A DNA stretch of 46,356 bases from an uncultured Bacilli bacterium. Its GTDB lineage: Bacteria > Bacillota_I > Bacilli_A > RF39 > UBA660. Below are positions 1-46,356 of this stretch, in pieces; position 1 is the stretch's first letter; each line of letters begins with the position of its first letter. The position numbers were made by a program, and so were the translations under genes. Below the pieces are notes generated by a model that did not search any database, was not told where the DNA came from, and worked only from the letters and a program-made list of their open reading frames with translations. Where the stretch lies: the NCBI GenBank assembly GCA_944358825.1, contig CALVSA010000008.1, positions 1 through 46,356 of the forward strand, written 5' to 3'.

Positions 1-119
1 AACAAATACGGTAGCGACTATCGGAATTTAAGCCTATGGAGACTAGTCAGAGACTATCTATGAAGTAGGAAACCTTGCAGGTAACGACAAGGAAGAAACA
101 AAATTTATTTTGTTTCCTT
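1..119 (+). mobile_element. Right end of an IS605-type element with putative omega-RNA (copy 1)
   Basis: These 119 bases recur at 7042-7160 with a single mismatch (C at 78, G at 7119), after which the flanks diverge. Copy 2 follows a tnpB remnant, so this is the 3' end of a TnpB-type element. In that family this region specifies the omega-RNA, and the bases just beyond the end act as guide. The last ~30 bases form a hairpin (GGAAGAAACAAAAT against TTATTTTGTTTCC), as expected of a transposon end. The tnpB of this copy, if present, lies before the window. The guide would start at about 120. The element end sits ~125 bp before feoA, so it may influence feoAB transcription. The family assignment rests on copy 2 and on position. 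Confidence 0.7.
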
Positions 120-245
120 GGTTCTTCTTTAATTTATAACCTCTTAAGGTATAATAATTGCTATTCATACTTAACTATATTAACATTATTAGTATTTATA
201 CATAGATTATTATAGATATTATTATCTATTTTGGGGAGGCATATA

Positions 246-470
246 ATGACATTAGATAAATTAGACATAGGAAACTTTTGTAGGGTTAAATTAGTTAATA
301 CTGATGAGTTAATTAGAAGAAGATTACTTGATATTGGTCTTATTCCAAATACTTTAGTTAGTTGTTTATATAAAAGTCCATTGGGTAGTCTTAAGGCTTA
401 TTTAATAAGAGATAGTGTTATTGCAATAAGAAGTTATGATGCATCAAAAATTGAGGTTGATGTTTTATGA
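246..470 (+). CDS. feoA: Ferrous iron transport protein A (FeoA)
   Basis: A 74-residue SH3-like FeoA domain. It is the small cytoplasmic partner of FeoB and is thought to modulate Fe(II) uptake. The typical pattern of RRRLLDIGLIPNT followed by a short beta-rich stretch with IAIR is visible. I choose the ATG at 246 because GGGGAGG at 233-239 is correctly spaced; an upstream TTG at 231 lies inside that ribosome-binding site. The gene ends in an ATGA overlap with feoB, so the two are translationally coupled. Fe(II) uptake fits an anaerobe. Confidence 0.9.
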   Translation: MTLDKLDIGNFCRVKLVNTDELIRRRLLDIGLIPNTLVSCLYKSPLGSLKAYLIRDSVIAIRSYDASKIEVDVL

Positions 471-2380
471 TTAATATTAGTTTGATAGGAAATCCTAATG
501 TAGGTAAAAGTAGTATTTTTAATCTTTTAACTAAATCTCATCAACATACAGGAAATTGGACTGGAAAGACTGTTGGATCTAATGCTAGTGTTTTTTCTTA
601 CAAAGATAAAGATTATAAAATATATGATTTGCCTGGTACTTATTCGTTAATTTCACATTCTTTAGAAGAAGAGATTACAAGAGATTTTATTTATAATAAT
701 AAAGATAATATTAATATAGTTGTATGTGATATAACTATGTTAGAAAAGTCTCTTAATTTAGTTTTGCAAGTAATGGAAGTAAGTGATAATGTTATATTAT
801 GCCTTAATATGATAGATGAGGCTAGAAGAAAGAAAATAGATGTTGATATAGATAGGTTAAGTAGTATTTTAAAAATTCCTGTTGTAGTTAGTTCTACTAG
901 AACTAAAGAGGGAATTGATAAATTAAAAGAAGTTATTTATAGTTATAAGAAAAATAATAAATTTGAAGTTAAGTATGATAAAGAAGTAGAAGATTTAATA
1001 AAAAAAGTAATGAAAGAAGATAAAATAAGTAGAACTTTAGCTATTAAGAAGATAAATTTAGATAATAAAGATCAAAAGATAGAAGATTTAATTACTAATA
1101 AATTAATAAATATATCATCTGATATAAAAGAAGTAGTAGTAAAAAATAATTGTAATAGATTTTCTAAATTAGATAAAATACTTACTAATAAAATAACAGG
1201 TATTCCTATTATGTTAGTTATGTTATTTATTATTTTTTGGTTAACTATTATTGGAAGTAATTATCCGTCTAATTTACTTAATGAGTTATTAAACTCTCTA
1301 GAAACACCTTTATATAATTTATTATCTTTTTTACCTAGTTATATTACAGATGCGTTAGTTTTTGGTGTTTATCGTATTTTATCGTGGGTAGTATCAGTTA
1401 TGTTACCACCAATGGCTATTTTCTTTTTTCTATTTTCAATATTAGAAGAGTATGGAATATTACCAAGAATTGCTTTTAATTTAGATGATGCTTTTAGTAA
1501 ATGTAATAGTTGTGGTAAACAGGCTTTAACTATGTGTATGGGATTTGGATGTAATGCAGTTGGGGTTACAAATGCTAGGATTATTGATTCTAAAAGAGAA
1601 AGATTAATTGCTATACTTACTAATGTTTTTGTTCCTTGTAATGGGCGTTTTCCTATGATTATTGCAATTATTAGTATGTTTTTTGTAAATAATGATTCGT
1701 ATTTATCGTCATTTTATAGTGCTTTAATATTACTTTTTATAATAATTATTGGTATTGTTGTTACTTTTATTGTTTCTAAAATATTATCTTTAACTTTGTT
1801 AAAGGGAAAAAGTAGTTCATTTATATTAGAACTTCCTCCTTATAAGAGAGTAAATATAATTAAAATATTTATCGATACTTTATTTAATAAAACTCTTCGT
1901 ATTTTAGTAAGAGCAGTTATGGTTGCAATGCCTGCTGGTTTGATTATTTACATTTTATCTAATATAAATATTAATAATTTAAATATAATAAGTATTATTT
2001 CTAATTTCCTAGATCCATTTGCGGACTTACTTGGAATGGATGGAACTATATTATTATCGTTTTTCTTAGGATTTCCTGCAAATGAGATTGTTATTCCTTT
2101 AATAATGATGGGATATAATAATAGTAATTTATTAGTTGAATATGAGAGTTTATCTAGTTTAAAGACATTATTTATTGATAATGGATGGACTTCTTTAACT
2201 GCTATATGTGTAATTTTATTTTCTCTTCTTCATTTTCCTTGTGCGACTACTTGTCTTACGATAAAAAAAGAAACTGGTAGTTATAAATGGATGATACTTG
2301 CTTTTTTAATTCCTTTAATGGTAGGTATTATTGTATGTTTTAGTGTTTGTTCTATTTATAGATTAATTAGCTTAATATAA
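467..2380 (+). CDS. feoB: Ferrous iron transporter FeoB
   Basis: A 637-residue Fe(II) permease. The N-terminal G domain has GNPNVGKSS (residues 8-16), the switch motif DLPGTYS (about 54-60) and an NMID-type specificity motif near 114. It is followed by the helical linker and two nucleoside-recognition/Gate transmembrane regions with the conserved GFGCN segment. Start and stop are clear, and the length is slightly below the usual 650-750. It is coupled to feoA and meets ylbJ tail to tail: the two genes overlap by 14 bases at their 3' ends. Confidence 0.95.
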   Translation: MINISLIGNPNVGKSSIFNLLTKSHQHTGNWTGKTVGSNASVFSYKDKDYKIYDLPGTYSLISHSLEEEITRDFIYNNKDNINIVVCDITMLEKSLNLVLQVMEVSDNVILCLNMIDEARRKKIDVDIDRLSSILKIPVVVSSTRTKEGIDKLKEVIYSYKKNNKFEVKYDKEVEDLIKKVMKEDKISRTLAIKKINLDNKDQKIEDLITNKLINISSDIKEVVVKNNCNRFSKLDKILTNKITGIPIMLVMLFIIFWLTIIGSNYPSNLLNELLNSLETPLYNLLSFLPSYITDALVFGVYRILSWVVSVMLPPMAIFFFLFSILEEYGILPRIAFNLDDAFSKCNSCGKQALTMCMGFGCNAVGVTNARIIDSKRERLIAILTNVFVPCNGRFPMIIAIISMFFVNNDSYLSSFYSALILLFIIIIGIVVTFIVSKILSLTLLKGKSSSFILELPPYKRVNIIKIFIDTLFNKTLRILVRAVMVAMPAGLIIYILSNININNLNIISIISNFLDPFADLLGMDGTILLSFFLGFPANEIVIPLIMMGYNNSNLLVEYESLSSLKTLFIDNGWTSLTAICVILFSLLHFPCATTCLTIKKETGSYKWMILAFLIPLMVGIIVCFSVCSIYRLISLI

Positions 2381-3296
2381 AATAAAATATATATGCTAAT
2401 ACAACAGATATTAAGGCTTGATAAATTCTTCCAATAAAAAATGGTTTGTATGAGATATCAGTATCTATTAGTTGGGCTTTTACTTGCATATGAACTGATA
2501 AGCCTCCAAATGAGATAATAAAGCTAGTAAGTAAGCATATGTGTAAATCATTTAAATTATATAGACTTAGTTCTTTTAGACCAATGGTTATTTCTAATAT
2601 ACTTTTTATAATTATTTGTGCTTTACTACTTAAATCTATTTGATTTATTAAAATGGTTGCTATTATTAGGAAACATGTAAGGGTTCCACATATTAATAAA
2701 ATAGTATCTATTGCACTTTTAATTGCTTTTATAAATATTTCGCCAAAAAAAAGATTGTTATCGTATGTTGTTGGTTGGTCTTCAAGATTAAAATTATTAT
2801 TTCTAAATATTATTCCTAATATAATATTACTTATGTAATGGGAAAGTAGGATAATTATACCTAAATATGGTTTATTAAAAAAGAATATAGATACTGTTCC
2901 TAATATAAATAAAGGGTTAGAAAAATGGGTAAATATTAGTAGGTGTGATGCTTCATCTTTGTTTAGAATTTTCATATCATATAATTTTCTAGTATTTTTA
3001 GCGTTCGATGGAAAACCTGATATCATACTTAATAAGAAGACTAAAACAGCTTCTTTTTTTATATGAAATAGATTTTTGAGAAAATTAATTAAGAATTTTG
3101 GTAAGTATTTAGTAAAATTATAACTAATTAAAATATCTGTTAAAATAAAGAAAGGAAATAAGCTAGGTATTAAATTATTTACCCACATATTTAGGGAAAA
3201 AGATACTGTATTAAATATTAATTCTTTATTTAATAAAAAGTTTATTGTAAAATAACATGTAATAATAATTATTAAAATATTTAAATATTTTTTCAT
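2367..3296 (-). CDS. ylbJ: Sporulation integral membrane protein YlbJ
   Basis: A 309-residue polytopic membrane protein of the nucleoside-recognition (Gate) family. NNLIPSLFPFFILTDIL near residue 40 and the SGFPSNAK segment near residue 93 match the YlbJ signature. YlbJ is a sigma-E-dependent mother-cell protein needed for spore resistance in Bacillus; its transport substrate is not settled. It is shorter than the ~400-residue Bacillus protein. It is divergent from the YlbL-like gene at 3381, and ylbJ and ylbL are also close neighbours in Bacillus, which supports both calls. Confidence 0.85.
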   Translation of the reverse strand: MKKYLNILIIIITCYFTINFLLNKELIFNTVSFSLNMWVNNLIPSLFPFFILTDILISYNFTKYLPKFLINFLKNLFHIKKEAVLVFLLSMISGFPSNAKNTRKLYDMKILNKDEASHLLIFTHFSNPLFILGTVSIFFFNKPYLGIIILLSHYISNIILGIIFRNNNFNLEDQPTTYDNNLFFGEIFIKAIKSAIDTILLICGTLTCFLIIATILINQIDLSSKAQIIIKSILEITIGLKELSLYNLNDLHICLLTSFIISFGGLSVHMQVKAQLIDTDISYKPFFIGRIYQALISVVLAYIFYFILS

Positions 3297-3380
3297 GCTA
3301 AATTATATGAATTATTATTTACTTTTATAAATTGATGTGCTAAAATTTATTGTGATGTATAAGATTAATCAGGTGATGAG

Positions 3381-4376
3381 ATGAAAAAAGTTAAATTGTG
3401 GTTTAAAGAAAACTTGTTTTTTATAGTATTTATTGTTTTAACATTTGTAATATGTAATATACCACTTCCTTATTATATAATGGCTCCAGGTGGGATTATA
3501 GATGTTAATAATAGAATAGAAGTTGATAATAAAAATGAGATGAGCGGAACTCTTAATTTACTTTATGTATCTGAATATAAAGCTACGGTAGCTTCTACTT
3601 TGTTATCTTTTATATTAAAAGATTGGGATTTAGAAAAATTAGAAGAGGTTCAAGTTAATGATGAGACTAGTAGTGAGATTGATTTAAGAAATCGAGTTAT
3701 GTTAGAAAATTCTAGGCAAAATGCTATTTTTGTAGCTTATGAAAAAGCTGGGAAAGAAATTAAGATAAATTCAGAAGAGAATATAGTTGTTGCTACTACA
3801 GTTGATAATAATATCGAAATAGGAGATATTATTTTATCAGTAAATGGTATTGATATTAAAAATATTTCGCAACTGCAAACTATTATTAGAAGTAGTGAAG
3901 TAGGTAGTGATGTTAATGTTAGATTATTAAGGGATAATAAAGAATTAGAAGTAGTTAGTAAAGTATTAGAAGTAGATGGTGTAAAACAAATTGGAGTAGT
4001 AGTAGTTACTAACTATGATTATGAACTTGATCCAAAGATCGATATATCATTTAAAGCTAGTGAGGGTGGATCATCTGGTGGATTAATGATTGCCCTAAAT
4101 ATTTATAATGCTCTAAATGATACGGATATTACTTATGGTCATAAAATAGCGGGTACTGGTACTATTGATATATTAGGTAATGTTGGTGAGATTGATGGAG
4201 TTAAATACAAAATAATTGGTGCTTATAAAAATAAAATGGAACTTGTATTTGTTCCAGATGGTAATTATGAAGAAGCCAAAAAAGTAGTAGAAGATAGAGG
4301 TTATGATATTGAAGTAGTAGCTGTTTCTACTTTTGATGAAGCATTAGATTATTTAAATAATACGTATAACAAATAA
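3381..4376 (+). CDS. ylbL: Membrane-anchored PDZ/Lon-type protease, YlbL/SepM family
   Basis: 331 residues: an N-terminal membrane anchor (about 11-30), then the family segment PYYIMAPGG, a PDZ domain (about 135-200) and a C-terminal Lon-type protease domain. The Ser-Lys dyad is visible: Ser in GGSSGGLM (S232) and Lys in the GVKYK segment (about K277). The proteolytic domain should face outside. Family members act in envelope quality control, and SepM processes a competence pheromone in streptococci. The hydrogenase gene starts 11 bases after its stop behind its own GGAGG. Confidence 0.88.
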   Translation: MKKVKLWFKENLFFIVFIVLTFVICNIPLPYYIMAPGGIIDVNNRIEVDNKNEMSGTLNLLYVSEYKATVASTLLSFILKDWDLEKLEEVQVNDETSSEIDLRNRVMLENSRQNAIFVAYEKAGKEIKINSEENIVVATTVDNNIEIGDIILSVNGIDIKNISQLQTIIRSSEVGSDVNVRLLRDNKELEVVSKVLEVDGVKQIGVVVVTNYDYELDPKIDISFKASEGGSSGGLMIALNIYNALNDTDITYGHKIAGTGTIDILGNVGEIDGVKYKIIGAYKNKMELVFVPDGNYEEAKKVVEDRGYDIEVVAVSTFDEALDYLNNTYNK

Positions 4377-4386
4377 GGAGGAAGTT

Positions 4387-5721
4387 ATGGGAAAACATTT
4401 ATTTAGTAATGTAAGGGTACCAATAGAAGAAGATAACCCATCTATCTATCGTGATGAGTCACGTTGTATTAACTGTGGTGCTTGTAAGAATGTATGTAAG
4501 TTTAATGTAGGAGTGTATGGATTTTACGATTTAGAAAAAACAGATAATAAGGCTATTTGTATTAACTGTGGTGCGTGTGCGATGGTTTGTCCAACTAGAA
4601 GCATTTGTGAGCGTAAGGATTATTTAGAAGTAAAGAAAATTGATAATAAAGTTAAAATATTTATTACTTCTCCTGCTGTTCGTGTGGCATTAGGTGAAGA
4701 ATTTGATTATGAATTAGGTACTAATGTTGAGAAAAAGTTAGTTAGTGTTTTAAGAAAATTGGGAGCAGATTATGTTTTTGATACAACTTTTGGAGCTGAT
4801 CTTACTATTATGGAAGAGGCTAATGAGTTAGTTGATAGGATTAAAAATAATAAAACAATGCCGATGTTTACTAGTTGTTGTCCAGCATGGGTTAAATTTG
4901 TTGAAACTTTTTATCCAGAGTTTATTCCTAATTTGTCTACTTCAAAAAGTCCTATTTCTATGCAAGCTGCCATTATTAAGAGTTATTTTGCTAATTTAAT
5001 AAAAGTTAGTAGAGAAGATATTGTAACAATTGCAGTTACTCCATGTACCGCGAAAAAGGCTGAAATTAAAAGAGAAGAGTTTAATCATGATGCTGATTAT
5101 GTTGTTACAACTAGAGAACTAGCTGATTGGATTAGGGAAGAAGATATTAAATTTAGAGATTTAGAAGATAGCGAATATGATGATATTATGAACAGAGGAA
5201 CAGGTGCAGGTTTAATTTTTGGTAATTCTGGTGGAGTAATGGAGGCTGCAGTAAGATTAGCTTATAAAATTATTACTAATAAAGCAGTTGATAAAAAACT
5301 ATTAGAATTTAGTGAAGTAAGAGGATTACAAAATGTAAAAGAAGCTACTTTAGATTTTGGTGATATGAGTCTTAAATTAGCTATTATTAATGGAACAGGC
5401 GATGCAAGAGTTGTTTTAGAAAAAATAAAAAATAATGAGCTTCATTATGATTTTATTGAAGTTATGACTTGTGAGGGGGGATGTATTGCCGGTGGTGGTC
5501 AACCTCGTGTGCATTTTCCTGTTACAAATGAGGTAAAATTAGCACGTATGCGTGGTTTATATAAGAGTGATGTTGATAGTAAATGTCGTATTTCTGATGA
5601 AAATGAAGATATAATTAGAGTTTATAAAGAATTTTTAGGGGCACCACTTAGTGAAAAAGCTCATGAATTATTGCATACTACTTATGTTAATAGAAAAAAT
5701 GATTTATCAGTTATTAAATAG
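4387..5721 (+). CDS. [FeFe] hydrogenase, monomeric, probably group B
   Basis: 444 residues. Two CxxCxxCxxxC ferredoxin-type motifs at C27-C37 and C58-C68 should bind two [4Fe-4S] clusters. The H-cluster domain has all three signatures: TSCCPAW (162-168), TPCTAKKAE (218-226) and EVMTCEGGC (358-366). The second motif begins with Thr rather than Met, and the third has T and E where group A enzymes have A and P. Those changes suggest a group B enzyme, whose role is less clear than H2-evolving group A. The maturases HydE/F/G are not in the window. A terminator follows directly. Confidence 0.88.
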   Translation: MGKHLFSNVRVPIEEDNPSIYRDESRCINCGACKNVCKFNVGVYGFYDLEKTDNKAICINCGACAMVCPTRSICERKDYLEVKKIDNKVKIFITSPAVRVALGEEFDYELGTNVEKKLVSVLRKLGADYVFDTTFGADLTIMEEANELVDRIKNNKTMPMFTSCCPAWVKFVETFYPEFIPNLSTSKSPISMQAAIIKSYFANLIKVSREDIVTIAVTPCTAKKAEIKREEFNHDADYVVTTRELADWIREEDIKFRDLEDSEYDDIMNRGTGAGLIFGNSGGVMEAAVRLAYKIITNKAVDKKLLEFSEVRGLQNVKEATLDFGDMSLKLAIINGTGDARVVLEKIKNNELHYDFIEVMTCEGGCIAGGGQPRVHFPVTNEVKLARMRGLYKSDVDSKCRISDENEDIIRVYKEFLGAPLSEKAHELLHTTYVNRKNDLSVIK

Positions 5722-5743
5722 TGATTATTCACTATTTTTTAAA
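5717..5743 (+). terminator. Rho-independent terminator after the hydrogenase gene
   Basis: Nine-base-pair stem AAATAGTGA / TCACTATTT with a 3-nt loop and a T-run, overlapping the stop codon of the hydrogenase gene. Confidence 0.8.
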
Positions 5744-5793
5744 TTTTACTTGTAAAAAAAATATTTATATTTTATAATATAATTGGTGATTAT

Positions 5794-6168
5794 ATGAAAA
5801 TAAATAATAAGGGTTTTACTTTAATTGAATTATTAACTGTTATGATAATATTAGTAACAATTTTATTAATAGCTATTCCAAGTATTACTTCATCTTTATC
5901 AAGAAGTGAAGATAAACAATTAGAAGCTCAAAAAGCCGCGATTGTATCTGATACTATTATTAATATGAAAGGAAAAGATTTTGCTGATTATTCTGCATTT
6001 AGAAATGGTTCTTGTGTATTATCGGTTGAATCTTTATATAATAAAGGTTATATTACAGAGAAAACAGCAAAAGATGAGGATGATAACTTTATTGATGGTT
6101 GTGTTGGTTATGTAGATGAAGAATTACAATTTTTAGATTCTTGTGGAAGTGAGTGTGTATTAAATTGA
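5794..6168 (+). CDS. Type IV pseudopilin-like protein
   Basis: 124 residues with a class III leader: MKINNKG, then FTLIELL followed by ~15 hydrophobic residues. A prepilin peptidase would cut after the glycine. GGTGAT sits before the ATG. The C-terminal half has a conserved pattern, SC..S followed by DGCVGY and a Cys pair, shared with the next gene, so the two are tandem paralogues. No assembly ATPase, platform protein or peptidase is nearby, so the machinery must be elsewhere. A role in a competence-type pseudopilus or a minor pilus is possible but not shown. Confidence 0.8.
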   Translation: MKINNKGFTLIELLTVMIILVTILLIAIPSITSSLSRSEDKQLEAQKAAIVSDTIINMKGKDFADYSAFRNGSCVLSVESLYNKGYITEKTAKDEDDNFIDGCVGYVDEELQFLDSCGSECVLN

Positions 6169-6515
6169 AAAAAAATGGTTTTACTTTAGTAGAATTACTA
6201 GCGGTTTTAGTGATTTTAGCAGTTATTTTAATTGTAGCTCTACCTAGTATTACTTCTTCTTTAAATAAAAGTGATGAGGAAGCTTTAGAAAAAAGAAAAC
6301 AAATGATTTTGTCTGAAGCAGAATTGAAATTAGATGATGCTAGTAAGGCTAATTTAAGAACTAATGCTTGTTCTTATTCTATTTCTGATTTGATTGATAT
6401 GGATATAATAGGTGAGACTGATGGTAAGGATCAAAATGGCAATGTTATTGATATGTGTGTTGGTTATAATATTAATAACGAGTTAGATATAGTAAATTGT
6501 ATAGCTTGTCCATAG
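6165..6515 (+). CDS. Type IV pseudopilin-like protein, tandem paralogue
   Basis: Like the preceding protein: leader ending in Gly, then FTLVELL and a hydrophobic helix, and matching cysteines (AC.YS, DMCVGY, C..C). I choose the TTG at 6165, which overlaps the previous TGA and gives the canonical short leader MKKNG. A GTG at 6153 is in frame but would add four unlikely residues. Tight overlap implies coupled translation. The gene ends shortly before the defective IS605-type element. Confidence 0.75.
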   Translation: MKKNGFTLVELLAVLVILAVILIVALPSITSSLNKSDEEALEKRKQMILSEAELKLDDASKANLRTNACSYSISDLIDMDIIGETDGKDQNGNVIDMCVGYNINNELDIVNCIACP

Positions 6516-6532
6516 CTTGCTTTTTTTTATTA

Positions 6533-6552
6533 TTATGTAGAATTCTACATAA
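6533..6552. repeat. 20-bp perfect palindrome at the left edge of the defective element
   Basis: TTATGTAGAATTCTACATAA is a perfect palindrome 18 bp after the pseudopilin stop. It could be the left-end hairpin of the element or a terminator stem for the pseudopilin genes. The left boundary of the element cannot be fixed with only one left end in the window. Confidence 0.5.
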
Positions 6553-6670
6553 TTGTTAAATAGGAAAGTTCTCTGTTCAAGAACAAACAAAAAAGTCCCA
6601 TCAGATTTAATTCTAACAAAACTGAATAGAGAACTGTAACAAAATAATCTTTTTAATTTTAAAAAAAGTA

Positions 6671-6700
6671 TTGACAAACATATGTTTTGTATGCTATAGT
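6671..6700 (+). promoter_or_regulatory. Sigma-A-type promoter of the tnpB remnant
   Basis: TTGACA at 6671-6676, an 18-bp spacer and TATAGT at 6695-6700. GAGGTGAT (6713-6720) and the remnant's ATG follow. It would drive transcription through the omega-RNA region and possibly into the gene at 7151 and thiI. Confidence 0.7.
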
Positions 6701-6725
6701 TTAATTACAAGCGAGGTGATACGTT

Positions 6726-7008
6726 ATGAAGAGTTATAAAACTTATAAATTTAGATTATATCCTAGTGAAAAACAAACAATCTTAATTCATAAGACCTTT
6801 GGATGTGTAAGGTAAGTACTACTATTAAGTAGATACATATTACCCGAGTAGTCAGATTTGTTCCTATTGTGAACAAAAAGAGCCTAAATTAAAAGATTTA
6901 AGTATAAGAGAATATAAATGCACGAATTGTGGAAGAACATTGGATAGAGATATAAATGCTAGTATAAACATCTTATTTGAGGGATTAAAATTACATTATC
7001 AAAGGTAA
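6726..7008 (+). pseudogene. tnpB remnant with large internal deletion
   Basis: The first 29 codons (MKSYKTYKFRLYPSEKQ...) match the TnpB N-terminus and end at a stop at 6813. After a short join the C-terminal zinc-finger and RuvC-III region is readable in another frame: YYPSSQICSYC, then CTNCGRTLDRDINASINI and a stop at 7006. Roughly 300 residues, including most of the RuvC catalytic core, are missing, so no nuclease can be made. Promoter, ribosome-binding site and the downstream omega-RNA region are intact. Confidence 0.85.
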
Positions 7009-7041
7009 ATAATGTTAAAATAGTAAAAAGCAAAAAAAAGG

Positions 7042-7160
7042 AACAAATACGGTAGCGACTATCGGAATTTAAGCCTATGGAGACTAGTCAGAGACTATCT
7101 ATGAAGTAGGAAACCTTGGAGGTAACGACAAGGAAGAAACAAAATTTATTTTGTTTCCTT
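7042..7160 (+). ncRNA. Putative omega-RNA / transposon right end (copy 2)
   Basis: 118 of 119 bases match 1-119. The position after the tnpB C-terminus, the terminal hairpin and the sharp divergence after 7160 fit an omega-RNA scaffold, with a guide taken from flanking DNA starting TGTTCGATAATG. Function is inferred from the family. Confidence 0.6.
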
Positions 7161-7681
7161 TGTTCGATAATGAAAAATTAATTTATAGTAATTTAATTTC
7201 TTTATTATCTAAAAGTAAGATTAATAATTATATTAGATTTAGACTTTATAAATATAGAGGTAAATATCGTTTGATTTGTAATATAAGAAAAAAATATTCT
7301 AAAAATAGGTTTGTTATTAATAAGGTTTTTAAGGCTTTGGAAGATGGTTTAAGTTTTTGTTTAACTTCTTTTAAGTTTGATGATTTTTATTTTGATATTT
7401 TTGCTTTTTATTGTAATTTATTTAAAAATAAAAGTGATTCTTTAGATAGTTTTACCTTGGATAATATTAATAGTAATCCTAGTATTATTATAAAAGATAA
7501 TGTTAGTAAAATAGATAAAGATGATTATAAATTATTTGAATATTTGATTTCTTCTGGGAGAAAGTTTGTTCCTACTTATAGAGATTGTTTTGAGAATTTT
7601 ATTTATTTTCATTTAGATATTAATGATATTAAGTTTATAAATGAGTTTATTAGTAAAAAGAAAATTTTAAAGAAAGATTAG
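7151..7681 (+). CDS. Hypothetical protein, probably 5'-truncated by the IS element
   Basis: 176 codons with no recognisable family: rich in Lys, Phe, Asp and Asn, no signal peptide and no clear membrane segment. The only possible start in this frame is a TTG at 7151, inside the transposon right end. There is no ATG in the frame, and Met is absent from the rest of the protein, so the native start was probably lost or left beyond the insertion. It ends 8 bases before thiI and probably once headed that operon. It may now be silent or translated from the element. Confidence 0.5.
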   Translation: MFPLFDNEKLIYSNLISLLSKSKINNYIRFRLYKYRGKYRLICNIRKKYSKNRFVINKVFKALEDGLSFCLTSFKFDDFYFDIFAFYCNLFKNKSDSLDSFTLDNINSNPSIIIKDNVSKIDKDDYKLFEYLISSGRKFVPTYRDCFENFIYFHLDINDIKFINEFISKKKILKKD

Positions 7682-7689
7682 GTGTATGA

Positions 7690-8859
7690 ATGGAGAAGGT
7701 TATTTTAATTAAGTATGGTGAATTAACAACTAAAAAGGCTAATCGTAATTTATTTGTTAATACTTTATATAAAAATATTTGTGATAAATTAAAAGATTAT
7801 GAAGTTAAAATTAGTAAAAATAGAGTTAGGATGTTTATTAAAACAAATGAAGATGAAAATATTATTGTAAATAAGTTACAAGAGGTTTTTGGTATTCACA
7901 GTATAGTGGTATGTTATGTTGTTAATAATAATATTGATACTATTAAACAAAGTGTTTTGGAAGTAGTAAGTAATATTAAATTTAAAACTTTTAAAGTTGA
8001 AACTAAACGTAGTAATAAGAATTTTGAATTTAGTAGTATGGAATTTAATAATATAATTGGATCTTTAATTTTAAAAAATATTGACAATATAAGGGTTGAT
8101 GTTCATAATCCTGATTATATTTTAAAATTAGAAATTAGAGAGGATAATACTTATATATATACAAAAGAAATTGCTGGTTTGGGTGGATATCCGACTAAGG
8201 TTGCTGGTAGAGGATTACTTATGTTAAGTGGTGGTATAGATTCTCCTGTAGCGGGTTTTCTTGCTATGAAAAGAGGAATAGAGGTAGAGTGTATTTATTT
8301 TGAATCTCCTCCACATACTAGTGAAGGAGCAAAGTTAAAGGTTAAAAATTTAGTTAAAACACTTTGTAAATATCAAGCTAAAATTAAGCTTCATATTGTA
8401 TATTTTACTAAAATACAAGAACAAATATATAAAAACATTGATTCTAGTTATATGATAACCATTATGCGTAGGATGATGTATAGAATAAGTAAGAATGTTG
8501 CTAGTTCTAATAATTGTTTAGTTATTATTAATGGCGAGAGTGTTGGGCAAGTTGCTAGTCAGACTTTAAGTAGTATGAATGTAATTAATAGTGTTACTAA
8601 TTTTCCAGTTTTAAGACCTGTTTGTTGTTTAGATAAACTAGAGATAATTGATATTAGTAAAAAAATTGGTACTTATGATATATCAATTTTACCATATGAA
8701 GATTGTTGTACTATATTTTTACCAAAGCATCCTGTTATTAATCCTAGTTTAGAGAAAGCTATTAATTATGAAGAGTTAATTAATTATGAGGAGTTAATTA
8801 ATAATATAAAGGTTGATACTATAATTATAGATAGTAATTATGAAGAGTTTGATTTTTAG
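7690..8859 (+). CDS. thiI: tRNA 4-thiouridine synthetase ThiI
   Basis: 389 residues: N-terminal ferredoxin-like region, THUMP domain (about 60-165) and an adenylating PP-loop domain with SGGIDSP at 180-186. ThiI thiolates U8 of tRNA and may supply sulfur for thiamin. A Cys pair in the EDCCTIFLP segment near the C-terminus corresponds to the region holding the conserved catalytic Cys. There is no rhodanese domain, as usual in Firmicutes. An 18-bp near-perfect tandem repeat (8761-8778 and 8779-8796) duplicates INYEEL near the end. No cysteine desulfurase gene is adjacent. Confidence 0.92.
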   Translation: MEKVILIKYGELTTKKANRNLFVNTLYKNICDKLKDYEVKISKNRVRMFIKTNEDENIIVNKLQEVFGIHSIVVCYVVNNNIDTIKQSVLEVVSNIKFKTFKVETKRSNKNFEFSSMEFNNIIGSLILKNIDNIRVDVHNPDYILKLEIREDNTYIYTKEIAGLGGYPTKVAGRGLLMLSGGIDSPVAGFLAMKRGIEVECIYFESPPHTSEGAKLKVKNLVKTLCKYQAKIKLHIVYFTKIQEQIYKNIDSSYMITIMRRMMYRISKNVASSNNCLVIINGESVGQVASQTLSSMNVINSVTNFPVLRPVCCLDKLEIIDISKKIGTYDISILPYEDCCTIFLPKHPVINPSLEKAINYEELINYEELINNIKVDTIIIDSNYEEFDF

Positions 8860-8932
8860 AAAAAATTACCAAACAAAATTAAGTATTAAAATAACAAAAT
8901 TTCACAACCTATAAGTGTAGGAGGTGAAATTC

Positions 8933-9142
8933 ATGTCAAATACAAATAACAAAATGGTAGTACCTGGTGCAAAACAAGCTATCGAAAGAATGAAATACGA
9001 AATAGCTAACGAATTTGGTGTTAATTTAGGACCAGATGCTACTGCAAGAGCTAATGGATCAGTTGGTGGAGAAATCACTAAAAGATTAGTTAACTTAGGT
9101 CAAAACCAATTAAGTGGTTCTAACTATAATCAAAATAAATAG
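8933..9142 (+). CDS. Small acid-soluble spore protein, alpha/beta type
   Basis: 69 residues. It coats and protects spore DNA and is degraded at germination. The family core is clear: a GPR-cleavage-like region with [10 protein letters not shown], then [23 protein letters not shown] choose the ATG at 8933 (MSNTNNKM) because AGGAGGTGA lies at 8919-8927. The gene stands alone with its own terminator. It should be transcribed by the late forespore sigma factor, but I could not identify a convincing promoter. Confidence 0.95.
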
Positions 9143-9156
9143 TTAAGTATATAATA

Positions 9157-9184
9157 AAGAGCAACAATTTGTTGTTCTTTTTTT
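9157..9184 (+). terminator. Terminator after the SASP gene
   Basis: AGAGCAACAA / TTGTTCTTT stem with a bulged C and TTTG loop, followed by a T-run. Confidence 0.7.
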
Positions 9185-9191
9185 TAAAAAT

Positions 9192-9292
9192 AAAAAAAGA
9201 GACTGACCCCCAAGGAACAGTCTCCCAAAAAGAATAAAAAGGGGTTGGCTAGTGTGATACTAGCACCAATTCGCTTAAAATTTGAATTGGTG
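9192..9292 (-). ncRNA. Candidate ~100-nt small RNA with its own promoter and terminator
   Basis: Read on the minus strand, a strong promoter at 9326-9298 is followed by three hairpins: a 9-bp perfect stem CACCAATTC / GAATTGGTG (9292-9264), a 6-bp stem GCTAGT / ACTAGC (about 9263-9248), and a terminator GAGACTG / CAGTCTC (9224-9199) followed by T7. The unpaired ACCCC near 9242 can pair with GGGGT in the terminator loop, a possible pseudoknot. No open reading frame is present. I do not recognise it as a known RNA family; it lacks the GGAA tetraloop core of SRP RNA. Confidence 0.6.
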
Positions 9293-9297
9293 ATTAT

Positions 9298-9326
9298 ATA
9301 ATAAACGATGTTAGTACTTTTGTCAA
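9298..9326 (-). promoter_or_regulatory. Sigma-A-type promoter of the candidate small RNA
   Basis: On the minus strand: TTGACA (9326-9321), 17-bp spacer, TATTAT (9303-9298). The predicted start (about 9291) falls at the base of the first hairpin. Confidence 0.7.
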
Positions 9327-9369
9327 GTATAAAACTAAAAAAATTTAAAAAATTTTTAATACTTATAAT

Positions 9370-9630
9370 TTATGTCATTTTACTTTTTAAAAATTCTTCA
9401 AATTTTGTAATTCCATAATCTTTATTATAATAATTTGGATATTCATTTAAATGTGCTAAAGCAATTTTTGCACTTAGGATTAAATCATTATTAGTAACAT
9501 TAGTATTAGGATTAATTAGTCCATGTTCAAGTTCAATATTGATGCCGTTTAAAAAATCTTCAATACTAAATTTATTAAAATTTATATTTAAAACTTCACT
9601 TGCGTATTTCGCGTCCATTAAATTATACAT
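9370..9630 (-). CDS. DUF5661-like small protein
   Basis: 86 residues from the ATG at 9630, which has GGTGAT just upstream; a longer reading from 9675 has no ribosome-binding site. The segment INIELEHGLINPNTNVTNNDL followed by IALAHLNEYPNYY matches, from memory, the DUF5661 pattern (ELEHG, TNVT, ALAHL, PDYY). Function unknown. It is divergent from rpsO, and its transcript would run towards the small-RNA locus. Confidence 0.65.
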   Translation of the reverse strand: MYNLMDAKYASEVLNINFNKFSIEDFLNGINIELEHGLINPNTNVTNNDLILSAKIALAHLNEYPNYYNKDYGITKFEEFLKSKMT

Positions 9631-9682
9631 ATTTATCACCATTAAAATATATATAAAAATTAGTAAAATATACATAAAAAGC

Positions 9683-9795
9683 TTGCAAAATATTAAAATA
9701 TATTGTATTATTAATATGTTCCTAGTTCTTGGTTTGACGTACCTCTTACGTCTTACTATGAATTTGGTGTCATAAAATAAAGGAGGAGGATAAAA
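9683..9795 (+). promoter_or_regulatory. rpsO promoter and structured leader
   Basis: TTGCAA (9683-9688), 17-bp spacer and TATTAT (9706-9711) give a ~78-nt leader before rpsO. The leader contains a GACGT / ACGTC hairpin (9736-9752). S15 represses its own mRNA through leader structures in several bacteria; that such control operates here is inference. Confidence 0.5.
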
Positions 9796-10065
9796 ATGGC
9801 TTTAACAAAAGATGTTAAAACAAAGATTATTAAAGAGTACGCTAGAGATGAGAAAGATACTGGTTCTGCTGAAGTACAGATAGCTTTATTAACTAAAGAA
9901 ATTGAAATTTTGACAGAACATTTAAAAGAACACAAACAAGATAAACACTCTAAACGTGGTCTTTTAATGAAAGTAGGTAAGAGAAGAAGTCTTTTAAATT
10001 ATCTACTTAAAACAGATGTAAAAAGATATCGTGAAGTTGTAGCTAAGCTAGGACTTAGAAAATAA
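9796..10065 (+). CDS. rpsO: Ribosomal protein uS15
   Basis: 89 residues. It binds 16S rRNA helices early in 30S assembly. The family core is complete ([11 protein letters not shown], then HSKRGLL and KRRSLLNYL). A strong AAGGAGGAGG precedes the ATG. The rpsO-pnp order is widely conserved; a terminator lies between them, so pnp expression may depend on read-through or on a promoter I cannot see. Confidence 0.98.
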
Positions 10066-10068
10066 AAT

Positions 10069-10092
10069 GGGCACCTTTTTTTAGGTGTCTTT
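10069..10092 (+). terminator. Terminator between rpsO and pnp
   Basis: GGCACC / AGGTGTC stem around a T7 loop followed by TTTA. It may be a leaky attenuator because pnp follows in the same orientation. Confidence 0.65.
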
Positions 10093-10112
10093 ATTTAAGG
10101 TAAGGAGTTATT

Positions 10113-12239
10113 ATGGGAAAAAGAATATTTGATTTAAATTTTCGAGGGAAAAAACTTAGAGTTGAAACAGGACAATTAGCAAAACAAGCAACTGGTAGTG
10201 CTTTAATAAGATATGAAGATACAGCTGTTTTATGTGCTGCTGTTATGAGTAAGGAAACAACAACTGCTGACTTTTTTCCACTAACGATTAATTATCAAGA
10301 AAAATTATATTCTGTTGGAAAAATACCTGGTGGTTTTATAAAAAGAGAAGGGAAACCAACTGAACAAGCAACATTAGCAGCTCGTTTAATTGATCGACCA
10401 ATTAGACCGTTATTTGCTGAAGGTTTTCGTAATGAGGTACAAGTAATTAGTACAGTTTTATCAGTTGATCAAGATTGTAGTCCAGAGATGAGTGCTTTAT
10501 TTGGTTCTTCTTTAGCACTTTGTATTAGTGATATTCCTTTTGATGGACCAGTAGCGGGTGTTATTGTCGGTAGATATGATAATAAATTTATTATTAATCC
10601 AAGTGTTGAAGAAACTGAAAAATGTGATATTATTTTGAATGTTGCTGGAACTAAGGATGCTATTAATATGGTTGAGTCTGGAAGTCATGAAGTAAGCGAA
10701 GATGATATGATTGAGGCAATTATGTTTGGACATGAGGCAATAAAAGAGTTAATTAGTTTTCAAGAGGAAATAGTAAGAGAAATAGGTGTTCCTAAAATAG
10801 AAGTAGAACTTGCTAAATTGGATGAAAATTTAGTTAAAGAAGTAGAAGATTATGCTACTTCCAAGATGCTTATGGCTATTCAAATAAAAGATAAATTAGA
10901 AAAATACGAACAAATTGATAAAGTAAAAGAAGATGCTATTAATTATTTTAAAGAAAAATATAGCGAGGATGAGAACTTAGACAATATTTTAAAAGATGTT
11001 TCTAAAATTGTTGATAATATAGAAGCTAGTGAGGTTAGAAGATTAATAACTGAAGAGAAGATTAGACCTGATGGTAGAGCTATGGATGAGATAAGACCAT
11101 TAGAAGCTGAAGTTGATATTTTAGCTAGAACACATGGTTCAGCATTATTTACAAGAGGACAAACGCAAGTATTATCTGTAACAACTTTAGGAGCATTAGG
11201 AGAACATCAAATACTAGATGGTCTTGGTATTGAAGATGAAAAAAGATTTATGCATCATTATAATTTTCCAGCCTTTTGTGTTGGTGAAGTTGGAAGATAT
11301 GGTCCAGTAGGTAGAAGAGAAATAGGTCATGGAGCGTTAGGTGAAAGAGCATTAGCGCAAGTTATTCCATCAGAAGAAGAATTTCCTTATACAATTAGAG
11401 TTGTATCCGAAGTATTAGAGAGTAATGGTTCTTCATCACAAGCATCAATTTGTGCTGGTTGTATGTCTTTGATGGCAGCAGGAGTTCCTATAAAAGCTCC
11501 AGTTGCGGGTATTGCGATGGGCTTAATTACTAAAGATGACAAATATACTATTTTAACTGATATTCAAGGACTAGAAGATCATATGGGAGATATGGATTTT
11601 AAAGTTGCGGGTACTAGAAATGGTATTTGTGCAATGCAGATGGATATTAAAATTAAAGGAGTTAGTAAACAAATTTTAAAAGAAGCTTTAGAACAGGCTA
11701 AAAAAGCTCGTATGCAAATATTAGATGTTATGGAAGGGGCAATTGCCAAACCACGTGAACAGTTAAGTAAATATGCACCAAAAATTGAACAAATTCATAT
11801 TAATCCTGAAAAAATAAAAGATGTTATTGGTCGTGGCGGAGATATGATTACTAAAATTATTCTTGATGCTTCTAATGTAACGTCAGTAAATGATAAGAAT
11901 GCAGTTAAAGTTGATATCGAAGATGATGGTAGAGTTATTGTATATCACTCTGATCAAGAAGTTATTAATAAGACTATTAAGATGATAGAAGATGCTGCTA
12001 GAGAAGTAGAAATAGGTAAGACATATTCTTGTAAAGTTACTGATATTCAAGATTTTGGCGCATTTGTAGAATTATGGCCTGGTTGTGAAGGATTAATTCA
12101 TATTTCACAATTAGATACTAAAAGAGTAGAGAAAACTTCTGATGTTGTAAAAGTAGGAGACGAATTACTCGCGGTTGCAACAGGTTATGATAAAAAAGGA
12201 AAACTTAATTTATCTCGTAAAGAATTACTTAAAAAATAA
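10113..12239 (+). CDS. pnp: Polyribonucleotide nucleotidyltransferase (PNPase)
   Basis: 708 residues, standard length. Two RNase PH domains, the second with catalytic segments such as [11 protein letters not shown] and [10 protein letters not shown], are joined by an alpha-helical domain (about 240-300). A KH domain with [15 protein letters not shown] lies near 563-578, and a C-terminal S1 domain carries the [11 protein letters not shown] segment. It performs phosphorolytic 3'-5' mRNA decay as a trimer. AAGGAG precedes the ATG. Confidence 0.98.
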
Positions 12240-12261
12240 AATATATTTATAGGTAATTACC

Positions 12262-12290
12262 TTGTTTTATATAGAAAAAGGTGTTATAAT
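12262..12290 (+). promoter_or_regulatory. Sigma-A-type promoter for rpsU-yqeY
   Basis: TTGTTT (12262-12267), 17-bp spacer and TATAAT (12285-12290). GAAGGGAGGG and the rpsU ATG follow about 18 and 33 bases later. Confidence 0.75.
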
Positions 12291-12322
12291 AGTTAATGAT
12301 TTAGTTGAAGGGAGGGATTAAA

Positions 12323-12514
12323 ATGGCAGGAACAGTTGTAAGAAATAATGATTTAAATAATGCTCTTAGAAGATTTAACACACAAGTAGCAAAAAACGGA
12401 ACCCTTTCTAAGGCTAGAGAAATAGCTAAAGGTTATAAGAAACCTGGAGTAAGAAGAAGCGAAGAAAAAAAAATTAATACTATTAATTCAAGGAAAAATA
12501 ATAGAAATAATTAA
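12323..12514 (+). CDS. rpsU: Ribosomal protein bS21
   Basis: 63 residues. VVRNNDLNNALRRFNTQVAKNG, then REIAKGYKKPGVRRSEEKK, matches the bS21 pattern of a basic helix with RRF and a Y.KP..RR motif. The ATG at 12323 is preceded by GGGAGGG; longer frames upstream lack family similarity. bS21 acts in translation initiation on the 30S. The rpsU-yqeY pairing is common in Firmicutes and supports both calls. Confidence 0.88.
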   Translation: MAGTVVRNNDLNNALRRFNTQVAKNGTLSKAREIAKGYKKPGVRRSEEKKINTINSRKNNRNN

Positions 12515-12523
12515 GGTGATATT

Positions 12524-12961
12524 ATGTTATTAGATAAAATTAACGAAGATTTAAAAGAAGCAATGCGTGGTAAAGATGCTTTATCTTTAAGTGTTATTAG
12601 AATGTTAAAAGGTGATATTCAATTAAAGACTATTGATAAAGGTAATTTAACTGATGATGATATTATAGCTATTGTTTCTAAACAAATAAAGATGCGTAAA
12701 GACGCAATTGGTGAATTTAAAAAGGCCAATCGTGAAGATTTAGTAAGTCAAAATGAGCAAGAAATAGAAATATTAAATAAATACTTACCAGAACAATTAA
12801 CTTATGATGAAGTTGTAAAAATAATTGATGAGGCTTTTTCTAAAGTAAATCCTACTTCTAGTAAAGATATGGGATTAATAATGAGGGAAGTATCACCTAA
12901 GTTAAAGGGAAGATTTGATATGCAACAGGTAAGTAGTTTAATAAAAGAAAGACTAAATTAA
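12524..12961 (+). CDS. yqeY: GatB/YqeY domain protein
   Basis: 145 residues covering the whole YqeY family: N-terminal segment MLLDKINEDLKEAMR, then SVIRMLKGDIQ and a conserved NKYLPEQLT segment. It resembles the C-terminal tRNA-binding domain of GatB. A general role in tRNA-dependent amidation or tRNA handling is assumed for the family but not shown. It starts nine bases after rpsU behind GGTGAT. A terminator follows. Confidence 0.93.
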   Translation: MLLDKINEDLKEAMRGKDALSLSVIRMLKGDIQLKTIDKGNLTDDDIIAIVSKQIKMRKDAIGEFKKANREDLVSQNEQEIEILNKYLPEQLTYDEVVKIIDEAFSKVNPTSSKDMGLIMREVSPKLKGRFDMQQVSSLIKERLN

Positions 12962-12990
12962 CTATTAACGAAAGTTAGTAGTTTTTTTAT
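12961..12990 (+). terminator. Terminator after yqeY
   Basis: ACTATTAAC / GTTAGTAGT stem (one G-T pair) with a GAAA loop and T7. Confidence 0.8.
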
Positions 12991-12996
12991 TTTGTG

Positions 12997-13035
12997 GAAG
13001 TAATCTTCTTTTTTTTACGAATAAGTATTATGAAG
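12997..13035 (+). promoter_or_regulatory. Shared 39-bp upstream motif, copy 1
   Basis: Aligns without gaps to 18077-18115 at 34 of 39 positions: GAAGTAATC, two variable bases, C, a T-run, then CGAATAA, one variable base, TATTATGA, one variable base, G. It lies just upstream of the gene at 13056. Placement fits a promoter or operator used by both genes. I cannot match it to a known sigma consensus. Confidence 0.5.
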
Positions 13036-13055
13036 GCGAAAGAAAGGATGAAAAG

Positions 13056-14222
13056 ATGAAAAAAATATTATTGTTATTGTTATTATTTTTTGTATTTATT
13101 CCATCTATTTATGCAAAGGAATATGAAAAGTGGACTTTAAAAGATGAAAATATGCATAAAGATGCTTTAATTGAGTATCGTTATCGTTTCTATAAAGAAG
13201 AGAAAAATGGGAAATATTTAACTTATGATGATATTAAAGTTAATGATTATAAATATGTTGATAAAGATAATTTAAAATATTCTTCTTATAGTAATTGGCA
13301 AGATAGTTGTTTAGTAGATACAAAGCGTTATCAAGTTGAAAATAAAAGTTTATATGTATATCAAAAAGTGTTGCCTATTCGTTTTATTATGATAGATAAA
13401 ATAGATGATTTACATAATATTTTAGATATAAAAATATATAATAAAGATAAACTTGTTAATTATAAATTTTTAGAGTGCGCTAATTGTGTTAATAGTTTTA
13501 ATGATAATTTAGAAAATAAAATAATTAAATTGCAATTAGATGAGTTAATTGATAGTGATAATTTGAGTATTTTTGTTAGTTTTGAAGTTAATACTAATTA
13601 TCGTTTAACTGCAAGTAATGATGCTAGTTTTAATAAGATATCTTTACAAAAGGAAGTAAGTGGTAAGGATATAACGTATTTATTTGATAAAGAGTGGCTT
13701 GAGAATACAACTTATGGTGATAATTTTTATTCTGAAAATGAAATAAATAGTGATTTTGTTAAGCAAATTGGTATGGAGGATAAATGTCGTTATAAAGAGT
13801 TTAAAATGTTTTATTATAATTTAGATAAAGTTTATTATGATGATAATTATTATACTAATGTTGATGGTTATATAAAAGATTTAGATGATTATAAAATATA
13901 TTATTCTAATCCTATAAATACTAATACTACTAATAGTTTATTGGTTAGTAATACAAGTAGTAGGGAAGTGAAAAAAGATAATAAAAAAACTAGTTTAGTT
14001 AATAATAAAAAAGAAGAGAAAAAAGAAGATATAAGTAAAACTAAAGCAGATAAAGATAGTGATAAAAAGAAAGATAAGAGTGTTGAGAAAGATTCTAAAT
14101 TAGTAAATACTCTTCATATTAGTGATAGTAAGAATATTATAAAATATATTATTTTAATTGTGATTGGGCTTACTATTATATATATTATTTATATTAATCG
14201 CAGTGAAGTAAAAAATAAATAA
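13056..14222 (+). CDS. Secreted, C-terminally membrane-anchored protein of unknown function
   Basis: 388 residues: a clear signal peptide (about 1-20, ending SIYA), an extracellular region rich in Tyr, Asp, Asn and Lys, a charged Lys/Asp/Glu linker (about 305-350), and a C-terminal transmembrane helix (about 362-381) followed by NRSEVKNK. A few cysteines (ECANC segment) are present. I recognise no domain. It sits directly upstream of the STAS-sigma factor-spoVA block and shares a 39-bp upstream motif with the peptide exporter at 18128, suggesting common control, perhaps during sporulation. Confidence 0.75.
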   Translation: MKKILLLLLLFFVFIPSIYAKEYEKWTLKDENMHKDALIEYRYRFYKEEKNGKYLTYDDIKVNDYKYVDKDNLKYSSYSNWQDSCLVDTKRYQVENKSLYVYQKVLPIRFIMIDKIDDLHNILDIKIYNKDKLVNYKFLECANCVNSFNDNLENKIIKLQLDELIDSDNLSIFVSFEVNTNYRLTASNDASFNKISLQKEVSGKDITYLFDKEWLENTTYGDNFYSENEINSDFVKQIGMEDKCRYKEFKMFYYNLDKVYYDDNYYTNVDGYIKDLDDYKIYYSNPINTNTTNSLLVSNTSSREVKKDNKKTSLVNNKKEEKKEDISKTKADKDSDKKKDKSVEKDSKLVNTLHISDSKNIIKYIILIVIGLTIIYIIYINRSEVKNK

Positions 14223-14305
14223 TTGTCGATTATATTATTTGTAATTGTTTGTCGAATCTATATAAAAAAATAATATCTTGTGATAAATTAATAAGGAGGT
14301 GAGAT

Positions 14306-14623
14306 GTGCTAAAGGTTGATTTTGAGTTTTATAAAGGAATATTATTTGTTAGATTAAAGGGAATATTGACTAAATATAGTCTTATGAAAAATGATTTTAG
14401 TTCTTTAATTGATTATATTGGTTTTAAATATATTGTCTTTAATATTAATAATATTAGATTAATTGATGCTTATGCAATTGATTATTTAGTTAATTATAAT
14501 CGTAGTTTAAATTCTCATAACAAAAAGGCTTTTGTTTGTTTAGATACTAGTAGTTTTATTAGTAAATTTTCTAATAAGATACAAATAATAAATAAAGAAA
14601 AAGAGGTGCTTAATAGGATATAG
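14306..14623 (+). CDS. STAS-domain protein, SpoIIAA-like
   Basis: 105 residues with the STAS pattern: beta-strand FVRLKGIL near the start, then KYIVFNINNIRLIDAYAIDYLV. It starts at GTG 14306 behind AAGGAGGTGAG; the nearby ATG is followed at once by a stop. Position before a sigma-F-type gene matches SpoIIAA. The loop that is DSSG in SpoIIAA, holding the phosphorylated serine, reads DAYA, so the usual switch residue is missing. No SpoIIAB kinase gene follows. It may be a diverged anti-anti-sigma factor or another sigma regulator. Confidence 0.7.
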   Translation: MLKVDFEFYKGILFVRLKGILTKYSLMKNDFSSLIDYIGFKYIVFNINNIRLIDAYAIDYLVNYNRSLNSHNKKAFVCLDTSSFISKFSNKIQIINKEKEVLNRI

Positions 14624-14643
14624 AAAGGAATAAAGTAGCAATT

Positions 14644-15318
14644 ATGGTAAATACTAAACTTGAGGATTTAATAATTAAACATGAAAATCTTATTTATTCT
14701 ATTATAAATAAGTATAGAGGATTTTATGATCTTGATGATTTACATCAAGTAGCAGTTATTGGAATGATGAGAGCTGTTACTAATTATAAAGATAATTTGA
14801 ATACAAAGTTTAGTACTTATGCTTATAAATATATATTAGGTGAGGTATTAAAGTTTGTTAATGATAATCGATCTTTTAAAGTTAGTAAAGAGTATTTGCA
14901 ACTAGAAAAACAAATTAATAAAGCAAGAGAAGTTTTAACTCAAAAAATGATGAGAAGTCCAAGTAATTTTGAATTAGCAATATTTTTAGAGATAGATGAG
15001 AAGATAATTAATCAAGTTGATTTAGTTACTAGTAAGATGGAGAGTTTGGATAAAGTTATTATGGAAGACGGGAAGAGTTTAACTTTACTTGATACTATTG
15101 CTAGTAATAAAAATGAACACAATATTGATAATATTTATTTGTATCAGGAATTAGCAAAGTTAGAAGATGAAGAGAAAAACTTATTAAAAAATCGATATTT
15201 TCTTCATAAAACACAGCAAGAGACGGCCGAGATTTTGGGAATAAATCAGGTTCAAGTTTCTAGAAATGAGAAGAAAATTTTAAAAAAACTTAAAACTAAT
15301 ATGATGAGAGTATCTTAA
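14644..15318 (+). CDS. sigF: Sporulation sigma factor, SigF/SigG subfamily
   Basis: 224 residues. Region 2 has YDLDDLHQVAVIGMMRAVTNY and FSTYAYKYILGEV; region 4 ends with QETAEILGINQVQVSRNEKKIL, very close to the sigma-F/sigma-G signature. Its place between a STAS gene and spoVA genes favours sigma-F over sigma-G. Sigma-F directs early forespore transcription. The anti-sigma factor that would normally be encoded directly upstream is absent here. ATG 14644 has a modest ribosome-binding site (AGGAATAAAG). Confidence 0.88.
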   Translation: MVNTKLEDLIIKHENLIYSIINKYRGFYDLDDLHQVAVIGMMRAVTNYKDNLNTKFSTYAYKYILGEVLKFVNDNRSFKVSKEYLQLEKQINKAREVLTQKMMRSPSNFELAIFLEIDEKIINQVDLVTSKMESLDKVIMEDGKSLTLLDTIASNKNEHNIDNIYLYQELAKLEDEEKNLLKNRYFLHKTQQETAEILGINQVQVSRNEKKILKKLKTNMMRVS

Positions 15319-15337
15319 ATAATATAAAGGTGATGTT

Positions 15338-15565
15338 ATGAAAAGAGATGATGTGTATGAAATAATATCGTCTAATATAAAGAAAATTCGTCAAGAGAAA
15401 AATTTAACTCAAGCACAACTTGCCAAGAAAGCTGGTTATTCGCATGTTACAATTAGAAAGATTGAATCTTCAAAGACAAAAAAATATTTTTCCATTGATG
15501 CGATAAGTAATATTGCGGATGCTTTGGAAGTAGAAATTAGTAGTTTGTTTAAAAATAGAGAATAA
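15338..15565 (+). CDS. Small XRE-family HTH regulator
   Basis: 75 residues made almost entirely of one Cro/CI-type helix-turn-helix: NIKKIRQEKNLTQAQLAKKAGYSHVTIRKIE, then a supporting C-terminal helix. GGTGATGTT precedes the ATG. It lies in the sigma factor-spoVA operon, where Bacillus has no such gene, and ends at a terminator. It may regulate the sporulation block; its target is unknown. Confidence 0.88.
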   Translation: MKRDDVYEIISSNIKKIRQEKNLTQAQLAKKAGYSHVTIRKIESSKTKKYFSIDAISNIADALEVEISSLFKNRE

Positions 15566-15577
15566 TCTCTATTTTTT
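15552..15577 (+). terminator. Terminator after the HTH gene
   Basis: Perfect 10-bp stem AAAATAGAGA / TCTCTATTTT with a 4-nt loop, overlapping the stop codon. It separates the sigma-factor unit from spoVAC. Confidence 0.85.
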
Positions 15578-15621
15578 GTATATATTGAAAAAAATTACCA
15601 ATAATATTATTGGGTGATTAT

Positions 15622-16062
15622 ATGAAAAAAGAGGAGTATCAAAAAATTGTTGATAAATACACACCAAAGGAAAATTATATTAAAAATGCTATTGTTGTGT
15701 TTATTGCTGGTGGTACTTTAGGAGCGTTAAGTGAATTATTATTACAAGCTTATGCTTTATGGTTGGATATGCCTAGAAAAGAGGCTGGTGTATTAGTTAT
15801 TTTAACTTTAATCGTTTTAGCGTCTATTTTGACTGCATTAGGAGTTTTTGATGTATTAGTTACAAAATTTAAGAGTGCTTTAATTATTCCAATAACTGGG
15901 TTTGCGCATTCGATGACTTCTGCTGCTTTAGAGTATAAAAATGAAGGTTTAATAACGGGAATTGGTGCTAATATTTTTAAATTAGCAGGAACTGTTATAT
16001 TATATGGAGTTGTATCGGTTTATATTTTTGGACTGTTGAGAATTTTAATAATGGGAGGTTAA
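15622..16062 (+). CDS. spoVAC: Stage V sporulation protein AC
   Basis: 146 residues, polytopic, with the SpoVAC features: a KYTPKENYIKNA segment and hydrophobic helices with FIAGGTLGALSE, TALGVFD and ITGFAHSMTSAALEYK. It is a mechanosensitive-channel component in the spore inner membrane that moves dipicolinic acid. I choose the ATG at 15622 because GGGTGATTAT precedes it. spoVAD follows with one intergenic base. Confidence 0.95.
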   Translation: MKKEEYQKIVDKYTPKENYIKNAIVVFIAGGTLGALSELLLQAYALWLDMPRKEAGVLVILTLIVLASILTALGVFDVLVTKFKSALIIPITGFAHSMTSAALEYKNEGLITGIGANIFKLAGTVILYGVVSVYIFGLLRILIMGG

Positions 16063-16063
16063 G

Positions 16064-17056
16064 ATGACATATACTTATAATAATGTTTATATTAAAGATA
16101 AATATACTATTGGCGGTATGTATGAGAAAGATGGACCAATAGGCAAGTATTTTGATAAGACATATAAAGATGATTTATATATAAATCAAAATTCTTGGGA
16201 AAAGGCAGAGATTCATCTACTAAAAGAAGCAGTTGAGAAATTAATTAAAAAACAAAAGCTTAAAAATAGTGATATTGATTTAATTATTTCTGGGGATTTA
16301 TCTAATCAGCTTGCTACTTCTAATTACGCTATTCGTGATACTAATATTCCATTTTTAGGTGTTTATAATGCTTGTTCTACTATTGCTGAGGCTATTATTA
16401 TTGGGTCGTCTTTTATTGAGAGTAAAAAAATAGAGAATTGTATTGTTGCAACTGCTTCACATAATATGGCTGCAGAAAAACAATTTAGAAATCCAACTGA
16501 ATATGGAACACCAAAACATAAAACAGCTACTTTTACTGCTACTGGTGCAGTTAGTGTGCTGTTGTCAAAAAATAAGACTAATTTAAAAGTAGGGTCTGTA
16601 ACTATTGGTAAAATTTGTGATTTAGGTATAAATGATGTAAATCATATGGGAGCAGCGATGGCTCCTGCTGCTGCAGAGACTATTTATGAGCATTTAACTA
16701 GTTTAGGTAGGGATAGTACTTATTATGATTTAATTGTTACTGGCGATTTAGGTATATATGGTAAAAATATTTTGCTTGAATATTTAAAAACTAAATATAA
16801 TCTAGATATTTCTAATAATTATGATGATTGTGGAACAATGCTTTATGATTTAGATAATCAACCTGTTTTAGCGGGTGGTAGTGGTCCTGTTTGTAGTGCG
16901 CTAGTTAGTTTTGGTTATTTATTAAAACTAATGAATGATAAGAAAATGAAGAGAATCTTAATTGTACCAACCGGTGCTTTGTTTTCACCAACATTATTAT
17001 TTCAAAAAGAAACTATTCCCTCTATTGCGCATGCGATAAGTGTGGAGGTGGTTTGA
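16064..17056 (+). CDS. spoVAD: Stage V sporulation protein AD
   Basis: 330 residues with a thiolase-like fold. Diagnostic segments include YNACSTIAEA, ATASHNMAAEKQFRNPTEYG, NHMGAAMAPAAAETI and VTGDLGIYG. In Bacillus SpoVAD binds dipicolinic acid and is needed for its uptake into the forespore. GGGAGG precedes the ATG. It overlaps the next gene by one base (TGATG). Confidence 0.97.
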   Translation: MTYTYNNVYIKDKYTIGGMYEKDGPIGKYFDKTYKDDLYINQNSWEKAEIHLLKEAVEKLIKKQKLKNSDIDLIISGDLSNQLATSNYAIRDTNIPFLGVYNACSTIAEAIIIGSSFIESKKIENCIVATASHNMAAEKQFRNPTEYGTPKHKTATFTATGAVSVLLSKNKTNLKVGSVTIGKICDLGINDVNHMGAAMAPAAAETIYEHLTSLGRDSTYYDLIVTGDLGIYGKNILLEYLKTKYNLDISNNYDDCGTMLYDLDNQPVLAGGSGPVCSALVSFGYLLKLMNDKKMKRILIVPTGALFSPTLLFQKETIPSIAHAISVEVV

Positions 17057-17406
17057 TGAGTTATGTTTATGCATTTTTATTTTGTGGTTTTGTTTGTTTA
17101 ATTGCTCAATTAATTTTAGATAATACTAAATTAACTCCTGGGCATGTTACATCGTTATTTGTAGTTATTGGAGCTTTTTTAGATGTATTTGGAATATATG
17201 ATAAAATCGTTTTATATGCTGGAGCGGGTGCATTAATTCCTATTACTTCTTTTGGACATTTATTGGTTCATGGAGCGATGGATATGGCTCATGATTTAGG
17301 AGTTTTAGGTCTAGCTTATGGAGTGTTTAATTTAACTAGTGCTGGCATTAGTATTGCAATTATTATGGCTTTTATTTTAGCGCTTATATTCAGACCTAAG
17401 CATTAG
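17056..17406 (+). CDS. spoVAE: Stage V sporulation protein AE (AEb type)
   Basis: 116 residues, hydrophobic, with the SpoVAE pattern LTPGHVTSLFVVIGAFLD and GAGALIPITSFGHLLVHGAMD. It completes the minimal AC-AD-AEb set that is the conserved core of spoVA operons. The ATG at 17056 overlaps the spoVAD stop, and GGAGGTGG lies upstream. spoVAA, AB and AF are not present. Confidence 0.95.
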   Translation: MSYVYAFLFCGFVCLIAQLILDNTKLTPGHVTSLFVVIGAFLDVFGIYDKIVLYAGAGALIPITSFGHLLVHGAMDMAHDLGVLGLAYGVFNLTSAGISIAIIMAFILALIFRPKH

Positions 17407-17485
17407 TAAAATTTATGTAAAAGTAAATGTTATACCCTTGCAAATATTTGAAATATAATATATACTTGAGTTAAGGTGATATTGT

Positions 17486-18034
17486 ATGAAAAATAAAATA
17501 GGACCAGTTTTAATAGTTTTGATTATTGTAGTAGCGGTTGTTGGTAGTACTTATTCTTGGTTTTCTTGGCAAACTAGTGAAGATGAGAAAATAGGAGTTG
17601 ATTTTAGTACTAGTGGTGCTAGTTCTGATTGTATAACTTATTCAACTTCAACTAGTGGGGAAGAGATTTTAATACCTGTATCTGCCAAAGAGAAAGGTTA
17701 TATTACTAATATAGAAATTGCACAGACTTGTAATACTGATTTATATGCTGATTTTGATTTAAATTTAACTAGTTTTCCTACTAACTTAAAAGATCAATCT
17801 TTTAAATATACTTTGGTAGAAAATAATATAGTTGTAGGTGAAGGTGATTTTTCTAATGCTACTCAAGGAGATATTATAAAATTAGCTCAAAATCAACTTA
17901 TTAGTAGTACAACTAGAAATTATACTTTGTATTTATGGATAGATGGTAATTTAAATAATCCTAATACAATGCAAAATCAAGAATATAATTTTAATTTAGT
18001 AGCGAATGTTACTGATGAATTTCCAACTAATTAA
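17486..18034 (+). CDS. Membrane-anchored secreted protein, TasA/camelysin-like architecture
   Basis: 182 residues: a basic start, one hydrophobic helix (about 8-23), then STYSWFSWQTS and a beta-rich extracellular part with two Cys (DCI and TCN). The layout resembles small SipW-dependent exported proteins such as TasA or camelysin, but no SipW peptidase is seen nearby and similarity is only general. GGTGATATT precedes the ATG; a terminator follows. The partial gene at 46135 has a comparable start. Confidence 0.5.
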   Translation: MKNKIGPVLIVLIIVVAVVGSTYSWFSWQTSEDEKIGVDFSTSGASSDCITYSTSTSGEEILIPVSAKEKGYITNIEIAQTCNTDLYADFDLNLTSFPTNLKDQSFKYTLVENNIVVGEGDFSNATQGDIIKLAQNQLISSTTRNYTLYLWIDGNLNNPNTMQNQEYNFNLVANVTDEFPTN

Positions 18035-18057
18035 TAGTAATTTCTTACTATTTTTTT
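18033..18057 (+). terminator. Terminator before the peptide-export locus
   Basis: AATAGTAA / TTACTATT stem with a TTTC loop and T7, overlapping the end of the preceding gene. Confidence 0.8.
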
Positions 18058-18076
18058 ATTAAGTTTGATTTTTTTA

Positions 18077-18115
18077 GAAGTAATCAGCTTTTTTTTTCGA
18101 ATAATTATTATGAGG
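18077..18115 (+). promoter_or_regulatory. Shared 39-bp upstream motif, copy 2
   Basis: 34 of 39 positions identical to 12997-13035. It is followed directly by GGAGG and the start of the peptide exporter. Both copies keep CGAATAA and TATTATGA and differ at single positions. Confidence 0.5.
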
Positions 18116-18127
18116 AGGTAATAATAG

Positions 18128-20215
18128 ATGAGAAAAAAGCTGATTGTCTTACAAGAAAACTTTAAAGATTGTGGTAGTGCATCATTACTTTCTATATTAA
18201 GATATTATGGTGGAAATGCACCACTTAGTAAGATAATTGAGATGACTAATACGACTAAAGAGGGAAGTAGTTTTTATGGAATTAAAGAGGCTGCCTATAA
18301 ATTAGGTTTAAGTGCTAAAGCTTATTATCTTAATAGTTTAGATTATTTTTTAAAATTAAATTCGCCTTCTATTTGTCAAATACAAGTTAATAATATGCTT
18401 CATTTTATTGTCGTTTATAAAAAGTTAGATAATAAGTTTGAGATTATGGATCCTGCTGTTGGTGGAAAATATATGGTAATAGATGAATTTCAAAAGCGAT
18501 GGACAGGCTATATTATGATTTTTGAGCCTTATAGTAAGTTAATTAACTATAAGGAAGAAAAAGTTATTAATAATATTATTTTGCAAATTATATATAAAAA
18601 TAAAAATTTATATTTAGCAGTTTTCTTTATGTCTATTATATATACCATTGCTTCATGTGTTTATAGTTATTATATGAAAGTAACTATTGATAAAGTAATT
18701 AACAGTAGTATTAATAATTTGATAATTATTACTTTGATTTTTGCTGTTGTTGCTATTATTAAAAATATTAGTAATTTTTTTAGAAATTATATTCTTATTT
18801 ATATTAATGAAAAGATGGATTTTTCTCTTTTAAATAAAGTATATAAAAAAATATTATTGCTTCCTTATAGCTATTTTTATAATCATAAAACAGGAGATAT
18901 TATTGCTAGAATAAGTGATCTTAATCATATCAAAAATACAATTAATAAGCTTACTTTGAGTGTTTTATTAGATGGTTTAATTTTACTAGTAGGTTCTATT
19001 ATTTTGTATAATATTAGTTCTCTTTTGTTTAGAATATTGATTATAAATATAGTTTTATATATAATTTTGTTGTTAATTTTTAAACCTTTTTTAAATAAGT
19101 ATACTAAAAGTATACAAGAAAACAATTCAAAGTTGAATAATTTTTTAGTCGAGAGTATTTCTAGTTTTGAAACTGTTAAAGGACTTAGTGTTGAAAATGT
19201 TATGAGTCATAGTTTAGAAAAAATTACTATTAATGATATTAATGTTACTTCAGCTTATGATAAGATAATTATTATAGAAATGTTTATTAAAGATATTATT
19301 TATGCTTTTTGTTTTATATTGATAATGTATATAGGTACTAAAGAAATAATGAGTGGTCGTTTATTGTTATCTGATTTTATTTTATTTAATACTTTAATGG
19401 TTTATTTTTTTGATCCTATTAAAAATGTTATTGATATAAATAAAGATTATCATTATTTTATAAATTCTATTAAAAGGATTAATAGTCTTTTTATAGCTAA
19501 ATCTATTAATTTAAATTCAGATGATAATTTAATAGTAAACGGAAATATTAAAATTAGTAATTTAGTTTTTGGTTTTAATAATAATAAAAATATAATAGAT
19601 GATATTAGTTTAGAAATTTTTAATAATGATAAGGTATTAGTTATAGGACCATCAGGAAGCGGGAAGAGTACTTTTTTAAAATTACTTATCAAATATTATG
19701 AGGTTAAAAGAAGTATGATTTTTATTAATGGAATTGATATTTGTGATTTTTCTTATGCAACTATTAAAAATAATATAAGTTATATTTCTCAAAATGAGAT
19801 TTTATATACAGATACGATTAAAAATAACATAATGTTACAAAGAAATATTGATGAAGATAAATTTTTAGAAATTTGTAAGATATGTAAAGTAGATCAAATA
19901 GTAGAAAACTTGTTTTTAGGTTATGATACTTTATTAGAAGAAAATGCTCATAATTTAAGTGGTGGACAAAGACAGAGGATAATATTAGCTAGAACGCTTA
20001 TAAATGATTCTAAAATATTATTAATTGATGAGGGGTTAAATCAAGTTGATGTTAATTTGGAAAGAAGAATTTTAAAGTCTCTTTTTAAATTAGATAAGAC
20101 AATTATTGTTGTTTCTCATCGAATAGATAATATGGATTTGTATGATAAAGTTATTAAAATTAAAAACGGAAAGTTAGAAGCATATTTGAAAAGAGAGAGA
20201 AATATTTATGAATAA
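18128..20215 (+). CDS. Peptidase-containing ABC exporter (C39 peptidase + TM + ATPase)
   Basis: 695 residues. N-terminal C39 peptidase with QENFKDCGSAS (Q9 oxyanion, C15), H92 in the MLHF segment and D108 in MDP form the expected Cys-His-Asp set. A six-helix transmembrane region (about 160-440) and an ATPase follow, with GPSGSGKS (507-514), LSGGQ (610-614) and Walker B KILLIDEG. Such exporters cleave double-glycine leaders and secrete the peptide. Two matching peptide genes lie just downstream. The gene overlaps the next one by eight bases. Confidence 0.93.
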   Translation: MRKKLIVLQENFKDCGSASLLSILRYYGGNAPLSKIIEMTNTTKEGSSFYGIKEAAYKLGLSAKAYYLNSLDYFLKLNSPSICQIQVNNMLHFIVVYKKLDNKFEIMDPAVGGKYMVIDEFQKRWTGYIMIFEPYSKLINYKEEKVINNIILQIIYKNKNLYLAVFFMSIIYTIASCVYSYYMKVTIDKVINSSINNLIIITLIFAVVAIIKNISNFFRNYILIYINEKMDFSLLNKVYKKILLLPYSYFYNHKTGDIIARISDLNHIKNTINKLTLSVLLDGLILLVGSIILYNISSLLFRILIINIVLYIILLLIFKPFLNKYTKSIQENNSKLNNFLVESISSFETVKGLSVENVMSHSLEKITINDINVTSAYDKIIIIEMFIKDIIYAFCFILIMYIGTKEIMSGRLLLSDFILFNTLMVYFFDPIKNVIDINKDYHYFINSIKRINSLFIAKSINLNSDDNLIVNGNIKISNLVFGFNNNKNIIDDISLEIFNNDKVLVIGPSGSGKSTFLKLLIKYYEVKRSMIFINGIDICDFSYATIKNNISYISQNEILYTDTIKNNIMLQRNIDEDKFLEICKICKVDQIVENLFLGYDTLLEENAHNLSGGQRQRIILARTLINDSKILLIDEGLNQVDVNLERRILKSLFKLDKTIIVVSHRIDNMDLYDKVIKIKNGKLEAYLKRERNIYE

Positions 20216-20654
20216 TAGTATTGAAGCAGAAATTTTTTTAAGAAAAGAAATATCGTTTGTTTATAAGATTGTTTTACTAGTTATGATATTGATTGTATGT
20301 ATGACTTTTATTATTTTAAATATGAATTATCAAACGGTTTTAAATCTTGATGCAATGGTAAAGAGAGTAAATAATATTTATTTAGTTATGATGCAAGTAA
20401 GTGCGGATGATATTAAATATATTATTAATAATAATAAAATTAAGATAGATGATGACGAGTTTTATTATGAGGTTTATAAAATTGATAAGGAATTGTATAT
20501 ATCAGATAATATGAAAAATTATAAGGTTGTTTATTTAAGATTAAATTTAGATAAAAAATATCAAGTTGATAATTTAGCCGTTAGTGTTAAAGTTAATAAG
20601 GAAAATAAAATGATATTTGAATATTTAAAGAATTATATTATGAATGGAGGATGA
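20208..20654 (+). CDS. Small single-pass membrane protein of the peptide-export locus
   Basis: 148 residues: a short cytoplasmic start (SIEAEIFLRKE), one transmembrane helix (about 19-38), then a Lys/Asp-rich beta-type domain. It overlaps the ABC gene by eight bases and precedes the peptide genes by three. Position and topology fit a shortened accessory (membrane-fusion-like) subunit; it is far smaller than a HlyD protein. An immunity role is an alternative. Confidence 0.65.
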   Translation: MNNSIEAEIFLRKEISFVYKIVLLVMILIVCMTFIILNMNYQTVLNLDAMVKRVNNIYLVMMQVSADDIKYIINNNKIKIDDDEFYYEVYKIDKELYISDNMKNYKVVYLRLNLDKKYQVDNLAVSVKVNKENKMIFEYLKNYIMNGG

Positions 20655-20657
20655 TTT

Positions 20658-20822
20658 ATGAATTTAGTGCAAGAAGAAAATATGCATGAAGTTGTTGGTG
20701 GTAGTGCTACTGTATTTGGTTTTGTTTTTGCGGGTATTGCATTAGGTGTTACTTTTGTAATTGGGATAGTTGATGGTTATTTGAATCCTAATTTATGTAA
20801 TATGGAGAGTGATAGTCAATGA
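20658..20822 (+). CDS. Double-glycine leader peptide 1 (bacteriocin-like)
   Basis: 54 residues. The leader MNLVQEENMHEVVGG has the acidic/hydrophobic pattern and GG cleavage site typical of C39 substrates. The predicted mature part (39 residues) starts SATVFGFVFAG, is hydrophobic and Gly-rich, and ends with IVDGYLNPNLCN plus an acidic tail. This resembles small class II bacteriocins. GGAGG lies before the ATG, and the gene overlaps the next peptide gene by four bases. Confidence 0.8.
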   Translation: MNLVQEENMHEVVGGSATVFGFVFAGIALGVTFVIGIVDGYLNPNLCNMESDSQ

Positions 20823-20995
20823 TAAGATTAGATGATAATGATTTAAGAGATATTAGTGGGGGATCGATTAGTGGAACGCTTCTACAGTATGCTACTAAGC
20901 TTTTAACTTCTATTTTTGATATAGGTAGGGTTTTAGGAACTTCTATTAGAAGAATTTATAGTGATGCGATATGTCCGGTGCAAAAAAGCGAGTAA
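20819..20995 (+). CDS. Double-glycine leader peptide 2
   Basis: 58 residues. The leader MIRLDDNDLRDISGG again ends in GG. The mature part (43 residues) is more amphipathic and basic and contains FDIGRVLGTSIRR and one Cys. The ATGA overlap with peptide 1 suggests that the two are made together, as in two-peptide bacteriocins. The FDIGRVLG segment recurs as FDLGRIIG in the next small gene. Confidence 0.78.
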   Translation: MIRLDDNDLRDISGGSISGTLLQYATKLLTSIFDIGRVLGTSIRRIYSDAICPVQKSE

Positions 20996-21123
20996 TAAAT
21001 ATTTTAAAGATAACTTTAAAAATAACAGTGGCAATACTTTTGATTCCTTATTTTAATATTATTTTAAATGTTGCTTTTGATTTAGGCAGAATAATTGGAA
21101 GTATCAGTCAAATGATAAAATAA
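20971..21123 (+). CDS. Small cationic hydrophobic peptide, no GG leader
   Basis: 50 residues, overlapping peptide 2 by 25 bases in another frame. It begins MSGAKKRV, has a hydrophobic middle (about 17-32) and ends with FDLGRIIGSISQMIK, closely matching FDIGRVLGTS in peptide 2. GTGATG lies a few bases before the ATG. It could be an immunity peptide that mimics its toxin, a leaderless third peptide, or a diverged duplicate. A terminator follows at once. Confidence 0.6.
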   Translation: MSGAKKRVINILKITLKITVAILLIPYFNIILNVAFDLGRIIGSISQMIK

Positions 21124-21145
21124 AACAGGCATTTTTATGCCTGTT
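21124..21145. terminator. Bidirectional terminator between the peptide locus and def
   Basis: Perfect 9-bp stem AACAGGCAT / ATGCCTGTT with a T4 loop. It serves the peptide genes on plus and def on minus. Confidence 0.8.
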
Positions 21146-21692
21146 AAATTTCTCTCATTATGTCTGCGTTTTTATATGGATCTTTTGGATCAATGTGATC
21201 GAAGAATAAAATACCATTTAAATGATCTAGTTCATGTTGGAAGACAATAGATAATTCTTCACGAGCACGGTATTTTACTAAATTTCCTTCTTCATCATAT
21301 CCTTCAAAACTAACACGTGCATATCTTGGAACAATTCCTTCAACATCACGGTTAACACTTAAACATCCTTCGCCAGCGCTGGAATAAATTAGCTCTTCGG
21401 AATGCGATATCATTTTCGGATTAATTAAAACGTAATTATGAAATACGTTTTCACTTTCTTCATGGCATACTACAAAAAAGTTTTTATTAAGTCCTACTTG
21501 TGGGGCTGCAAGTCCCATTCCAGGACGTAAATTATATTTAGTGGCATACTTTTCTATTTGACTTAAATGAAGATGTTCTAACATATCTTTAATAAGTTTT
21601 TTTTCTTCTTTAGTTAATGGAAAAGTAACATCAGTATTTTTTTTACGAAGGCGTTTATCTTTTTCATCTAAAATGTCTTTAGTTTTAAGCAT
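21144..21692 (-). CDS. def: Peptide deformylase
   Basis: 182 residues. All three motifs are present: GMGLAAPQVG, EGCLS (the metal-binding Cys) and HELDHLNG (HExxH). It removes the N-formyl group from nascent proteins. Length and spacing fit the type 2 deformylases of Gram-positive bacteria. The ATG at 21692 has AGGTG upstream. Confidence 0.97.
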   Translation of the reverse strand: MLKTKDILDEKDKRLRKKNTDVTFPLTKEEKKLIKDMLEHLHLSQIEKYATKYNLRPGMGLAAPQVGLNKNFFVVCHEESENVFHNYVLINPKMISHSEELIYSSAGEGCLSVNRDVEGIVPRYARVSFEGYDEEGNLVKYRAREELSIVFQHELDHLNGILFFDHIDPKDPYKNADIMREI

Positions 21693-21747
21693 GTTTTCAC
21701 CTCTTTCCCTAATATAATATCACAATAAATGAAAAAAAGAAAGTATT

Positions 21748-22878
21748 TTAGTTTGTAAATCGCATACTTTCGTTTGAAACATTAAATATTAATCCTACTA
21801 ATATCATGTATGATAATAGGGATGATCCTCCATAACTTATAAATGGGAGTGTTATTCCCATAATTGGTAATAATCCGATTGTCATAGAGATGTTTTGGAT
21901 TTGTTGGAATAATAAGACTGCTATTATTCCGCCAATCATGTATTTATCAGTCATATTAGTTGTTTTGGAAACCATGCCAATAAGATTTATATCAAAATAA
22001 ATGATTAATATTATTAAAAATACTGCACCTATTAGTCCAAAACATGAGCTAAATACGGTAAAAATGAAGTCTGTTTGCATTTCTGGAAAATAAATGGGTA
22101 CATTGTTAATACCATGACCGAATAGTCCCGCTGAACCAATTGCAATTAGTGAATTAGATAGTTGCATACCACTACTATTAGACCAATTGAGGATACGATC
22201 CATACGGTAAAAAAAGCTAGTTCCAAATATGTCGATGAATAAATCTTGATTTAAAAAATACAATCCGATAAATGATCCACCTAAAATAATTCCAATTATT
22301 AGGATACTTATAAACCATCTTTTTCTAAATCCTCCAATAAATAGCATTGCAAATGTTATAATTAAATAGATTATAACCGCTCCTGTATCTGGTTCAATAA
22401 AAGTTAGAGCAGATGGTATAAATACTAAGACGAGAATTTTTAGTAAAAATTTAAATTCATCCATGATTGAGGGATTAACATATTTTTCATTAAAATCATT
22501 TATTAGTTTAGCTAGAATAATAATTAGAAATACTTTCATAAACTCGCTTGGTTGAATGGTTCCAACGTAGGGGATTCTAAACCAACATTTTGCGTTGTTT
22601 ACTTCTGTTCCTAAAAATAATACTAAGATGAGCATTATTACTCCAGCGATATAAAAAATCCATGCGTTGTTGTATAAAAATTTATTGCCAATTACCATCA
22701 TGGAATATGCTAATGCAAATCCTAATCCATACCAAAATATTTGTCTTAACCATAGGTTTTGAAATTCACTTCCGAGTAGTTCTCTTGTAGAGAAAATCGA
22801 GACAACACTTATTATTCCAAATAAAATAAGGGGAATTAAAATAGATTTATCGACACTGAATTTTGAGACACTTTTAAT
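21748..22878 (-). CDS. rodA: SEDS-family glycan polymerase (RodA/FtsW/SpoVE), apparent ATT start
   Basis: 376 residues if read from ATT at 22878. SEDS features include the WFRIPYVGTIQPSEFMK segment, PEMQTDFIFT and GITLPFISYGGSS. The first in-frame ATG (22701) would give 317 residues and remove the first two transmembrane helices. The open frame upstream encodes a good SEDS N-terminus (SILIPLILFGIISVVSIFST), contains no ATG, GTG or TTG, and is preceded by GGGGTGAT three bases before the ATT. RodA is more likely than FtsW or SpoVE, but this is not certain. Confidence 0.8.
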   Translation of the reverse strand: MKSVSKFSVDKSILIPLILFGIISVVSIFSTRELLGSEFQNLWLRQIFWYGLGFALAYSMMVIGNKFLYNNAWIFYIAGVIMLILVLFLGTEVNNAKCWFRIPYVGTIQPSEFMKVFLIIILAKLINDFNEKYVNPSIMDEFKFLLKILVLVFIPSALTFIEPDTGAVIIYLIITFAMLFIGGFRKRWFISILIIGIILGGSFIGLYFLNQDLFIDIFGTSFFYRMDRILNWSNSSGMQLSNSLIAIGSAGLFGHGINNVPIYFPEMQTDFIFTVFSSCFGLIGAVFLIILIIYFDINLIGMVSKTTNMTDKYMIGGIIAVLLFQQIQNISMTIGLLPIMGITLPFISYGGSSLLSYMILVGLIFNVSNESMRFTN

Positions 22879-22987
22879 ATTATCACCCCATTTCCTATAT
22901 TATTATTTTACCACAAATTCTAATATTAACAAATAAAATTATATAATTTTTTAAATTATTTCATATATTATATTGGAGAGTGATAAT

Positions 22988-23320
22988 ATGCAAAGAGAAT
23001 TACCAAAGATGTATCAAAATAAAATTGATAAAAATTTTTCTAATGTGCAAAAAGTTTATTCTACTTTATATAGTTCAAAAGAGCAAATAAAAGATGAAAA
23101 GAGTGATGATAGACAAGTAGTTAGTAATAAATATAGTGTAGAGCAAAAAATATATAATATTTTTAAATCTCCTACTTATATATATAAAGCTGATGTAACT
23201 ATTGAAACTGATGATGGACTTTTAAATAAAAGAATTATTGGAAAGAATAGAAACAATTTAATTACTATTGATAATGAATATATACCAATTGATAAAATAA
23301 GAGATATTTATACTAAATAA
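22988..23320 (+). CDS. Hypothetical protein
   Basis: 110 residues from the ATG at 22988 (GGAGAGTGATA upstream). Charged and hydrophilic N-terminal half; the C-terminal half (about 60-110) looks like a small beta domain (KADVTIETDDGLLNKRIIG, then NNLITIDNEYIPIDKI). No membrane segment. I do not recognise the family. It lies between the SEDS gene and trmD. Confidence 0.65.
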   Translation: MQRELPKMYQNKIDKNFSNVQKVYSTLYSSKEQIKDEKSDDRQVVSNKYSVEQKIYNIFKSPTYIYKADVTIETDDGLLNKRIIGKNRNNLITIDNEYIPIDKIRDIYTK

Positions 23321-23382
23321 CTATCTTTTTTTTAAAATTTATTATATAATAATTGTTGAGTTTGAAGATTGTAGGTGAAGTG

Positions 23383-24060
23383 ATGGTTATTGATATTCTG
23401 ACTTTATTTCCGGAAATGTATGATGGCTTTTTAAATTCTTCAATTATTAAAAGAGCTCGTGAAGATAATAAAGTAACTATAAATGTACATAATATTCGTA
23501 CTTATTCGCCATTTAAAAATAAACAGGTTGATGATTATCCTTATGGTGGTGGAGCAGGTATGGTACTTATGTGTGAGCCTATATTTAATGCAATAGAAGC
23601 TTTGAGGAAAGAAGATAGTTATGTTATTATGTTGACTCCAAGTGGAGAAGTTTTTAATCAAAATAAAGCTAGAGAATTGACTAATTGTAAACATTTAATT
23701 TTACTTTGTGGTCATTATGAAGGATTTGATGAGAGAATTAAGAGTATTATAGATTTAGAGTTATCAGTTGGAGATTTTATTTTAACTGGGGGAGAAATTC
23801 CTTCTATGTTAGTTACTGATTGTTTAACTAGATTAATTCCTGGAGTTATTAATAGTGAATCTTTAGAAGATGAATCTTTTAATAATAATCTTCTAGATTA
23901 TCCTAATTATACTAAACCTTATGATTTTCGTGGAATGAAAGTGCCTGATGTATTAATTAGTGGTCATCATGAGAATATTAGAAAATATCGTTTGGATGAA
24001 CAAATTAGAATAACTAAAGAAAAAAGACCAGACTTAATAGGGGGTAATTATGAAAAATAA
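23383..24060 (+). CDS. trmD: tRNA (guanine-37-N1)-methyltransferase TrmD
   Basis: 225 residues. SPOUT trefoil-knot signatures are visible: YGGGAGMVLMCEPI, LLCGHYEGFDER and SVGDFILTGGE. It methylates G37 of tRNAs and prevents frameshifting. I start at ATG 23383 (MVIDILTLFPEMY), the usual N-terminus, with AGGTGAAG just upstream. Its common partners rimM and rplS are not adjacent. Its 3' end overlaps the next gene by 11 bases. Confidence 0.96.
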   Translation: MVIDILTLFPEMYDGFLNSSIIKRAREDNKVTINVHNIRTYSPFKNKQVDDYPYGGGAGMVLMCEPIFNAIEALRKEDSYVIMLTPSGEVFNQNKARELTNCKHLILLCGHYEGFDERIKSIIDLELSVGDFILTGGEIPSMLVTDCLTRLIPGVINSESLEDESFNNNLLDYPNYTKPYDFRGMKVPDVLISGHHENIRKYRLDEQIRITKEKRPDLIGGNYEK

Positions 24061-24520
24061 TTATTACATTCAAAAAGATAATAATACTGAAAATATTATT
24101 TTAGTGGAATTTAATGAAATGGATGGTTATCATATAACTCCTAAAATAAAAAAAGAAGATACTATTGAAGTAAATAAGATTGTCTTTGTTTCAAAGAGTT
24201 TAAGTGAAAAAATAATTAAGAAAAAAATAGAGCATAAAATAGCATATTTGTTAGGTGTTATTGAAGATAATGATAGTAGTGAAGATGGTGTTAAACAAAG
24301 TTTGATGGACGCTGAAAAGTTAAGGCTTATGATAATTAATAATTATAAAAAATATTTAGGTAATACTTATCAAGATTTGACTTTGCAAAAAATGCAGTTG
24401 ATTATAAAAAAGTTAAGATATAAATTGTATCTTATGCATAATAAAGTTGATTATTTGGCATATCAAGATAATTATAATTATCAAAATTATGAAGAAGAGA
24501 AAAAGGGGAGAGGAAGATAA
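24050..24520 (+). CDS. Hypothetical protein coupled to trmD
   Basis: 156 residues starting inside the end of trmD. A short beta-type N-terminus (ENIILVEFNEMDGYHI) is followed by a largely helical, Lys-rich part (about 60-135) that may form a coiled coil. The tail is rich in Tyr, Asn and Glu. The family is unrecognised. It is co-transcribed with trmD and the small acidic gene that follows at the next base. Confidence 0.65.
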   Translation: MKNNYYIQKDNNTENIILVEFNEMDGYHITPKIKKEDTIEVNKIVFVSKSLSEKIIKKKIEHKIAYLLGVIEDNDSSEDGVKQSLMDAEKLRLMIINNYKKYLGNTYQDLTLQKMQLIIKKLRYKLYLMHNKVDYLAYQDNYNYQNYEEEKKGRGR

Positions 24521-24655
24521 ATGGAAAAAAGGGTTTTTGATATAGAAGAAGAATTAGATAGTAGTATATTTGATCATTTTAAAGAATTGTTTGAAACTGA
24601 TAATAAAGATGAGAATGATAGAGAAAATGATAAAGTTTCAGATAGTGATATCTAG
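24521..24655 (+). CDS. Small acidic hypothetical protein
   Basis: 44 residues (MEKRVFDIEEELDSSIFDHF...), strongly acidic, ending DSDI. A strong GGGGAGAGGAAG lies just before the ATG, and the gene abuts the upstream stop, which supports a real gene. No recognisable domain. Confidence 0.6.
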   Translation: MEKRVFDIEEELDSSIFDHFKELFETDNKDENDRENDKVSDSDI

Positions 24656-24680
24656 AAGCTTTTTTAGTTTAAAAATAATG

Positions 24681-24706
24681 AAACTCTAGATATCTCTCTA
24701 GAGTTT
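24681..24706. terminator. Bidirectional terminator between the trmD operon and the coat gene 3' half
   Basis: Perfect 10-bp stem AAACTCTAGA / TCTAGAGTTT with a 6-nt loop. Confidence 0.75.
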
Positions 24707-24711
24707 ATATA

Positions 24712-24843
24712 TTATCTAAATTGACAACAAGAACCACATTGTTGGTTTGTAACTACATTTTCTTCACTACATGTATAGCGGGGTTGATATGTATGACGAT
24801 AGATATGATTATTGATTATTCTAGTATTTATTGGGCATACATG
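24712..24843 (-). pseudogene. cotD: CotD-like spore coat protein, C-terminal half A (interrupted gene)
   Basis: Read on minus from the core CATGTATG (24843-24836): H V C P I N T R I I N N, then HIYRHTYQPRYTC, SEENVVTNQQ and CGSCCQFR to the stop at 24712. The PH..P..T...N....H.Y.P pattern matches my memory of CotD, an inner spore coat protein. There is no start codon or ribosome-binding site; upstream sequence is the end of the recombinase gene. The missing N-terminal half lies at 28558-28785 in the same orientation, ending precisely at ...PHV. Fusing the halves at the shared core restores an uninterrupted 116-residue protein. Confidence 0.88.
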
Positions 24844-24859
24844 TCTTTGCCCTTTTTTG

Positions 24860-26425
24860 TTAGATTTTATAAAATGTAACTTTAACATTTATTGTTTTAT
24901 CTTCAAATATTTCTATTCTATCTATTAAATTAACTATTAATTCTCTATCAATGCTTTCCATAGATAAAAATTTATTAATGTATTCTTCTATTTTTTTATT
25001 GTTGATATTAATATTTTCTTGATTATTTTTTATATTATTATGTTCTATTAATCTTTTAGTTTTTAATTTTAATTCATTATTTAGTTTAATACTTAGTCTA
25101 TCAAATTGTTCTAATGGTATCTTTTTATTAAGTTTATCTAAATAAATATTATCAAGGTTATCATTTATTCTTTTTATTTCTGATTCTAGTATAGTAATTT
25201 CTTTTATTATACTTATTTTGTCTTTTTTATTTATATTTTTTAAAGCCTCTTCTTTTATAGACTTTTTATCAATATAATTTAAGTATTGTTCTTTTAATGA
25301 ATTTATAATTATCTTTTCTAATGTATCATAATTATTTGAATGAGTCGTACACAATCTTTGTTTCATATAAGTTCGATAATAATTACAAATAGTATAACAT
25401 CTATTATCTTTTTTTCTTCTAGGTGTTACTGATATTCTATGACCACAATCACCACAATGCAAAAGTCCATCAAGCAAATGAATTTCTTTTTTTTCACATC
25501 TACCTACGTTTTTTGGAAGTTTTTTTTGTACTTCATCAAATATATCTTTATCAATTATTGCTTCATGCGTATTTTTTACAACTATATAATCATTAGGATT
25601 ATTTTTTACAATTTTTTTAATTTTATAATTTATCTTACTTCTTTTATTCTGAACTAAATCTCCGGTATAGTTTCTATTAGTTAAAATATCTTGAATTGTT
25701 TTAGCATGCCACTGTCCATAATTTAAATTGTAGTGACTTTTCCATTCAAAATTATAATACTGTGCTGGAGTTTTAACATTTTCTTCAGTTAATTTTTTAG
25801 CTATTTTAAAATAAGATAATCCTTCTAAACTCATATTAAATATTTTTTTAACAATGATTGCTTGTTCTGCGTTAATAACTAAATGATTTTTATCATCTTT
25901 ATCCTGATCATATCCAAAAGGAGTTCTTCCTCCGACCCATTTTCCTTCCTTTTGTTTTGCTCTTAAACTTGACTTAATTTTTTTAGATATATCTTTGGCA
26001 TACATATCATTCATAATTGCTTTAAATGGTGCAATATCATTATTAGAATTATCTAGATATGTGTCTATATTATCCGTTAGCGCTATATATCTAACTCCTT
26101 TGGATGGAAAATACTTTTCTACAAGTTCTCCTGTTCCAATATAATCTCTACCTAATCTAGACATATCTTTTGTAATAACCATATTTATTTTTTTAGATTC
26201 AATATCACTAATAAGTCTTTTGAAAGCGGGCCTATCAAAATTTGTTCCACTAAATCCATCATCAATATAAATATCATATACTTTTAAATTATTTTCTTTA
26301 ACATATTGAAGTAATAAACTTTTTTGATTAGTTATACTTTCGCTTTCGCGTTTTTCTCCATCTTCTTTTGATAACCTTATATATAAACCTACATTATAAA
26401 TTTCACTTACAATCTTAAGTAACAT
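24860..26425 (-). CDS. Large serine recombinase (site-specific integrase/excisionase)
   Basis: 521 residues from the ATG at 26425 (GGGAGGTAAAATTG upstream). Resolvase domain: catalytic Ser19 in YIRLSKEDG, IDDGFSGTNFDRPAF, and SRLGRD with the conserved arginines. The recombinase domain follows (GGRTPFGY segment), then a zinc ribbon (HCGDCGH... C...C, about 320-365) and a long coiled-coil region (about 395-470). It resembles TnpX-like recombinases of clostridial elements. Its stop is 17 bp from the left junction core, the usual place for the enzyme of an integrated element. Confidence 0.95.
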   Translation of the reverse strand: MLLKIVSEIYNVGLYIRLSKEDGEKRESESITNQKSLLLQYVKENNLKVYDIYIDDGFSGTNFDRPAFKRLISDIESKKINMVITKDMSRLGRDYIGTGELVEKYFPSKGVRYIALTDNIDTYLDNSNNDIAPFKAIMNDMYAKDISKKIKSSLRAKQKEGKWVGGRTPFGYDQDKDDKNHLVINAEQAIIVKKIFNMSLEGLSYFKIAKKLTEENVKTPAQYYNFEWKSHYNLNYGQWHAKTIQDILTNRNYTGDLVQNKRSKINYKIKKIVKNNPNDYIVVKNTHEAIIDKDIFDEVQKKLPKNVGRCEKKEIHLLDGLLHCGDCGHRISVTPRRKKDNRCYTICNYYRTYMKQRLCTTHSNNYDTLEKIIINSLKEQYLNYIDKKSIKEEALKNINKKDKISIIKEITILESEIKRINDNLDNIYLDKLNKKIPLEQFDRLSIKLNNELKLKTKRLIEHNNIKNNQENININNKKIEEYINKFLSMESIDRELIVNLIDRIEIFEDKTINVKVTFYKI

Positions 26426-26603
26426 CAATTTTACCTCCCTTATTTTTAAGAGAAAATCGCGTACATGGTGATGTTATCTCATGTTTTTTATTTTTACAAA
26501 TCGTTTGAATATATTTTTTTAATTCTTTATTTAAAGTTTTAATAATAATATCATTTATATTTTTTTCATTATTAAAAATAAAATTTATTTTGTATTTATC
26601 CAT
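26415..26603 (-). CDS. Small hypothetical protein upstream of the recombinase
   Basis: 62 residues behind GAGGTGCG, overlapping the recombinase start by about 11 bases. Lys/Asn-rich helix, then SPCTRFSLKN and a C-terminal GGKIDVT. The TRFS segment also occurs in the next small gene upstream. A recombination directionality factor or a translational coupling peptide is possible; no family recognised. Confidence 0.5.
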   Translation of the reverse strand: MDKYKINFIFNNEKNINDIIIKTLNKELKKYIQTICKNKKHEITSPCTRFSLKNKGGKIDVT

Positions 26604-26788
26604 AACTTTCGCACCTCATTTAAATTTATGGATAAATTATTAGTTTTAGTAATACTAAATCGTGTAAATACCACATTACACATTAATTTAGTATTACTTA
26701 TAGGTATTGACTCTTTGTAGATTATTATTTTAATCATATTTTTTTGTATCATTCTTATTTTATAAGATATTAAAGTATATAAAAACAT
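26585..26788 (-). CDS. Small hypothetical protein with TRFS motif
   Basis: 67 residues, possibly starting at an internal Met (MIQKNMIK). It contains CNVVFTRFSITKTNN, matching the TRFS region of the gene that follows, which it overlaps. Coupled position suggests that it belongs to the element's recombination module. No known domain. Confidence 0.4.
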   Translation of the reverse strand: MFLYTLISYKIRMIQKNMIKIIIYKESIPISNTKLMCNVVFTRFSITKTNNLSINLNEVRKLWINTK

Positions 26789-26825
26789 CCTACATTTAAT
26801 AAATCAATTATTTTTGTAGGATGTT
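26784..26825. terminator. Inverted repeat acting as terminator after fic
   Basis: Perfect 11-bp repeat AACATCCTACA / TGTAGGATGTT with a ~20-nt AT-rich loop; on minus it is followed by T5. TCCTACA also appears in the larger inverted repeat at 32588-32662. Confidence 0.6.
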
Positions 26826-26832
26826 CAATTTT

Positions 26833-27585
26833 TTAATTATTTTCTTTTATTTCAAAATCTAATAATTCTTCACATATTTTTTCGTATAAATCTTGTTCGT
26901 GACGGGTAGTATCAATTAAGAACATTTTATCATTTTCATATTCTTTTAAACCTCTCATATAATAAGGTTTATCATCATCTAATACAATAAATGGCATAAT
27001 GTTATTTCTCAAACATTCTTTAAACATTATTATTCTACCAACACGACCATTTCCATCACCAAAGGGATGTATACGCTCAAATTTAAAATGAAAATCAACA
27101 ATATCTTCTAAAGTAATGTTAGTTTTAGAATTATATTCATTTAATAATTCTTCGATTTTCTCTTCTACATTTTCTGGTGCCGTAGTATTAATAATATTAA
27201 CTACACCTATTATATTAGGAACAACTTTAAATCCACCAACGTTATATCTAGGATTTTCTTCATCACTAGTGTTTCTCTTTAAAATCTTATTCATTTCAAT
27301 TATCATCTCTTTAGTTAATAGTTCATCTACATTATCTAACATATAATCAAATAATTTAAAATGATTTTTAGATTCAGTTAAATCATCTAATTTGATTAAA
27401 TCATCACTTTTAAGAATAAATGAAGATGTATCAAATATTGCTTCAGTTTGCTCACTAGTTAATCTACTACCTTCAATTTTATTTGAATTGTAAGCAAAAT
27501 AAACTTGTGAATAATGATATATATTTCCTTTAAATTTAGATTCTTTTTGTTTAATTAATTCATTTTTAATTTTATTTATATTCAT
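26833..27585 (-). CDS. fic: Fic-domain protein with N-terminal inhibitory motif (class II)
   Basis: 250 residues. The Fic motif HPFGDGNGRVGRI carries the catalytic His and the phosphate-binding GNGR. An inhibitory (S/T)xxxE(G/N) motif is visible upstream of it as SNKIEG (about residues 34-39), so activity should be self-restrained. Such enzymes usually transfer AMP to a protein target. It is cargo of the element and overlaps the preceding GNAT fragment by four bases. A stabilising or defensive role for the element is inference. Confidence 0.9.
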   Translation of the reverse strand: MNINKIKNELIKQKESKFKGNIYHYSQVYFAYNSNKIEGSRLTSEQTEAIFDTSSFILKSDDLIKLDDLTESKNHFKLFDYMLDNVDELLTKEMIIEMNKILKRNTSDEENPRYNVGGFKVVPNIIGVVNIINTTAPENVEEKIEELLNEYNSKTNITLEDIVDFHFKFERIHPFGDGNGRVGRIIMFKECLRNNIMPFIVLDDDKPYYMRGLKEYENDKMFLIDTTRHEQDLYEKICEELLDFEIKENN

Positions 27586-27893
27586 AATTCATCTCGCTTT
27601 CTATTTTTGTTAACTACTTTATATTCCATATAATATCTACTATCTGTTTCTTCTTTTACATTAAAACCTAGTTTATTATATAAATTAATTGCTTTAATAT
27701 TATCTTTGTATACCCATAAATATACATTATTATTTGATTTAGATAGAACATCTTTAATAATTGATGTCTCAATTTCTTTATTTTTGTATTGTTTTTCAAT
27801 AAATATTTCATCTAATAGTAAACAATTTTCATTTTTAGTTATCAAAAAACTTCCAATTATAGTATTATTTAAAAGAATATTTTTATATTCTTT
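27582..27893 (-). pseudogene. GNAT acetyltransferase, 3' fragment
   Basis: The readable frame gives IIGSFLITKNENCLLLDEIFI, then VYKDNIKAINLYNKLGF, the C-terminal acetyl-CoA-binding half of a GNAT. The frame opens at 27893 inside the end of the upstream gene, with no proper N-terminal half. It is therefore 5'-truncated; a short product from ATG 27845 is possible. Confidence 0.7.
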
Positions 27894-28452
27894 CTATATC
27901 TCTTATAGAAGCGTTTTCTACTTTATTACCTGATTCACAATGTTTAAAGAATTCATTTGCTGTTATATTATATTTTGGTTTTGTATATTCATAAATTGTC
28001 GTGTAATCATTATGAATGTTGTATTTTTTTTTAATCATATTATCAAATTTATTTTTAACAGAAAGTAATGCTTCGTTTAAACTTTTATATTTGTGTATTC
28101 CACGATGTGGTTCCCATGAGTGTTCTATCCAATAGTAATTAGTTTCGTCATTAGCTATAATAAATGTGTGTGTAGGGAAGATTTTTCCATCATAATTAAT
28201 TATAAAATACGAATTATATCTAATATTTTCTTGTTCTAAAAAATATCTTTCTAGTTCAACTTGGTCCCAACAAACTCCATATTTTGTCTTTATTAATGTT
28301 TTTGGTGCTTGTAAAAAATATTTTGTTTGGAAATTATTATCCCAATTTTTTTCATCATCAGGATATATATTTTTGTCTTTATCTGCAAATCCATATTTTA
28401 TATCTTTCATGTTATTTAAAATCGATTTTAAGTATTTTTCAAATTCATTCAT
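27883..28452 (-). CDS. Transglutaminase-like cysteine protein (element cargo)
   Basis: 189 residues from the ATG at 28452, preceded by GAGGT; an in-frame start further upstream lacks such a site. KYGVCWDQVELERYFL, then FPTHTFIIA and a WIEHSWEPHRGIH segment, suggests a papain/transglutaminase-type Cys-His arrangement. The exact family is not certain. It is the element's outermost gene, next to the junction with the coat gene N-terminal half. Confidence 0.65.
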   Translation of the reverse strand: MNEFEKYLKSILNNMKDIKYGFADKDKNIYPDDEKNWDNNFQTKYFLQAPKTLIKTKYGVCWDQVELERYFLEQENIRYNSYFIINYDGKIFPTHTFIIANDETNYYWIEHSWEPHRGIHKYKSLNEALLSVKNKFDNMIKKKYNIHNDYTTIYEYTKPKYNITANEFFKHCESGNKVENASIRDIERI

Positions 28453-28557
28453 AATATTTACCTCTGTAATCATTATACCATAAAAAAAGACATTCTTATC
28501 AAAAAGCCTTTCATTTATATTTAGTTTCTCTAATGTTTTTTGGTCTATCATAAATTA

Positions 28558-28785
28558 TCACACATGAGGAACTTCATGAAGAATATTGCGATAAACACAT
28601 CTTTCTCTTGGAGTTTCCATGATTGGAGCTGACATCATAGGTTGAGCATATCCTCCCATTTCATATCCTCCCATCATTTCGTTAGTATTAGTATTGGTAT
28701 TTACATTTTGATTAGTTATGTTTATATCAATATCATTATCTAAACCGTATGGCATATCTTGTCTGAATTCATCATTACAAAACAT
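28558..28785 (-). pseudogene. cotD: CotD-like spore coat protein, N-terminal half (interrupted gene)
   Basis: 75 codons with AGGAGG before the ATG at 28785. MFCNDEFRQDMPYGLDN, an Asn/Thr-rich stretch, a Met/Gly-rich stretch (MMGGYEMGGYAQPMM), then ERCVYRNILHEVPHV and a TGA created by the junction. Without the element the frame continues from PHV into CPINTR... of the C-terminal half. In this arrangement only a truncated protein lacking the conserved region and all but two of the cysteines could be made. Confidence 0.88.
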
Positions 28786-28806
28786 TTAACTTCCTCCTAT
28801 CTACCT

Positions 28807-28831
28807 TATAATATGAGACGTTTTAATTAGT
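28807..28831 (-). promoter_or_regulatory. Sigma-K-like promoter candidate for the cotD-like gene
   Basis: On minus, CATATTATA (28815-28807) fits the sigma-K -10 pattern CATAnnnTA, with AC at 28831-28830 as possible -35, though the spacing is 1-2 bases short. A hairpin-forming repeat AGACGTTT / AAACGTCT (28816-28848) overlaps it and may instead end ffh transcription. Confidence 0.35.
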
Positions 28832-28873
28832 AACTAATATAAACGTCTAATTTGGAAGTAAATAGGTGAAAAT

Positions 28874-30181
28874 TTAAAATGGCATTTTAAAATTTTTATT
28901 TTGCATTAACTTCATCATTTTTTTCATTTCTTCAAATTGTTTCAATAGGTTATTGACATCTGTTACAGTTGTTCCTGATCCGTTTGCAATTCTTTGCTTG
29001 CGACTTGCTTTTAGGATGGCAGGATTTTTTCTTTCTTCTTTTGTCATTGATAGGACAATGGCTTCTATGTGTGCCATTTTTTTAGGATCAATATTGACAT
29101 TATTTAAGCCCATTTTTTTGGCACCTGGTAGTAATTTTATTAAGTTTTCTAGTGGCCCTAGTTTCTTTATTTGATTTAATTGTTCTAAAAAATCTTCAAG
29201 ATCAAAATTACCACTTGTCATTTTTTTTGCTGTTTTCATGGCTTCTTTTTCATCTATTTCACTTTCAACTTTTTCAACGATACTCAAAATATCTCCCATA
29301 CCAAGTATTCTTGAAGCCATACGATCTGGATGAAATTCTACAAGTCCGTCTAGTTTTTCACTAATACCGATAAATTTAATTGGAATATTTGTTAGATGAC
29401 GAACGGATAGGGCAACACCACCTCTAGTATCTCCATCTAATTTTGTAAGTATTACTCCAGTTAATGATAAGGAATTATTAAACCCTTCAATAACATTAAT
29501 AGCATCTTGTCCCATCATAGCATCGATTACTAATAAGGTTTCATCGGGATGAACAATTTCAGTGATATCTTTTAATTCATCCATTAGTTTTTCATCAATA
29601 TGTAATCTTCCAGCAGTATCTATTAATACATAATCAAACCCATTTTCTTTAGCATATTCTAAGGCTTGTTTAACAGTTATTTTAGGATCAGTAGTTCCTT
29701 TTTCAAAAACTTCAATGTTTAGTTCTTTTCCTATTTGAACTAATTGATCAATGGCTGCTGGTCTATATATATCACAAGCAACGAGTAGGGGTTTTCTTTT
29801 ATGATTTTTACGTAGGTAATTAGCAAGTTTTCCAATTGTAGTAGTTTTACCTGAACCTTGCAATCCAACTAGCATAGAAATTGTTAAATCTTTTTTTATT
29901 GTTAAATCGCTTTTTTCTCCACCAAGTAATTCAGTTAATTCATCTTTAACAATTTTTACAAAGTATTCTCCTGGAGATAGGCTTTTATTTACTTCTTCAC
30001 CTAAGGCTTTTTGTTTAACATTGTTTGTAAATTCTTTAACAACTTTATAGTTAACGTCAGCTTCTAGTAAAGATAATCTTATTTCTCTCATCATTTCTGA
30101 AATATTATCTTCTGTTATTTTTCCATAACCTTTAATTTTATGTATTACTCCTTGTAATCTATCACTTAAATTTTCAAACAT
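28874..30181 (-). CDS. ffh: Signal recognition particle protein Ffh
   Basis: 435 residues from the ATG at 30181 (GGTGATATA upstream). An N-domain helical bundle is followed by a GTPase with GLQGSGKTTT, DTAGR and TKLDGDTRGG. The C-terminal M-domain (about 300-430), rich in Met and Lys, binds SRP RNA and signal peptides. Complete and standard length. It is divergent from tRNA-Gly. Confidence 0.98.
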   Translation of the reverse strand: MFENLSDRLQGVIHKIKGYGKITEDNISEMMREIRLSLLEADVNYKVVKEFTNNVKQKALGEEVNKSLSPGEYFVKIVKDELTELLGGEKSDLTIKKDLTISMLVGLQGSGKTTTIGKLANYLRKNHKRKPLLVACDIYRPAAIDQLVQIGKELNIEVFEKGTTDPKITVKQALEYAKENGFDYVLIDTAGRLHIDEKLMDELKDITEIVHPDETLLVIDAMMGQDAINVIEGFNNSLSLTGVILTKLDGDTRGGVALSVRHLTNIPIKFIGISEKLDGLVEFHPDRMASRILGMGDILSIVEKVESEIDEKEAMKTAKKMTSGNFDLEDFLEQLNQIKKLGPLENLIKLLPGAKKMGLNNVNIDPKKMAHIEAIVLSMTKEERKNPAILKASRKQRIANGSGTTVTDVNNLLKQFEEMKKMMKLMQNKNFKMPF

Positions 30182-30236
30182 TATATCACCTTCTAAATAA
30201 TTATACACTATATTTTGAGATTTTTATTAAAAACTA

Positions 30237-30265
30237 TTGATTTTTATTAATTTTTTTTATATAAT
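30237..30265 (+). promoter_or_regulatory. Promoter of tRNA-Gly
   Basis: TTGATT (30237-30242), 17-bp spacer, TATAAT (30260-30265); predicted start ~5 bases before the tRNA. Confidence 0.7.
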
Positions 30266-30276
30266 TACAAATGTGT

Positions 30277-30351
30277 GCAGATGTAGTACAATGGTTAGTA
30301 TGCGACCTTGCCAAGGTTGAGATGCGGGTTCGATTCCCGTCATTTGCTCCA
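30277..30351 (+). tRNA. tRNA-Gly (anticodon GCC), CCA encoded
   Basis: 75 nt. Acceptor stem GCAGATG / CATTTGC (one G-U), D-loop with GGTTAGTA, anticodon arm ACCTTGCCAAGGT with GCC, T-arm GCGGGTTCGATTCCCGT, and TCCA at the end. Confidence 0.97.
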
Positions 30352-30360
30352 TTTGAATAC

Positions 30361-30395
30361 AACTTACGGACTAATTAAAGTTCGTAAGTTTTTAT
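30361..30395 (+). terminator. Terminator after tRNA-Gly
   Basis: AACTTACG / CGTAAGTT stem extended by weaker pairs, then T5. Confidence 0.8.
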
Positions 30396-30521
30396 TTTAT
30401 ATAAATCTAGTTAAAAAAATATAACTGCAAAACAAGCAGTTCTTCAAAAGTTAACCTTAAATATGTGTGAGGACAAATTAAAATTTATGTCCTAGTCAGC
30501 AGTGAAAACATACTCTCGTAA

Positions 30522-30758
30522 GTTTTCTATTATAGGAAATCTCAAAAAGACGATCTTCACGAAATATTCGGCGGTCGTAATAGAAAAAATTCTATTAAAT
30601 ATGGATTCGTTCTACCATTATTTAGAGAATGTCATTCTCTAAATCAAAATAATCCATTTTTTAATGATTATTGGCATAAGCAAGAGCAAATATACTGGAA
30701 AGAGCATATTGGCTCTAGAGAAAAAATTATTAAGATATTTAGAAAAAGTTATTTATGA
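30522..30758 (+). pseudogene. Phage-type HNH-like protein remnant
   Basis: An open stretch without start codon reads KDDLHEIFGGRNRKNS, IKYGFVLPLFRECH, and near the end GSREKIIKIFRKSYL. This recalls small phage HNH/recombination proteins (HHIFGG.NRK.SEKYG.....C..CH pattern). Upstream stops and the missing Met show that it is decayed. Its place just after tRNA-Gly suggests an old phage-type insertion. Between 30396 and 30521 I see nothing else interpretable. Confidence 0.6.
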
Positions 30759-30897
30759 TAAATAGTTAAAAAAATAAAAAGACGATAATTTATTCATCAT
30801 CTTTTGAATTTGTATAGAAATCTGTGTAAATGATATATATCCATGATTAGAGGTAAGTGTATTACTTACTTCTTTTTGTTATTTACATCAAGAGAAT

Positions 30898-31893
30898 TTA
30901 TTCATTATTTTCAATTAATGATTTCATTTCTTTTAATTTTGTTTCTAATAATTTCTTATCAATCAATTTTAGTTTATATTCAGAAATTAAAGTTTGAGAC
31001 ATATTTTTACTTAATGAATATTCCACAACATCTTTATCTTTGGAGCTACATAAAATAATACCAACACTAGGATTTTCTTGCTCTTTTTTAACATCTCTAT
31101 CTAATGCTTCTAAATATAAATTCATTTTTCCTAAATATTCTGCCTTAAATTCCCCTAGTTTTAATTCAAATGCCACTAAACAGGATAATTCTCTATTGTA
31201 AAAAAGCAAGTCAATGAAAAAATCGTGGTTTCCAACCTGAACTCTATACTCATCTCCAATAAAAGTAAAATCTTTACCAACTTCTAATATAAAATCTTTT
31301 AAATTTTTAATAATAGCATTTTTTAAATCTTTTTCCGAAAATTCGCTAGGTAAATCTAAAAATTCTAAACTATAAGTATCTAAAATTTTTGTATTAGGAT
31401 AATCATCTTCATCAATAGTTTTCGTTACTGTTGGCAATTGCTTACCATCAGAAAGCATGTATCTTTCATAATATGATGAGGTAATTTGTCTATCTAATTC
31501 GCGTTTAGAATAATTATTTCTAATAGATAATTGTAAATAAAAATGTCTTTCTTCTTTGGTTTTAGCACCACTTAAAATAAGTAAATTATTTGTCCATGAC
31601 AATTGCGTCACCAGTGGTGTCGCAATCTCATCATCTTTATAAGTAATATAAAACTGAATCATTCTTTCTATATTTCTTTTGGTAAAACCTTTAATAGCAG
31701 GATAATTATTTTTCATAAAATCTGCTGCTTTAGTTGTAATTTTATCTCCATAACTACTATTTTCTTTCATAACATACAGAAACTTCCCGACTTCAAGATA
31801 CAGTAAAATCATTTCTTCATTTACTTTTCTATAAGCATTATTTTTCCTTTTTTCAATCATTTCAATTATTTGACTAAAATTAGAATCTAACAT
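30898..31893 (-). CDS. DUF1016/YhcG-family PD-(D/E)XK nuclease domain protein
   Basis: 331 residues. The N-terminal helical DUF1016 domain (KRNIERMIQFY, TPLVTQLSWTNNLLIL) is followed by a PD-(D/E)XK-like domain with GNHDFFIDLLFYNRELSCLVAFELKL, giving the D...ExK arrangement. Members occur in restriction-modification and defence regions and in isolation; their substrate is unclear. A membrane protein gene is just upstream on the same strand. Confidence 0.88.
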   Translation of the reverse strand: MLDSNFSQIIEMIEKRKNNAYRKVNEEMILLYLEVGKFLYVMKENSSYGDKITTKAADFMKNNYPAIKGFTKRNIERMIQFYITYKDDEIATPLVTQLSWTNNLLILSGAKTKEERHFYLQLSIRNNYSKRELDRQITSSYYERYMLSDGKQLPTVTKTIDEDDYPNTKILDTYSLEFLDLPSEFSEKDLKNAIIKNLKDFILEVGKDFTFIGDEYRVQVGNHDFFIDLLFYNRELSCLVAFELKLGEFKAEYLGKMNLYLEALDRDVKKEQENPSVGIILCSSKDKDVVEYSLSKNMSQTLISEYKLKLIDKKLLETKLKEMKSLIENNE

Positions 31894-31908
31894 AATAACA
31901 CCTTCCTT

Positions 31909-32493
31909 TTAATTATTAGATGTAGTTTTATATAATAACAAAACCATTAATATAAGAATAAGTATAGGAATAATTATATAATTTACCCAAATATTAAATA
32001 TAGTTGGAATGATGGAACAAATAACACCTAATAATCCACCTATAATTATACATAATATAAATCCACCAATTCTTAACCCCAAATTCTTACCTTTAATACT
32101 ATTTTCTTTATTAAATTTATTATAAAAGAACAAAACTACTATGCCTAATAACCACCATAGTATGCCACCACTTATAAATTTTCCAATTGTATGATCATTT
32201 TCATTATTATTCAAAACTTTGTTAATGTAATTATTATCTGATTCATTAATTTCTTTTACAATACTATTATATTCCTTCATTAAGTTCTCATTTTGATTTA
32301 TCTTATCCATATCTAATTCAGTAATTTTTTGCAAAATATCTATTCTATTTTTAATTCTATTAGAGTAAAAAAAGTTTGTATCAATAAAAGGAAACAGGAT
32401 TAGTACTGATACAAAAACAATAATTACAATAATCCCTAATTTTCTTTTATTCATACCTAATATTTTATTTATTATAGTTGATTTTAAATCCAT
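31909..32493 (-). CDS. Hypothetical membrane protein
   Basis: 194 residues from the ATG at 32493, which has AGGAGGGGTGTCG upstream; a longer reading from 32568 is possible. Transmembrane segments at about 20-39, 110-128, 145-165 and 172-190, with a charged Asn/Glu-rich loop (about 45-105). No known family. It ends 15 bases before the DUF1016 gene, so both are probably co-transcribed. Confidence 0.65.
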   Translation of the reverse strand: MDLKSTIINKILGMNKRKLGIIVIIVFVSVLILFPFIDTNFFYSNRIKNRIDILQKITELDMDKINQNENLMKEYNSIVKEINESDNNYINKVLNNNENDHTIGKFISGGILWWLLGIVVLFFYNKFNKENSIKGKNLGLRIGGFILCIIIGGLLGVICSIIPTIFNIWVNYIIIPILILILMVLLLYKTTSNN

Positions 32494-32587
32494 CGACACC
32501 CCTCCTAATAAAGCAATGATTACTAATAAAATTATACTATATAACACTATTTTTTTCCATACTCCCACTTGAAAAAAACTAAATATT

Positions 32588-32662
32588 GTAAATGTTAAAA
32601 TAAAATGTAGGATTATGACAAATTTAAATGTCGGTTTTCCTACATTTTATTTTAACATTTAC
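32588..32662. repeat. Perfect 25-bp inverted repeat with 25-bp spacer
   Basis: 32588-32612 is exactly complementary to 32638-32662 (starts GTAAATGTTAAAAT, ends ATGTAGGA); inside, GACA / TGTC adds a smaller pairing. It lies between two minus-strand genes in a 320-bp intergenic gap. Length and perfection exceed a normal terminator, and there is no T-run after it. It could be a short palindromic mobile element or a strong terminator. The rest of the gap holds nothing I can interpret. Confidence 0.7.
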
Positions 32663-32813
32663 ATTAAAGTATTAGGATATTTTTGATATGGTTTAAGGAA
32701 AAAACTAGAAAATATATTACAATAGTTACTAATATAATAATTTTGAATTTTATGTAATGAGTAGAGTTAAATTGCTTCTAGTATAAAATAATAACAGATA
32801 TAAATATCCATTA

Positions 32814-34238
32814 TTATTTATGTTTATCTTGTTTTATTTCTAATTCACCATTTATATATCTTTTATACATTAAACTATATGTTTTTAGATTTATTGGAAT
32901 TTTTTTATATCTTAAGTAATTAATTACTTTTTGTTTATCTTCATTGCTAACTATAACTTCAGTACCGGGAATAGGTTCGTTATTTTTATCTTTTTCATAA
33001 CTTATCATAATTTTTTGGTTCATTATTTGATTAATATCTTTTGTGTTAGTTTCAGTATTCCTTTCATTTTGTTTGGCAAACTTATTAAATAAATCAAAAT
33101 CTTTTTGTGTAACATTATCTTTAGCTATTTGTAACATTTCATTTATAGACGTTTTAGTTATAGAGTAATAATCTATTAAATCAAATTTTTTAATTTGTCC
33201 ATTTATTTCTATACCATTTTTTAAACCTGAAATTATTTGTCTTATTTGTTTAACTTTATAACTATACCATTTCTTTTGTATTTCAGTTATTTTTTTTATA
33301 TAAGAGTTGTAAAGGGGAGGATTTTTTTCTTTAATTAAATTTAGATATTTATTAAAAGTTGCTTTATTTATGTTGTTGTTTTTACAAAAAACAGGTATTA
33401 TTTCATTAGAATTTATAAATTTTTCTAAAATATTATTTGCAATAGGTAATAATTCATTTTTTTCTTTTTCTTTTTGTACTGTGATTTGTTTATTTAAATA
33501 TTCTTTATATATATTCATTTTTTTTACTAAAAGTTGCTTAATTAATTCATCGCCGTTTTTATAAGAATTGACAAAATCTGCTACATCTTTAGATAATCTA
33601 GTTATTTCAATATTAGAATTTTCAATTATACTTTTTATCTCTTCTAGGTTGTTAGCTTTTAATAATTTTTCATAAGCATTGGCAATATTAGAATTTTGTT
33701 TGGCAATTTGTTTGGATTTTATAACTGCATGTTGAACTCTTTTATCACTATATTCTTCTAGTGTTAAGCCTAAATATTTAGTAGCATACTCTTTGGCAGA
33801 AATAGTTATAGTATTTATGTTTGCTCCTAACCATTTAGCGTATTCTTTTATTTTGTTTGCATCATAATTATTTTCTTCACAAAAATTATAAATAGTTTTT
33901 AATACAATTTGTTTGTCATCTTCATCTTCCCATAGTTTAGTAGTATTTTTTCCTTTTGTTTGATATAAAATAGGATTAATTTTTGATAGGGAAGGGACAC
34001 TAACTTCCTTTTCTTTTTTTCTTATTTCTCTTATTTTGGCTTCTAATTGTTTTACTTCATTGCGACTCATAATTTTATAAGCATATTCAATCGCATTTCT
34101 TTTTATATGACCAATATTTGTATCTAATTGTTTTGCAAGTTGTTCCATTTTTTCTTTGTTCCAATTAGCACTTACGCAGTAGTCATATAAGTATTTTAAA
34201 AACTCTAATTTTTCTTTTTCATCTGTTGGCAATTTCAT
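32814..34238 (-). CDS. Large helical protein with repeated HTH-like units
   Basis: 474 residues, no signal or membrane segment. Two ~40-residue units align: LYDYCVSANWNKEKMEQLAK and YNFCEENNYDANKIKEYAKWL, each followed by an N.GHIK/N.NTI segment, then a YA motif. Later segments (NNNINKATFNKYL, YSITKTSINEML) also resemble helix-turn-helices. A multi-unit DNA-binding protein is a reasonable guess; I recognise no family. Confidence 0.6.
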   Translation of the reverse strand: MKLPTDEKEKLEFLKYLYDYCVSANWNKEKMEQLAKQLDTNIGHIKRNAIEYAYKIMSRNEVKQLEAKIREIRKKEKEVSVPSLSKINPILYQTKGKNTTKLWEDEDDKQIVLKTIYNFCEENNYDANKIKEYAKWLGANINTITISAKEYATKYLGLTLEEYSDKRVQHAVIKSKQIAKQNSNIANAYEKLLKANNLEEIKSIIENSNIEITRLSKDVADFVNSYKNGDELIKQLLVKKMNIYKEYLNKQITVQKEKEKNELLPIANNILEKFINSNEIIPVFCKNNNINKATFNKYLNLIKEKNPPLYNSYIKKITEIQKKWYSYKVKQIRQIISGLKNGIEINGQIKKFDLIDYYSITKTSINEMLQIAKDNVTQKDFDLFNKFAKQNERNTETNTKDINQIMNQKIMISYEKDKNNEPIPGTEVIVSNEDKQKVINYLRYKKIPINLKTYSLMYKRYINGELEIKQDKHK

Positions 34239-34401
34239 ATTGTTTCCTCCGTTTCATACTTGTATTATATCATTTTTCTGAAATTAATACAAATTTATGT
34301 AATTATTTTGTTAACTTTTCAGGATTGGAACTATGAAATAAAAAATAAAATTAATAATAGATTAGGGTAGGGAAAGAATAATAAATAATGAGAGTTGAAA
34401 A

Positions 34402-34437
34402 AAATAAGATGATTTTGAGCAATAAATCATCTTATTT
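34402..34437 (-). terminator. Terminator after the repeat protein at 34436
   Basis: Perfect 14-bp stem AAATAAGATGATTT / AAATCATCTTATTT with an 8-nt loop, overlapping the stop codon. Confidence 0.8.
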
Positions 34438-35956
34438 ACTTATATTTTTTTAATAAATTTAGTATTTTAGTTTTAGCTTTAAAATTTAGAGTAGGTGTTG
34501 ATTTGATGATTTGAGAACTTTTATCATCTAAATAACTATATAAATTACTATTTCTTTCAACTAATTTGCCTTGTAAAAGTTTTTCTAGTTTTTCTTTATG
34601 TTCAGGATCATCAATTCCTTTTTGTTTAAATAAATAATAATATATTTCAAAGTATATTTTTTCAGCAATGGAATCTAAATGCAATCTAGAAATAAAATCC
34701 ATATCAAATTCATGATTAATACTATTTAGACTATATTCATTGCAAGCTTTTTCCAATAATAAATCACGAACTCCTTCAATATTGCACTGACTTATAATAA
34801 CTGCATCTTTTCTATGGTGTTTATTTTTTAATGATGTCTTATTAGTCATTAATCTATACAGATCCATAAAGATAGCTTTATTAGAAATACTTTGTAGTAA
34901 TTTTAAATCAAAATCTTTATATGGAGTATTTATAAAATCAGAATTCATTAAAAGGGAAACAAAGTGCATAACAAATTTATCATCGATTTGGTTTATTTTA
35001 ATTAAATTTTTTAAATAATTTGGATCATTATTACCAGCAACATTATTTATATTTGAAATATATGCATCTTCTATATCAAATTTACAATCTTTTAAAAAGT
35101 CTATATCACTTAAATATTTGTTCTCTGGATTAACTATATAATAATATAATGCTCTTGCTGTTTTTTTACTTTTTGCATTTGCTAAAGCTTCTACTTCTTT
35201 ACGATAGTTTTTACCTTTAACAAAATTAATATCAGTCATAATTATATATAAAAATTCACTTGCGATTGGGTTTGATATTAATATTTGCATATTTTCAGAA
35301 TGATATTTATCTGTTAAAGACACTTTATCGATTGCTAAATTATTTAAACTGTGTTTTGGATAGGAATGACTTGTTTGTAGAAAATCACTGCCTACAGTTG
35401 CCATTAATTTCATATCAGCACGATGATGTGGACTTTTAATAGAATCAATATTACTAGCAACTGTTGCAATAGCATCCGATACTACAAAGTCTAGAGGGTT
35501 GTCTTTATTTGTATCATGGGTTTCAACCAGTAATTTTAAATCTTCATCATGATATTTACTATTTATAAAAGTATCTTCTCCTAATATCCATAATCCATAT
35601 CTAGCAGTATCTGCTTTACTTAGCATTTTTATATCTTTATAAAAGTTTTTACTGTTTAAGAAATTTGGATTACATATAACACTAAATAAATGCCAGCATC
35701 CATCGCCATTTTTTAATGTCGAAATTGCAGTAACTTTTTGTTTATAATCTTGAGAGTTTAATAAATTATCATTAATTAATAAATATCTTAATTTTCTTAT
35801 TTCTTCTAAATCTATATCCAAACCAAGAAAATTATTTATTTGAGTATTATTTAATTTTGAAACCCATTTTTTAAATTCTTGAGTATCAGAAAATATTTCA
35901 GTTAATTCATATTTTTTAATCTGCTTAATTATTTGTTTTAATGTTTCAGTTGTCAT
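34436..35956 (-). CDS. Large cytoplasmic helical-repeat protein
   Basis: 506 residues. At least eight units share a pattern of a hydrophobic residue, N/S/T, K/P, two or three polar residues, D, then LxxL: LNSQDYKQKVTAI, LNSKNFYKDIKML, INSKYHDEDLKLL, IKSPHHRADMKLM, LTDKYHSENMQIL, VKGKNYRKEVEAL, INTPYKDFDLKLL, LKNKHHRKDAVII. Spacing is about 30-65 residues. This suggests an alpha-solenoid scaffold. No catalytic motif or export signal. AGGAGGCTTTATT precedes the ATG. Confidence 0.65.
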   Translation of the reverse strand: MTTETLKQIIKQIKKYELTEIFSDTQEFKKWVSKLNNTQINNFLGLDIDLEEIRKLRYLLINDNLLNSQDYKQKVTAISTLKNGDGCWHLFSVICNPNFLNSKNFYKDIKMLSKADTARYGLWILGEDTFINSKYHDEDLKLLVETHDTNKDNPLDFVVSDAIATVASNIDSIKSPHHRADMKLMATVGSDFLQTSHSYPKHSLNNLAIDKVSLTDKYHSENMQILISNPIASEFLYIIMTDINFVKGKNYRKEVEALANAKSKKTARALYYYIVNPENKYLSDIDFLKDCKFDIEDAYISNINNVAGNNDPNYLKNLIKINQIDDKFVMHFVSLLMNSDFINTPYKDFDLKLLQSISNKAIFMDLYRLMTNKTSLKNKHHRKDAVIISQCNIEGVRDLLLEKACNEYSLNSINHEFDMDFISRLHLDSIAEKIYFEIYYYLFKQKGIDDPEHKEKLEKLLQGKLVERNSNLYSYLDDKSSQIIKSTPTLNFKAKTKILNLLKKYK

Positions 35957-35985
35957 AATAAAGCCTCCTATTTATATATTTATTT

Positions 35986-36354
35986 TTAGTTGTTTATAAT
36001 ATTTCTGTTTGTTTTTATACGTTCGAAAAATAGGCATTTAATTGTTTGAAAGCTTCCTACAATAATAAACATAACAGGAATTAAAAACCAAAAGCCCATT
36101 GCTTTAATTGTTTCTTTAAGTGATGAGGTTGTTCCCATTTGAAAAGCAATAATACCAATTCCAATTATAAAAAATACAATTCCAATGTAGAGTCCTAGGA
36201 TATTAATTTTAACTTTATCAAAAATTCCTGTAGTATATAAATTCCACAGTCTGTTTTATTCTTTGCCGGCAACTTCATAAGTATAAATTAATTTGTATGC
36301 TGTATTAGTTACATTTTTATTATACTTTATTTTTTTGTGAATTATATATTTCAT
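35986..36354 (-). pseudogene. DUF3592-like membrane protein with in-frame stop
   Basis: A 123-codon frame from the ATG at 36354. It starts MKYIIHKKIKYNK, continues LIYTYEVAGKE, meets TAA at 36258-36256, then resumes in the same frame with NRLWNLYTTGIFDKVKI, two hydrophobic helices and a charged tail (CLFFERIKTNR). The Y.Y.V.GK.Y pattern followed by two helices resembles DUF3592. A single stop breaks it, so it is recently inactivated or only the C-terminal part is made. Confidence 0.6.
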
Positions 36355-36575
36355 AATTTTTAAAATAGCCAGATGTTGTAATATAATTTTTTGTAATTCT
36401 GTTTGAAATTAGATAAGTTAATGTTTGTTTTGTTGTGCTAATTATATCATTAAAAGAAAAAATAATCTATAGTATTTGAATTAAGTATGTATTTTTTTAA
36501 TATAAATTATGATATTTTGTATATACAAATATTTATAAATATGTTAAAATTAAGTAAATATTAAGGAGGGACGAT

Positions 36576-36668
36576 ATGGAACAAAATCCAAAGAAATTAC
36601 TAATAATAGCGGGTGTTTTAATATTAGTTATTATTGTATTATTTATAATTAGTAAACAGTTTATGTAA
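36576..36668 (+). CDS. Small single-pass membrane peptide
   Basis: 30 residues: MEQNPKKLL, a hydrophobic helix (IIAGVLILVIIVLFII), then SKQFM. AGGAGGGACGAT gives it a strong ribosome-binding site, which supports expression. Function unknown. The ~220 bp before it are AT-rich with no other signal I can name; 36669-36854 also shows none. Confidence 0.5.
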   Translation: MEQNPKKLLIIAGVLILVIIVLFIISKQFM

Positions 36669-36854
36669 AAGTTTATGATAATTAGTGATTGAGTTTAAAA
36701 TAATAATAAAAATAATGTAGATGATTACATTATTTAGGTTGCTTATGGGGTAGATTGGTTTAATGAACGAGGTAATTATAAAAAATGGTAACGTAAGTTA
36801 GCATTTTTTATTACAACCAAACTTAACAAAATAATTTTTTAACTAAAAAATAAG

Positions 36855-37511
36855 TTATATATTAAATATTTTATTTAGTTCTGTTTTTATATCATCAAAA
36901 TAAAATATAATTAATCCAATTAATACTATTATATCTAGAATAAAGCAAATATAAGATAGTAGGTTAAATGTTGTACAATTTAATAATATTAGTATTAGAG
37001 GTACTATTAATAATAGGACATTTAATACGATTAAGTTAAAATAATTTACAACATAATTTCTTTTTAAAACTATAAATGTAATTAAATTAAATAATAATTC
37101 AAATATACAAATAGAAGGTATTATAAAATTAGTAATTATTGTATTTTTAGTGGCTATATACCAAATTAAAGATAATAGTATTAAAACTACACCACATTTT
37201 CCAAAGAAGTTTAAGACGTTTTCTTTGTTTTTTAAAATAAAATATAAAAATACATAGTTAGTAAATAAACCACCAATTATAAAAAGACAATAATATAGAT
37301 TGTTAGATATATATAATTCTATTGCTCCTGCTATTATTGAGATTGCAAGAGAAATAAAAAGTAGACATTTTAAAATAATAGCGTTTGTTTTTAGTCTAAC
37401 ATTAGTAGGAAATACTTTATCTATAGATTCTTTTTCTAGTTTATTTTGACAAAGAGGGCAGATAGTTTCTGTTGTATTAAATTTTATATTGCATTTATTA
37501 CATTTTTTCAT
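36855..37511 (-). CDS. Zinc-ribbon membrane protein (DUF6320-like)
   Basis: 218 residues. An N-terminal zinc ribbon (KKCNKCNIKF... ICPLCQNKL, CxxC pairs) is followed by six or so transmembrane segments. It starts at the base after the stop of the acyltransferase gene, so both form one operon. From memory, DUF6320 proteins sit beside such acyltransferases, which suggests a joint role in modifying a lipid or cell-surface molecule; this is inference. Confidence 0.65.
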   Translation of the reverse strand: MKKCNKCNIKFNTTETICPLCQNKLEKESIDKVFPTNVRLKTNAIILKCLLFISLAISIIAGAIELYISNNLYYCLFIIGGLFTNYVFLYFILKNKENVLNFFGKCGVVLILLSLIWYIATKNTIITNFIIPSICIFELLFNLITFIVLKRNYVVNYFNLIVLNVLLLIVPLILILLNCTTFNLLSYICFILDIIVLIGLIIFYFDDIKTELNKIFNI

Positions 37512-38747
37512 TTAATCAACCTCACTTACATTAATTAGCATATCTATATTTTGATTAGAAAAATAATTACAGAAGTTTTTTATTATTTCATTATATTTAT
37601 ATTTAGATGATATTCCAATAGATAAGTCATTTTTAAAAGAACATAGACTAAATTGAAAACCATTAGTGGAAGTTAATATATTTACATTTTCTATATATGT
37701 TTCAATTTCTTTATTAAATGATATGATACCTAAGTTAGATACACAACTAGTATTCATTTTTGAGGTAAATAAATCTATTGTTTTTAGGACAATATTTTTT
37801 ATAAAGATAGGAGTAAATCTACAAAATATATTTTTTTCAAAAGCTACCATTTGATTGACTCTGATACTTAGTTTTTCTTTAGTAATATTATTTTTTAATT
37901 CTTCGCTTACTTTTTTTATTATTTCATCTAGAGTATCATTTCTACTATTAAATTTATAAGTGATAGAAGTTAGACCAAAGTAGTTTTTGGATGATGATGA
38001 TTTGAAATATTGTCTTAAGTCTACGGGAACATCTATTTTTATATATTTTTTTAAATCAGTCTCACTCATAGTATCTTTAATAGAATATATTAAAATACCA
38101 ATTATTAAAGCTGATAGGGTGGTATTATAATTTTTAGTTATTTCTAATATTTTATTAAGTGGTAGATGTGCTTCTAAATATCTAGTTTTATTTTTTAGTT
38201 TTTTTCCTTTATATGAATACATTTTGGAAAAGTTTTTGATTTTGTTTTTTTCTTTATTTTTTTTATAATATTTTAAGAAACTATCTTCTTCTTTTTCTAT
38301 AAAGGAATTACTCAATATAGTTGTATTTATTTTATATTTTAGTTTTATATAATTACTTACTAAATGTTTAAAAAATTCAACACTACCACGACCATCTGTT
38401 ATAATATGACATGCTTCAAAATTTATTCTTTTTTTATAGTAAGATACTCTATATAAAAAATCATTACTACTTTTATATAGTTTAAAGCAAATTGGCATGT
38501 TTTCTTTAGTAACTTTATATTTTTTGTTGGTCTCATCTAAATAATACCAAAATATTCCTTTTTTTAAATTAACGTTAAAATTAGGAAAAGTAATTATTGT
38601 CTCATCTAGGGCTTGTTGTAATAACGCCTCATCGATATCATCTTTTAGGCTTGCAGAGAATCTAAAGACTCCTTGAGCATTTTTATCGGCAATTGATGAG
38701 TAGAATTTGCCAACATTATCTAATTTATACCATTTTTTGTTTTTCAT
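37512..38747 (-). CDS. Condensation/alcohol-acetyltransferase-fold acyltransferase
   Basis: 411 residues. CHIITDGRGSVEFF (about 113-126) holds the HxxxDG catalytic motif of the chloramphenicol acetyltransferase/condensation superfamily. KIDVPVDLRQYF and SNLGIISFN in the second half fit the same fold. The substrate is unknown. AAGGTGATAAA precedes the ATG; coupled to the zinc-ribbon membrane protein downstream. Confidence 0.75.
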   Translation of the reverse strand: MKNKKWYKLDNVGKFYSSIADKNAQGVFRFSASLKDDIDEALLQQALDETIITFPNFNVNLKKGIFWYYLDETNKKYKVTKENMPICFKLYKSSNDFLYRVSYYKKRINFEACHIITDGRGSVEFFKHLVSNYIKLKYKINTTILSNSFIEKEEDSFLKYYKKNKEKNKIKNFSKMYSYKGKKLKNKTRYLEAHLPLNKILEITKNYNTTLSALIIGILIYSIKDTMSETDLKKYIKIDVPVDLRQYFKSSSSKNYFGLTSITYKFNSRNDTLDEIIKKVSEELKNNITKEKLSIRVNQMVAFEKNIFCRFTPIFIKNIVLKTIDLFTSKMNTSCVSNLGIISFNKEIETYIENVNILTSTNGFQFSLCSFKNDLSIGISSKYKYNEIIKNFCNYFSNQNIDMLINVSEVD

Positions 38748-38974
38748 TTTATCACCTTATTACTCGTTTTGTATAATTATATCATTTTACTAAAAAATAA
38801 GCAATTTACATATAATTATATAAAAAGTTAAATTAATTTATTATTATTTTATAAAATGTGATATAATATTAACAGTAATATATTTTACATTTAATTATTA
38901 GTATATAGTAATTTTTATAATTGAATTTGTGAAAAAGTTATTATTAATAATATACAAAATTTTAATATAAACAT

Positions 38975-38998
38975 TATAATATATACTATAATATATAC
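38975..38998. repeat. 12-bp tandem repeat before the GNAT gene
   Basis: TATAATATATAC occurs twice in a row, within an AT-rich 272-bp gap (38748-39019) that shows no gene. It could supply a -10 element for the GNAT gene. Confidence 0.5.
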
Positions 38999-39019
38999 TT
39001 AAATTTTTGGGGTGATTTT

Positions 39020-39550
39020 ATGATTAAACTAATAGAGGGTGAAGCTAAATATCTAGATGAATATAAGGAAGCATATTACCAATCTATGAAAAAATGTGCT
39101 GAAGGTTTAATAAAAAAACATGACTTGATGTTTGTAAATCCAGATGAAGTTGATATTATAAAACAAATGAAAGATAATAGAGACATTAGTAAATTAAAAC
39201 CTGGTTATGTTCCATCGTATGAATATTTTATAGTAGATGAGGACAAATTTATTGGTAAAGTTAATATTAGAACGCAATTGACTCCTAGGCTTTTACAGTA
39301 TGGTGGTAATATAGGTTATGCTATACATCCAAAATATTGGAATATGGGATATGGAACTAAGGCATTAAAATTAGCTTTAAAAAAGGCAGTTAAAATAGGT
39401 TTAAAAAATAAAGTTTTAATTACTTGTGATGAAGATAATGTAGGATCATATAAAATTATTGAAAAATGTGGTGGAATCTTAGAGAATAAAGTGAAAAATA
39501 AAGAGAAAGAAGAAGAGTTTTTAACAAGGCGTTATTGGATTAACTTATAA
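39020..39550 (+). CDS. GNAT-family N-acetyltransferase
   Basis: 176 residues. The acetyl-CoA-binding core is clear: GGNIGYAIHPKYWNMGYGTKALKLAL, then CDEDNVGSYKIIEKCGG. This resembles acetyltransferases of the RimJ/RimL or aminoglycoside-type group with open substrate range. GGGGTGAT precedes the ATG. A terminator follows. Confidence 0.88.
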   Translation: MIKLIEGEAKYLDEYKEAYYQSMKKCAEGLIKKHDLMFVNPDEVDIIKQMKDNRDISKLKPGYVPSYEYFIVDEDKFIGKVNIRTQLTPRLLQYGGNIGYAIHPKYWNMGYGTKALKLALKKAVKIGLKNKVLITCDEDNVGSYKIIEKCGGILENKVKNKEKEEEFLTRRYWINL

Positions 39551-39551
39551 A

Positions 39552-39590
39552 AAATAATCATTAATCCATTTAAATTTTAAATGATTATTT
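39552..39590 (+). terminator. Terminator after the GNAT gene
   Basis: Perfect 11-bp stem AAATAATCATT / AATGATTATTT with an AT-rich loop. Confidence 0.7.
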
Positions 39591-39669
39591 AGTAAAAATA
39601 ATACGTAAAACGAAACTTGAAGATTTACGTGAAAAATAGAGATTAAAATTTATCATAAATACTCAATCA

Positions 39670-39801
39670 CATGTGTGCCCTATAAATACAAGAATAATAA
39701 ATAATCATATTTATCGACATACATATCAACCACGTTATACATGTAGTGAAGAAAATGTAGTTACTAATCAACAATGTGGTTCATGTTGTCAATTTCGTTA
39801 A
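39670..39801 (+). pseudogene. cotD: CotD-like spore coat protein, C-terminal half B (no N-terminal half)
   Basis: Starts at the core CATGTGTG (39670-39677) and encodes HVCPINTRIINN, HIYRHTYQPRYTC, SEENVVTNQQ and CGSCCQFR: the same 43 residues as half A, although 12 codons differ. It has no start codon or ribosome-binding site; a stop (TAG) closes the frame about 30 bases upstream of the core. Upstream bases (39607-39645) read IRKTKLEDLREK and a stop, possibly the tail of a lost element gene. The only N-terminal half in the window is on the other strand at 28558, so joining would need inversion. Confidence 0.85.
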
Positions 39802-39838
39802 AAAACTATTTGGGAATTATTCTCAAATAGTTTTTATA
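39802..39838 (+). terminator. Terminator after coat half B
   Basis: Perfect 11-bp stem AAAACTATTTG / CAAATAGTTTT and T-run. Half B has kept its own terminator. Confidence 0.8.
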
Positions 39839-39954
39839 TGTATTATTTTATGTATAGTTGTAAAATTTATAAAAATTTTAAAAAAGTAAAATTAGAGGTA
39901 TTTTTTTTTTGAATTTAATGATATAATTATATTAGTTTAGAAGAGGGTGTTAAA

Positions 39955-40779
39955 ATGACAGTGAATAGTGCGTTGGTGATGCTACAGAAATTAATTGATA
40001 TTTCTTTAGTGTGGCTACTTATATATTTTATGCTTAAAAATTTGAAGAATAATGTCAAAATGGTTTTATTATTTAAAGGCGTTTTGTTTGTTATAATTAT
40101 AAAGTTAATTAGTGATTTTTTCAATTTAGTTACCGTTGGTTTATTACTTGAATATGTAATTATGTGGGGACCACTTGCTTTAATTATTATATTTCAACCA
40201 GAAATTAGAAATATATTAGAGCATATTGGTAGAAATCAATTGTTGGGTCGTCATAAGGTATTGACACTAGATGAGAGAGAAAAATTAGTTTATGAGATTA
40301 TGAATGCAGTTGATTATTTGAGAAAATCTAGAATTGGAGCATTAATAGTAGTTGAAAGAGATATTAGTTTAAATGAATATATAGAAAGAAGTAAAAAAAT
40401 ATATGCAGATATTTCTTCTGAATTATTAATTTCTATCTTTTTCCCAAGAAATCCATTACATGATGGTGGAGTAATAATTCAAGGAAATAAAATAACTAGT
40501 GCGGGCGCTGTTTTTCCAATAAGTATTAATGGTAAAATTAATAAAAGACTAGGAACTAGACATCGTGCAGCATTAGGTATTAGTGAGGAGTCAGATTGTA
40601 TTTCTTTAGTTGTATCTGAAGAAACTGGAAAAATATCAATTGCCATTGGAGGCACTCTTAATTATAATTTATCATTAGATGATGCAAGGATGATGTTAAT
40701 TGAGGAGTTAAAACCAAAAGGAGAAGTACTTCTTGATGATGAATTTGAGGAAGAGACAGATGGTGGTGATAACGAATGA
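39955..40779 (+). CDS. cdaA: Diadenylate cyclase CdaA
   Basis: 274 residues. Three N-terminal transmembrane helices (about 10-85) are followed by a DAC domain with PLHDGGVII (DGA-type motif region) and GTRHRAALG (RHR motif). It makes c-di-AMP, which controls potassium and turgor and affects cell-wall homeostasis. The stop overlaps the cdaR start (ATGA). Confidence 0.97.
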   Translation: MTVNSALVMLQKLIDISLVWLLIYFMLKNLKNNVKMVLLFKGVLFVIIIKLISDFFNLVTVGLLLEYVIMWGPLALIIIFQPEIRNILEHIGRNQLLGRHKVLTLDEREKLVYEIMNAVDYLRKSRIGALIVVERDISLNEYIERSKKIYADISSELLISIFFPRNPLHDGGVIIQGNKITSAGAVFPISINGKINKRLGTRHRAALGISEESDCISLVVSEETGKISIAIGGTLNYNLSLDDARMMLIEELKPKGEVLLDDEFEEETDGGDNE

Positions 40780-42140
40780 AGGCAATAAAGAATATCGGAA
40801 GAACCATTAGTGCTTTTATACGCGCGATAGGTAGGTGGATTGATAAGAGAATAATTACTCCTATTACAAAGTTTGTTTTACTAATTACTGATAAGACTAG
40901 TAAGAGAACTGGAAGGTTAGAAAAATTATTAGTTAAGAAAAATACTTTAATATTTTTATCATTATTACTGGCAATTGGTTTGTTTTTCCTAGTTGATAGT
41001 AAATCGATTGTTTTAGTAGATTCTTCAGCAGAAGTTTTATATGATCAAAAAGTTGAAGCTACTTATAATAGAGAATCTTATGTAGTTGAGGGGTTGCCTG
41101 ATACAGTTGATGTAACAATAATAGGTAGAACGGTTGATTTATATTTGGCTAAACAATTATCTACTGGTACTGTATCAGTTGATCTTACTAATTATAAAGA
41201 AGGAACTCATAAAGTAAGCCTAAATTATGAGAGTCCAATTGGGTCTGTTAATTATAAATTAGATCCATCTACAGTAACAGTAATTATTTATCAGAAAGCT
41301 TCTAAACAAGTAATGGTTGATGTTGATTTAATTAATCAAGATCATCTAGATTCTAAATTATCTATTCAAGATGTTACTATAGATCAAAAAGAAATTATTA
41401 TAAAAGGTGCAGAACATGTATTAGAAAAAGTATCAACGGTTAAAGCGTTAGTTGATGTCGATAATATTATTGATCCAAAAGCAGGTGTTACAACATTAGA
41501 TGATGTAAAACTAGTTGCTTATGATAAAGAAGGACAAGTGGTAGATGTAGAGATGGTACCTAATAAAGTAAGTGCAACAATTAGTATTGTATCTCCAAGT
41601 AAGGAACTACCAGTTAAGATTATTCCAAAAGGAACAGTAGAATTTGGCAAAGCGATTAGTTCAATGGTAAGTGATGTTAGTAAGGTAACAGTATATGGTG
41701 AGCAAGACGTTATTGATGAACTTCAATATGTACCAATAGAGATTGATGTTACAGGTTTATCTGAAAATAAAGAATATAATGTAACTATTCAAAAACCGCA
41801 AGGTGTAAGAGATATTTCAACGGATAAAGCAGTTGTTAGTATTACACTAGATGATGAGACGACTAAAGAAATTGCGGAAATACCAATTGAGACGATTAAT
41901 CTAGATAGTAATTATAAAGCAGTCGCGATTGGTGAGAGCTCGAGTCGGACGACAGTTATTGTAAAAGGTACGGACTCTGTTTTAGGAGGTATTGATGCTG
42001 AACAAATAAAAGCAACGGTTGATTTGAAAGGTTATGCTGAAGGTGATCATGAAGTTGAGGTAATTGTTGTTGGTGAAGATTTAAGAGCATCTTATACACC
42101 AAAAACAACTAAAATAAAAGTAAGAATTACTAAAAAGTAG
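40776..42140 (+). CDS. cdaR: CdaA regulator CdaR (YbbR-domain protein)
   Basis: 454 residues: a basic cytoplasmic start, one transmembrane helix (about 57-73), then four extracellular YbbR repeats, seen as recurring YNRESYVVEGLPDTVDVTIIG-type units. It binds and modulates CdaA. glmM, usually next in the operon, is not here; a terminator and mraZ follow. Confidence 0.93.
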   Translation: MKAIKNIGRTISAFIRAIGRWIDKRIITPITKFVLLITDKTSKRTGRLEKLLVKKNTLIFLSLLLAIGLFFLVDSKSIVLVDSSAEVLYDQKVEATYNRESYVVEGLPDTVDVTIIGRTVDLYLAKQLSTGTVSVDLTNYKEGTHKVSLNYESPIGSVNYKLDPSTVTVIIYQKASKQVMVDVDLINQDHLDSKLSIQDVTIDQKEIIIKGAEHVLEKVSTVKALVDVDNIIDPKAGVTTLDDVKLVAYDKEGQVVDVEMVPNKVSATISIVSPSKELPVKIIPKGTVEFGKAISSMVSDVSKVTVYGEQDVIDELQYVPIEIDVTGLSENKEYNVTIQKPQGVRDISTDKAVVSITLDDETTKEIAEIPIETINLDSNYKAVAIGESSSRTTVIVKGTDSVLGGIDAEQIKATVDLKGYAEGDHEVEVIVVGEDLRASYTPKTTKIKVRITKK

Positions 42141-42162
42141 TTCTTCTTTTTTTATTTTTATT

Positions 42163-42187
42163 AGACGGATAATTGCGTCTTTTTTTG
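42163..42187 (+). terminator. Terminator after cdaR
   Basis: AGACG / CGTCT stem with an 8-nt loop and T7. Confidence 0.75.
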
Positions 42188-42246
42188 TCAAATTGTTGTT
42201 TATCTATTTACAAAATATATTAAAAGTTATAAAATATTATCGTAGA

Positions 42247-42270
42247 GTGGCATTTAGTGGAAGAAAGTGG
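42247..42270 (+). promoter_or_regulatory. MraZ-type operator: three GTGG repeats at 10-bp spacing
   Basis: GTGG at 42247, 42257 and 42267, one helical turn apart, just before the mraZ ribosome-binding site. MraZ binds such short direct repeats and represses its own dcw operon in other bacteria. Binding here is inferred from arrangement. Confidence 0.65.
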
Positions 42271-42278
42271 GGGATTGT

Positions 42279-42713
42279 ATGTTAATCGGGGAATATTATC
42301 ATAATCTTGATGAAAAAAAGAGATTGATAATTCCATCTAAATTTAGGGAAGAAATTGGTAGTAAATTTGTTATTACTAAAGGTTTAGATGGTTGTTTATA
42401 TGTTTATTCGATGGAATCATGGAATAAAATAGTTGATAAGTTAAAAACCCTTTCTTTTACTAAAAAAGATGCTAGAACTTTTAAAAGATTCTTTTTATCT
42501 AGTGCTACTGTCTGCGAATTTGATAAACAAGGTAGAATAACATTATTAAATCAATTAGTAGAGCATGCTTCAATAAAAAAAGAGTGTGCTATTATAGGGG
42601 TTGATGATCGCTTGGAAATTTGGGCACTTGAAAAATTAAATGCATTAATGGAGGATACAAAAGATAGGTTAGAAGAGATTTCTGAAAACTTATTTGATGA
42701 TGATTATGCATAA
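42279..42713 (+). CDS. mraZ: Transcriptional regulator MraZ
   Basis: 144 residues. Two AbrB-like swapped-hairpin halves: GEYYHNLDEKKRLIIPSKFR and SSATVCEFDKQGRITLLNQL, each with the DxKGR-type core. ATG at 42279 (MLIGEYYH) with GTGGGGG upstream. First gene of the division cluster; its end overlaps rsmH. Confidence 0.96.
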   Translation: MLIGEYYHNLDEKKRLIIPSKFREEIGSKFVITKGLDGCLYVYSMESWNKIVDKLKTLSFTKKDARTFKRFFLSSATVCEFDKQGRITLLNQLVEHASIKKECAIIGVDDRLEIWALEKLNALMEDTKDRLEEISENLFDDDYA

Positions 42714-43626
42714 GAGTGTATTATTAGAAGAGACTATCAATAGTCTAAATATCAAAGATAATGGTATTTATGTTGATGCTACCTTGGGTTATGGGGGACA
42801 TAGTGGTGAGATTTTAAAAAGGCTTAAAAAGGGTAAATTATTCGCTTTTGATCAGGATGATTATGCCATCAATTATTCTAAAGAAAAGTTTAAAGATAAT
42901 AATAATATAGTTATTATTAAAAGTAATTTTTCTAATTTAAAAAATGAGTTAAATAAATTAAATATAGATAAAATTGATGGCATAATATTTGATCTTGGAG
43001 TATCTTCAGTGCAATTAGACAAAGCAGATCGTGGTTTTAGTTTTCATAATGATGCCAGACTTGATATGAGAATGGATAGATCTAATAAGTTAGATGCTCA
43101 TTATGTTGTTAATAATTATGACAAAGATACTTTGTGTGATATATTTAGAAAATATGGAGAAGAAAAATATGCTTATAGTATTGCATGTAAAATAGTTGAA
43201 TATCGAAAAAATAAAGAAATTGATACTACTTTAGAATTAGTAGATATAATTAAAAGTGCAATTCCTTATAAAGCAATGCGTGATGTTCATCCGGCAAGAC
43301 GTGTTTTTCAAGCTATTAGAATTGAGGTTAATAATGAATTAGTAGTATTAGAAAAAGCTTTAGAGGATGCTATTTCTATGCTTAATAAAGATGGAATAAT
43401 CGCGGTTATTACTTTTCATTCTCTTGAGGATAAGATTGTTAAAAATATATTTAGAAAATATAGTCAAATAGATAATGAAATAAAAAAACTACCAGAGATT
43501 CCTTATGAATTTTTACCAACTTTAGAAATAGTTAAAAGTAAAATAACTCCAAGTATAAAGGAATTAGAGGAAAATAATCGGGCTCGTAGTTCTAAATTAA
43601 GAGTAGCAAAAAAGATAAAAGGGTGA
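42697..43626 (+). CDS. rsmH: 16S rRNA m4C1402 methyltransferase RsmH
   Basis: About 309 residues. HKSVLLEETI near the start, SAM-binding DATLGYGGHS, then DLGVSSVQLDKADRGFSF and VITFHSLEDKIVK are diagnostic. Several Met codons (42697, 42700, 42706) are possible starts within the overlap with mraZ; no strong ribosome-binding site separates them, so coupling is likely. Confidence 0.95.
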   Translation: MMIMHKSVLLEETINSLNIKDNGIYVDATLGYGGHSGEILKRLKKGKLFAFDQDDYAINYSKEKFKDNNNIVIIKSNFSNLKNELNKLNIDKIDGIIFDLGVSSVQLDKADRGFSFHNDARLDMRMDRSNKLDAHYVVNNYDKDTLCDIFRKYGEEKYAYSIACKIVEYRKNKEIDTTLELVDIIKSAIPYKAMRDVHPARRVFQAIRIEVNNELVVLEKALEDAISMLNKDGIIAVITFHSLEDKIVKNIFRKYSQIDNEIKKLPEIPYEFLPTLEIVKSKITPSIKELEENNRARSSKLRVAKKIKG

Positions 43627-43630
43627 TATA

Positions 43631-43915
43631 ATGAAAGTAAAAAAGAAGACTTCTAAATTCGATAGATTTATGTATAAATCTTTAATTTCTTTGTCTGTTA
43701 TTTTAGTAGTTAGTATTATTTTTAGTCAAATATCTTTATCTAAAGTTAATTTAGAAGTTGAAAAATTAAAATTAAAAGTTAAAGATCAAGAAAATGTAAA
43801 TCAAAGCTTGAGTATGAAGATAAATGAAATGGCATCTTTAGAAAACATTAATAATATATCTTCACAATTAGGTTTATCTTATAATAATGAGAATATAAAA
43901 ACTATTACACAGTAG
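43631..43915 (+). CDS. ftsL: FtsL-like division protein
   Basis: 94 residues: basic N-terminus, one transmembrane helix (about 15-36), then a leucine-rich coiled coil (VEKLKLKVKDQENVNQSL). Sequence is poorly conserved in this family, but position between rsmH and a class B PBP plus topology fit FtsL. It would connect with DivIC/FtsB-type partners and activate septal synthesis. Confidence 0.82.
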   Translation: MKVKKKTSKFDRFMYKSLISLSVILVVSIIFSQISLSKVNLEVEKLKLKVKDQENVNQSLSMKINEMASLENINNISSQLGLSYNNENIKTITQ

Positions 43916-43923
43916 GTGATTAA

Positions 43924-46080
43924 ATGAAAAAAAAGATTAATAACAATAAGATTAGAGTTAACAAGATATTTTTAGTTGTTGTCTTTTTTTTGTTATGTGC
44001 TTTTATAATTAGATTATCTTATTTGTGTTTAGTTGATTATAGAGTAGAAGATAGTACAATTACAGCATTTATTAAACAAAGAAATATCGAAGAGGAGACT
44101 ATTTTACCAGAACGTGGGACTATAAGAGATGTAAGTGGTAATGTACTTGCTCAAACAGTTGCTAGTTATACAGTAATTGCATATTTAGATGAAGAACGTA
44201 GTAAAGATAGTGAAGAGTTAAGACATGTAGAAGATAAAGAACATACAGCAGAGGTTTTATCAAATTATATAAATATGAGTAAAGATGAAATACTAGCGCT
44301 ATTGAATAAAGATGTTTATCAAGTAGAATTAGGACCAGGTGGTCGAAATTTGAGTCAAATACAAATGGAAGAGATTAAAAATTTGAATCTTTCTGGTATT
44401 GATTTTACTAAAAGTTTAAAAAGATATTATCCAAATGGAGATTTTGCATCTTATTTACTTGGCTATACAGTAAATAAAGAAGATGATAATGGAAATTTAA
44501 TGATGGTTGGAGAATTAGGAATAGAAGAGTATTATAATAGCATTTTAACAGGAAAAGCTGGTTATCGAACTTATGAAAAAGATAGAAATGGTTATAAAAT
44601 TGCAAATGGACGAGAGTATGTAGAATTACAAGATGATGGAGATGATATTTATCTAACTATTGATAATACAATTGAATTATTTATTGAAAATGCAGTTAAA
44701 AAAATGGCAGAAGATTCAGAAGCAGAGTGGAGTTTAATGATAGTTGCAGATGCGAAAACGGGAGCAATTTTAGGTTATTCATCAACTCCATCATTTGATC
44801 CTAATTTAAGAAATATGACTTCATATATAGATCCGATTATAGGTAATCCTTATGAACCAGGATCAACTATGAAAATATTTAGTTATATGTGTGCCATTGA
44901 CAGTGGTAATTACGATGGAGATATTACCTATGAGTCTGGTAGTAAAACTTATGAGTCAGAAACTACTGATGAGAAAGTAACCATTAGTGATTGGAATAAA
45001 GAAGGTTGGGGGACTTTGACTTATGATAAAGGATTTGCTTTATCTTCTAATATTGCAGTTGCTAATATATTAGAGACTGTTATTGATAAAAATGATTTAA
45101 AAATGTGTTATGAAAAATATGGTTTTGGTGAAGTTACGGGAATTAATAAAGCAAGAGAGCAAGCAGGTAGTATTGATTTTAAATATCAAATAGAAGCTGC
45201 TACGGCAGGATATGGGCAAGGTATTACTACAACTCCTATTCAACATATTCAAGCATTAAGTGCGATCGCTAATGATGGGGTTATATTAAAGCCTTATATT
45301 ATAGATAAAATTGTTAATAGTCAAACTGGTAAAACTACTTTTAAGGCAAAAAAAGAAGAGAAAGAAAAAGTTGCCTCTACCGAGACAATAGAGAAATTAA
45401 AAGAACTTATGCGAAGTGTAATTTCTCCTGATAGTGAGAATACTACTGGTGCTCCTTATTATATGGAAGGTTATGATTTGATAGGTAAAACTGGTACTGC
45501 ACAAATTTTTGATTATGAAAAAGGTAAATATATGGATGGGGATACTGATTATATATATTCGTTTTCTGGTTTGTATCCAGGAGAAGATCCAGAAATAATT
45601 ATTTATACGGCTTTAAAGAAACCAAAAGATACTACCAATTATATTGCCCCTGCGGTTAAAGATGTTGTTAAAAACATTAGTAATTATTTAAATATTGAAG
45701 AGTCTATTACTATAGATACTTCTTATGAGATTGATTCTTATATTAGTAAGAATACTTCTGATGTTGTTGCTAAATTAAATGATAATAATATAAGGACTAT
45801 AGTATTAGGTAATGGTAATAAAGTAATTGATCAATATCCTTCTAAAGGTAATGTTTTAACCAAAAATGATTTAGTTATTTTACTTACTAATAATTATGAT
45901 AGAAAAATGCCTGATTTTACTAATTTATCTTATAAAGACGCTCTTAATTTATTAACTTTAATGGATGTAGATTATAATATAGAAGGAAATGGTTATGTAT
46001 ATGAACAAAATATAGAAAAAGATGCTATATTAAAAGAAGATGATATTATTGAACTTAAGTTAAAAGAAAAATATAATTGA
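43924..46080 (+). CDS. Class B penicillin-binding protein with PASTA domain (PBP2B/SpoVD type)
   Basis: 718 residues. One transmembrane helix (about 15-35), a dimerisation region and a transpeptidase domain with SxxK as GSTMK (about 318), SSN (about 379) and KTG in GKTGTAQ (about 527). The C-terminus holds PASTA-type repeats (KMPDFTNLSYKDALNLL segment). It crosslinks septal peptidoglycan; a SpoVD role in spore cortex is an alternative, and one protein may serve both. Last recognised member of the mraZ cluster here. Confidence 0.92.
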   Translation: MKKKINNNKIRVNKIFLVVVFFLLCAFIIRLSYLCLVDYRVEDSTITAFIKQRNIEEETILPERGTIRDVSGNVLAQTVASYTVIAYLDEERSKDSEELRHVEDKEHTAEVLSNYINMSKDEILALLNKDVYQVELGPGGRNLSQIQMEEIKNLNLSGIDFTKSLKRYYPNGDFASYLLGYTVNKEDDNGNLMMVGELGIEEYYNSILTGKAGYRTYEKDRNGYKIANGREYVELQDDGDDIYLTIDNTIELFIENAVKKMAEDSEAEWSLMIVADAKTGAILGYSSTPSFDPNLRNMTSYIDPIIGNPYEPGSTMKIFSYMCAIDSGNYDGDITYESGSKTYESETTDEKVTISDWNKEGWGTLTYDKGFALSSNIAVANILETVIDKNDLKMCYEKYGFGEVTGINKAREQAGSIDFKYQIEAATAGYGQGITTTPIQHIQALSAIANDGVILKPYIIDKIVNSQTGKTTFKAKKEEKEKVASTETIEKLKELMRSVISPDSENTTGAPYYMEGYDLIGKTGTAQIFDYEKGKYMDGDTDYIYSFSGLYPGEDPEIIIYTALKKPKDTTNYIAPAVKDVVKNISNYLNIEESITIDTSYEIDSYISKNTSDVVAKLNDNNIRTIVLGNGNKVIDQYPSKGNVLTKNDLVILLTNNYDRKMPDFTNLSYKDALNLLTLMDVDYNIEGNGYVYEQNIEKDAILKEDDIIELKLKEKYN

Positions 46081-46096
46081 TAATAATATATATTTG

Positions 46097-46105
46097 TGCT
46101 ATAAT
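46097..46105 (+). promoter_or_regulatory. Extended -10 promoter for the last gene
   Basis: TGCTATAAT, an extended -10 element, 30 bases before the ATG at 46135. No good -35 is visible. Confidence 0.5.
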
Positions 46106-46134
46106 TTACTTATAAATAATAAGGGAGAGATATT

Positions 46135-46356
46135 ATGGTTATTGATAAGAAAAAAATAGGAATTATTGTTTTAGTAATAGGTTTATTATTATTAATTAGT
46201 TTAGCTTTATATTATACTTATGCAATAGATATAACAATGAAGCCAACTACAGGAGATAATGATTTAGCTTATAATATAGATATAAATGATACAGATGGTA
46301 GAAGTATAACAGTAAATAGTAATACTACTAAAGTATTTGATATATTTTTAACTAAT
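46135..46356 (+). CDS. Membrane-anchored secreted protein, partial (cut by window end)
   Basis: The first 74 codons only. AAGGGAGAGA precedes the ATG. MVIDKKKIG, one hydrophobic helix (about 9-27), YYTYAIDITMKP, then a Thr/Asn/Asp-rich extracellular start. The layout resembles the protein at 17486 (anchor followed by a beta-rich domain). It follows the division PBP where mraY or murD would often be found. Confidence 0.6.
   Translation, partial: MVIDKKKIGIIVLVIGLLLLISLALYYTYAIDITMKPTTGDNDLAYNIDINDTDGRSITVNSNTTKVFDIFLTN

Follow-up and report, generated by a model that had tools for sequence, protein, structure and literature searches.

Why does a spore coat gene stop halfway and resume 3.7 kb further on? 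In the window (the whole stretch of 46,356 nucleotides that we analysed, from an uncultured Bacilli bacterium whose genome we call G000), a cotD-like gene beside ffh is read as two halves. As the preliminary description had claimed, the halves lie on one strand and in one frame, they are separated by 3,723 bp from core to core, and once joined they translate to 116 amino acids with no stop codon. We think it likely that the interruption is a compact, mobile sporulation-gene intervening element of the skin/gin class, which uses cotD as its attachment site (attB), and that excision in the mother cell rebuilds CotD. The gene and its upstream surroundings are as follows:

28565..28785, minus strand: 5' half of the cotD-like gene, with the crossover CA as its last two bases; homologous N-terminal halves are broken at the identical codon in 64 named contigs.
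24712..24843, minus strand: 3' half of the cotD-like gene, 43 codons (HVCPINTR...CQFR), matching PF11122 at 18.8 bits.
28874..30208, minus strand: ffh, the conserved upstream neighbour of cotD, in identical order in G001, G002, G005, G023, and G074.
28807..28815, minus strand: sigma-K-like −10 box CATATTATA upstream of cotD, based on the count of the CATAnnnTA motif across loci.

The reading frame of the N-terminal half continues past the crossover to a TGA at 28558, so that the half as translated (28785-28558, minus strand) ends in HEVPHV. Pfam's CotD model (PF11122) gives the fused protein 17 bits (E = 0.008), which is below the curated cut-off of 22; the same model matches the CotD of 14 of 20 relatives at E values up to 0.1 (the best is 1.4e-7). 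The sigma-K-like −10 motif CATAnnnTA is present in 27 of the 30 cotD upstream regions, which come from related loci and are not 30 independent tests (shuffled sequences gave a mean of 2.7 and a maximum of 8).

The preliminary description also proposed a core shared by the two breaks. The 8-bp sequences CATGTGTG (28566-28559) and CATGTATG (24843-24836) are indeed present, but repeats longer than this imperfect core occur by chance in the AT-rich window. Because the match is no better than chance, the window alone cannot establish the core, and it is the comparison of relatives that decides. That comparison upholds it: across 40 loci, the dinucleotide CA is the sole invariant core, flanked on the host side by GAAGTNCCN and TGTNTGYCC and by the element ends GTCTATCAAAAAAGGGCAAGGA and AGNGTGATAATTTATGATAGAC (40 elements). 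The two ends, left (AGNGTGATAATTTATGATAGAC) and right (GTCTATCAAAAAAGGGCAAGGA), are arms in inverted orientation; in relatives the right end reads GTCTATCATAAAT, the inverted counterpart of ATTTATGATAGAC at the left end. The element in the window consists of:

28565..28566, minus strand: attL crossover dinucleotide CA, within CATGTGTG (28559-28566), placed by the alignment of 40 junctions and by natural attP junctions.
24842..24843, minus strand: attR crossover dinucleotide CA, within CATGTATG (24836-24843), placed by the alignment of 40 junctions.
28543..28564, minus strand: left end of the element, TGTGTGATAATTTATGATAGAC, an attP arm conserved among the aligned elements (the exact motif is in 6 of 7 genus genomes).
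24844..24867, minus strand: right end of the element, AAATCTAACAAAAAAGGGCAAAGA, an attP arm placed by the 40-locus alignment.
24860..26428, minus strand: large serine recombinase of 522 amino acids (Resolvase, Recombinase, and Zn_ribbon_recom domains), in a cotD-specific clade.
26415..26603, minus strand: small ORF of 62 amino acids that overlaps the recombinase start, conserved in position; candidate recombination directionality factor.
26833..27585, minus strand: cargo, a Fic/DOC-domain protein that matches the PADLOC candidate defence family PDC-S04 (E = 6e-99).
27582..27845, minus strand: cargo, a GNAT acetyltransferase by domain match, shorter than those of relatives (293 amino acids in L031).
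27883..28551, minus strand: cargo, a transglutaminase-like protein by domain match (PF04473).

Recombination between the two CA dinucleotides is predicted to leave GAAGTTCCTCATGTATGCCC in the rejoined chromosome and GGGCAAAGACATGTGTGATAATTT in the circle. Two loci (L083 and L210) have two tandem elements within one cotD, and the predicted attP sequence lies between them. Therefore, recombination at exactly these ends has happened in nature.

The comparison also supports the earlier view of the interruption as a small, phage-free element, similar to skin or SPbeta, in a coat gene. The recombinase reported near one core runs from 26428 to 24860 and ends 16 bp before it. No phage structural or packaging genes were found (PHROGs gave only integrase, acetyltransferase, MazF-like, and unknown-function families). 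Across relatives, the cotD elements range from 2.8 to 9 kb and normally carry one recombinase, and their cargo differs: Fic, GNAT, and transglutaminase-like proteins, a MazE/MazF-type pair, and ASCH-like and SWIM-like proteins (the last two are named by sequence appearance, and the SWIM-like protein has no Pfam match). A small ORF of 47-62 amino acids is kept in position before the recombinase in most cotD elements and in a sister clade that targets a LysM gene, and this conserved position makes it a candidate for the recombination directionality factor. An inverted repeat, AGTAATACTAAAT...ATTTAGTATTACT, is conserved before the small ORF in many elements (about 26630-26700 on the minus strand of the window). 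We considered a sigma-E promoter for the recombinase and did not find it convincing, as a −10-like sequence was found in 17 of 36 cases, with no −35.

How widespread is the split, and does the empty site exist? When we searched 40 relatives with the fused protein, cotD proved to be split at the identical codon in all six other genomes of the genus (in G003 we see the C-terminal half only, and in G004 and G006 the halves are on separate contigs). It is also split in G023, from another genus, and uninterrupted in many other genera. Among 88 genomes of the family, about one per genus, 70 have cotD; with contig ends checked, it is intact in 44 and split in 24. Two genomes are outside both counts: the contig of G044 starts at the junction, and in G107 cotD is probably split too, as its N-terminal half ends in the element-type sequence CAAGTGTGATAATTTTTGATAGAC. 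(We rejected G087 as a split case because its contig reads through the fused junction; it is an intact gene with a contig break.) More broadly, a scan for the element end in one genome per species, across 84,980 species, matched 71 contigs, namely 64 cotD N-terminal halves cut at the same codon, two off-target insertions, one attP junction, and four chance matches. The records matched are titled as uncultured Bacilli, Tenericutes, and Candidatus Faecimonas MAGs. Record titles also mention rabbit and other animals as sources. Viral contigs searched for the element end gave no match.

The preliminary description had looked to sister genomes for an uninterrupted cotD at this position, and there is one. 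In G074, a 112-amino-acid cotD directly follows ffh, and in G206, of the same genus, cotD is split by 4,559 bp. When G206 is joined at the CA, it aligns with G074 as a single 5,110-bp stretch (96.5% identity) across the junction; unjoined, the alignment breaks there. Full-length homologues of the fusion across the junction, also anticipated, are present in 44 of the 70 genomes, and none of the comparisons that could be run spoke against that description. For the occupied species, we found neither an excised chromosome nor a free circle. At one other locus (L251, G010:C18, 4423-5661), a cargo-like Fic gene lies between ffh and an intact cotD and is perhaps the scar of a former element.

The window holds a further piece of cotD:

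39670..39801, plus strand: second cotD 3' half, with an identical 43-amino-acid product and 13 synonymous nucleotide differences.
39651..39671, plus strand: element end TATCATAAATACTCAATCA-CA joined to this second 3' half.

Compared with G001, G002, and G005, the segment between the two C-terminal halves looks inverted, and flipping it would restore the ffh-cotD-cdaA order of those genomes. In G006, the C-terminal half is at trmD and there is none at cdaA. Locus L043 (G016:C94) also has two cotD 3' halves, with a MazE/MazF-type pair and an element end between them, and its second copy looks partly decayed.

The element moves between hosts. A 5,628-bp element is 99.7-99.9% identical in G001, G005, contig C69 of G002, and G199, while the host flanks are 96% or 75% identical or cannot be aligned. 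Near-identical elements amid unrelated flanks imply horizontal movement between genera, with reinsertion in cotD. (Contig C69, L033, gives this one MAG a second ffh and a different split cotD, with the same element as in G001, and possibly comes from a contaminating species.) The 85% identity of the left part of the element and ffh between G000 and G006 suggested strict vertical descent from their common ancestor, and we rejected it as proof: Fic is less diverged than ffh (dS of 0.31 versus 0.97), and in the recombinase tree G000 is closest to G070, from another genus, and not to G006. So, residence since that ancestor is not proven.

In the tree, the cotD recombinases group in one clade (40 rows, support 100/98), and the recombinases of the sister clade (9 rows, 100/100) interrupt a LysM gene, which in some hosts is Amidase_3-LysM. 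The two halves of that gene have GGGGATAC in common and can be fused in frame; the gene (L112-L120) is often near a CwlJ/SleB-type Hydrolase_2 gene. Deeper relatives, about 40% identical, split genes for a substrate-binding protein, a Ca-ATPase, and an FtsW-like protein (names that are our reading of the translations). The substrate-binding protein gene is split in the window's own genome too (L121, G000:C4), as well as at L122-L129. We therefore rejected a recombinase family dedicated to spore genes: it is not confined to them, since its deeper relatives strike metabolic genes.

A second sporulation gene is interrupted as well. SpoIVA is a mother-cell protein whose gene is essential for spores in B. 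subtilis. While searching for it as a sporulation marker, we found spoIVA split in frame at two sites within the genus, in G000, G001, G002, and G003. Site 1 (VMTPW|YS) is occupied in G002 and G003, with a 528-amino-acid recombinase, and by profile coordinates also in G008, G042, and G067. Site 2 (APSIH|MIKV) is occupied in G000, G001, and G002, and by coordinates in G101; its recombinase, read in G002, is a different one of 546 amino acids. G002 is thus split at both sites at once, and the window's genome has both cotD and spoIVA split. Rejoining at TGG and CATAT gives an intact reading, as in G005 and G006. In G000 the pieces are:

L284 (G000:C52), 2365-3632: spoIVA piece.
L285 (G000:C9), 61-336: spoIVA piece.

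Loci L288-L291 show the splitting of spoIVA in this genus as well. Because the spoIVA pieces of G000 and G001 sit at contig ends, the element there is read at most in part. An apparent insertion in G015 was rejected, as its pieces overlap and indicate a contig break. Of the three sporulation markers that we looked at, the genus genomes keep uninterrupted Spo0A and sigma-K/E-type factors, and SpoIVA is present though split; Spo0A was not found over the cut-off in G005, which is 80% complete.

To explain these observations, we propose that the serine recombinase of a compact integrative element uses cotD as attB and that cotD would remain split in vegetative cells. In sporulating cells, the recombinase would join the two CA cores, probably aided by the adjacent small protein as its directionality factor; this would release a 3.7-kb circle and restore, in the mother cell, a 116-amino-acid CotD driven by a sigma-K-type promoter. 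As the mother cell is discarded, the heritable genome would retain the element. A bolder proposal, which seems to us evenly poised between right and wrong, is that this family of uncultured gut Bacilli sporulates via several simultaneous DNA excisions. Unrelated compact, horizontally mobile elements would occupy cotD, spoIVA (at two sites), and the LysM cell-wall gene, with two or three in some genomes, and each would have to be excised in the terminal mother cell before a proper spore could form; the second cotD 3' half in the window's species would even make it possible to repair the gene through inversion rather than deletion.

A second possibility is that this is an ordinary site-specific element for which a conserved stretch of cotD happens to be attB. 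It would disrupt the gene, or leave it at a low, unregulated rate, with turnover that outpaces decay and no developmental control. Rapid horizontal spread, two off-target insertions, and the coexistence of split and intact species within genera all fit this idea. So do the relatives that target non-spore genes, because of which gene splitting alone does not imply development. Fast turnover also calls for caution over the intact halves, which need not mean long residence. Nevertheless, we consider this unlikely, because cotD is occupied in about one-third of genera and in all seven genomes of the genus, with none of 29 cotD genes decayed, and because spoIVA too is interrupted by independent recombinase lineages, at two sites simultaneously in G002.

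Third, the halves could be dead remnants or two separate short proteins, as the N-terminal ORF ends in a stop codon and, in the window, an ATG lies upstream of the C-terminal ORF. However, wherever a single contig carries both halves (29 of 29 loci), their fusion gives back the ancestral protein as an uninterrupted, in-frame CotD of 82-140 amino acids (a thirtieth row of our joined-frame table, contig C69 of G002, is a separate locus). The joined halves have dN/dS of 0-0.035 among G001, G002, G004, and G005 and of 0.14 for G000 and G006, and among G001-G005 the C-terminal half has 0 amino-acid changes versus 3-8 synonymous ones, so the halves stay under purifying selection. Also, the DNA that precedes the C-terminal half is element sequence that varies between elements. 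Together with the sister empty site, this makes the idea very improbable. Finally, several contigs do end at cotD junctions, but we give almost no credence to an artefact of MAG assembly, as the identical architecture recurs across numerous MAGs that differ in project and host, and at most loci the two halves share a contig.

The spore-gene intervening elements described so far are scattered cases, and most are prophages. Here, small elements without phage genes are common across dozens of genera, move between them, and occupy several spore genes, including spoIVA; our searches of an open-access library turned up no case in cotD or spoIVA. This suggests that mobile DNA finds a general refuge in genes needed solely in a dying cell. 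A further consequence is that automatic annotation can mistake spore genes in such MAGs for broken or missing ones.

Among the closest known systems are skin in sigK (Bacillus and Clostridioides; PMC5025042) and SPbeta in spsM (PMC4191935), which are prophages or prophage-like and whose excision during sporulation is proven. Like them, the cotD element has a serine recombinase within a sporulation gene, halves that are in frame, and attL and attR sites with a core and inverted repeats; unlike them, it has no phage structural gene, and its excision is a proposal. The yin element in yabG of Clostridium botulinum is likewise an intervening element in a sporulation gene, but it is prophage-like and reported from one isolate, with integrated and circular forms both present in culture (PMC10747680), whereas the cotD element is widespread, small, and mobile between genera. 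The gin element in gerE of Bacillus cereus ATCC10987 is 28.6 kb with three recombinases, occurs in some B. cereus and B. toyonensis strains, and needs a tiny directionality protein, GirX (42 amino acids; PMC5595907). Like the cotD element, gin has a serine recombinase, a short shared core, and no phage genes; its target is a small late mother-cell gene, as cotD, with its sigma-K-like −10, may be; and the 62-amino-acid small ORF is a candidate counterpart of GirX. Unlike gin, the cotD element is only 2.8-9 kb, normally has one recombinase, has an excision that we infer, and is found in dozens of genera of uncultured Bacilli.
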